IMG/VR virus record: IMGVR_UViG_3300021471_000005
Location: 1 to 34,853 of that record
Source: a virus
Direction: 5' to 3' (one strand)
DNA: 34,853 nucleotides
Shown: positions 1 through 34,853 of the stretch, one piece after another
Layout: every line of letters begins with the position of its first letter
Numbering within the stretch: the first letter of the stretch is position 1
The notes under the pieces: model-generated
The model's input: only the letters and a program-made list of their open reading frames with translations
What the model was told of the DNA's origin: nothing
The model's database searches: none
Translations under genes and position numbers: made by a program

Positions 1-81
1 TACGTCTACAACCCTTTTAGCATTAAGAGACTCATCATGTTCGTGCTTGGCTATTTCCTGCTGATTTCTAAGAGTCGTCAT
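1..81 (-). CDS. 5' part of the small fibre-associated gene (duplicate of 34727-34807)
   Basis: This is the first 27 codons (beginning MTTLRNQQEIAKHEHDES) of the 83-residue gene that is complete at 34556-34807. It appears here only because the circular contig was cut inside the gene. The start ATG (81-79) overlaps the portal stop TGA (83-81) by one base, so the two genes are adjacent and probably translationally coupled on the circular genome. It should not be counted as a separate gene. Confidence 0.9.
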   Translation of the reverse strand, partial: MTTLRNQQEIAKHEHDESLNAKRVVDV

Positions 82-127
82 CAGGACCTCCTAGCAATAA
101 AAATGTGCCTCGTGTTAGGGTGACTTA
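1..127. repeat. Terminal direct repeat, left copy
   Basis: Bases 1-127 are identical to 34727-34853. The sequence at the junction is coding: it holds the 3' end of the portal gene and the 5' end of the next gene. The repeat is therefore best read as the overlap of a circular assembly and not as a biological terminal repeat. A length of exactly 127 matches a common maximum assembler k-mer. The unique genome length is then 34,726 bp. Confidence 0.95.
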
Positions 128-2267
128 TAGGAGCCTTGTCATCAACAACCCATTTAGGATTGTGCTTCTTAGAAACATCCTTTACGATCTTAACGTAATC
201 AGACCAGCTAACGCCCTTCTCAGTTTTCTTCTTGATCTCTTTACTCATAGCAGTAGTTCTGCCATCGCTAGGACCTATGTGGAAGTATTTATAGTCAGCC
301 CCTGATTTAGTATATTGTGTTTGTCTTGCAGCAGCGCTAATCTTTGTAGTCTCTGTTCTAGCAATAGTTCTTAATCTTCCTTCAGAAGCTTCCGCTGTAT
401 CTTTCATTTCTGCAACCATTTGGTCCATAGAAAAACCTTCTGGGTTATCGTACGCCTTACGAATAACACTTGTCAATTGCTGGCTTACTTTTTCTGAGAG
501 ATCCTCGAATGCTTTCTGATAATTTGCGTCTCTTTTCAAACTTTCTATTACTTCTTTGTCAGAAGGTCCTATGGAGAATGACTCGCCGATGTTTTTGCTT
601 GTTGCTTCGGCTTCTTTTTTATATATGGAGTTTATTTTCTTACTGCTTTTAGACTTTAGAACTTTCTCGAACTCTTTAACTGATCCTTGAATCTTTTTAA
701 GTAGTTCTTTCTCGCTTAGTTTTTTTTTGAAATCAAACTTAGATAGTAATTTCTTGAACTCGTTTAATAAAGCACTCTCCACTTCTTTGGTTTGTTTAGG
801 AGGTACTGTTCCTAGTTTCTTATTAATGTCCTTTGCTGATTTGAAAAAGCTATTCATTGAAGGCTCGTTAGTTTGTAACTCTACCTCTCCTTCTGAGTAT
901 GAAAATTCTCCTGTATCATTCATAGTAACTTTTATTCCTAGCTCTGCTGTTTGTTTAGCAATCTCTAGTTCTTTGATACGTAGGTCTTTCTCGTAAGCCA
1001 TGTCTTCTTCTTTAGAAGGTACTATTTTCCACTCGTAGTCTGTGACTCCTATTTGTTCACAGATCCAAGGGATTATTTTATCGTTATAGATTGATTGTCC
1101 GAACTCAGTTCCTCGGTCAGTTACAGTTATTTGTAAACCTTCATTGTTAAGGCCTCCTCCTGTACTAACATCGTTTTGGAAAATAGGAGATACGTTGTAG
1201 ACAGCTCCTATTTGTGTTCTGATCTCGTTTCTTACTTCTGTGTATTGCATTTCTGACAGGTTACGCATGAAGTCGATCCATTTAACAGCGTCTGTGGATC
1301 CGTCTGCTTGGTGGATTAAAGGGTTTATAGCGTGAGGGTTCTTTCTTACTCTTGCCACGAACTGCCCCCAGAATTTTCTGAATCCTGTAGCGTTGCTAGT
1401 GTTTACAACTAACATTCCTTTCGGTACTTTGTCACCGCTGTAGTATTGTTTGATGTAATAATCCATGTTAATTAGAGTTATTACTTTATTGTATAATGAG
1501 TATAATGGGCTGAAACCGTATGTTTTTGTAGGTCTGTATTTAGAAACGTGTAGTATTTCGCTTGTATCGTAGTATTGGTATGAGCTTTCGCTGTTTCCTG
1601 AAGTTCCTACTTTTACTTTATAGCATGCTTTAAGGTTTTTGATACCGTTAGCGTTGTAAGCTTCTCTGCATGTCTCTCCTCTATTCTCTGGGTCTACGTA
1701 TATTGGCTCTCCGCTGTCGTCCCTTCCTAGTCTTTTCATGCTGTCGAAAAGTATTTCTACGCTTAAAGGATCAACTCTTAATAATTCTAAGACTTCCCCT
1801 CCTACGATTTCGTTATTTCCGTTTACTTTGTATTCTTTTCTTGCGAATATGTAAGCGTCATCTGCTATGTTTAGATCGTTTTCTAACTCCATGAATACTT
1901 CTTTTAATGTTTGTCCGTTGTAGTTAGCTTTAGATTCTATGTTCTTAATCTTGTTTAGCTGTAATTCGTTTTCGAATGTTGTTAGTGCTTTTTGTTCGAA
2001 ACCTCTTCGGAACATCTCGTTTCTTAGAGTGTTGAAAACATTTTGTAGAATATCTGAATAAACACTTAGTTGGTATAACTCTATTAGAGTGACTCGGCTA
2101 TCGAAAGTACCCCAGCTTTGTGTTCTGTTTAAACTGAAGAATGTGTTCTCATCTTCTGGACGTAGCTTGTTTCTGATGGTTTTGAATTCTTTAGAGCCTT
2201 TTTCTAGAGTTTCTATTTTCTGCGAGTCTGCAGAAGTGAATCTTTTAAATATATCGAAGAGTGCCAT
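81..2267 (-). CDS. Portal protein fused to a C-terminal MuF (SPP1 gp7-like) domain
   Basis: A 728-residue protein. The first ~450 residues look like a phage portal, the dodecameric ring through which DNA enters the head: they include the segment ending NEIRTQIGAVYNVSPIF and follow TerL in gene order. A lysine-rich coiled linker follows. The C-terminus from about residue 631 carries the MuF/gp7 minor-head signature, with ARTETT (636-641), DGRTT and HPNTRH (716-721). Portal and MuF are separate genes in many phages; here they are one polypeptide, so the MuF part would be made in portal stoichiometry. The start ATG lacks an SD and lies 29 nt from a TATA box, which suggests a leaderless mRNA. The stop overlaps the next gene (TGATG). 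Confidence 0.88.
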   Translation of the reverse strand: MALFDIFKRFTSADSQKIETLEKGSKEFKTIRNKLRPEDENTFFSLNRTQSWGTFDSRVTLIELYQLSVYSDILQNVFNTLRNEMFRRGFEQKALTTFENELQLNKIKNIESKANYNGQTLKEVFMELENDLNIADDAYIFARKEYKVNGNNEIVGGEVLELLRVDPLSVEILFDSMKRLGRDDSGEPIYVDPENRGETCREAYNANGIKNLKACYKVKVGTSGNSESSYQYYDTSEILHVSKYRPTKTYGFSPLYSLYNKVITLINMDYYIKQYYSGDKVPKGMLVVNTSNATGFRKFWGQFVARVRKNPHAINPLIHQADGSTDAVKWIDFMRNLSEMQYTEVRNEIRTQIGAVYNVSPIFQNDVSTGGGLNNEGLQITVTDRGTEFGQSIYNDKIIPWICEQIGVTDYEWKIVPSKEEDMAYEKDLRIKELEIAKQTAELGIKVTMNDTGEFSYSEGEVELQTNEPSMNSFFKSAKDINKKLGTVPPKQTKEVESALLNEFKKLLSKFDFKKKLSEKELLKKIQGSVKEFEKVLKSKSSKKINSIYKKEAEATSKNIGESFSIGPSDKEVIESLKRDANYQKAFEDLSEKVSQQLTSVIRKAYDNPEGFSMDQMVAEMKDTAEASEGRLRTIARTETTKISAAARQTQYTKSGADYKYFHIGPSDGRTTAMSKEIKKKTEKGVSWSDYVKIVKDVSKKHNPKWVVDDKAPISHPNTRHIFIARRS

Positions 2268-2290
2268 TATTAATATTTATACATTTGTTT

Positions 2291-2304
2291 TTTATAAATA
2301 TAAC
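2291..2304 (-). promoter_or_regulatory. Archaeal-type TATA promoter for portal and fibre operon
   Basis: On the minus strand the sequence reads GTTATATTTATAAA followed by AAACAAA. The core is centred 29 nt before the portal ATG, the usual archaeal TATA-to-start distance, and no SD is visible. The same 14-mer occurs at 24729-24742 and 27584-27597. It lies immediately downstream of a T-tract terminator. Confidence 0.7.
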
Positions 2305-2314
2305 TCAAAAAAGA

Positions 2315-2350
2315 AATAAAAAAGGCTTATTGTTTTTCAACAAGGCCTTT
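2315..2350 (-). terminator. Hairpin plus T-tract terminator before the portal promoter
   Basis: On the minus strand AAAGGC (2350-2345) pairs with GCCTTT (2326-2321), with an inner TTGTT/AACAA stem, followed by TTTTTTATTTCTTTTTT. The hairpin overlaps the end of the upstream 154-residue gene. The T-tract alone would suffice for archaeal RNA polymerase termination. Confidence 0.65.
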
Positions 2351-2791
2351 AAGTTTAATCATTTGTTGTTTCCAGTCTTCAATATCTGCTTTTTGTACTT
2401 CAACTTCTTTCAAGAATGCTTCAGCGTTTTCTAGTGCTTGCTTTTTGGATTTAATATCTAGGTACATTTTGTAGTCTTCTGATTGGAAGAACTCTTGTAG
2501 TCTCAGGTCTTCTTTTTTCATGTCTTCGAAGAAAGCAGGGTCTACTCCTTTTAATTCCTCATTTAGCATCTCTAAGTCTTTAACGTATTTTTCTTCTTGC
2601 TCTGTGACTTCATCTAGTTCTTTTTTAGCTAGCTCTTGAATAACTGAGTCCATTTCTTTTGTTGTGATGTTGTGTTCTTCCATGTGGTAAACTACTTTTT
2701 TACCGTGCATGTTAGTTACTTCTGTTGTTTTGACTGCGATATAGTCGTCGCCTTCTACTCGGCAATCTCTACTGATTGTTTTTTCTACCAT
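2327..2791 (-). CDS. Coiled-coil protein of unknown function
   Basis: A 154-residue, highly charged protein that I do not recognise. Residues ~45-150 are rich in Glu, Lys and Leu with heptad-like spacing (for example KKELDEVTEQEEKYVKDLEML), so a long coiled coil is expected. It lies between TerL and portal, overlaps the end of the 79-residue gene by a few bases, and is followed by a terminator. The position suggests a packaging or head-assembly accessory, but that is inference. Confidence 0.75.
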   Translation of the reverse strand: MVEKTISRDCRVEGDDYIAVKTTEVTNMHGKKVVYHMEEHNITTKEMDSVIQELAKKELDEVTEQEEKYVKDLEMLNEELKGVDPAFFEDMKKEDLRLQEFFQSEDYKMYLDIKSKKQALENAEAFLKEVEVQKADIEDWKQQMIKLKGLVEKQ

Positions 2792-3024
2792 TTTGATTCA
2801 ATTTCTCTCCATTCAATTTGTTTTTTTAGTTGATCCACCCAGTAATCTATTTCGTATGGTTTTAGACGTGATGGTTTGGTGAACTTATCTCCGTGAATTC
2901 TTACTAAGTAATAATAGTTTCTTTTTCTGCTGCTTCTTTCTTTCCACTTGATTACTGCTTTTTTGTTTGTGGCTATAACTATTACTCCTTCCTTTTTTAA
3001 TACCGATCCACTCACCCTCAACAT
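2785..3024 (-). CDS. Small basic protein of unknown function
   Basis: A 79-residue basic protein (ends QIEWREIESKW), rich in Lys and Arg in the middle, possibly nucleic-acid binding. The ATG at 3024 is the only in-frame start that keeps the ORF. It follows a TATTTAAAAAGAGT element (3025-3038) resembling the TATAAAGAGTGGA elements elsewhere, but the spacing is short and no clear SD is present. The true start is therefore uncertain. It is co-directional with TerL and overlaps the coiled-coil gene by 7 bp. Confidence 0.6.
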   Translation of the reverse strand: MLRVSGSVLKKEGVIVIATNKKAVIKWKERSSRKRNYYYLVRIHGDKFTKPSRLKPYEIDYWVDQLKKQIEWREIESKW

Positions 3025-3061
3025 ACTCTTTTTAAATAATTAAACTATTTAAAAGTTTCTA

Positions 3062-4405
3062 TTAAAAGGCAACGTCCAAGCTATCTCCTAAAGAAAAGTC
3101 TTCTTGGATTCCTGTTTCGAAGTGCATACGCATCATTAAAACGTCAGCATAATCGGGACTTCCGCTTAAGTTTTCTTTCATAAGTTCTTTCTTGATGATT
3201 CTTTTCTTTGCTTCATCGTTATCTACTTTGTCCCTTTTGATCTGTTCTAACTCTAAAGTTATTCTTTCTTGCTGTTCAGGGTTCTGTGGTTTAAGAAATA
3301 ATTCTCTTTTATTAACTAACTCTGCTAGTTTAAAATAACACTCGCTTCTTTTGTTAGCGTACTCTTTGTTGCGGAATGCTGAGTTTCCTCCGTGAAATGC
3401 CACTGCTCCTTCCAAGTAACTCTCTAAGTAATTACCTAAACCATCGCTGTCGTAAAGTATATGGCTTCTAGGAATACGGTATTTCTCCGCTAACATCTTT
3501 AGGTCTTCTTCTATTTCTCTTCCACTGGACTTTTTCTTGTCCAGTACTATTTCTCCTCTTAATCCTTTCCATACGCTTACTACGAATCGGTCTCTTCCTT
3601 GCATAGCGAGATCTGCTATTAAATATTTTTCTCCTTCTTTGTCCACGAACTCGTTTGTGAATAAGTCTGTTATAGCGTCGTATTCCATTAGTTTCGATGG
3701 GTCGTCATCGTATTCGAAGTTCCCGTAGTACAGTCTTTGTTTGCTTACTTCGTCTAGTTTTTTTAAGTTCTCTATGTAATGTTTAGAAATATGTGGGTTG
3801 TCTTGTACTAGGGCTTTTATAAAGTATCTGTATTTTGGAAGAGTTCCTTTCTGATCAGGCTTATAAAACTCTGAGTATAAGAAGTTCTTAGAAGGGTTAC
3901 TGCTGATAAAAAGTTTAGGTATTAGACCGAACTCATCTAGTTTATAACGTAAACGTGATGCTACAATATCTTTAGCTTTTTTAGTTACTTGCGATGCTTC
4001 GTCAATGAATGCTCCTGTGAACTCTGTACTACCTAAGCTATCGAACTCTGGATCGCTAGGGTATTTAAAAAGATCTTTAAGGTATACTTCTGATCCGTTG
4101 CTGAATTTAATATATCCTGCTTGTGAATTGTAACTGTAATGGGTTCCTGCTTTTAACTCCCATTGTTTGCATATATCGAAGAAAGTAAGTAGTGTTGATT
4201 CTTTGAGGCTTTTAAGAATAGCCCTTCCTAATAGGTATCTTGTTCCTGGGTATCTTAAGCAGCAAGTGATTATCCAAGCACATCCTACGTAGCTTTTACC
4301 TCCTCCTGCCCCTCCTCCGTAGAATAGTTCTGTTACTTCTTTGTCTTCAGTTAGTATCTTGAAGGCTTGTAGTTGTTTTTCGGAGGGTGTGAATGTTATC
4401 TTCAT
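3062..4405 (-). CDS. terL: Terminase large subunit
   Basis: A 447-residue packaging motor ATPase and nuclease. Walker A is GGGAGGGKS (30-38) and Walker B is GAFIDEA with D135/E136. An RNase H-like nuclease domain follows, with candidate metal ligands D265 (LIADLAMQG), D319/D321 (ILYDSDG) and D418/D421 (SPDYADVL). The length is normal for the family. It translocates DNA into the prohead through the portal and cuts the concatemer. Its start overlaps the stop of the upstream 80-residue gene by 4 bp (ATGA), and it stands a few small genes after terS in the same apparent operon. Confidence 0.95.
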   Translation of the reverse strand: MKITFTPSEKQLQAFKILTEDKEVTELFYGGGAGGGKSYVGCAWIITCCLRYPGTRYLLGRAILKSLKESTLLTFFDICKQWELKAGTHYSYNSQAGYIKFSNGSEVYLKDLFKYPSDPEFDSLGSTEFTGAFIDEASQVTKKAKDIVASRLRYKLDEFGLIPKLFISSNPSKNFLYSEFYKPDQKGTLPKYRYFIKALVQDNPHISKHYIENLKKLDEVSKQRLYYGNFEYDDDPSKLMEYDAITDLFTNEFVDKEGEKYLIADLAMQGRDRFVVSVWKGLRGEIVLDKKKSSGREIEEDLKMLAEKYRIPRSHILYDSDGLGNYLESYLEGAVAFHGGNSAFRNKEYANKRSECYFKLAELVNKRELFLKPQNPEQQERITLELEQIKRDKVDNDEAKKRIIKKELMKENLSGSPDYADVLMMRMHFETGIQEDFSLGDSLDVAF

Positions 4406-4644
4406 CTTTTATAGCTGGGTAGTTCTCCTTCGTATATGAATAGCTCGAACTTCTTTTTGGCTATAAGGTAGTTCATATCTTGGAGGTCTATCCCTAGTTT
4501 TCTTTCAGCGTTTAAAACATAATTCCTATATACGTGGAAGTCCAGTTTTATGTGGTTTGTTATTTTTGGTTCTTTTTCATAGCTTCTTTGGTACTTTTTT
4601 AGTAGCTCTTCTAAGTCTTCCTTGTAGTTTGTTGGTACTTCCAT
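4402..4644 (-). CDS. Small protein of unknown function upstream of terL
   Basis: An 80-residue, charged, mostly helical protein (starts MEVPTNYKEDLEELLKKY) with no recognised domain. Its stop overlaps the terL start in an ATGA arrangement, implying coupled translation. It is one of four short genes between terS and terL. Confidence 0.7.
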   Translation of the reverse strand: MEVPTNYKEDLEELLKKYQRSYEKEPKITNHIKLDFHVYRNYVLNAERKLGIDLQDMNYLIAKKKFELFIYEGELPSYKR

Positions 4645-4651
4645 TTTTGTT

Positions 4652-4867
4652 TTATTTATAACATAGGTATTTTTTAGCGTATGTTTCCATTACGTTTATG
4701 GCTCTGTCCCCGTAAACATTTTGTATGTCCAGCCAGTCTATGTTTGTTTTGTTTTCTCTTTTAATGTATTGTGATTGTTTGTTGCTGTAGGTTTTTACTA
4801 GTTCTCCTAGGTCTATCCTGCAACAGTTACTTATGTCTACTAGTTTTTCTATGTGTTCGTCTTTCAT
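4652..4867 (-). CDS. Small protein of unknown function
   Basis: A 71-residue protein (starts MKDEHIEKLVDISNCCRID), not recognised. It starts 2 nt after the stop of the upstream 96-residue gene and 7 nt separate it from the 80-residue gene, so it belongs to the terS-terL operon. The ATG lies 3 nt after a GGAGGAATAA-type ribosome site at the end of the upstream gene. Confidence 0.7.
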   Translation of the reverse strand: MKDEHIEKLVDISNCCRIDLGELVKTYSNKQSQYIKRENKTNIDWLDIQNVYGDRAINVMETYAKKYLCYK

Positions 4868-4869
4868 TT

Positions 4870-5160
4870 TTATTCCTCCCAGCTATTTAAATATTCTTCA
4901 AATAGAATTATTTGCATGTTGTCCGCGTCTCCGTGAGTGTATCTTTCGTTTGCTTTTTTACTGCATTGACTCCATATTTCTTTCACTCTTTGTTTGCTCA
5001 AACAGTGTTCTGCGACAGTTTCTTTATCATACTGTTTTTTTAACACTACGCCCATTTTAGAAGGGTCGAAGATATTTTGAAATTCATCATAAAAACAATA
5101 ATAATCCTTTAAGGTTATTTTCCCATCAACACTTACAGAAGCTGTATGCTCCTGGACCAC
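4870..5160 (-). CDS. Small protein of unknown function, GTG start
   Basis: A 96-residue acidic protein (ends EEYLNSWEE), not recognised. The reading frame begins at GTG 5160, inside the 3' end of the preceding gene with which it overlaps by 28 bp. No better in-frame ATG exists before residue ~36. An upstream AGTAGGTGG is only a mediocre SD. The start is uncertain; the ORF itself is well placed in the operon. Confidence 0.6.
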   Translation of the reverse strand: MVQEHTASVSVDGKITLKDYYCFYDEFQNIFDPSKMGVVLKKQYDKETVAEHCLSKQRVKEIWSQCSKKANERYTHGDADNMQIILFEEYLNSWEE

Positions 5161-5381
5161 CTACTTAGCCAGGCATATATTTGTATAAACGCATCATAGT
5201 CTGGGTAGCCCTCTCCTTTTAGTTCGGGGAATTGTGCTTCAAATCTATACTTTTCTATGTCACATGGTTCTTCAGTTGCTTCAAACTTCCTTCTGTCTTC
5301 AGGCACAGTAGCAATATGTAGTGGTGTTTCAGGACATACAGTTCCTGGACCACTTACAATTCCTGAGTCATTAAATTTCAT
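5133..5381 (-). CDS. Small protein of unknown function downstream of terS
   Basis: An 82-residue protein (starts MKFNDSGIVSGPGTVCPETP) without a recognised domain. GAGGAAGAAAA before the ATG is a good ribosome site. The start overlaps the terS stop in an ATGA arrangement. The last ~28 bp overlap the next gene in another frame. The C-terminal part is aromatic-rich (YAWLSRW). Confidence 0.68.
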   Translation of the reverse strand: MKFNDSGIVSGPGTVCPETPLHIATVPEDRRKFEATEEPCDIEKYRFEAQFPELKGEGYPDYDAFIQIYAWLSRWSRSIQLL

Positions 5382-5737
5382 TTTTCTTCCTCTTTTTTAG
5401 TTGGATCAACTATTTCGAAAATAATCTTATTATCAACACCACCAGATAACTCTGTTTCTATCTTCTCAGTGTAACCTCTGTCTTTACCAATAGTCTTTAA
5501 ATAAAAGTTCAATGCTTTAAAGTCCTTCTCTACAACAGCCTTGTGAATCATACTCCCTTCCATTAAGTCAAGTATTTGTTCTTTCTCTTGTTTTATATAT
5601 GGTTTTACTTCTGGAGTTCTTTCTATATATTCGTAAACGCTTTTTCTTTGCACTCCTAAGTTTTTGGCTATTTGGGATATTATTCCTGCTGTTCCTTTTA
5701 AGGCTTTTAGGAATTTTGTTTTGTTTATTTTGGTCAT
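5378..5737 (-). CDS. terS: Terminase small subunit, HTH DNA-binding (probable)
   Basis: A 119-residue protein from ATG 5737. The N-terminal helix-turn-helix spans about residues 13-38 (AGIISQIAKNLGVQRKSVYEY). A second helical segment has the typical TerS pattern KDFKALNFYLKTIGKDRGY. TerS binds the packaging site and presents it to TerL. A GTG at 5746 would add three residues and lies about 25 nt from the TATA box at 5767-5774, so a leaderless GTG start is a real alternative. It sits directly next to the structured non-coding segment 5787-5960, which is where a pac site would be expected. terL follows four small genes later. Confidence 0.75.
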   Translation of the reverse strand: MTKINKTKFLKALKGTAGIISQIAKNLGVQRKSVYEYIERTPEVKPYIKQEKEQILDLMEGSMIHKAVVEKDFKALNFYLKTIGKDRGYTEKIETELSGGVDNKIIFEIVDPTKKEEEK

Positions 5738-5748
5738 TTTATCCACTC

Positions 5749-5774
5749 TTTATATAGTGTGTTTAGTTTTATAT
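5749..5774 (-). promoter_or_regulatory. Tandem TATA boxes upstream of terS
   Basis: On the minus strand there are two boxes: ATATAAAA (5774-5767), preceded by a purine-rich stretch, and TATATAAA (5756-5749), which runs into GAGTGGAT. The first is spaced to start transcription around 5744-5746, at the terS start. The second overlaps the TATAAAGAGTGGA-type element also found at 12972-12984. Confidence 0.55.
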
Positions 5775-5786
5775 GTTTTTAGTATT

Positions 5787-5960
5787 ATTAAAGGGGGTTG
5801 TTCCTCTAAGATAATTCAACTTGGGAGGTTGTCCTAGAGGAACGGGGTGCTATACTTGTGTGAATAGGAGTAGGAAGGAACTTAATCCTCCTCTACTGTT
5901 TTGCCATTCCTGCGCGGGGTGGCTCACTCGGAAGCTTTGAGTTTGATGTTTCACCTCTTA
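5787..5960. ncRNA. Structured GC-rich non-coding element: ncRNA, leader or pac site
   Basis: No gene fits here. Bases 5791-5940 are about 49% G+C by count, clearly above the surroundings. Hairpins visible in order are: GTTCCTCTA (5800-5808) with TAGAGGAAC (5835-5843), perfect, enclosing CAAC/GTTG (5817-5820/5828-5831); 5869-5879 with 5886-5897, about ten pairs with one bulge and one mismatch around loop ACTTAA; GCCA/TGGC (5903-5906/5920-5923); and ACTC/GAGT (5926-5929/5939-5942). A TATA box with a purine-rich BRE on the minus strand at 5983-5990 would start a minus-strand RNA near 5960. The position just before terS equally suits a packaging site. The strand is unresolved. Confidence 0.55.
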
Positions 5961-5982
5961 TGTACTTATTTAAAGAGTGGAT

Positions 5983-5990
5983 GTTTATAA
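5983..5990 (-). promoter_or_regulatory. TATA box with BRE-like purines, upstream of the structured element
   Basis: On the minus strand GAAAGA precedes TTTATAAA, a good match to an archaeal BRE plus TATA box. It overlaps the stop codon of the 96-residue zinc-ribbon gene. Transcription would begin near 5960, at the edge of the structured segment, giving either a free RNA or a long terS leader. Confidence 0.5.
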
Positions 5991-6275
5991 ATCTTTCTTT
6001 GAGTAAAGCTTCTTACAGTTAGTACATGAGAAACATTGTTCTTTGTTCCTTAAGCTTTTAACCCATATTACTCTTTTTCCGCATCCTCCTGGACACCAGT
6101 ACCTTCGAGATTTCTTTTTAACTTTAACTTCAGGTTTTAAACAATCGCTACATACAAATGTTCCTTCAGTATAATGTACTAAACTATTTTCTTTTATTGG
6201 TTCGTGGCATTCTTTGCAAATGATAACCTTATAAGCTTCTGCTAACAGTTTGTTTTTAAGTTCTTTATCAGTCAT
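5985..6275 (-). CDS. Double zinc-ribbon protein
   Basis: A 96-residue protein with two metal-binding units: C20-x2-C23 with C42-x2-C45, and C61-x3-C65 with C81/C84/C87. A basic stretch (KVKKKSRR) lies between them. Such small ribbons are typical of archaeal viruses and usually bind nucleic acid or protein; the exact role is unknown. AAGGTATAGAA before the ATG is a fair SD. It starts 2 nt after the methyltransferase stop, so it ends the early operon. Confidence 0.75.
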   Translation of the reverse strand: MTDKELKNKLLAEAYKVIICKECHEPIKENSLVHYTEGTFVCSDCLKPEVKVKKKSRRYWCPGGCGKRVIWVKSLRNKEQCFSCTNCKKLYSKKDL

Positions 6276-6277
6276 TT

Positions 6278-7504
6278 CTATACCTTCTTAGCTACTTGTC
6301 CTGTGTACTTCTCCCAACGGTCGATAATAACCTGAACGTACTTAGGGGATAATTCCATCATTCTGCATTTCCTTCCTAACTCCTCGCAAGCAATTAAAGT
6401 AGATCCTCTACCTCCAAATAGATCAAGAACAATATCTTTTAATTTTGTAGAGTCTTTAATAAACGTAGCGCATAAACCTATTGGTTTCATAGTTGGGTGG
6501 ACTGTGCTTCTTTCTCTATTGAAACGATAAACATCCCCTCTTAGAGTCTTTTCCCCTCCTAACTTGCCAGTGTATAATATAAATTCGTGTTGTTTGAAGT
6601 ATTTGTCGAGATTCTGAACCCTAGTCTCTTTATCCCATACGATGCAACTCTTTACAGGATTGTTTAATTCGAATAAGGCTGAGTAAAATATATGATAATA
6701 TTTCCAATTACAACAAATATAACTATTCTTTGGCATGAAAACAAGAGTGCTCTTTAAGAATTCTTTAAATTCGTTATCTTGTAATTGGTCGTTAGCTATC
6801 TTATTATGTTTACCTGCTAAATCTTGGTAATTAATATTATAAGGAGGATCAGTAAAACCAGCATCAGCTTTTTCATCGTTCATAAGAATAGATACGTCTT
6901 CTGCACTTGTACTATCACCGCACATTAATAAATGATCACCCAAAATATAAACATCTCCTTGCTTAACATCAGTCTCCAAAACTTCAGGAACCTCATAATC
7001 ATCCTCTTCTAACTCTTTTTCTTCAGTAACAGTACCGTCTCCGTTAACTCTTAAATGATCACCTACGCTTGAGAAATCAAAATCTAAAGCAACCTCTTCC
7101 GATAAACTAGGAATATCTATATCAAAATTAGCTGTGAACTCTACGAAACCTTGACGTTCTATGTTACCAAACTGACTATTATAAGCAAGTACATATTTTG
7201 CAGCTTCTGTTTTGTCTTTAGCTTCTATCTCTATATAAGGGAGTGCAGCTCCTAAGCCTTCGTCAGAACTTACCCCGTGCCCTTCATATATTAGGCTTTT
7301 TAAAGCTGTTATTCTTTGGTGTCCATCTAAGATATAGTTGTTACCTTTCCATAAAAATATAGGAGATATAAAACCATTCTTTAAAATGTTAGTCTTTAAC
7401 TTTTCTAGCTTATCGCTTGGCAGACTCTTCAAGTTCCCTTGGAAGTTCTCGAAATCTTTCAAAGGTTTAGTCTTAGTTCCTTTAACTTTAATATCAATAA
7501 TCAT
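6278..7504 (-). CDS. ParB-like domain fused to DNA N6-adenine/N4-cytosine methyltransferase
   Basis: A 408-residue protein. The N-terminus (about 10-120) is ParB/Srx-like with ILDGHQRI, where DGHQR is at 60-64. An acidic linker (about 150-185) follows. The methyltransferase has catalytic TDPPYN (218-223) ahead of the SAM-binding DLFGGRGST (361-369), which is the beta-class order; DPPY favours adenine. It modifies viral DNA, probably against host restriction. Such ParB-MTase fusions are common in phages. The start overlaps the preceding 36-residue gene by ATGA. No matching restriction enzyme is obvious, although a PD-(D/E)xK-like protein lies upstream. Confidence 0.9.
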   Translation of the reverse strand: MIIDIKVKGTKTKPLKDFENFQGNLKSLPSDKLEKLKTNILKNGFISPIFLWKGNNYILDGHQRITALKSLIYEGHGVSSDEGLGAALPYIEIEAKDKTEAAKYVLAYNSQFGNIERQGFVEFTANFDIDIPSLSEEVALDFDFSSVGDHLRVNGDGTVTEEKELEEDDYEVPEVLETDVKQGDVYILGDHLLMCGDSTSAEDVSILMNDEKADAGFTDPPYNINYQDLAGKHNKIANDQLQDNEFKEFLKSTLVFMPKNSYICCNWKYYHIFYSALFELNNPVKSCIVWDKETRVQNLDKYFKQHEFILYTGKLGGEKTLRGDVYRFNRERSTVHPTMKPIGLCATFIKDSTKLKDIVLDLFGGRGSTLIACEELGRKCRMMELSPKYVQVIIDRWEKYTGQVAKKV

Positions 7505-7611
7505 TTAAAATCACCCATTAAACCTTTGCAAAAACCAGCAATCCAGACTTTTTCTTCATCATCAAGAACTAAAATCTGTTCTTCTATTTCTCTCAATTTA
7601 TCAAAATTCAT
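7501..7611 (-). CDS. 36-residue protein of unknown function
   Basis: A short ORF (MNFDKLREIEEQILVLDDEE at the start, ending GLMGDFK) with a very good GGTGAATTAAA before its ATG. Both ends are coupled by ATGA overlaps, with the 64-residue gene upstream and the ParB-MTase downstream. The helical, acidic N-terminus has no recognised domain. Its placement and ribosome site make it likely to be real despite its size. Confidence 0.65.
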   Translation of the reverse strand: MNFDKLREIEEQILVLDDEEKVWIAGFCKGLMGDFK

Positions 7612-7802
7612 TTTAATTCACCTAAATTATAAAATTCTTCAACCAAAGAGTTCTCTTTAACAGCAAGAGTGGAAACAACCACCAACTTAGCTCTTTCCAC
7701 AAAATCAATCTTCTCGCCTTTATAAAAAATCTCTACATCTTGAGAAGCGCCTTTCTCGTAAGCATCAAGATAAATCACTCTTCTTTCTAATTCCTCAGTC
7801 AT
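7608..7802 (-). CDS. 64-residue protein of unknown function
   Basis: Starts MTEELERRVIYLDAYEKG with GGAGGAAGAAA as ribosome site. It is chained by ATGA overlaps to the two-TM protein upstream and the 36-residue protein downstream. It is soluble and charged, with no recognised domain. It belongs to the early operon ending with the methyltransferase. Confidence 0.7.
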   Translation of the reverse strand: MTEELERRVIYLDAYEKGASQDVEIFYKGEKIDFVERAKLVVVSTLAVKENSLVEEFYNLGELK

Positions 7803-7966
7803 TTTCTTCCTCCAGCAATCATAGACCAGTCCATAATAATCATACCTAATAAAAAATAACCAGTAAGACCTACATATTTCCAGTTAGATTCAAAATATTC
7901 ATAAATATAAAAATTAATAAATACAAACAACAAAGTCCAAATATATATTTTTAAATAATTCTTCAT
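7799..7966 (-). CDS. Small two-TM membrane protein
   Basis: A 55-residue ORF. GGTGAAGAAA precedes ATG 7966 and the end overlaps the next ATG (ATGA). It has two hydrophobic stretches, about 7-24 (IYIWTLLFVFINFYIY) and 33-50 (GLTGYFLLGMIIMDW). It could be a membrane-targeted early protein or a superinfection-exclusion factor. There is no direct functional evidence. Confidence 0.65.
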   Translation of the reverse strand: MKNYLKIYIWTLLFVFINFYIYEYFESNWKYVGLTGYFLLGMIIMDWSMIAGGRK

Positions 7967-7971
7967 TTTCT

Positions 7972-8334
7972 TCACCCTAAATAGCTACTTAATGCTTTAG
8001 CAACATCAACTTTAGTGTCCAAAGCTAAAACATGAACACCGTATTCTGCTTTCTTAACTTCAATACTCTCAGCACTCTCAGTATGAACAATCTCCACAGC
8101 GAAAGGATCAGGAACACCGACAACTAACAAGTCAGGCCTCTTACCATTTTTTAAAGTTACTTCCGAATAAAAATCATAACCATTGTTTTTTAGCCAGTAA
8201 GCCACTTCAAACTTAGTCCTTTCGTGTTCTAAAGTATTTCCTTTATGAATAGGCAAACAGTTAATGAGCTTGTTTTTATTACGAAGCGGTTCGCATAGCA
8301 TGCTTATTTGAGCGTTAATAATCTTCTGACTCAT
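7972..8334 (-). CDS. PD-(D/E)xK-like nuclease domain protein (tentative)
   Basis: A 120-residue protein with a restriction-endonuclease-like pattern: an early glutamate/histidine helix (EHERTKFEVAYWLKNNGY), then GKRPDLLVVG giving the PD, then FAVEIVHTE giving the E. The usual lysine of ExK is replaced (EIV), so this is a variant active site or an inactive fold. Length and layout resemble small nucleases of archaeal viruses. It overlaps the zinc-finger gene upstream and supplies the GGTGA ribosome site of the two-TM gene at its own stop codon. Confidence 0.6.
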   Translation of the reverse strand: MSQKIINAQISMLCEPLRNKNKLINCLPIHKGNTLEHERTKFEVAYWLKNNGYDFYSEVTLKNGKRPDLLVVGVPDPFAVEIVHTESAESIEVKKAEYGVHVLALDTKVDVAKALSSYLG

Positions 8335-8549
8335 TCGCCCACCCTAGCAACAGCAATAACGTACTGTATTTCGAAATCAACACTACAAGCAGTGCAATGA
8401 ACTCCTAAACTTAATAAACCATCAACTAAATAATGATCCTGTACTTCATAATCTTCAAAATATGAACGTACGTTTCTTTCGCAGTGAGGGCATTTGACTG
8501 TTTTTGGTAATTCTAATAAGAAGTTAAGATCTGTCAACGTCGCCACCAC
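8331..8549 (-). CDS. Small zinc-finger protein, GTG start
   Basis: A 72-residue protein with CPHC near residue 20 and CTAC near residue 55, together forming one zinc-binding unit. It starts at GTG 8549 (or GTG 8546), overlapping the end of the preceding gene by 26 bp. Its stop overlaps the nuclease-like gene start by 4 bp. Probably nucleic-acid binding; the role is unknown. Confidence 0.68.
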   Translation of the reverse strand: MVATLTDLNFLLELPKTVKCPHCERNVRSYFEDYEVQDHYLVDGLLSLGVHCTACSVDFEIQYVIAVARVGE

Positions 8550-8724
8550 ACATGTTTAATCCTATATTTAAATACTGATCCCATAGATCTGGCCAGCTGT
8601 TCTTAATAATATTTGTGTTCATATCATCTGCATAAGCTAAAGCCTTCCCTAGGTGTTTTACGAAACTACCTCCAAAAGCTAACATTGCTTCGGATACTAA
8701 TATTTTTTCATCTCTCTGTACTAT
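8524..8724 (-). CDS. Small conserved-looking protein with apparent AUA start
   Basis: The open frame encodes about 66 residues (VQRDEKILVSEAMLAFGG and on, ending GGDVDRS). A textbook GGTGA (8735-8731) sits six bases before an in-frame ATA (8724-8722), and a TATA box at 8763-8770 predicts transcription from about 8740. No ATG, GTG or TTG occurs until ATG 8685, which has no SD and would drop 13 residues. AUA initiation, or an ATG-to-ATA variant in this consensus, are both possible. From memory the AFGGSFVK..LG..L motif resembles a short phage family; the function is unknown. Confidence 0.6.
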   Translation of the reverse strand: MVQRDEKILVSEAMLAFGGSFVKHLGKALAYADDMNTNIIKNSWPDLWDQYLNIGLNMCGGDVDRS

Positions 8725-8762
8725 TTTTGTTCACCCTTTACACCTTTTTAAAACACTGAGCC

Positions 8763-8770
8763 TTTATATA
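8763..8770 (-). promoter_or_regulatory. TATA box for the 8724-to-5985 operon
   Basis: TATATAAA on the minus strand, centred about 42 nt before the AUA at 8724. It predicts a start near 8740 and a leader of about 16 nt holding GGGTGA. It lies just beyond the 3' end of the PAPS-reductase-like gene. A second weak TTTTAAAA lies at 8748-8755. Confidence 0.55.
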
Positions 8771-8775
8771 TGTTA

Positions 8776-9681
8776 CTATTCATAAGCTATATTCACTTTA
8801 TCCAAAAACAATTTATGATTTCGTGTATTAATCAAATAATCCCACATAGCAAAATTACTATTCTTCATCTTCTGAAGACGATTAGGAGTTCCATCATAAA
8901 CAATTCCAAAATAACAAACCTGACAACCAGTACGCTTTTCACCAGTAAGATCATAAACACCATTCTCAAAAATAACATCTCCATAAATATCTGCTATTTT
9001 TAAATCATTTTCAGATATGTATTCTAAAATATCTTGCTCAGTCCAAAAAGATAAAGGAGTACAACTAGATTCAGTAACACAACCATTCTTTAAATACTTT
9101 AATTTTCTTTGACTAGACTCACAAGCCATAGTAGCAATAATTGGCTTTCTCCCAGTTTCCTTCTCATACTTCTTCAAAGGACGTTTCTTTAAAATATCAC
9201 AACAAACATCGCTAAACGTGAAATCAGTATCTAATAAAAGCATCCACTTATTACTTATCTTAAACTGAGTTTTAGAACCATCTTTCATAATACCTGTAGT
9301 CAATCTTGAACGTAAATAATCACTCTTAGTATTTTTAGCTTGATAAAGGAAATGAGCCTGTTGTTTGGTCGGAAAAGGAATACCTTTAGAATCCATAACT
9401 TGAAAAACAGTCATCTTAGGCCTCAACTCAACAGTTAATAACTCTCTAGCTTTAGCTACAACCGAAGTATGCTCGTTTAAAGTATTAACAAAAACAAAAG
9501 GAATAGGTAAACCAGCACACCTAATTATGTGTGCGAGAACTTGACTGTCTTTGCCACCACTCAAAGCCAGATAAACCTGCGCATCATTTTGTTTGCAAAA
9601 CTCTCTTAAACGCTTAATGGTTAAAGTTATTTTTAGATCAAGCGGATAAGCTTGTCTCATCTTTAATAAGTCCTTGTTCAT
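8776..9681 (-). CDS. PAPS reductase-like PP-loop protein
   Basis: A 301-residue adenine-nucleotide alpha-hydrolase superfamily member. The PP-loop is SGGKDS (41-46, after LAL), and the late cysteines (RTGCQVCYFGI and ESSC) match the phage PAPS-reductase-like group. Family members activate ATP or handle adenylyl sulfate; viral copies may act in sulfur metabolism or in DNA or RNA thiolation, which cannot be decided here. I prefer ATG 9681 over GTG 9687 because GGGGTGTGA lies just upstream. The start overlaps the end of the ribbon-helix-helix gene by 44 bp, so they are co-expressed. Confidence 0.82.
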   Translation of the reverse strand: MNKDLLKMRQAYPLDLKITLTIKRLREFCKQNDAQVYLALSGGKDSQVLAHIIRCAGLPIPFVFVNTLNEHTSVVAKARELLTVELRPKMTVFQVMDSKGIPFPTKQQAHFLYQAKNTKSDYLRSRLTTGIMKDGSKTQFKISNKWMLLLDTDFTFSDVCCDILKKRPLKKYEKETGRKPIIATMACESSQRKLKYLKNGCVTESSCTPLSFWTEQDILEYISENDLKIADIYGDVIFENGVYDLTGEKRTGCQVCYFGIVYDGTPNRLQKMKNSNFAMWDYLINTRNHKLFLDKVNIAYE

Positions 9682-9988
9682 TTTCACACCCCTTCATATC
9701 TATTTTTGCACCAACAACAGATTCTAGTTGTTTTATATGAAACCTTAGTTGTGCCTCTAATTGATTAACTACAAACTCTTTCTCTTTTTTTAAATAATGT
9801 ATTTCTGTTTTTATACGTTCTTCAGGGTCTTGCAAAAAATGTTCTTTTAATCTCGAACAAACCCAATCGCTAAAATTCCATTTAGAATTATTCGATCTTA
9901 ATTTTGTGTATAAATCGTATGCTCTTTCATCTAAAATGATGGTTCTTGTTCTTTTGCTTCTTATTTTATTATCTGGTTTTCTTGCCAT
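9638..9988 (-). CDS. Ribbon-helix-helix transcriptional regulator (CopG/Arc-like)
   Basis: A 116-residue protein. The basic N-terminus is followed by a beta strand RTRTIILDERAYDLYTKL and two helices ending SDWVCSRLKEHF, the usual ribbon-helix-helix layout. A C-terminal coiled tail (about 70-100) follows. It probably represses its own promoter: the upstream region has a perfect 13-bp tandem repeat overlapping the TATA boxes (10005-10030). GAGGTAAACTAA is the ribosome site. It overlaps the PAPS-reductase-like gene. Confidence 0.72.
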   Translation of the reverse strand: MARKPDNKIRSKRTRTIILDERAYDLYTKLRSNNSKWNFSDWVCSRLKEHFLQDPEERIKTEIHYLKKEKEFVVNQLEAQLRFHIKQLESVVGAKIDMKGCENEQGLIKDETSLSA

Positions 9989-10004
9989 TTAGTTTACCTC
10001 ACAC

Positions 10005-10030
10005 TGTATTTATACTTTGTATTTATACTT
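10005..10030 (-). promoter_or_regulatory. Tandem 13-bp repeat with TATA boxes, promoter/operator of the RHH gene
   Basis: On the plus strand TGTATTTATACTT occurs twice back to back (10005-10017 and 10018-10030). On the minus strand each copy reads AAGTATAAATACA, giving two TATA boxes centred about 23 and 36 nt before the ATG at 9988. Tandem half-sites on a promoter suit a dimeric ribbon-helix-helix autorepressor. Confidence 0.6.
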
Positions 10031-10205
10031 TCACAACAACCTGTGTATGTTTACAATTTTGTAAATACAGCCCTTAATACCAAAAATTAATACCAAAAAT
10101 AATAGCCTTCTAAATAGCTTAAATTTAGAAAGTATTATATAGAAACAATATCACCTGACTATTGGTTGAATTGAAGGTATTGCTCCTTTGGTTTTTATTT
10201 TTGTA

Positions 10206-10231
10206 AGTACAGTGTATAAATATGCTGTACT
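10206..10231 (+). promoter_or_regulatory. Palindromic operator enclosing a plus-strand TATA box
   Basis: AGTACAG (10206-10212) and CTGTACT (10225-10231) are perfect inverted arms. The 12-nt spacer TGTATAAATATG contains a TATA box. A dimeric repressor bound to the arms would cover TBP's site. This is one of very few promoter-like signals pointing rightwards in a genome read leftwards. Confidence 0.55.
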
Positions 10232-10274
10232 GCACCCTTTTTAGTTCTATAAGATATATAAATATTGTGGTGTA

Positions 10275-10310
10275 TAAATCAATCACTAGTGCTTAAATAA
10301 ATCACTACTG
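10275..10310 (+). repeat. Two 17-bp iterons
   Basis: TAAATCAATCACTAGTG (10275-10291) and TAAATAAATCACTACTG (10294-10310) match at 15 of 17 positions with a 19-bp period. Tandem repeats of this kind are binding sites for replication initiators or regulators. A further TGTATAAAT sits just before the first copy. Confidence 0.6.
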
Positions 10311-10382
10311 TTAAGAATAAGTGTAAGCCTCTGAGCAAGAATAAAACATTAAAAGAGGTGAATCGTACAATGAATTAAGGAG

Positions 10383-10427
10383 ATGCCCAGACACTCACAA
10401 GAATATATAACAACTTATAATATATAA
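10383..10427 (+). CDS. Possible plus-strand mini-ORF (14 residues), doubtful
   Basis: On the plus strand GAGGTGA (10355-10361) precedes ATG-AAT-TAA (10370-10378), and GGAG then leads directly into ATG 10383 with a 14-codon frame (MPRHSQEYITTYNI). The SDs are good but the products are tiny. This may be a leader peptide, the 5' end of a decayed gene, or coincidence. No other plus-strand gene signal exists in the window. Confidence 0.2.
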   Translation: MPRHSQEYITTYNI

Positions 10428-10430
10428 AGT

Positions 10431-10718
10431 TTACTTTAAAATACAAGTCTCAAACTCATTTAACTCAGCTTTAAACAACTCACCATGGTTTGTAGCCTCA
10501 TCCTGCTTAATCTTAGCGATCATAACACTAGCATCCCTTACATCATAGGGTCCATAAAATATAGCCTGAGATCCGATGTATTTACGTTTCTTAAGAAATA
10601 GTTTGTACGTCTTACCGCACCTTTTACAACGGCAATTAGTCTCCAATAAACCTTTAGTTCGGTTTTCTTGAAGGTACCAGTTACCACATTTGCAACATTT
10701 AATACAATAAAAGCCCAT
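10431..10718 (-). CDS. Zinc-ribbon protein
   Basis: A 95-residue protein. The N-terminal zinc ribbon is C5-x2-C8, or C9-x2-C12, with CRCKRCGK at about 29-36. A helical C-terminal half follows with GPYDVRDASVMIAKIK. The family resembles archaeal zinc-ribbon proteins of unknown role. GGGAGTGTGAATA precedes the ATG, and the start overlaps the upstream stop (TAATG). It is the last gene before the control region. Confidence 0.72.
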   Translation of the reverse strand: MGFYCIKCCKCGNWYLQENRTKGLLETNCRCKRCGKTYKLFLKKRKYIGSQAIFYGPYDVRDASVMIAKIKQDEATNHGELFKAELNEFETCILK

Positions 10719-10870
10719 TATTCACACTCCCAGTAGCTCTTAAATTCTAATTTGTTCTGTTTTTCTTTAAAAGGAACTTCTTTATCTTCTGCGACTAATC
10801 CTGTTTCTGGATCAACCTTAAAAAAAGATCCTAGTTTGTGGTTTTTTATTTGTTCTTCGTAGCTTACCAT
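10718..10870 (-). CDS. 50-residue protein of unknown function
   Basis: A short ORF (starts MVSYEEQIKNHKLGSFFKVD, ends KSYWECE) chained by one-base overlaps to the small zinc ribbon upstream (TGATG) and the 95-residue zinc ribbon downstream (TAATG). AAGGAGACTGATT supplies the ribosome site. No domain recognised. Confidence 0.65.
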   Translation of the reverse strand: MVSYEEQIKNHKLGSFFKVDPETGLVAEDKEVPFKEKQNKLEFKSYWECE

Positions 10871-11001
10871 CAGTAATCAGTCTCCTTTAAAGTTAAACTG
10901 ACACCGCATAATTCGCAATGAGTTAAGTCTACTTGGTTTGCCACATGACATGAAGGGCATTCTTTTACTTTATGAGGTACTTCTTCTAAATCTTTAAACA
11001 T
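10870..11001 (-). CDS. 43-residue zinc-ribbon protein
   Basis: A short ORF with CPSC and CELC (two CxxC knuckles) forming a rubredoxin/zinc-ribbon unit. AGGTGAAATAT precedes the ATG; the SD overlaps the stop of the winged-helix gene upstream. Role unknown; probably a nucleic-acid or protein adaptor. Confidence 0.68.
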   Translation of the reverse strand: MFKDLEEVPHKVKECPSCHVANQVDLTHCELCGVSLTLKETDY

Positions 11002-11006
11002 ATATT

Positions 11007-11279
11007 TCACCTGAATGTTTCGTTAGTCCAGAATTTAACAGTTCTTTTAGTTGATGGACTTTTACCTTTATGGCTAAGAATAATATAACCTTTTTCTTCT
11101 AGCTTGTTTCTTCTTGCAGTAACACTAGATATGCTTAGGCCTGTATATTCTTGTAGTTGTGTGTCGCAGACTGGGAACTGAAAATCACATATAGCCTTGT
11201 AAACTATTTGTTCTTGTAAATCTTCTGTTCCTTCTTCTTTAGTTTCCCTATAACTTTTTATGCTTGTATCTGATACCAT
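11007..11279 (-). CDS. Winged helix-turn-helix protein
   Basis: A 90-residue protein. Residues about 22-85 form a winged helix: an opening helix EQIVYKAICDF, recognition region TGLSISSVTARRNKLEEKG, then wing strands YIILSHKG and RTVKFWT. This is likely a transcription or replication regulator of the early region. AAGGGTGTTAAC precedes the ATG. A T-tract separates it from the upstream TM2-like gene, so it may have separate transcription, but I see no strong TATA box. Confidence 0.7.
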   Translation of the reverse strand: MVSDTSIKSYRETKEEGTEDLQEQIVYKAICDFQFPVCDTQLQEYTGLSISSVTARRNKLEEKGYIILSHKGKSPSTKRTVKFWTNETFR

Positions 11280-11287
11280 GTTAACAC

Positions 11288-11317
11288 CCTTTGTTTAAAA
11301 ATAAAAAAAATAAAAAA
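11288..11317 (-). terminator. T-tract terminator after the zinc-ribbon/TM gene
   Basis: Minus-strand TTTTTTATTTTTTTTATTTTT directly after the stop codon at 11319. A long T-rich run is the usual archaeal termination signal. No hairpin is evident. Confidence 0.55.
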
Positions 11318-11318
11318 T

Positions 11319-11615
11319 TTAATAATCCTCATACCATTCATCATTTCTTACAGCTGCGATGATAATACTTGCAATCCAAGAGACTATGGAGAAAAAACCT
11401 AATGTAGCTATTGAAAGAAGAATACTTATCCAGAAAATCACTGCGTCTTGTTTATAAGTATATACCCAAGTCCAGTGTCCTAAGAATACTGCTAATAAAA
11501 TCGCTGTTTGTCTTTTCTTGATTACTGTCTTTTGGAATACTTGTCCGCATTTAGGACATTCTCTAGCGTTCTCAGCTATTTTCTTTCCGCATCCTTCGCA
11601 AAATTTAGTAGCCAT
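11319..11615 (-). CDS. Zinc ribbon plus TM2-like membrane protein
   Basis: A 98-residue protein. The N-terminal zinc ribbon is C6-x2-C9 with C19-x2-C22 (FCEGCGKK, ECPKCGQ). Two hydrophobic segments follow (ILLAVFLGHWTWVY; FWISILLSIATLGFFSIVSWIASIIIAAV), the zinc_ribbon-TM2 arrangement. It probably sits in the host membrane with the ribbon cytoplasmic; function unknown. It follows a 35-residue membrane gene by one nucleotide and is followed by a T-tract terminator. Confidence 0.72.
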   Translation of the reverse strand: MATKFCEGCGKKIAENARECPKCGQVFQKTVIKKRQTAILLAVFLGHWTWVYTYKQDAVIFWISILLSIATLGFFSIVSWIASIIIAAVRNDEWYEDY

Positions 11616-11616
11616 T

Positions 11617-11724
11617 TTATAGACCCCATAGTTGCCAGTAATTAAATCCTAAGATGTACATTGAAGCTAGTACAGCGTAGACTATAAGTCCAGCTAATAG
11701 TGCGTTTTTATCTTTGTTTGTCAT
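11617..11724 (-). CDS. 35-residue single-TM protein
   Basis: A short ORF starting MTNKDKNALLAGLIVYAVLA, with one hydrophobic helix (about 8-27) and an aromatic end. It overlaps the 3' end of the SWIM-like gene by 17 bp and ends one base before the ATG of the zinc-ribbon/TM gene. Its closing GGGGTCTATAAA is the SD region of the next gene. Probably a real membrane microprotein. Confidence 0.55.
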   Translation of the reverse strand: MTNKDKNALLAGLIVYAVLASMYILGFNYWQLWGL

Positions 11725-12121
11725 TTTGTTTCTCTTCTTTTTTTATTGTTGCAACTCTTAGTCTTCTATTCAAATCAACTATGTCTCTTTGAGTTATTAG
11801 ACCTGAGTCTCTCATGTTGCTTAAGGCGTGTTCTATGATTATTTGATCACGTTCCCCTATGAGTTTTAATTTGTTAGTTAGTTTTTTTGTGTCTTCTACT
11901 GATGTAGATATATAAGTTATCGCCGCTAGACTTGTGTGGCATATTTTTCCCATGCCAGCCCATTTTACACAGTGTTCACAGTTGCAGTTTATTGTTATGT
12001 CTACTTCGTGTAGTTTTTCTGTTGCGTTTTTTACTTGGAAGGTGTGCATTTTTGGAGTGCTTGCTAAACATTTAACTTCGCATAGTTCACTTAATGCCTT
12101 TACTTCGTTGCTGATATTCAT
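11708..12121 (-). CDS. SWIM-like zinc-finger protein (tentative)
   Basis: A 137-residue protein. Residues about 44-70 have C46-x-C48, C51 and C61-H62 (INCNCEHC then GKICHTSLAAI), which resembles a SWIM zinc finger (CxCxnCxH), although the last pair is CH and not CxH. The C-terminus is helical and basic. SWIM proteins often accompany recombination proteins, and this gene directly follows the candidate annealing protein. GAGGAACTTTAG is the ribosome site. Confidence 0.6.
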   Translation of the reverse strand: MNISNEVKALSELCEVKCLASTPKMHTFQVKNATEKLHEVDITINCNCEHCVKWAGMGKICHTSLAAITYISTSVEDTKKLTNKLKLIGERDQIIIEHALSNMRDSGLITQRDIVDLNRRLRVATIKKEEKQNDKQR

Positions 12122-12445
12122 CTAAAGTTCCTCTTTAGCTGTCATTCCTATGTTGGTTGCCCATCTTAATGCTCGAGCTATTGCTCTTGTTTCTGCCATT
12201 CGGATACGGTGAGGTAAGATCATAGCACTTACGCTTTTATTACTTGCATCTCCGTAACCTTCGTAAACCTTCTCGCCTTCCATAGTTACTCTTGCTTTAA
12301 AAACAGTTATTGTTTCGTCGTTGTGTTTCATACTAGTTTCTATTTTCATAAGTCCGTTGTCGTGAGCTATTGCTAATAGTCCTGCGAATGTAATAAACTC
12401 TTTCCCCTTAAGGCTTACTACGTATTTTTTGTATTGTTCTTTCAT
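12122..12445 (-). CDS. Candidate recombination/ssDNA-annealing accessory protein
   Basis: A 107-residue protein. The C-terminal segment RMAETRAIARALRWATNIGM is a motif I associate with small phage proteins near Rad52/ERF-type recombination genes; N-terminally FITFAGLLAIAHDNGL also fits that family. A role in DNA recombination or replication is likely but not shown. It may bind ssDNA. It is coupled by ATGA overlap to the 35-residue gene upstream and followed by the SWIM-like gene. Confidence 0.55.
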   Translation of the reverse strand: MKEQYKKYVVSLKGKEFITFAGLLAIAHDNGLMKIETSMKHNDETITVFKARVTMEGEKVYEGYGDASNKSVSAMILPHRIRMAETRAIARALRWATNIGMTAKEEL

Positions 12446-12549
12446 TCTAGCCTCTCGAAGGTGATGCTTGTTAGTTCTCCTACTTTTTCGCTTTGAACTA
12501 TTTTGTGTGCTCCTGGTCCTAAATGTATTTGTATGTCTTTAATGTTCAT
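12442..12549 (-). CDS. 35-residue protein of unknown function
   Basis: A short ORF (MNIKDIQIHLGPGAHKIVQS at the start) with GGTGAAGAAT as ribosome site and an ATGA overlap with the recombination-like gene. No domain recognised. Spacing and SD support translation. Confidence 0.6.
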   Translation of the reverse strand: MNIKDIQIHLGPGAHKIVQSEKVGELTSITFERLE

Positions 12550-12554
12550 ATTCT

Positions 12555-12662
12555 TCACCTGTATTCTAGCATCTTGTCGTTTTTGATCCATTCTTTTTCG
12601 CATTCTCTGTTGCAGAATAGTTCTTGAGCTACTGTGTTTTTACCACACCACTCGCATTTCAT
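12555..12662 (-). CDS. 35-residue treble-clef-like zinc finger
   Basis: A short ORF with C3-x2-C6 and C17-x3-C21 (MKCEWCGK, FCNRECEKEW), a compact zinc finger. Its ATG overlaps the stop of the 88-residue gene (ATGA), and its end provides AGGTGA for the next gene. Probably a nucleic-acid or protein-binding microprotein. Confidence 0.65.
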   Translation of the reverse strand: MKCEWCGKNTVAQELFCNRECEKEWIKNDKMLEYR

Positions 12663-12925
12663 TTTAGAGTCTCCTTTTTAATGCAGTTGAATGTGATGTT
12701 TGCTACTTCGGGATCGTATGTTCCTCCTGCTGTAACGTTTGATTTGATTGTTTGGTAGTTTCTGTAGTCTTTTGTGATTGCGTAGTCGTAGTTGTCGACG
12801 ATGGTTATTTCTTCTGTTCCTTTTTTATATCCTGTTACTGCTCTGTCGTGTTCGTCGTTTGTTGCGAAGTCTACTTTAAATCCTTGGTCGATTAATAAGT
12901 TGTGTATTTGGTCTGTTGTTTTCAT
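12659..12925 (-). CDS. First early-operon protein, unknown function
   Basis: An 88-residue protein (starts MKTTDQIHNLLIDQGFKVDF), not recognised. AGGTGA with good spacing precedes the ATG. It is the first gene after a TATA promoter (12979-12986) and heads a chain of tightly spaced small genes. It looks like a small alpha/beta protein. Confidence 0.7.
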   Translation of the reverse strand: MKTTDQIHNLLIDQGFKVDFATNDEHDRAVTGYKKGTEEITIVDNYDYAITKDYRNYQTIKSNVTAGGTYDPEVANITFNCIKKETLK

Positions 12926-12971
12926 GTTGATTCACCTGTTAAGGATTTCTCCTTATGTGTTTTCTTAAGAC

Positions 12972-12986
12972 TCCACTCTTTATAAA
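12972..12986 (-). promoter_or_regulatory. Early promoter with TATAAAGAGTGGA element
   Basis: On the minus strand TTTATAAAGAGTGGA; the TATA box (12986-12979) predicts a start near 12956 and a leader of about 30 nt with AGGTGA. The 13-mer TCCACTCTTTATA (plus strand) is shared exactly with 5742-5754 before terS. Confidence 0.62.
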
Positions 12987-13034
12987 TCCCTCAGTTTCTG
13001 GACGGGTAAATAGGTACATTAAGTAAGAAAAAGT

Positions 13035-13107
13035 GACTGAAATAGGGGAAAACAGCAACGTATCACGGGAAAAGAGAGAAACCCCTACGCCAGTCGGAAA
13101 AAATAAA
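13035..13107 (-). terminator. T-tract and structured 3' region after the phosphoesterase gene
   Basis: Directly after the stop at 13108 the minus strand has TTTATTTTTTCC. Beyond it, GACTG (13035-13039)/CAGTC (13091-13095) and TAGGGG (13043-13048)/CCCCTA (13082-13087) form a long two-part stem, with a small CGT/ACG stem inside. It may be the end of the late transcript or a small RNA. The segment is more GC-rich than its surroundings. Confidence 0.5.
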
Positions 13108-14109
13108 CTACTTATAACTAGGATAAAACGTTGGAGTTATCTTATCAACCTGCCCATTATCCTTAGTATAAACCTCGACCATCCAAAAACCCTTATGAGC
13201 AGGAATACCCTTACCTTTCATGAACTTAGTCTGACCGCACAAAGTGCCTGTCTGCATAGCATGAACGTTACGATAAAAAATATACTCTGCCTTATGGAAA
13301 TGACCTATACCTAAAATGTTAGGCTTTTTACCGCTATCAAACGCTTCAACTATCTTCTGACTCTTATAAGATATAGCGTAAGCTGTACCTCCATCAGGAT
13401 GCAGTAGTCTTAATAAGGTGTTATTTAAATAAATGTCTCCTTCAGCGTTACCTAAGAAGTGAGCTTCAAGACCTTTTTTCACTAACTTGTCTTCTAAAAC
13501 AGGACCTGCTTCTATACCTGCGCCTCTTACGAAAGTGTTGTAACTGTGGTTTCCTGTTATGAAATATAGAGGAACTTCTAATTTTCCTAGTTCTTCTACT
13601 GCGAGTTTCATTTGTTGATCGAAACCTATAGCGTTTTGCTCGAAAATGCTTGAGGGTCTGTTCTGATACCATCCGTCGAATATATCTCCTGTGTTAGCTG
13701 CGAAGTCTACCTTTTCTTCTTTAGCTACTTTTGCAACTAAGTCCATTAGCTTAGGATCATATTGAATATGTCCAATATGTGTATCGCCAAATAGAATAAA
13801 TTTGTGGTGATTTCCACCTATGTTGTATGGTTTGTTGTTGGCGTGTCCTTGTTTTTCTAAGGCTTTCGCTAAACCCACTATATCTTCTAAATTATAGCCT
13901 TTCTTTTTCAAGTACTTTAGTTCTTCTGAATCTTGGTAAATGATTTCTGAGGCTGTTTCTGTTTGTTCAGGGACTACTAAATCATAGTCTTGTATTCTTC
14001 TTTGAACGGTGGAGGAATGGCAACCTAACTCTTTAGCAATATCCCTACTGCTTTTGCCACCCCTTAAAGCTTTATTAAGATAATCTTTGTCGATCTCAAT
14101 ACGCTTCAT
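13108..14109 (-). CDS. HTH-calcineurin-like metallophosphoesterase (Mre11-like)
   Basis: A 333-residue protein. The N-terminal HTH (about 18-40, GKSSRDIAKELGCHSSTVQR) is fused to a two-metal phosphoesterase with GDTH (108-111), GDIFD (141-145), GNHSY (186-190) and GHFH (269-272). All canonical metal ligands appear present. The HTH suggests action on DNA, for example a nuclease or end-processing role in replication or packaging; a regulatory phosphatase is an alternative. It is the last gene of the long late operon, after the lysis-like cassette. GGAGTAGACAA is the ribosome site. Confidence 0.85.
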   Translation of the reverse strand: MKRIEIDKDYLNKALRGGKSSRDIAKELGCHSSTVQRRIQDYDLVVPEQTETASEIIYQDSEELKYLKKKGYNLEDIVGLAKALEKQGHANNKPYNIGGNHHKFILFGDTHIGHIQYDPKLMDLVAKVAKEEKVDFAANTGDIFDGWYQNRPSSIFEQNAIGFDQQMKLAVEELGKLEVPLYFITGNHSYNTFVRGAGIEAGPVLEDKLVKKGLEAHFLGNAEGDIYLNNTLLRLLHPDGGTAYAISYKSQKIVEAFDSGKKPNILGIGHFHKAEYIFYRNVHAMQTGTLCGQTKFMKGKGIPAHKGFWMVEVYTKDNGQVDKITPTFYPSYK

Positions 14110-14113
14110 TTGT

Positions 14114-14338
14114 CTACTCCGGTTTTACTTCTTTAAAATAATATTCTCCAATAGCTACAGCAGCCTCAACGATACCACCTGCAATAATACTAGCCACAGC
14201 TGAATCTGTAATCAAATACATAATAACACCTGAAACCATAGTGATAGCGGTTTTCTTTCTTTTAACAATCCACTGAGTTAAATCCCATCCTAACATGCTG
14301 AAAGCTGGGCTGTTCCATATACTTTTTTTATTCACCAT
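14114..14338 (-). CDS. Small membrane protein, holin candidate
   Basis: A 74-residue protein. A basic N-terminal part (IVKRKK at about 26-31) precedes one or two hydrophobic segments (about 34-62, AITMVSGVIMYLI and AVASIIAGGIVEAAVAIG) and a short charged tail. ATG 14338 is chosen because GGTGA lies exactly upstream; the GTG at 14347 is part of that SD. Its place beside the peptidase gene suggests a holin-like role in lysis, which is inference. Confidence 0.6.
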   Translation of the reverse strand: MVNKKSIWNSPAFSMLGWDLTQWIVKRKKTAITMVSGVIMYLITDSAVASIIAGGIVEAAVAIGEYYFKEVKPE

Positions 14339-14519
14339 TATTTTCACCTTTTTCTAATTCTAGTAACGAAGAGATCTGACTGTTGAGTTTTTCTAGTTCT
14401 TCTTTTTGAACTCTTATTTCTAAGTTGTTCCTTTCGTCTCCTCCGCTAAGTATAAAACGTTCCTCTACTTCTTTGTCTGCGTAACAAAAAACTGAGTCTG
14501 CGTACATTATGTGATCCAT
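14328..14519 (-). CDS. Small charged protein of unknown function
   Basis: A 63-residue protein. The C-terminal coiled coil is about 32-58 (EIRVQKEELEKLNSQISSLL). GGAGGAATAAA precedes the ATG. It lies between the peptidase and the membrane protein and overlaps the latter. It could be a lysis regulator or structural cofactor; no recognised domain. Confidence 0.65.
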   Translation of the reverse strand: MDHIMYADSVFCYADKEVEERFILSGGDERNNLEIRVQKEELEKLNSQISSLLELEKGENNGE

Positions 14520-14521
14520 TT

Positions 14522-15289
14522 TTATTCCTCCAATTGTACTGTCCAGTAATCGAAACCGTACTTTTTTAAATGAGTTGCTTCGATATATAAGTATCCTTTA
14601 TCTCCTCTGTAATCCCAACTGTTCTTGACGATGTAATGTTTTTTCCCTTTCAACATCTTATATCCTGCAAGTGTCATGGCGTGTCCTCCGCCTGTTGGTG
14701 TTGTTGATTCTATGAAACCATCCTTATTATTGTAAAAGCTATTATTAACACAAATACCAAATACGATAGGATTCCCTTCAGATAAACATTTGTCCATTTC
14801 ACTTTTTAGAACCCTCTCATAAGTACATTTATGTTCCAAGATCATTTCTTTAAAAAGAGAACCTATGTTGTATGCTTCTTTTGTTGGTGCTCTTAAGTAA
14901 TTTGGTTTAAAAGGCATTAAAGATTCATAAGTAAAACCCTTATCTAGTACGGCTTTGAACATGTTACGAAGAAAAACACCCTCATTCTTTCCTTGCTTTC
15001 CTTCTAGTTTTCTAGCATTATACCAACAAAACAAAGGGCTGAACTTTCTTTTCAGACCTAGCTTTTCTTTTATTTCGTGTTCGAATAAAGCAGTTACTGC
15101 GAAACCAGTGCAAGCGTTAGTGCTTCTTTGGTCTTTAACATAAGGAAAGTTACTTCTCAGATCAACTTCAGGTAATGCCTTGTCTATTGTTGGTTTGTAT
15201 CTGTGATCTCTTTTATCTGAAGGCTGAGGAGTTATGCCTGCTATTTTTGAATATTTTCTTTTATTAAGGAATGTTCTTAGCCATCTCAT
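14522..15289 (-). CDS. Papain-like (C1 family) cysteine peptidase, candidate lysin
   Basis: A 255-residue protein with a complete C1 catalytic set: oxyanion Q54 and nucleophile C60 (KDQRSTNACTGFA), H203 (GGGHAMTLAGY) and N223 (VKNSW). No signal peptide and no inhibitory pro-region of animal type are seen; the ~45-residue N-terminus is basic. It sits beside a holin-like protein at the end of the tail region. An archaeal virus needs to open a proteinaceous envelope or S-layer, so a lytic peptidase is plausible; virion maturation or entry is an alternative. The start overlaps the upstream 44-residue gene (ATGA). Confidence 0.85.
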   Translation of the reverse strand: MRWLRTFLNKRKYSKIAGITPQPSDKRDHRYKPTIDKALPEVDLRSNFPYVKDQRSTNACTGFAVTALFEHEIKEKLGLKRKFSPLFCWYNARKLEGKQGKNEGVFLRNMFKAVLDKGFTYESLMPFKPNYLRAPTKEAYNIGSLFKEMILEHKCTYERVLKSEMDKCLSEGNPIVFGICVNNSFYNNKDGFIESTTPTGGGHAMTLAGYKMLKGKKHYIVKNSWDYRGDKGYLYIEATHLKKYGFDYWTVQLEE

Positions 15290-15420
15290 TCTGTGATGTC
15301 CTCTTCTATTGTTTCAAAAGGAATCCCTCTAACATCGAATAGCTTGTAAAGATCCTCTGCTTTGTAAACTCTTAATCCTAACTTAACATGAACGTCCGTA
15401 TCTATTTCTTCTAGTTTCAT
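15286..15420 (-). CDS. 44-residue protein of unknown function
   Basis: An acidic small protein (starts MKLEEIDTDVHVKLGLRVYK). The ATG overlaps the fibre gene stop by one base (TAATG) and the stop overlaps the peptidase start (ATGA), so it is embedded in a coupled chain. No recognised domain; perhaps a peptidase or fibre accessory. Confidence 0.62.
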   Translation of the reverse strand: MKLEEIDTDVHVKLGLRVYKAEDLYKLFDVRGIPFETIEEDITE

Positions 15421-16706
15421 TATTCCATACCTCTCACTACAAACCCTTTGATTGAGGGGAACCCAGCAGTCGGGCTACTACTCTTTGGTATTAACTTAAC
15501 AATTAAAGTATTAGGGGCCATTTCAAAAGCAGTAAAAGAACTAATCTCATCGTACTCTAACCACCCAGAATCTTGTGGTGAAAGAACATCTGTTAATACT
15601 GACAATACAGGAATAGAATGGTCTGTTAAATAATCAATATTCTCCCATGTTTTAACGGGGGAACCTCCAGTAGAACCAGTTGAATCTCCTTCAACCCAAG
15701 AAATATCTCCTGAACATAACACTAAAGATTCAACATATATTGTACCACTCGTAGTTGTTTCTGTATTTTGCAATTGACATGTTGCAGGATTGTTTAATTC
15801 ATCAGCACTTAAGTCTGTACCTATCTCTCTAGACCATCCACTAACTCCTCCATTTTTAACATGAACTACAGTTCCGCTAGGTATCTCCCACTGACCGTAA
15901 TGTCCTGACTGGTTTTCTCTATAAATATCTGACCATGAAGAACAATCAGTGTTAGTACTAGTATCTGTAAAAGTACCTGTATAAGTTATAGTCCCGTTTA
16001 CTTCAACTAATTGTGTTTTAGCATAGTGAGCTTGCTTACCTACATCTCTTGACTCGCTAGTCTGGATAGCAGTAACACCACCAAAAGTTAGTATTTGCTG
16101 TGAAGTTTTATTAAATAAATCAGCATAAATCTTAGCTCTCTTCTCCTCATCAGTAGCACCTGCATCAGTACAGTAAACAACCCACTTACCACTAGCAATA
16201 TTAAGAGTAGTAGTATCATAACTTGAAGAGTAAGTACCCATACTTGATGCTTCTACAACCACATATACTGTTTCTGCAAAATCATTAGTTAGTTTATACT
16301 GTATATTTGCGCCTTCCTCCCAGTCTGAAATTAACGGAGTACCAAAAGCAGAAGATATAGTAGGACTAAAAGTTCCCGAAGGCAATGATTGATATACATA
16401 ACTTGTAGCGCTAGCAGTAGTAGTATATTTATCTGTGTTGAAAGTAGCGTCGGTAAGTGCTGCTACTACGCTATCTTCTCTACCATCCGCATCAACATAA
16501 GCGTCTCCCCACATATCGTCTTTTCCAGCAGAAAAAACACCTGCTCTGTCAATTAAGGAACGAATAATGTTTTTCCCAGAAACAGAAAAAGATTCGCTTA
16601 TAAGATCAGCTATTTTATCATTAGTATCGTTTAAATCAGTAGGTTTTACTCTTGCTGTAGGAGTACTGAAATCAGTACCTCCTAACTTTTCATTTTTAAT
16701 CGCCAT
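15420..16706 (-). CDS. Tail fibre/baseplate-type structural protein
   Basis: A 428-residue, Ser/Thr/Gly-rich, beta-type protein without a recognised enzymatic motif. The N-terminus (about 1-60, ending NIIRSLIDRAGVF) probably attaches to the tail; the body looks like a fibre shaft, with a compact C-terminal domain (LEYDEISSFTAFEMAPNTLI). AGAGGAAATAAATA precedes the ATG. It lies directly after other fibre genes, so it is likely part of the tail-tip receptor apparatus. Confidence 0.65.
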   Translation of the reverse strand: MAIKNEKLGGTDFSTPTARVKPTDLNDTNDKIADLISESFSVSGKNIIRSLIDRAGVFSAGKDDMWGDAYVDADGREDSVVAALTDATFNTDKYTTTASATSYVYQSLPSGTFSPTISSAFGTPLISDWEEGANIQYKLTNDFAETVYVVVEASSMGTYSSSYDTTTLNIASGKWVVYCTDAGATDEEKRAKIYADLFNKTSQQILTFGGVTAIQTSESRDVGKQAHYAKTQLVEVNGTITYTGTFTDTSTNTDCSSWSDIYRENQSGHYGQWEIPSGTVVHVKNGGVSGWSREIGTDLSADELNNPATCQLQNTETTTSGTIYVESLVLCSGDISWVEGDSTGSTGGSPVKTWENIDYLTDHSIPVLSVLTDVLSPQDSGWLEYDEISSFTAFEMAPNTLIVKLIPKSSSPTAGFPSIKGFVVRGME

Positions 16707-16720
16707 TTATTTATTTCCTC

Positions 16721-17095
16721 TTATTCATTAGTTACAGTGACTGTTATTCTCAAACCAACAGATAATTCTTTAGAACTTGTTTTATCAACACTAGCCGTTA
16801 ATAAACTTCTGTCTAACATGTTCCCCCCAGTTGATTGCTCGAACAAACCAGTCTCTTCTAAAGTACTCCCGTTTCCTTCCGTTAAACCAAGGGTTGTTGC
16901 GAAATCATAAGTCCCGTTAGGAATATCTTTGACTGCAGTTTCATCTAAAGCTTTACGTATTACAGGACCTAAAAGATCAGTGTCTAAAACACTAGGAGTT
17001 GTTGCGTCGTCACCTAACCCTATATAAGCCACGTCATCAAATTCTGCAAGTGCTGCTGTTTTTATGTTTGTTATTGTTGTTTGAGTTATAGTCAT
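16721..17095 (-). CDS. Fibre/baseplate accessory protein
   Basis: A 124-residue protein with the pattern VAYIGLGDDATTPSVLDTDL, a middle part TYDFATTLGL, and ETGLFEQSTGGNMLDRSLL, as in small phage tail-tip proteins that accompany fibres. The C-terminal strand is rich in Val and Thr. GGTATGTAAAA precedes the ATG; it lies 2 nt after the LamG gene stop. Structural role inferred from the family pattern and context. Confidence 0.6.
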   Translation of the reverse strand: MTITQTTITNIKTAALAEFDDVAYIGLGDDATTPSVLDTDLLGPVIRKALDETAVKDIPNGTYDFATTLGLTEGNGSTLEETGLFEQSTGGNMLDRSLLTASVDKTSSKELSVGLRITVTVTNE

Positions 17096-17097
17096 TT

Positions 17098-18510
17098 TTA
17101 CATACCATTCACAGTATTAATATTGGCTACTGCTATGCCATTTATGCTTGCGGCTGTTATACCATTAATTAATAAACTCCACCCAGTACTTGCTACGAAG
17201 GGGTATTGGAATCCGCTGTTATCATTGTATAATTTACTAATCTCTGTAGTGCTTAATGCTCTAGGCCAGTAATTAAAAGCATCAATAGAGCCTGTGAAAT
17301 ATACTGAAGCCCACTCATAAGTACCTAACTTTAAATTAGTACTCCCTAAATCAAAATCATTATTCACTGCCGTAGAACCTGCCAAAGAACCATCGACATG
17401 AATCTCGTAAGTACTACCGTTTCTTTGAGCAACTATATGGTGCCACTGACCATCTGAATAAGAAGTACCGCTACTAGCAGCTATAACTTTAGAAGCATCA
17501 TCATCCCAGTTAGCATCTAAGTCTTCTCCTGAAGTCTTTCTTATAGCAAACCAATGAGTACCATCACCAATACTAACTATAGGTATTGAGGAGCCTGTAG
17601 AACTAGTCTTAGCCCATACGCTAAAAGCGTGGTCTCCTTGTGTTATGAAATCATTAATACCAGGTAAAGTTATGTACTGACTTGAGCCACTATAATCATA
17701 ACAACCACTTATCTTTCCTGTTGAGTTGTAGGTAGCACTTGTTACTGCTGCTTCCATCTCGTTCACTAGGTCTGTTTGTGTTGTGTTGTTAGTGTCGAAG
17801 TTTAGCGCTGCTGTTTGTTCCCATTGTAGTTGGTTCTCGTCTATGAACTCATCTCTTCCTGGGTCGTAAGACAAACCAGTACCAGAATTATAAAGCTCAG
17901 ATATTTGACCACTAGATAAAGCCTCTGTCCAAATACCTACCTCGTCAATGTCACCAGCATACCAAACACTAGAACTTAAAAAAGCACCTATCCTTAAAAC
18001 GTGATTAGTGTCAGCAATATCACCAGTAACAGGATTAGTACTCTGAATAGTTTCAGTACCGTTATCAATATCTAAATTCAAATAATTACTAGAATCCCTA
18101 TAAATAATAGCTAAATGCCAATCACCGTCATTATAAGTACCAGTAGTGACACAGCTCTCAATAACACTAGAAGTATTTCTTATATAAGCTTGTACTTCTC
18201 CAGTAGCAGCCATACGAGATATAATAATACCTGTACCTTGAACTCCAGCAGCAGTCTCTCTTTGAGAAACTAAATCTCCTTGAGCGGAAGTAGTTGTTTT
18301 AAACCAGAAAGCAAAAGTAAACTCTCCGTTACCATCAAATACTTGAGGACCTGTGAGGTAATCTCCAGAACCATCGAAGCTATAACCGCCACCTACCTTT
18401 CCAGAAGTAAGAGTTGCTCCAGTAACCGTGCAATCATTAGTACTCTTAATATCTTTAGCGTTAGCGTCGAACTTGTAATAAGAAACTAAGTTAGTAGTAG
18501 GGACAGTCAT
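17098..18510 (-). CDS. Tandem LamG/concanavalin-like receptor-binding protein
   Basis: A 470-residue protein with two jelly-roll LamG repeats: about 8-215 (LVSYYKFDANAKDIKS, then GGGYSFDGSGDYLTG, FTFAFWFKT, LDIDNGTE, DIDEVGIWTEALSSGQI) and about 232-440 (GCYDYSGSSQYITLPG, HAFSVWAKT, WHHIVAQRNGS, GSIDAFNYWPRALSTTEI). The repeats look like an internal duplication. These folds bind glycans, so this is the best receptor-binding candidate of the tail-tip module. The C-terminal ~25 residues (LLINGITAASINGIAVANIN) are a repetitive tail. GAGGTTGTTTAG precedes the ATG. Confidence 0.8.
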   Translation of the reverse strand: MTVPTTNLVSYYKFDANAKDIKSTNDCTVTGATLTSGKVGGGYSFDGSGDYLTGPQVFDGNGEFTFAFWFKTTTSAQGDLVSQRETAAGVQGTGIIISRMAATGEVQAYIRNTSSVIESCVTTGTYNDGDWHLAIIYRDSSNYLNLDIDNGTETIQSTNPVTGDIADTNHVLRIGAFLSSSVWYAGDIDEVGIWTEALSSGQISELYNSGTGLSYDPGRDEFIDENQLQWEQTAALNFDTNNTTQTDLVNEMEAAVTSATYNSTGKISGCYDYSGSSQYITLPGINDFITQGDHAFSVWAKTSSTGSSIPIVSIGDGTHWFAIRKTSGEDLDANWDDDASKVIAASSGTSYSDGQWHHIVAQRNGSTYEIHVDGSLAGSTAVNNDFDLGSTNLKLGTYEWASVYFTGSIDAFNYWPRALSTTEISKLYNDNSGFQYPFVASTGWSLLINGITAASINGIAVANINTVNGM

Positions 18511-19014
18511 CTAAACAACCTCTATATAAGTATCACCAGGCTTGAAATACAATTCAGTAGTAGACAAAGCATAACCAATAATACGTACGAACTCACCACT
18601 AGTACTAGGAGCAGTATTAGTAAAAGAACCACTGCTAGTAGAGACATAATAAACATCACCAGCAGTCAAACCAGAAGTAGTATACTTACCAAGAATCAAG
18701 AAAGTACCAGTAGCATCCGCACTGATAGTATCCAAACACAAAGCCAACAATGTATCGCAGTTAGCAGCAGCGTCAGCTCTAGCCTTAGCAAACTTACCAT
18801 CACCATTCAAGTAACATAAATCACCACTAACAAGGCTTGAAGCAGCAGTGAACTCCTCAGTAACACCCTTACCATTAAGGTCCAGGTTCCCTCCTAATTG
18901 AGGTGTAGTGTCTTCGGAAACGTTTTGTAAGTTGCTTTCTTGATCAGCAACATGAGCGTTCCATTCGTCAGCGGTAAGACCGCCTCCAGTTATTTTTGTA
19001 TCATTCCATGCCAT
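18511..19014 (-). CDS. Short fibre protein with head-fibre-like beta domain
   Basis: A 167-residue protein. The N-terminus has a typical fibre-attachment phrase TTPQLGGNLDLNGKGV. Residues about 60-165 form a beta domain (LVSGDLCYLNGDGKFAKARA, GLTAGDVYYVSTSSGSFT, RIIGYAL) paralogous to residues about 145-260 of the 729-residue fibre at 32367-34556. AAAGGTACTTACT precedes the ATG. It directly follows the hub gene, so it is likely attached to the tail tip. Confidence 0.68.
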   Translation of the reverse strand: MAWNDTKITGGGLTADEWNAHVADQESNLQNVSEDTTPQLGGNLDLNGKGVTEEFTAASSLVSGDLCYLNGDGKFAKARADAAANCDTLLALCLDTISADATGTFLILGKYTTSGLTAGDVYYVSTSSGSFTNTAPSTSGEFVRIIGYALSTTELYFKPGDTYIEVV

Positions 19015-19032
19015 AGTAAGTACCTTTAATTA

Positions 19033-20463
19033 TTATCCTCCAAAAGTCATAGGGAAAGTCCAAGGAAAAGTAGCGTCCAAGTAATCAGTCACTAGACCAG
19101 GAGGTAGAGCATCATCATCGTAAGCTAAAGCGAAATCAGCATCCAAACCAGTGTCTGAAATAAGATCTGCATCAGTAGATAATGCTGTTTCTGAAGCGAA
19201 AAGAATAGTTCCGTCATCAGTAATAGTTTTTAATGTGGTCAAAGATAGTTTAACATTTACCTTCAAACCGTTAATAATGTAATCATAAAGTGTTATAAAA
19301 TCTGAGTTAGTGTTGTTTTGTTCTAATTGTTTAATACGCTCAATAGTTTCTTTTTGATGATCAAATAAGTCTTCTTCGGTTTCACCTACATCTATGATCA
19401 TTTTGTTAGGGAGGTTAAGAGTGACTTTCTTTATAATGTAAGTTCCAGTTTTGTTGTTGCTATCGTCAGATACATATATTTGGTCCCCCACAGATACTGA
19501 GTTTATGTCTGCTGAGTTCTTTAGCCATTTGCTGCTTTGAACTCCATCTTCGAAACGGTTCTTGTAAGAGATGGCTAGTTTTCTCGCTTCTAGCTTCGAC
19601 TCTAAGTATTTCTTTTCTAAAATAACTGTTTTCCCAGTGCCTAACTCTACTCTTATTTGTGATTTGTAAGTGTAACTGATTACCGGATCTGTTTTGCTTG
19701 AGTTGAAAGTTATTTCTTTTCCTTCAACGTTAACTTCATAGTCTCCTGTTAAGTCGCTTGTTGTTTGTTGTAGTCCTGTTATCTCTACATTCTCAGGTTT
19801 ATAAGTGGTGTTGAATATAGTTCCTGTTCCTACAATTGTTTCTGTGGTTCTCTGATCAACGATAGCTCCTAAGACTATTACTTTCTCTGCTTTCTTACCA
19901 ATGTCATTACTCCAACTTCCTTGAAGACTATCTCTCCCTCTAAGTATATCCACTCCGCTTAATTCGGATGCGTTAATAGTTACTGTGAAATTCTTATCTA
20001 AATCAACTTCATAGTTACCGTCGAATAATTCTAATAATTTGTTAATAGCATCTATTTGCCATTCATCTCTAAAAACTATTTTTTCAATATTAATGCCTGT
20101 AGTTACAGAACTCACATAAGTTAATTCAGTATGGTTGTTGATAATATCTTCAACGATAGCTTCAGGACTCATACCTTCATATACTTCAGAAACCTTGTCT
20201 TGGCTTAATTTAATACTATAATCTCCTAAAGTAATAAGGTTTACTCCTTCAGCGTCTTTAATGTTCTGGATGTAACCTCCAAATACTTGGTTGTTATCTA
20301 AATCATAATAAGAAACTTCATCGTTTAAAACAGGAACGTCGCTTTTCAAAGTAGAAAATACTAAAGTGTTAGGTCTTCTAGGATCTTGTTTGGTTATTTT
20401 AGCTGACCAACTAAGAATCTGACCTACAGCAATTACTTTTCCTAAACGATAATCAAGAACCAT
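19033..20463 (-). CDS. Tail hub protein (gp27/XkdQ-like)
   Basis: A 476-residue protein. The N-terminal half has the hub pattern: NDEVSYYDLDNNQVFGGYI, then ITLGDYSIKLSQDKV, then GMSPEAIVEDIINNHTEL. A later segment, VSVGDQIYVSDDSNNKTGTY followed by KVTLN, is also typical. The C-terminus (about 365-476) is an extension that may carry fibres. It caps the tail tube and links it to fibres. GGAGCTCAACAATAA is the ribosome site. It follows the tape measure and distal tail genes in canonical order. Confidence 0.72.
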   Translation of the reverse strand: MVLDYRLGKVIAVGQILSWSAKITKQDPRRPNTLVFSTLKSDVPVLNDEVSYYDLDNNQVFGGYIQNIKDAEGVNLITLGDYSIKLSQDKVSEVYEGMSPEAIVEDIINNHTELTYVSSVTTGINIEKIVFRDEWQIDAINKLLELFDGNYEVDLDKNFTVTINASELSGVDILRGRDSLQGSWSNDIGKKAEKVIVLGAIVDQRTTETIVGTGTIFNTTYKPENVEITGLQQTTSDLTGDYEVNVEGKEITFNSSKTDPVISYTYKSQIRVELGTGKTVILEKKYLESKLEARKLAISYKNRFEDGVQSSKWLKNSADINSVSVGDQIYVSDDSNNKTGTYIIKKVTLNLPNKMIIDVGETEEDLFDHQKETIERIKQLEQNNTNSDFITLYDYIINGLKVNVKLSLTTLKTITDDGTILFASETALSTDADLISDTGLDADFALAYDDDALPPGLVTDYLDATFPWTFPMTFGG

Positions 20464-20910
20464 TTATTGTTGAGCTCCCCCTACACTTATAGTTAAGTTA
20501 CCTGGTAATATACTTGGTTTTTCTGCTGCAAAATCTAAACTGAAATCACCTACAATGCCTAATTTGTTAGTAATATTAGCAACTGTTGAATAAATACTTA
20601 TAGTGTATAAGTCTTCAAGACCGCTAGTTATGAATACGTTGTCTAAGTAATCTACTTTTTCTTGTATTGTTTTAACTGTAGAACCATAAGTACCATTAGA
20701 AGCGTCTCCTTCAGTAGTTCTTAATTGGAACGGTACACGAATATTCTTTTCTCTTCCTAAGTTAATTATGATTGCATCTTCCGCATCACCATCAGGAAGG
20801 CTTTGCTTTAAAAACTTTGTAGTCATAGCATAACCTGCGCTTTTAACTTCCGCTTCTTGGAATCTAAAAACAAGAGAGTTTTTGTTTGTTATTTCTATAC
20901 TGTAAACCAT
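20464..20910 (-). CDS. Distal tail/hub-associated protein
   Basis: A 148-residue, beta-rich protein (starts MVYSIEITNKNSLVFRFQEA) in the position usually taken by the distal tail protein, between tape measure and hub. No motif proves the function. GGTGGTGGATATT precedes the ATG, whose first base overlaps the tape measure stop. The C-terminus (LPGNLTISVGGAQQ) is compatible with a ring-forming tail-tip protein. Confidence 0.6.
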   Translation of the reverse strand: MVYSIEITNKNSLVFRFQEAEVKSAGYAMTTKFLKQSLPDGDAEDAIIINLGREKNIRVPFQLRTTEGDASNGTYGSTVKTIQEKVDYLDNVFITSGLEDLYTISIYSTVANITNKLGIVGDFSLDFAAEKPSILPGNLTISVGGAQQ

Positions 20911-22040
20911 TAATATCCACCACCCATATTTACTTCTTTAAGGATTATTTGTCCAATGTCTCTAGCTACTTCTTCTGTGATCAAACCACCGTTAATAGAT
21001 ACGTTTATGTTTGCTGATCCAGATCCTCCTCCTAACGCGGAAGGGTCCTTTGTAGCTATTAAATAATCTGAAGGGTTAGTTCTTATAATATCTCCTGTTG
21101 GAGTGATTATAGCGTCTGTAACTGAGCTTCCTCCGCTCCCTCCTTTGCTGCTTTTTCTGCTAAATAGACTTTTGATCTTATCAGAGATCCATTGACCAAT
21201 ATTTTTCAGAGCATCAAATGAAGATTTAAATGTTGTAACTAGACTGTCCCAGATCCACTGTCCGAATCCTTTTAACAAATCCCAGGCTTTAGTGAATACA
21301 TCCACCAAACCATCCCAGATCCACTGTCCGAATCCTTTCAATACATCTAGTGATTTTTGCAACCATGCAATAAATGTTTTCCAAGTCTGAGTTAACCATT
21401 CAATAAAAGTAGATAGTTTTCCTGAGAGCCATTCTACAAACTGCATGAACACACTTCCTGCCCATTGCCACATTTGTTTAAAAAGAATCCATAATGCTTC
21501 TAAACCCATACCTACATAGTAACCTATTTTTATGAAAGTTTCAATAATCCACTTACCAGCAGCAGCCACAGCTATGCCCACAGCAGCAATTAATAAAGCA
21601 GGAGCTCCAGCTATAGCTAAAGCTGCAGCAGCTAAACCTCCAAGGATGACTCCACCCCATAAAGATAATTGTTTCCCCATGGATCCAACGCCTACTTTTC
21701 CTTCTTCGTCTTGTCCAACGACTCCTCCAACATCACTATCTGTGGCGAACGCCTTGTTTAAAAATTTGTATAATAATAAACCTACTTTGATAAATAAAAT
21801 AAGGAACGGTTTAAGAATAGGAAATAAAGCTGTAACTAATAAACCAGCAATAGCAGACAAAGGCTCAAATAAAGACTTCACGCTAGACAACAAACTACCT
21901 AATAGTCCTCCAACTAACCCTCCTGCGAAAGCTCCTCCTCCTGATTTCTTATCAGCTTTAGAACTTTCTTTGGCAATACTCTTACCTGCTTGTTTTGCTT
22001 CTTGTTGGTCAAAACCAACTCTCCAAATCATTTCAGCCAT
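20910..22040 (-). CDS. Tape measure protein (short)
   Basis: A 376-residue protein directly after the G/GT chaperones. It has glycine-rich hydrophobic segments (about 36-55, 60-92, 128-162) and a Trp-rich amphipathic region. In the latter, LKGFGQWIWD occurs at 234-243 and 256-265 and LKNIGQWISD at 278-287, an exact 22-residue (2 x 11) period typical of tape measures; the DNA shows the same 66-bp repeat (near 21249 and 21315). At about 1.5 angstrom per residue the tail tube would be roughly 55 nm or less, short for a siphovirus. GGAGCAAAATAAAT precedes the ATG. Confidence 0.8.
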   Translation of the reverse strand: MAEMIWRVGFDQQEAKQAGKSIAKESSKADKKSGGGAFAGGLVGGLLGSLLSSVKSLFEPLSAIAGLLVTALFPILKPFLILFIKVGLLLYKFLNKAFATDSDVGGVVGQDEEGKVGVGSMGKQLSLWGGVILGGLAAAALAIAGAPALLIAAVGIAVAAAGKWIIETFIKIGYYVGMGLEALWILFKQMWQWAGSVFMQFVEWLSGKLSTFIEWLTQTWKTFIAWLQKSLDVLKGFGQWIWDGLVDVFTKAWDLLKGFGQWIWDSLVTTFKSSFDALKNIGQWISDKIKSLFSRKSSKGGSGGSSVTDAIITPTGDIIRTNPSDYLIATKDPSALGGGSGSANINVSINGGLITEEVARDIGQIILKEVNMGGGY

Positions 22041-22042
22041 AT

Positions 22043-22581
22043 TTATTTTGCTCCTAACATTTTAGCTAATGCTTTAAACCTTGCTTCTTCCTCGGCAGCT
22101 CTTCGTCTCATACCATAATATTCTATGGCTTTAACCATCTCAATATTTAACTCATCGAGATCTATAGGGAATCCTAAAAGTAATAAGTTGGAATAACGAA
22201 TTACTTGAGCCGCTTTGGGAGATAAACGGTTAATACTTTTTGGAGCTTTAAGAACATTCCTAAGCTCCTTTTCTAGTTTGGGTTTCCACCTTGAGTTAAC
22301 CCTGACATAACGTCTTTTTCGAAATATTCTTTGTAAATTCTTTTAGCTTCAAAACCTTCTATCTTATCAACATCCAATCCTTTGATGGTCTCTAAGCAAG
22401 AAATACTCATACCCATCATATCAATGTCACCTTTAATAGTTACTGATTCATCTTTGCCAAAAGAAAGCTCATTAATAGGGATGTGTTTTCTCGCAATACC
22501 AATTGCTTTTCTATATCCTAGTCTATTAACTTCTACTTCTACTTCAGTCCCGTCAACATATTTTACTGTTTCTTTTCCCAT
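22043..22581 (-). CDS. Tail assembly chaperone GT, made by -1 ribosomal frameshift
   Basis: Ribosomes slipping -1 at CCCAAAC (22282-22276) would bypass the TAG at 22275-22273 and read 77 more codons (LEKELRNVLKAPKS and on, ending AKMLGAK) to TAA at 22045-22043, giving 179 residues. The extension frame has no ATG of its own near its beginning and fills the gap up to the tape measure gene exactly (3 nt). In long-tailed phages the G/GT pair coats the tape measure before tube assembly. The sequence signals here are complete: heptamer, 7-nt spacer, hairpin. Confidence 0.82.
22242..22282 (-). promoter_or_regulatory. Programmed -1 frameshift site with stimulatory hairpin
   Basis: On the minus strand C-CCA-AAC is in the correct phase (X XXY YYZ) as the last two codons of G, followed by TAGAAAA (7 nt) and a hairpin. 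In the hairpin GGAGCTT (22268-22262) pairs perfectly with AAGCTCC (22248-22242) around a 13-nt loop; an alternative 10-bp bulged stem is also possible. Phase, spacing and downstream open frame all agree. Confidence 0.82.
22273..22581 (-). CDS. Tail assembly chaperone G (unshifted product)
   Basis: A 102-residue product of normal translation, ending GLTQGGNPN at the TAG right after the slippery site. GGAGAGTAAAAA precedes the ATG. It lies between tail tube and tape measure genes, the fixed position of lambda gpG-type chaperones. It is small and charged, with no enzyme motif. The bulk product is expected to be G, with GT a minority. Confidence 0.8.
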   Translation of the reverse strand: MGKETVKYVDGTEVEVEVNRLGYRKAIGIARKHIPINELSFGKDESVTIKGDIDMMGMSISCLETIKGLDVDKIEGFEAKRIYKEYFEKDVMSGLTQGGNPN

Positions 22582-22604
22582 TTTTTACTCTCCGTGTTTG
22601 TTAT

Positions 22605-23513
22605 TTATAGATCTCCTGATACTGAGAGATCGATTGCTTCGTAATCATAACTAATTACTTTTTTAGTATTATCAGTGGATAAATCTATGCTTCTTCCGAA
22701 ACTTCTAGTTTTAGCCATTGTGAAAACGTGTTCGTTATCAGTTCCTCGCGATAAAGTAACTACTAGAGCTTCATCGCTTCTATCTTCAGTGTAACCAAAC
22801 TCTTGGTTGTCGTCTACGTTTGCTTCGTAACTTCCGCTAAGATCTAGTCTGTGTTGTAAAGCGCATTGGATAAGTCTTCGTTCCCCAGCTGCCACTTCTT
22901 CGATTCCACGTCCTTCGTCGTCTGTAACATTCCAATTCCCTGATAAGGATATATTGTTAAGTACATACGCTGTCCCACCGATAGTTATTGAAGTGTCTAA
23001 GTAACTAATCATATCATCTGTGTTTGTAGTTACTGATAATGTTTCTGTATCTTTAGATAATTTTTTAGCTAAACAGTTAACTGTGATGCTGATAGTTTCT
23101 CCGTTAGATGCTGTGATTTCCCAGTCTTTACAAACCATTCCGTTAATAAGACCGATTTTATCTGTTAAATATTGTACTTTCATACTAACTGAGTTGCTAC
23201 TGTTAAGAGTTGTTACTGCATAATCTGTACCGTCATCAGAGTAAACTCCCATGCAGAACTTTAAAAGATTTGGAAGAGCTGCTTTGCTTAATTTAGTTTC
23301 AACGCTAACGTTAACCCAGTAAAGTCCGTCTTCGAATACTGAACTTAAATGGCCAGAGTTTAAACTAGACATTTTTTCAGTGCTTTCTTCTTCATTAATA
23401 GTGACTTTTTGTACGTGTCCCCAATCTACCGCTGTGAAAGGAGCAGGAGTTGTTCCGAAAGTACTTTCTTCAGCTACGATGTATTTATTACCAACATTTG
23501 ATATGCAAACCAT
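22605..23513 (-). CDS. Major tail tube protein
   Basis: A 302-residue, beta-rich protein with a typical tail-tube opening (KYIVAEESTFGTTPAPFTAV) and long Thr/Ser-rich strands, preceding the G/GT chaperones. It forms the tube through which DNA is injected. AAAGGTAAAATAAA is the ribosome site. The length is normal for an archaeal siphovirus tube, possibly with an Ig-like C-terminal part (about 215-300). Confidence 0.75.
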   Translation of the reverse strand: MVCISNVGNKYIVAEESTFGTTPAPFTAVDWGHVQKVTINEEESTEKMSSLNSGHLSSVFEDGLYWVNVSVETKLSKAALPNLLKFCMGVYSDDGTDYAVTTLNSSNSVSMKVQYLTDKIGLINGMVCKDWEITASNGETISITVNCLAKKLSKDTETLSVTTNTDDMISYLDTSITIGGTAYVLNNISLSGNWNVTDDEGRGIEEVAAGERRLIQCALQHRLDLSGSYEANVDDNQEFGYTEDRSDEALVVTLSRGTDNEHVFTMAKTRSFGRSIDLSTDNTKKVISYDYEAIDLSVSGDL

Positions 23514-23536
23514 TTTATTTTACCTTTAATTATTAT

Positions 23537-24004
23537 TTATGCAGTCATATCTCTACAATAAGAGATTAAGTTTATTGTTAGAACATAACGAAATATTCCT
23601 CTAACGCCGTTTGATAAATCTACTTGGCTTATTTGAGGGTCTATAACGTTGAAATCGCTATCTGGATCTACTACGTTCTCATAAAGTATTCTTTTTACTT
23701 CCGTTAATACTTTTCTCGCGTGAGTATCATCTACTTTACCCGACTGTGTGGTGTTAGATGGTTTTACTCTAATATCTATTTTTACTGTTTCTACAACTTC
23801 GCTTCTATGAGGTGTCCCCATGCTAGAACTGTTGTGTGATGTGAGTTCAGAATAAACGTAAATGAAATCTTCGTTAGGCCTTGGTTCTTTGTCCAAGGGT
23901 TTAGTGTATATTTTAGCTATAACAGGGAATATGTTATCTTGAGTGTCATAATTAGAACTAAGTAGTGTAACTATGTTGTCTAAAGGATTTATGTCTGTTA
24001 CCAT
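23537..24004 (-). CDS. Tail terminator/tail completion protein
   Basis: A 155-residue protein in the slot between connector and tail tube genes. The pattern PRPNEDFIYVYSELTSHNSS, then VETVKIDIRV, then VLTEVKRILYE resembles tail-terminator proteins that stop tube growth. I chose ATG 24004 (MVTDINPLDN) because GTGAAATTAAA precedes it; ATG 24034 would add ten residues but has no SD. A degenerate late-type promoter lies at 24081-24094. Confidence 0.65.
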   Translation of the reverse strand: MVTDINPLDNIVTLLSSNYDTQDNIFPVIAKIYTKPLDKEPRPNEDFIYVYSELTSHNSSSMGTPHRSEVVETVKIDIRVKPSNTTQSGKVDDTHARKVLTEVKRILYENVVDPDSDFNVIDPQISQVDLSNGVRGIFRYVLTINLISYCRDMTA

Positions 24005-24080
24005 TTTAATTTCACGTTTTCGACTTACATACATACAGGGGCGAAATTAACCTGAATATTTTTTGTTGAGTGTTTTGTTT

Positions 24081-24094
24081 TTATAATACTAACT
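24081..24094 (-). promoter_or_regulatory. Degenerate copy of the late promoter
   Basis: On the minus strand GTTAGTATTATAA followed by AAACAAAACA resembles the GTTATATTTATAAA promoters and shares their ACAAAA downstream flank. It lies 50-80 nt before the tail-terminator start and overlaps the end of the connector gene. It may be weak or decayed. Confidence 0.35.
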
Positions 24095-24706
24095 TTGGAA
24101 CTCAGTATTATTGTTTAGGATGTTTTTGATTTCTTCTTTCCAGTTATTTTTAGTACTGTCCCAATTAGGCTGTCCTTCTCCTGATCTGGTGAATAAAACA
24201 GTGCTGAATTCTGGACTGTTAAGTACTTTCAAAGCAACCATCATTGTAGTGCAGTCTTCTATACCGCCTGAAACGCTTGATTCTCCGTAAGTATAACTGA
24301 TTCTGATACCATGAGGATATGTTCTAGTTATAGTGTTTAAGAAAACTACTCCGTTTTGTTTGTCAACCCAGTAATCAGCTCCACGTCCTTCTGTACGCGT
24401 AATTACTAGATCTTCCCATTCGCTACCAACCCATACCTCTAAAGAGATGATTGATATGTTTGATCTGTGAATCAAGTCAAATCTAATTCCTTGGCCTGAT
24501 CTATAAACTGAATTAGGATCAACGTATTCTTTAGTAATAGTTTTAGTTCTCCAAGCGTGAGATGTAGTATTATCTATTCTATCTTCGGCTCTGTTTATTA
24601 ATCCTGAAATAACTGCATCTGTAGGAGTGCTGTTTCCGTCAAAGTAATTATCAGGGAATCCAAGCAAGTTCGCTACTTTATCTACAGTAGTATATGTTAC
24701 AACCAT
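24089..24706 (-). CDS. Head-tail connector (gp6/Ad1-like) protein
   Basis: A 205-residue protein. The helical N-terminus VDKVANLLGF with ISGLINRAEDRIDNTTSHAW is the usual connector-adaptor opening; central strands and the C-terminal ALKVLNSPEF helix follow. It sits between portal ring and tail. The ATG has no SD, and a TATA box is centred about 26 nt upstream, so the transcript should be leaderless or nearly so. It is the first gene of the tail operon, after a terminator. Confidence 0.72.
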   Translation of the reverse strand: MVVTYTTVDKVANLLGFPDNYFDGNSTPTDAVISGLINRAEDRIDNTTSHAWRTKTITKEYVDPNSVYRSGQGIRFDLIHRSNISIISLEVWVGSEWEDLVITRTEGRGADYWVDKQNGVVFLNTITRTYPHGIRISYTYGESSVSGGIEDCTTMMVALKVLNSPEFSTVLFTRSGEGQPNWDSTKNNWKEEIKNILNNNTEFQS

Positions 24707-24728
24707 ATTAATATATCAGGTTTTGTTT

Positions 24729-24742
24729 TTTATAAATATAAC
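24729..24742 (-). promoter_or_regulatory. Archaeal-type TATA promoter of the tail operon
   Basis: On the minus strand GTTATATTTATAAA followed by AAACAAAA, identical to the portal promoter over 14 bp. The core is centred about 26 nt from the connector ATG at 24706, which lacks an SD. Confidence 0.72.
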
Positions 24743-24766
24743 TAAAAGAAAAAGAAATAAAAAAAA
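24743..24766 (-). terminator. T-tract terminator after the capsid operon
   Basis: Minus-strand TTTTTTTTATTTCTTTTTCT between the 68-residue gene stop and the tail promoter. It is homologous to the T-tract at 2306-2323: both contain TTTTTTATTTCTTTTT and directly abut the same promoter. Confidence 0.65.
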
Positions 24767-24973
24767 TTATTTAACTTCTACGAATCCTTGTTTCTTAAGA
24801 TCTTCAATAGTTTTATCCATTGATTTATCCAGACTGAAATAATAACCTTCTTTTGGAACGTTAATAGCCTCTACACCGAAAGCATAGTAAACTTGAATTT
24901 CTGCTGTTTGATCAGGATGCTTAAGTAAACGATAATTCTTATTGATTTTTTTAGTTGTTTTTTTTAATGCCAT
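24767..24973 (-). CDS. Small head-associated protein of unknown function
   Basis: A 68-residue protein with a basic N-terminus (starts MALKKTTKKINKNYRLLKHP). It directly follows the major capsid gene and ends the capsid operon. Small proteins here are often decoration or connector accessory proteins; not proven. AGGTAAACTAAA precedes the ATG. A T-tract lies on each side. Confidence 0.68.
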   Translation of the reverse strand: MALKKTTKKINKNYRLLKHPDQTAEIQVYYAFGVEAINVPKEGYYFSLDKSMDKTIEDLKKQGFVEVK

Positions 24974-24996
24974 TTTAGTTTACCTTTTTTTGTTTT

Positions 24997-25018
24997 AAAA
25001 AAAAAATAAAAAGAAAAT
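24997..25018 (-). terminator. T-tract after the major capsid gene
   Basis: Minus-strand CTTTTTATTTTTTTTTT just after the capsid stop. It may attenuate transcription between the highly needed capsid gene and the genes beyond. No promoter follows before the 68-residue gene, so some read-through is expected. Confidence 0.5.
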
Positions 25019-25025
25019 TTAAACC

Positions 25026-26114
25026 TTATAGAAGATCTCTAATTTTACCTTGTGCATTGAATCGAGTACAAACTAATTCACCAGCTAAGTAGTACATACC
25101 TTCTTTACCAAGCTTTCCTGTTTCGAAGAAGTTTTGGGATTCGAAGTATTGTACTGGCTGTTTAATGCCAATGTTAATGTAGTCTGTGTTCAAGAAGTAT
25201 ACACGTGACTTAGTATCTTTAGTTACGTCTTTATCTCGGATCACTGGAATAGCGTCGAATGCTGCTACTCTGATTCCTACATCGTTACCTGCTGCTGTTG
25301 CAATACCTTGGTCTCCAATGTTAATACTTACTCTTTCAGTTACGTATCGAGTTTGAGTGTTAACTAAAGCGTCAATGTCTCTTGCTGTATCGTATCCTGT
25401 GATGATAACGTTTGGTCGTTCACCAGAGTTTTCTTCAATTGTATCGATTGCTGTTCGTAGTAAAGTTTCAGTAATTGCTCGGTCTACACCTGAAGCGTGT
25501 GAAACGAATGCGTCGTAAGCTGTACTAGCTGATCGGTCGAAACCATAAATGTCTGCGTCCCCTGCTGTTAATAAAGCAGCTTCTTCTGACTGGCTGGAAC
25601 ATACACGGTCGATAGACTCGATGTTGTCTCCTGCTAGAGTATCAACGTCTCCGTGAAGCATTTTGTTTACGTGTGCAACGAATTCTTTTGCCATGTATTG
25701 TTTGATATGGTCGAATCCGATAGTATCGTCGTTTCCATCATCTAGTAATTCTTGTCGGTTACTCATATCGAAAGTTTTAACAACTTCTTTTAATGAGATG
25801 TTTGCAAGAGCCCAAGTAGGTTTAACAGTGTCTGGTAATGCTGCGTTTTCTGCTACTCCACCAGTACCTAGAGTACTTGATCGAGCTGTGATTACACGGA
25901 AACCTGTGTTAGCTAATGGTTTTTTTGGTAATACTCCCCAGGATTTACCTTCGTTATTTAGTAATTCCCATACAGCTTCGCCGTAGATTCGGTTGTATAC
26001 ACCAGTTGTTGAACTTAATACTGGAGCGTCTGCTTTCTGAACTGCTTGTGCAACTTCAGAATCTGCAGGACCATAGTATGCTTCTTTCATGTCGTTAATT
26101 GTTTTAAATTTCAT
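25026..26114 (-). CDS. Major capsid protein (HK97 fold)
   Basis: A 362-residue protein in the canonical place after protease-scaffold. It has features of HK97-type capsid proteins: a helical N-arm, ANISLKEVVKTFDMSNRQELLDD-like E-loop/spine region, central RPNVIITGYDTA P-domain strand, and C-terminal YFLNTDYINIG with FNAQGKIRDLL. GAGGATAATTAAA is a strong ribosome site. Codon use is unusual: I count CGA for ten of the seventeen arginines, whereas neighbours favour AGA and CGT. No obvious propeptide is present, so the separate scaffold should guide assembly. Confidence 0.85.
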   Translation of the reverse strand: MKFKTINDMKEAYYGPADSEVAQAVQKADAPVLSSTTGVYNRIYGEAVWELLNNEGKSWGVLPKKPLANTGFRVITARSSTLGTGGVAENAALPDTVKPTWALANISLKEVVKTFDMSNRQELLDDGNDDTIGFDHIKQYMAKEFVAHVNKMLHGDVDTLAGDNIESIDRVCSSQSEEAALLTAGDADIYGFDRSASTAYDAFVSHASGVDRAITETLLRTAIDTIEENSGERPNVIITGYDTARDIDALVNTQTRYVTERVSINIGDQGIATAAGNDVGIRVAAFDAIPVIRDKDVTKDTKSRVYFLNTDYINIGIKQPVQYFESQNFFETGKLGKEGMYYLAGELVCTRFNAQGKIRDLL

Positions 26115-26119
26115 TTTAA

Positions 26120-26668
26120 TTATCCTCTAATTTGATTTCCAAGATCAGCGAAATTGATTTTGCCATCTTGAGATTGTTTTTTAAGTGCTTTTCGTACTTC
26201 TGAGTACTTGTCGGTTTTTGCAACTTCTGCAGGTCTTTCAGTTTCAATAACTTTAGTGATTGCAGTTTTCTTTAATTCAGCCATTTCCTTTTTTACTTCG
26301 GAAACTTCTTCTTTAAGTTTAGTTACTTCTTCAGTTTCTTTTGCTTCGTCTTCTTCTTCAGCTTCTTTTTCAGTTTCATCTTCTTTTTCAGATTCTTCTT
26401 CTTTTTCTACTTCGTCTTCTTCTTCAGCCTTTTCTTCTGATTCTTCTTCGGATTTAGGTTCTTCTTCTTCAGTTTCTTCTGCCTTTTCTTCTTCGACAGG
26501 TTCATCTTCTTCAGGTTTACCAGCAATCTTTTCTTCCAACATTGCAACTTTCTCTGTTAACGCCACAACAGCGTTAGCAAGTTGAGAAAGCTGATCTTCT
26601 GATGCTTGTTCAGAGTTCTCATCCATTACAGGATCTTCTTTTTTAATATTTTCAGCTTTTGCCATCAT
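26120..26668 (-). CDS. Nested scaffold protein from an internal start (candidate)
   Basis: Inside the protease gene, GAGGTAAAT (26677-26669) leads into ATG-ATG at residues 157-158, exactly at the protease/scaffold boundary. Initiation there would give a 182-residue scaffold in the same frame. Lambda Nu3 inside C is the classic parallel. The SD is as strong as those of free-standing genes in this genome. It provides excess scaffold over protease. Confidence 0.6.
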   Translation of the reverse strand: MMAKAENIKKEDPVMDENSEQASEDQLSQLANAVVALTEKVAMLEEKIAGKPEEDEPVEEEKAEETEEEEPKSEEESEEKAEEEDEVEKEEESEKEDETEKEAEEEDEAKETEEVTKLKEEVSEVKKEMAELKKTAITKVIETERPAEVAKTDKYSEVRKALKKQSQDGKINFADLGNQIRG

Positions 26669-27136
26669 ATTTACCTCAGTGAAAGTAGCTTCTTGATTGC
26701 CAGTACGGTTTACTACACTAAATTCGTAGCCGATAAGGTTCTTCAAGTAAGTGCCTTCTTCTGTTTGTTCACGCAAATAAGATTTACCGCCAATTGATAA
26801 GCCTTCAAATTCGTTATCTTTGATTCCTTGCCAAATTTCGTCATCTTCTGCGTAGTGTTTGTAGATCATACCTGTGATTAACACACCAGGTTTGCCGTTT
26901 TTCTCTGATCGTTGCCAGTTCAAGCCTTTACCTACATTTCTGTTGGTGTGCATGTACTGAATCGGAGCGCCCCTGTCCATCCAAATATCCATAATTTTAT
27001 AGATTTCTTCTGCAGGAATGATCTCATCGTGTCTATCTAACACTTCTACAGATCCCCAACACTCGAATTTTCTCATTTCGTTGTCGTGAATTTTATCGAA
27101 GTTGAAAGATTTTAAAAGAACGTTTTCTTTTTCCAT
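26120..27136 (-). CDS. Prohead protease (XkdF/S78-like) fused to acidic scaffold
   Basis: A 338-residue protein. The N-terminal ~155 residues form the protease with H63 (QYMHTNRNVGKG) and nucleophile S114 (FEGLSIGGK). The C-terminal ~180 residues are a very acidic Glu/Lys coiled-coil scaffold (about 177-300). The protease would cleave scaffold, and perhaps capsid, during maturation. The start overlaps the gp10-like stop (TAATG) with GAGGTCAAAC upstream. An internal SD and ATG pair at 26668/26665 suggest separate scaffold synthesis. Confidence 0.83.
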   Translation of the reverse strand: MEKENVLLKSFNFDKIHDNEMRKFECWGSVEVLDRHDEIIPAEEIYKIMDIWMDRGAPIQYMHTNRNVGKGLNWQRSEKNGKPGVLITGMIYKHYAEDDEIWQGIKDNEFEGLSIGGKSYLREQTEEGTYLKNLIGYEFSVVNRTGNQEATFTEVNMMAKAENIKKEDPVMDENSEQASEDQLSQLANAVVALTEKVAMLEEKIAGKPEEDEPVEEEKAEETEEEEPKSEEESEEKAEEEDEVEKEEESEKEDETEKEAEEEDEAKETEEVTKLKEEVSEVKKEMAELKKTAITKVIETERPAEVAKTDKYSEVRKALKKQSQDGKINFADLGNQIRG

Positions 27137-27546
27137 TAGTTTGACCTCAATCTTTGTTTTTCCATTTCAACTGCAGGACCTAAGTAGGGTCTTGGTTGTA
27201 GTCCTTCTTCTTTGATGTTTTTAGAAACAGCCCATGCTATTCGGTCTATGTCTTTTTGTTTTGAGGCTATCCCTTTTCTTTTAACCCATCCCTTTAGAGC
27301 GTTTACTGGCGGCATACTTCCAGGCAATCTTCCGTATTCGGTTGATTGTGCATGTATAGCGCTGTAGGTTATAGTTTTTTCCAGGAAACCTTTGTTCATA
27401 GATCCGCTTTTTAGTAGCGTTCCTTCATCAATTATGTTTTTTTGAACTATTTGTGTTTGCGAGTTTGCGAATATGTTGTCGGCCATCTCGTCCATTTTTT
27501 TGTCGATCTCTGTTAGAAGTTCTTCAAATTGTCCTGTGTCGATCAT
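27136..27546 (-). CDS. HK97-gp10-like head-tail/tail completion protein
   Basis: A 136-residue protein with the family hallmarks: an early helix (FEELLTEIDKKMDEMADNIF), LLKSGSM, a central TYSAIHAQSTEYGRLPGSMPP with a following W (LKGWVKRKG), and RPYLGPAVEM near the C-terminus. This family helps complete the head-tail interface. Here it lies before the protease gene, while in most siphoviruses it lies after the capsid gene. It has its own promoter (27584-27597) and a GTGAG ribosome site. Confidence 0.72.
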   Translation of the reverse strand: MIDTGQFEELLTEIDKKMDEMADNIFANSQTQIVQKNIIDEGTLLKSGSMNKGFLEKTITYSAIHAQSTEYGRLPGSMPPVNALKGWVKRKGIASKQKDIDRIAWAVSKNIKEEGLQPRPYLGPAVEMEKQRLRSN

Positions 27547-27583
27547 ATTTATTACTCACTTATATAAACCTTAGTTGTTTATT

Positions 27584-27597
27584 TTTATAAATATAAC
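27584..27597 (-). promoter_or_regulatory. Archaeal-type TATA promoter of the capsid operon
   Basis: On the minus strand GTTATATTTATAAA, the same 14-mer as at 2291 and 24729. It lies about 41 nt from the ATG at 27546, predicting a leader of about 15 nt with GTGAG. A further TATATAA occurs at 27560-27566. No T-tract terminator is evident just upstream. Confidence 0.65.
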
Positions 27598-27600
27598 TGT

Positions 27601-27927
27601 TTACTTGTAGTAAATTACCACGTCGAATATCTGTTCACCGTCGCCCAATCCAATGATTTCTATTAATAAAGGACCTGCGGTGAAATAATTTTCTACGTGT
27701 ACTTGTTCCTGGGTTAAGCTTATAGTATTCTTAGGATAAAATTTAGTTATTTCTCCGTCCAAATAATCATCGCATAAGGTCTCCCCATCAATTGTTCTTA
27801 ATGTTACTTTAACATTAGGCAATTCTTTTCTTGTTAAAACCACTATTTTTAGGATTTCTCCGTTTACATTATCTGTATCTCCCTGACCGTTATCTCTGAA
27901 CGATCCCATGTTCATTACGTTTACCAT
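27601..27927 (-). CDS. Small structural protein, end of the fibre block
   Basis: A 108-residue beta-rich protein (middle part VKVTLRTIDGETLCDDYLDG). Not recognised; context suggests a fibre or neck accessory. AGAGGATAATAAAA precedes the ATG. It closes the operon that begins with the portal. Confidence 0.62.
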   Translation of the reverse strand: MVNVMNMGSFRDNGQGDTDNVNGEILKIVVLTRKELPNVKVTLRTIDGETLCDDYLDGEITKFYPKNTISLTQEQVHVENYFTAGPLLIEIIGLGDGEQIFDVVIYYK

Positions 27928-27932
27928 TTTTA

Positions 27933-28193
27933 TTATCCTCTCGTTATAAATCCTTCATTGTAATCTGTTAAAATCCCGTTAACAAAAGTCATGTTGTGAG
28001 GACCTCCTGAAGATGAAACTATAATTACACTTCCTGTATATCCTGAAGCTGCTAAATTAATTACTTCCCCTAAATTTACATTTATGTTTGTAGTCTCCGA
28101 CAATTTAACGTTAATAGGTGTAGATTCTATTATGGATGCCTTTATATTTGTTGATTCTGATAACTTAACTTGAATTTTGTTTTCATCTACCAT
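27933..28193 (-). CDS. Short fibre-associated protein with KLSExTNI repeats
   Basis: An 86-residue protein. The N-terminus has alternating repeats VKLSESTNIKA, IIESTPIN, VKLSETTNINVNLGEV, and the C-terminus FVNGILTDYNEG is typical of fibre C-terminal or linker peptides. The KLSESTNIKV motif recurs at the start of the 90-residue protein at 29567-29839. This suggests a shared attachment strand. The start overlaps the stop of the beta-helix fibre (TAATG). Confidence 0.6.
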   Translation of the reverse strand: MVDENKIQVKLSESTNIKASIIESTPINVKLSETTNINVNLGEVINLAASGYTGSVIIVSSSGGPHNMTFVNGILTDYNEGFITRG

Positions 28194-29416
28194 TATATAT
28201 TGTACCCCGCCATTTGTCCTCCAGTAATCTCAACAGTACTGCATTTTTCCATACGGTCAACCACTTCTTCTGTGAAAGCCCATTCTCCAACAGTATCATC
28301 TACTGGGACGTTCTTAACAACGCTTTCTGCTGGTGGTATAGCGCATGTTCCTTCGAACTCGTCACTCTGCCCGTAAACAGTACCATCACGAACATCACTC
28401 TCGCTAGGCTGTCCTAAAAACTGAGAATACATATAAGTAGTGTTTCCTAACTTGTCATCAACACACCAAGTTACTGCCGTGTCGTTCTCGAAATAAATAC
28501 GATTAGAACTGTCATAAACCCAAGGAGCATAACCATCAGCAAAACATAAGTTACAATTCTCAAACACTAAAGGAGTCTCGTCAACAACATTAATAGGTCT
28601 GGAAGAACTACTTCCTGATATATCCATGTCTTTGAATCTAATCTCGCTAGTACCTGCAGTAGCAGAAACAGTAATAATACTGTTAATGTTTTGTACTCCG
28701 AAGCTACCTTCTATCAAACCAGTAAAAGAATTACCTACATTGACTGATAAAGCAGGACTACCGTTACCGTTAATAACTCCGTTGAAGTTAAACTCTGTTT
28801 CGCAAGTAGTAGCTATGTTAATACCGTCAGCTACTCCTACAGCACCAGGGTTAATCTCTCCTGTGATGTTAATAGTTAGTTTTTCAGTGTTGTTGATTGT
28901 TGATTGAAAGTTCAGAACATCAGCACGACTATCACTGTCAGTTCTTAGGTTGCCAACCATGTTAAAAGTTAATCCTCCACTGTAACTGATGAAACCTGCT
29001 GTTGTATATCTAACCGCTCTAATATCTCCTGTGTAATTGATAGTTCCTGAACTGTAAGATTTTATAGGGTAAGCCTGTAAATTACCATCGGTTGTTCCTA
29101 CATTCAAAGTAATAGTGTTTGTTGTGTTAACATCAGTAATGTATAAACAAGTAGTACTGTTATAAGCATAAAGGTAATCGCAAGTAATTGTTCGGTCAAC
29201 ATTGGAATCAATCTGAAACACTCCGCCGTTAGTTAATCCTGGACCACCGCTAGGAATACTACCATGATTAGATAAATAATAAACATCTACATCCTGGTCG
29301 ATAGTAACTGTATATCCATTAGCCCACACAGTATCATCTACGCCAGGTAACGTACCGTCGTTCCAAGTCGAAGTACTAGACCAATTCCCATCAGCTACAG
29401 CCCACTTATAAACCAT
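28193..29416 (-). CDS. Beta-helix fibre/adhesin
   Basis: A 407-residue protein from ATG 29416 (MVYKWAVADGNW); GTGATTACAAAA precedes it. A GTG at 29428 would add four residues. Its N-terminus (NWSSTSTWNDGTLPGVDDTV) resembles G8-like domains of fibres; the centre has many NxT/SxT strand repeats typical of a right-handed beta-helix; the C-terminus (AESVVKNVPVDDTVGEW) is a compact end domain. Probably binds cell-surface glycans. It lies in the portal-to-protease block. Confidence 0.68.
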   Translation of the reverse strand: MVYKWAVADGNWSSTSTWNDGTLPGVDDTVWANGYTVTIDQDVDVYYLSNHGSIPSGGPGLTNGGVFQIDSNVDRTITCDYLYAYNSTTCLYITDVNTTNTITLNVGTTDGNLQAYPIKSYSSGTINYTGDIRAVRYTTAGFISYSGGLTFNMVGNLRTDSDSRADVLNFQSTINNTEKLTINITGEINPGAVGVADGINIATTCETEFNFNGVINGNGSPALSVNVGNSFTGLIEGSFGVQNINSIITVSATAGTSEIRFKDMDISGSSSSRPINVVDETPLVFENCNLCFADGYAPWVYDSSNRIYFENDTAVTWCVDDKLGNTTYMYSQFLGQPSESDVRDGTVYGQSDEFEGTCAIPPAESVVKNVPVDDTVGEWAFTEEVVDRMEKCSTVEITGGQMAGYNI

Positions 29417-29570
29417 TTTTGTAATCACTCACTGCTTGTTTAATCTTATTAAGTAAAGCTTCTTCTTTACTACCAACAACGAACTTAGTTATTGTTTTAG
29501 AGTAATCTTCTTCTTTGATAATGATTGTTTTGTAATCATCGTTCTCGTTCATAATTAATTGTTCTTTCAT
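29406..29570 (-). CDS. 54-residue protein of unknown function
   Basis: A short ORF (starts MKEQLIMNENDDYKTIIIKE, ends AVSDYKNGL). The ATG overlaps the preceding stop (ATGA), and its end overlaps the fibre start by 11 bp and supplies that gene's ribosome site. Charged and helical; possibly a fibre chaperone, which is inference from position. Confidence 0.62.
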   Translation of the reverse strand: MKEQLIMNENDDYKTIIIKEEDYSKTITKFVVGSKEEALLNKIKQAVSDYKNGL

Positions 29571-29839
29571 AGTGAATACCTGTCAGTCCACGCCACGTTA
29601 TCGTGTTGTGTTGTTGAGTCTATATCTCCGTTAGCAAGAGTAACCAATACTGTGATGGTCCACACCGAGCTAGACTCGCTGCTACCCTCTAAAGCATAAC
29701 CAGTATAAGCAGTTAATGTGTCGTGCACGTAATCGCTACGTCTAATAAAAGTAGCTAGCTCGCTACCATTATCGATAACTTGACCCATATTTACTTTTAT
29801 GTTTGTAGATTCTGATAACTTAGCGATTATAGCTGTCAT
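29567..29839 (-). CDS. Short fibre-associated protein with KLSESTNI motif
   Basis: A 90-residue protein opening MTAIIAKLSESTNIKVNMGQ, the same strand found in the 86-residue protein at 27933-28193. The remainder (TAYTGYALEGSSESSSVWTI, then VTLANGDIDS) looks like a small beta domain. GAGGTTTAA precedes the ATG. A fibre adaptor is plausible. Confidence 0.6.
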   Translation of the reverse strand: MTAIIAKLSESTNIKVNMGQVIDNGSELATFIRRSDYVHDTLTAYTGYALEGSSESSSVWTITVLVTLANGDIDSTTQHDNVAWTDRYSL

Positions 29840-30217
29840 TTAAACCTCTTGTTTGCTCGTTTTTGTTATTGAAAATTTACCTTCGAAGTGTGTTTGAGGG
29901 TAATTATAAGATCCTGGATCATAGATAACTTTTATTTGGTGGAATAAATCTTCTACTGCTAAAGCATTATCAGAATCATCTCTTGCTAATATTTTAAAAG
30001 TAACTATTCCTGTAGCTCCTCCGTTAGTGAAAGCAGTATTGTCTAAACTAATAATAGCGTCTGCATCTAAATCTGCAACGTCTTTTTTAGCATATAAACT
30101 GAACTCCCAACCCGTTGTGTCTATTGCAACGTCCTCTTCGTCAGTGTATGTTAATATGTAACTTCCATAGCCTCCTGAGACTACTTCTAAATCCATTTTT
30201 ACTGGTAAATTACTCAT
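29840..30217 (-). CDS. BppU/Ig-like baseplate or fibre adaptor domain protein
   Basis: A 125-residue single beta-sandwich protein: GSYILTYTDEEDVAIDTTGW, FSLYAKKDVADLDA, GIVTFKILARDD, HQIKVIYDPG, and FEGKFSITKT. This order (polarised input, V/F strands, closing KFSIT strand) is common in small phage adaptors that connect fibres to baseplates. AGGAGGACTTTAAG is a strong ribosome site. Confidence 0.62.
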   Translation of the reverse strand: MSNLPVKMDLEVVSGGYGSYILTYTDEEDVAIDTTGWEFSLYAKKDVADLDADAIISLDNTAFTNGGATGIVTFKILARDDSDNALAVEDLFHQIKVIYDPGSYNYPQTHFEGKFSITKTSKQEV

Positions 30218-30218
30218 C

Positions 30219-30413
30219 TTAAAGTCCTCCTGTTGCTATAAGGATTATGAATCCTATAACTGTGGATGTTGTTAATGTTAGTGCTGTTGTGCTTATCCAA
30301 CGGTTAAGTCTTACTTTTCCGTTAGTTTTTTCTACATGGCTGCAAACTTCTTCTAGCTTGTCATAAATATGTTGGTTTGTAATACGTACAAATGTTTTTT
30401 CCCCTTCTGGCAT
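30219..30413 (-). CDS. XhlA-like small membrane protein
   Basis: A 64-residue protein: an N-terminal helical soluble part (NQHIYDKLEEVCSHVEKT) and one C-terminal hydrophobic helix (STVIGFIILIATGGL), as in XhlA-type phage membrane proteins. The ATG at 30413 follows GAGGATTGTTAAA; the longer frame starting TTG 30446 overlaps the previous gene and lacks an SD. It may take part in lysis or membrane anchoring; its position inside the fibre block is unusual. Confidence 0.62.
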   Translation of the reverse strand: MPEGEKTFVRITNQHIYDKLEEVCSHVEKTNGKVRLNRWISTTALTLTTSTVIGFIILIATGGL

Positions 30414-30414
30414 T

Positions 30415-30711
30415 TTAACAATCCTCAAAGTCTTTATACTCATCAAGAGTCTTTATGTGATTGTAAATAGCTACTTTAAAATTATTATCCTCAGATAACT
30501 CACTGTCATAACTATGGTTCATTAAAACGAAACTAAGGGATTCTTTTAAGTTAATACTTAACTCGTAGTGTTTAAGGAAGTTTGTGTCTCCTGACTGTCG
30601 GTGTTCTTCGCTTGAGTATACCTCTAACATAATGTGTGTTTCTGATAGTAAGGGAGAATACTCATAATCTGTAATTCGGAAATAGTTTCCTTCTTTGTTT
30701 TTTAGTGCCAT
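30415..30711 (-). CDS. 98-residue protein of unknown function in the fibre block
   Basis: Starts MALKNKEGNYFRITDYEYSP; contains strands (HYELSINLKESLSFVLM) and a helical end, with no recognised domain. GAGGTAAAA precedes the ATG. It probably contributes to fibre assembly or attachment given its neighbours. Confidence 0.65.
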   Translation of the reverse strand: MALKNKEGNYFRITDYEYSPLLSETHIMLEVYSSEEHRQSGDTNFLKHYELSINLKESLSFVLMNHSYDSELSEDNNFKVAIYNHIKTLDEYKDFEDC

Positions 30712-30720
30712 TTTTACCTC

Positions 30721-32370
30721 TTAATAAATTGTTGAATTGTAAATAGTACTGTTGTGTACTACTGTTGGTTGAGGATTATCCTCTTTTAATGTGATAGTCC
30801 AGTTTATTTCTTCCAATAATGAATGTTCTAAACTGTAAGTCCCGTAATCAGGATGAGTTACTTCTATAGTAACATTACTGTAATCATCTTCTTGTTTTAG
30901 GTTCTCAGGATCAGTGTAAAGATAAGGACCTGTTCCCCCGCTACCATTATTATAAGTGTCTAAACATAATACTTGTTGTTCTGGAATAACACCTTCTGAA
31001 TCAGTGGTGTCAGTGTAAACGTCAGAGTTACCGTTAGTAATAGTTACTGTAGCTCCTTCAATAGGAACTCCTTCTGGGTCTGCCACTCTTAAGTTAGCAG
31101 TGAAGTACTGATAAACATGACCGTCATCAGTTGTAGGTGTTGTAGTGTAATATTTAACAGCCAACATATCAGTGTCTAAACCTACAGTATTTATTAAGTG
31201 GAAAGCTGCTCTTGCTGTACCACCGTTAATAACATAGTCTGTTCTTGTATTACCTGTAAGGTTAAGACCTCTTAAAGTAGGTGTTCTGTTCCAACCACAA
31301 GTAATTATGGAAGTACCGTTTAAATATAGGCCGTTGAGAGTCAAACCAGTTGTATAACAATAAAATGTTTTGTTATTTATGACAACGTTAGTTAGTTCTC
31401 CAGAACCTCCTAATAAGTAGGTGGTGTTTGCTGTAAATATGGAGTTTGTTGCGTTGTATTCACCGTAAAAATAACAATATAACGAAGAGTACATTTCTAC
31501 TACGCTGGAGTTATAATGATTAACTATATGATATTGATACCTTCCTATATGTCCTAAGTTACTATAGTTCTTTACCGTAGCCCCTAATTTATTAGAAGGG
31601 TCTCCGATATTATACACTGAGTCAGTATTCAAATCCGCACCATCTCTAACAGACCATACGTTAGCCAAGTTACCATAACCTAAATTACCATGGTCAAGGT
31701 GTACGTAAGCTGGTACTGTGAATGTAGCGTGGTCTAAAAATATATTGTACTTAACATAGTAAGTACGGTCCGTAATCTTATCAATTATAGAATTATCTCC
31801 AATAGTAGTGTATAATGTTTCTAAGTCTATACTCTCGTTGCTAATCTCGATACTTCTAACTGAGACTCTCAAGTTATCAATAACTGGTTGAACTGTAACT
31901 CCAGAAGCACTAGTACATTGACACATTAAATAACAACCACCGTAGTTATCCCCTCTTGCTCCTTTAGTCCAAGTAGTGTGGTCGAAGTCGAACTTAATCT
32001 TCAGGTCTGTTCCTGTGGTTGTGAATCCGTTAGTCTCATCAAGACTAGGTGTTACTTCCAACCACTTAGTACCATTAGCCTGTGTAGTGCTTGTTGATAT
32101 ATACCATTGGAACGTAGCACTTGTAGCTACTAAACCGGTAGTGATGTTCATACGCACAGTACCGAAACGGTTAGGTTCTTCCAAACTGAAATAAGCATTA
32201 GTCTGAACACCATCATAAAAGGCAGTGTTGATATTAGTAGTACCATAAAACTGCCTGATAGTAGGACCATACATTAAAGTGGTAAGAGCCTGAGTACCAG
32301 AAGCATAATGATTAGGTACAATGTACTTAGTACCGTCTCCTGTTGTAATACTTGTTATATCTATCGTCAT
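30721..32370 (-). CDS. Beta-helix adhesin with C-terminal carboxypeptidase-regulatory-like domain
   Basis: A 549-residue protein. Residues about 1-170 are a beta-sandwich with PNRFGTVRMNITTGL, and about 190-430 a repetitive beta-helix (NSTIFTANTTYLL, NVVINNKTFYCY, TLNGLYLNGTSI). A CarboxypepD_reg/Ig-like domain follows (about 435-530; ADPEGVPIEGATVTITNG, TTDSEG, TIEVTHPDYGTYSL). The tail ends with the repeat HNSTIYNSTIY. It is a receptor-binding adhesin candidate. The ATG overlaps the previous stop (ATGA). Confidence 0.7.
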   Translation of the reverse strand: MTIDITSITTGDGTKYIVPNHYASGTQALTTLMYGPTIRQFYGTTNINTAFYDGVQTNAYFSLEEPNRFGTVRMNITTGLVATSATFQWYISTSTTQANGTKWLEVTPSLDETNGFTTTGTDLKIKFDFDHTTWTKGARGDNYGGCYLMCQCTSASGVTVQPVIDNLRVSVRSIEISNESIDLETLYTTIGDNSIIDKITDRTYYVKYNIFLDHATFTVPAYVHLDHGNLGYGNLANVWSVRDGADLNTDSVYNIGDPSNKLGATVKNYSNLGHIGRYQYHIVNHYNSSVVEMYSSLYCYFYGEYNATNSIFTANTTYLLGGSGELTNVVINNKTFYCYTTGLTLNGLYLNGTSIITCGWNRTPTLRGLNLTGNTRTDYVINGGTARAAFHLINTVGLDTDMLAVKYYTTTPTTDDGHVYQYFTANLRVADPEGVPIEGATVTITNGNSDVYTDTTDSEGVIPEQQVLCLDTYNNGSGGTGPYLYTDPENLKQEDDYSNVTIEVTHPDYGTYSLEHSLLEEINWTITLKEDNPQPTVVHNSTIYNSTIY

Positions 32371-34556
32371 TTTGCGTATAATTGTCTACTTCCTAAAGTG
32401 TCGCATTCAATGTGGACATCGAAGTGCATAGCATCAACGTCGCTATTCTCAGGGTCGTTACCGTCGAACTCCCCGCTATCATTATCAGTATCTCTATAAA
32501 TTCTGAACTGAACAATATCACTTACTTCTCCGTAACCTGTAGGAGGCGTTATAGTACCGAAGCTAGTAATCTGACATATTGTTCCTGAAGTATAAGTACA
32601 AGCGTTACTACTCCAAGGCATAGCAGTCCATGCAGTTGTTTTTGATTGACAACCTCTTTGCCATCTATATTCTATTAACCAGTTAGGCATATCACTACTT
32701 GTTTGCCACCAGTGAATGTGAGGTTCAATATCAGTCCCTAACTTCCAATCGTGGTTAAGCTGAACGTTCATAATAACATATTCTGTTAAGTCAGCATTGC
32801 TCCCATAAGTAACACTTCCTTCAGGGTAATTATCAACTACTTTAGCTGAAGGATTATTTTTTCCTGCAGTAATCATATCATGCAGTTCATCTCTAAATAC
32901 AGTAGCATCTCCTTTAGCAACGTAGGTACCGTCGCTTTCTATCTCTGAATAATTACCACCACTAACATCTCCTATTTTAGTTGGGATGTTTATTTCCATT
33001 TCGTCTTCTGAAGAGTCTACGAATACTGCGTCAGCCACGTTATCTGTTTTAACTGTAAAGTCACAATCAGTAGAACTTCCTGAACTATTGTTAATAACTA
33101 GACCTTGGTTAATAGTAGATAAACCATCAGCAGTACCACCAATAGTAGCCTCAGCAGTTACTTCCAAAGCTCTACCAACAGTAACGTTACCAGAAATATC
33201 CCACTCTAAAGCATCAACACCACCGTATAACCTAGCGAAACCAGTATCAGTACTTGCCCCTGAAGCAAACTTGTGTCCTAACTCCACAGAGTTAGCGTTA
33301 CTGTCAGGACTGTAACCAATCTGAATAGTATTCTCCTCAGTGTCATAAACAGAGTTACCAAAGAAAGCTCTAACTCCAGTTGTGTAATCATCATCAGCAA
33401 CATGTAATTTTTTTAAAGGAGTTTCTACACCAATGCCAAAATTATTATCACTATTAAAATAAGTATCAGATGCAGGGTTAGAGGTTATAAGAATCTTCGT
33501 ATCTCCATCCTCTCTAACAATAACATTACCATAACTATTACTAGCCTGTAATGTTACTGCTCTAAACTCAGCATCATCTTCCCATAAATTAATGTCTCCA
33601 CCAACAACTCTTAAGTTACCGCCTTGAACATGTAATTTGTCTAAAGGAGTATTAGTACCTAGCCCTAACCGAAGATTAGTATAATCATAATATAAATCTG
33701 TATTGTTCTCATCCAAAAAACCATTAGCATTAGCGTAAGGAATACTACCAGCAGTCAACCCTCGGATATTCTCATAATTATTAGTCCGTTGAGCAATCTT
33801 AACAAAAACCACTCCTTCAGTAGCGTGAGCTCTTAAACAATAACCAACCTTAATAACAAGCCCAGGTTGAGCAGGCTTAACATTAGTGAAAGCACCAGCA
33901 GTGCTAGCTGATAAATATAAAGTATCTCCTTCACTACAACCACTAGTATCAACATCTCTTACTAAACCAAAAGCGTTAAAATAACCTTTCTGATTATTAG
34001 AAACGTCTTCAGTAGCCATAGCAATAGTACCAGAACTAGTTCCAGGAACATCAGCCTTAGCCAACTTCATATGAGGGTTAGCACCAGAAGCACCAGAAAC
34101 ATAAACTAACTGACCATTAGAAATACCTGAACCTTCTTTGTTAGTAGCGCGGATTAAAGTCTCTTGCCCAATCTGTAAATTAACATTGCCGCCAGGCATA
34201 CCAATCTCTAAAGTACCATCATCACTATTCCAGTGAAGTCTACCTTCCTGGTGAGCAATATCTAAAGTAGTATCGAAATCAATATAATCAACATCACGCA
34301 AGTTACCCATAGTATCCCACGCTGAGCCATTCCAAACAATCTCGTCATAACTTTGAAAAGACTGACCCGTATTTGTTTTAGTAGGATCGTTATCAACAAC
34401 ATCAGAAGTTACTCTATAAAACCATCCTGCTTTAACTTCGGAAATAATTGGGAAGTCTGCAGAAACATCAATAGTTCCTTTAAACTGTAAAGGGTTTTCT
34501 AAAGCAGCCCCTACCCAGTCAGGCTTTTTAGTGAAAGGATTATATTTAAATCCCAT
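32367..34556 (-). CDS. Large tail/head fibre protein
   Basis: A 729-residue protein from ATG 34556 (overlapping the preceding TAA); GTG 34565 is a poorer alternative. Modules in order: an attachment start FKYNPFTKKPDWVG; a beta domain about 145-260 (VYVSGASGANPHMKLAKA, GDTLYLSASTAGAFT, VIKVGYCLR) paralogous to the 167-residue protein at 18511-19014; shaft repeats LGLGTNTPLDKLHV and FGIGVETPLKKLHV; and a C-terminal lectin-like domain (HIHWWQTSSDMPNWLIEYRW) ending DVHIECDTLGSRQLYAK. Likely the main host-recognition fibre. Confidence 0.75.
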   Translation of the reverse strand: MGFKYNPFTKKPDWVGAALENPLQFKGTIDVSADFPIISEVKAGWFYRVTSDVVDNDPTKTNTGQSFQSYDEIVWNGSAWDTMGNLRDVDYIDFDTTLDIAHQEGRLHWNSDDGTLEIGMPGGNVNLQIGQETLIRATNKEGSGISNGQLVYVSGASGANPHMKLAKADVPGTSSGTIAMATEDVSNNQKGYFNAFGLVRDVDTSGCSEGDTLYLSASTAGAFTNVKPAQPGLVIKVGYCLRAHATEGVVFVKIAQRTNNYENIRGLTAGSIPYANANGFLDENNTDLYYDYTNLRLGLGTNTPLDKLHVQGGNLRVVGGDINLWEDDAEFRAVTLQASNSYGNVIVREDGDTKILITSNPASDTYFNSDNNFGIGVETPLKKLHVADDDYTTGVRAFFGNSVYDTEENTIQIGYSPDSNANSVELGHKFASGASTDTGFARLYGGVDALEWDISGNVTVGRALEVTAEATIGGTADGLSTINQGLVINNSSGSSTDCDFTVKTDNVADAVFVDSSEDEMEINIPTKIGDVSGGNYSEIESDGTYVAKGDATVFRDELHDMITAGKNNPSAKVVDNYPEGSVTYGSNADLTEYVIMNVQLNHDWKLGTDIEPHIHWWQTSSDMPNWLIEYRWQRGCQSKTTAWTAMPWSSNACTYTSGTICQITSFGTITPPTGYGEVSDIVQFRIYRDTDNDSGEFDGNDPENSDVDAMHFDVHIECDTLGSRQLYAK

Positions 34557-34807
34557 TACGTCCACTCCACGCTGCTTAAATCGTTCTTTGAAGAATCTGT
34601 GTATGTCATTGTAACTGTGGAAACTGTAGTTCCTCCGCTACCACCATCTTTAAAAACCCATACTTCAGAAGAAGTCGTAGGGTAAGTAACTCCTACGTAA
34701 TCATAACTGTCAGGGTTAGGAAGGCCTACGTCTACAACCCTTTTAGCATTAAGAGACTCATCATGTTCGTGCTTGGCTATTTCCTGCTGATTTCTAAGAG
34801 TCGTCAT
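34556..34807 (-). CDS. Small fibre-associated protein
   Basis: An 83-residue protein between portal and the large fibre. The N-terminus is charged and helical (IAKHEHDESLNAKRVVDV); the rest is a Ser/Thr-rich strand region (SGGTTVSTVTMTYTDSSKN). AGGAGGTCCTG is the ribosome site. The start overlaps the portal stop and the end overlaps the fibre start (TAATG), so it couples both. Possibly links fibres to the neck; inference. Confidence 0.68.
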   Translation of the reverse strand: MTTLRNQQEIAKHEHDESLNAKRVVDVGLPNPDSYDYVGVTYPTTSSEVWVFKDGGSGGTTVSTVTMTYTDSSKNDLSSVEWT

Positions 34808-34853
34808 CAGGACCTCCTAGCAATAAAAATGTGCCTCGTGTTAGGGTGACTTA
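34727..34853. repeat. Terminal direct repeat, right copy
   Basis: Identical to 1-127; see the left copy. The circular genome closes at this overlap. Confidence 0.95.
34807..34853 (-). CDS. 3' end of the portal-MuF gene (duplicate of 81-127)
   Basis: The last 47 bases repeat the C-terminal codons of the portal-MuF gene, whose complete copy is at 81-2267. Present only because of the circular overlap; not a separate gene. Confidence 0.9.
   Translation of the reverse strand, partial: SHPNTRHIFIARRS

Follow-up and report, generated by a model that had tools for sequence, protein, structure and literature searches.

The window analysed here, the whole stretch of 34,853 nucleotides, carries on its minus strand a tail gene cluster in the order tail tube, G, T (in the −1 frame) and tape measure (Table 1). 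Two overlapping open reading frames lie between the tail tube and tape measure genes, and the second of them is in the −1 frame and has no start of its own. The 3' end of G reads GGA AAC CCA AAC TAG, so that an in-phase C_CCA_AAC forms the last codons of the gene and the stop codon follows at once. Downstream of the heptamer there is a spacer of 7 nt (22275-22269), within the 5-9 nt expected of a hairpin-stimulated −1 signal, and a hairpin of 7 perfect base pairs with a loop of 13 nt. The −1 frame starts with CTA GAA AAG (LEKELR...) and encodes the protein LEKELRNVLKAPK...LGAK of 77 residues. The original prediction, a G/GT tail-chaperone −1 frameshift, had described the heptamer, the adjoining TAG, the 7-nt spacer, the perfect 7-bp stem and a −1 frame of 77 open codons that lacks a start. 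All of its sequence details proved correct with one exception: it ended the −1 frame 3 nt before the tape measure ATG, whereas the gap between the stop of T and this ATG (at 22040) is 2 nt.

Table 1. Genes and predicted elements of the tail locus, with head genes used in the host assignment (positions in the window).
Feature	Positions	Strand	Remarks
Tail tube protein gene	22605..23513	−	directly 5' of G; Pfam Phage_tube_2 1.6e-8; phrog_290 tail 6.5e-12
Gene G, putative tail assembly chaperone, 102 aa, 0 frame	22273..22581	−	between tube and tape measure; kept in six relatives
Slippery heptamer C_CCA_AAC, in phase	22276..22282	−	same place in 7/7
0-frame stop TAG of G	22273..22275	−	abuts heptamer; TAG 6/7, TGA 1/7, always abutting
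Hairpin 5' arm GGAGCTT	22262..22268	−	7 nt past heptamer
Hairpin 3' arm AAGCTCC	22242..22248	−	position common to L011, L012, L019; not L017, L018, L020
T segment, −1 frame, 77 codons + TAA (22045-22043)	22043..22276	−	C-terminal part of predicted GT
AGGAG, putative Shine-Dalgarno site of tape measure gene	22051..22055	−	inside T
Tape measure protein gene	20910..22040	−	several PHROG tape measure families, best 1.3e-8
Major capsid protein gene	25026..26114	−	tblastn matches (see text)
Portal gene	81..2267	−	Mu F-like C-terminus
Large terminase gene	3062..4405	−	

Relatives were fetched by homology of the capsid, tube or T, without regard to the heptamer, and in six of them (L011, L012, L017, L018, L019 and L020) homologues of the tube, G, T and tape measure genes are all retained. 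L010 and later duplicates stand for contigs already among these six. When G alone or the tape measure alone was used as a single-sequence pattern, no relatives were found among viral contigs. The tube-G/T-tape measure order is kept in the window and in all six relatives, with identities of 55-65% for the tail tube protein, 40-49% for the tape measure protein and, at the amino-acid level, 42-66% for T. The window is a metagenome contig, and the split could in principle be a sequencing or assembly error within one gene; however, the same −1 arrangement stands in seven separate contigs, which refutes such an error and leaves it practically no probability.

In all six relatives C_CCA_AA[C/T] is located directly 5' of the stop codon of G, with AAC in two and AAT in four of them, and the stop codon is TAG in five and TGA in one. 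Together with the window, heptamer and −1 frame are found in 7/7 viruses, which supports the predicted frameshift. For comparison, 0.64% of all codon positions in the window's genes carry an in-phase X_XXY_YYZ sequence. The residue preceding the proline varies (Asn, Asp or Ser), yet its codon ends in C in 7/7 viruses, at a per-virus expectation of 0.09-0.60. Likewise, the proline codon is CCA in 7/7 (expectation 0.15-0.58). The third bases at X and Y are fixed and the Z base is free to be C or T. Third bases that stay invariant while the residue varies are the mark of slippage and not of constraint on the protein. The product of the codon frequencies, computed by hand, is ~2e-8, a figure that overstates the significance because the seven viruses are related. 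A Shine-Dalgarno-like stimulator 5' of the site was not supported against synonymous shuffles, apart from a weak signal in L018.

On this basis, we consider it very probable that the chaperones G and GT arise by programmed −1 ribosomal frameshifting as in the G/GT system of lambda. Most ribosomes would read G to the TAG and produce the 102-aa chaperone. In a minority of ribosomes, tRNA-Pro paired to CCA and tRNA-Asn paired to AAC would move back by one base onto CCC and AAA; these ribosomes would pass the stop codon and add 77 residues, giving a GT protein of 179 aa with the junction NPN-LEKELR. By analogy with lambda, the tape measure protein would be coated by G and GT, and tail tube subunits would be recruited by T. 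The site, its conservation and synonymous constraint, the conserved −1 frame and the gene order were observed; slippage itself and its rate are inferred. A stop-coupled variant for this clade, in which the heptamer always touches the 0-frame stop, the A-site codon is mammalian-like (AAC/AAU), the hairpin is optional, and slow recognition of the stop by the archaeal release factor instead of an RNA structure drives the shift, appears rather unlikely to us. Stop codons immediately 3' of slip sites are known elsewhere, and therefore no new mechanism is claimed here.

Two other routes to a T product can be weighed against ribosomal slippage. The frame might be shifted by slippage of the RNA polymerase instead of the ribosome, for which the A run at the junction of the related contig L009 would be suited, and the GGGGGGTTT of other relatives could slip as well. 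In the window clade, however, C_CCA_AAC/T contains no run of more than three bases and is fixed in codon phase, and we regard polymerase slippage as extremely improbable. Alternatively, T could be made by re-initiation or from an unusual start after termination of G: just past the stop there is a GGAG, which is followed by an ATG at 22257. This ATG, however, is in the frame of G and not of T, and opens 18 codons only. The nearest ATG, GTG or TTG in the T frame is the ATG at 22138, 46 codons in and 3' of the conserved beginning of T (L..E[LF]R...PK). Re-initiation would moreover leave the fixed CCCAAA unexplained, and we judge it to be very unlikely. A separate start of T and a decayed −1 frame, the outcomes that the original prediction had named as refuting it, were both absent among the six relatives.

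A ribosomal frameshift into T is consistent with the properties of the −1 frame. A random −1 frame would be free of stop codons over this length of 77 codons with a probability of about 0.009. The frame is 77-84 codons long in the relatives, and it is homologous to that of the window in 6/6; conservation of the frame among homologues had been proposed as a check. Codon position 2 of the T frame is the least diverged position in 6/6 comparisons, and this pattern of divergence indicates that T is under selection at the protein level. T was modelled as three helices with a pLDDT of 91; a fold search with this model returned nothing informative and no match passing E 0.001.

The hairpin was evaluated in the 42 nt past the site against a null of synonymous reshuffling of the −1 frame protein. 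The window sequence folds with −13.2 kcal/mol in comparison to a shuffle mean of −2.8 (sd 2.4), and none of the 500 shuffles reached an energy as low. Similar results were obtained for L011 (−15.0 versus a mean of −2.4; 0/500 as low) and L019 (−12.1 versus −1.6; 0/500 as low), and the fold of L012 had p = 0.012. No significant fold was found in these 42 nt in L017, L018 and L020; among these three, L020 is the only one with a significant long-range fold within 110 nt. One stem pair is changed on both sides among the relatives (C-G to U-A), but stem covariation overall, a further check proposed at the outset, was no better than in the shuffle control. The hairpin is real in the window virus, where it probably boosts slippage, as it probably does in three relatives. 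The original prediction had counted it as part of a "complete cassette"; since it is strong in 4/7 viruses and absent near the site in 3/7, it is not a family-wide element, nor is it needed throughout the clade.

For the protein G, no family match was obtained in Pfam and PHROG. Its AlphaFold model has a pLDDT of 86, and the fold matches of this model among viral proteins are weak, the named ones being mostly tail assembly chaperones. The best fold match comes from an uncultured archaeal virus (E 0.0026, probability 1.00); no fold match of G passed E 0.001, and a fold search in the PDB yielded nothing. Gene order and the analogy with lambda G/GT (PMC5009743) support a chaperone role of G well, and we assign it putatively on these grounds.

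The G/GT frameshift of the lambda type in long-tailed phages was described by Xu, Hendrix and Duda 2004 (via PMC5009743). As in lambda, G of the window lies 5' of the tape measure gene and −1 slippage is predicted to add T; unlike the lambda type, G of the window has no detectable sequence similarity to phage records. In E. coli, A_AAG forms the end of highly shift-prone sites (PMC5009743), whereas the window clade has AAC or AAT as its second codon. For archaeal viruses, a G/GT −1 frameshift was reported in 2013 for HVTV-1, HCTV-1, HCTV-2 and HCTV-5 according to later accounts (Pietila 2013; Sencilo 2013; via PMC5009743, PMC8211752), and HVTV-1 and HCTV-1 are annotated with joined tail assembly chaperones. 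The capsids of HVTV-1, HCTV-1 and HCTV-5 are homologous to that of the window virus with 32-35% identity. The cases differ in that C_CCA_AAC abuts the stop in the window, while the site we found in HVTV-1 and HCTV-1 lies 27 nt before the stop, and in that the host of the window virus is a presumed one. The archaeal virus Hardycor1 has a G/GT site, G_GGA_AAT, predicted in 2021 (PMC7911831), and resembles the window in carrying an X_XXY_YYZ −1 site near the end of G, predicted in both viruses, but its heptamer differs from C_CCA_AAC. Moreover, +1 frameshifting was predicted for the HF1 group.

According to a 2021 review (PMC8211752), the only experimentally shown −1 frameshifting in archaea is that of fucA1 from Saccharolobus solfataricus, where archaeal ribosomes shift on A_AAA_AAT with about 10% in vitro. 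While fucA1 is a cellular gene with an experimentally shown shift, the window holds a viral gene with a predicted site. The initial statement that such frameshifting is rarely documented is therefore right for experiments only, and not for predictions, as this arrangement with canonical heptamers has been published for HVTV-1, HCTV-1, HCTV-2, HCTV-5 and Hardycor1. G/GT −1 frameshifting in archaeal viruses is already known, and the window adds one more case and no new mechanism. The distinguishing features of this case are the C_CCA_AAY heptamer, the invariant contact with the stop codon and the optional hairpin. C_CCA_AAY abutting the stop represents a further slip-site type beside the few known for archaeal viruses.

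That the host seems archaeal had been supposed from the start, and we consider an archaeal host likely. In tblastn searches with the capsid, 9/9 matches among phage records were archaeal viruses (HVTV-1 and -2, HCTV-1, -5 and -16, and Methanofastidiosa vir519). The same holds for 14/14 phage-record matches of the portal and for 8/8 matches of a neck-region protein (24089-24706). The sister virus L012, with a capsid 83% identical to that of the window, encodes on its contig the small subunit of an RFC clamp loader of archaeal type, which contains LNASDERG and has archaeal RFCS as its best solved matches. An XPB-like helicase is encoded there too, as is a PolB-like fragment. A search for MCM was negative in all 15 records, a result of little weight as the Pfam model also matches bacterial controls. 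With a bacterial host, the locus would be an ordinary bacteriophage G/GT cassette. The large terminase, 48% identical to that of Flavobacterium phage 11b and also matching Bacteroides and Cellulophaga phages, points in this direction and is evidence against a simple archaeal ancestry. A PAPS-reductase-type protein is 46% identical to one of a Clostridioides phage, a recombination protein matches bacterial phages as well, and scans of bacterial and archaeal genomes revealed no provirus or host genome. Against a bacterial host stand the capsid, the portal and the 24089-24706 protein with their matches to archaeal viruses only, and the RFC small subunit of the sister virus. Of the window genes, 78% have a Shine-Dalgarno match of 4 nt or more, versus a background of 30%; use of such sites well above background is compatible with archaea and with most bacteria, though not with Bacteroidetes. 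Taken together, we regard a bacterial host as unlikely.

In capsid and portal the window is homologous to the HVTV-1/HCTV-1 lineage. In a tree of this capsid lineage, other clades have a −1 overlap just 5' of a tape-measure-like gene with other slip sites. A large clade has G_GGT_TTT or GGGGGGTTT, elsewhere there are C_CCT_TTG/A and A_AAA_AAA/T, and the sites of HVTV-1 and HCTV-1 are G_GGA_AAG/AAC; this comparison across clades covers the −1 overlap and its position, and the assignments of L033 and L042 are doubtful. The comparison points to retention of the −1 direction throughout the lineage, with heptamers that differ between clades. The lineage could serve as a natural panel of sites for measuring the responses of archaeal ribosomes, a question on which there is very little experimental data (PMC8211752). 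In relatives of the L075 type, GGGGGGTTT is not an exact X_XXY_YYZ. Six contigs (L060, L062, L075, L093, L094 and L097) read CAA/CAG GGG GGG TTT where their close kin have G_GGT_TTT, and may slip differently.

Several contigs show unusual combinations of head and tail genes. L009 (4380-4933) has a capsid 78% identical to that of the window together with a different G/T pair, in which A_AAA_AAA abuts the stop, and this suggests that viruses of the group have swapped tail modules. L019 (L113:7473-9577 and L113:13128-16794) has the same tube-G/T-tape measure module as the window and head genes without a tblastn match to those of the window, which again suggests an exchange of head and tail. In the 45.8-kb contig of L011 (L107:1006-5255, L108:5170-7269, L108:14605-20000), the genes for terminase, portal, an S78-type protease and an SU10-type capsid appear to be present twice, in two separate head modules; the contig is either chimeric by assembly, or the virus truly has both sets. 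No Pfam match to a peptidoglycan hydrolase was found among the window proteins searched. The window encodes at 14522-15289 a papain-family cysteine protease (Peptidase_C1, 1.7e-13), adjoining a small putative membrane protein (14114-14347), and the two may represent a protease lysin directed against a protein cell wall and its holin.
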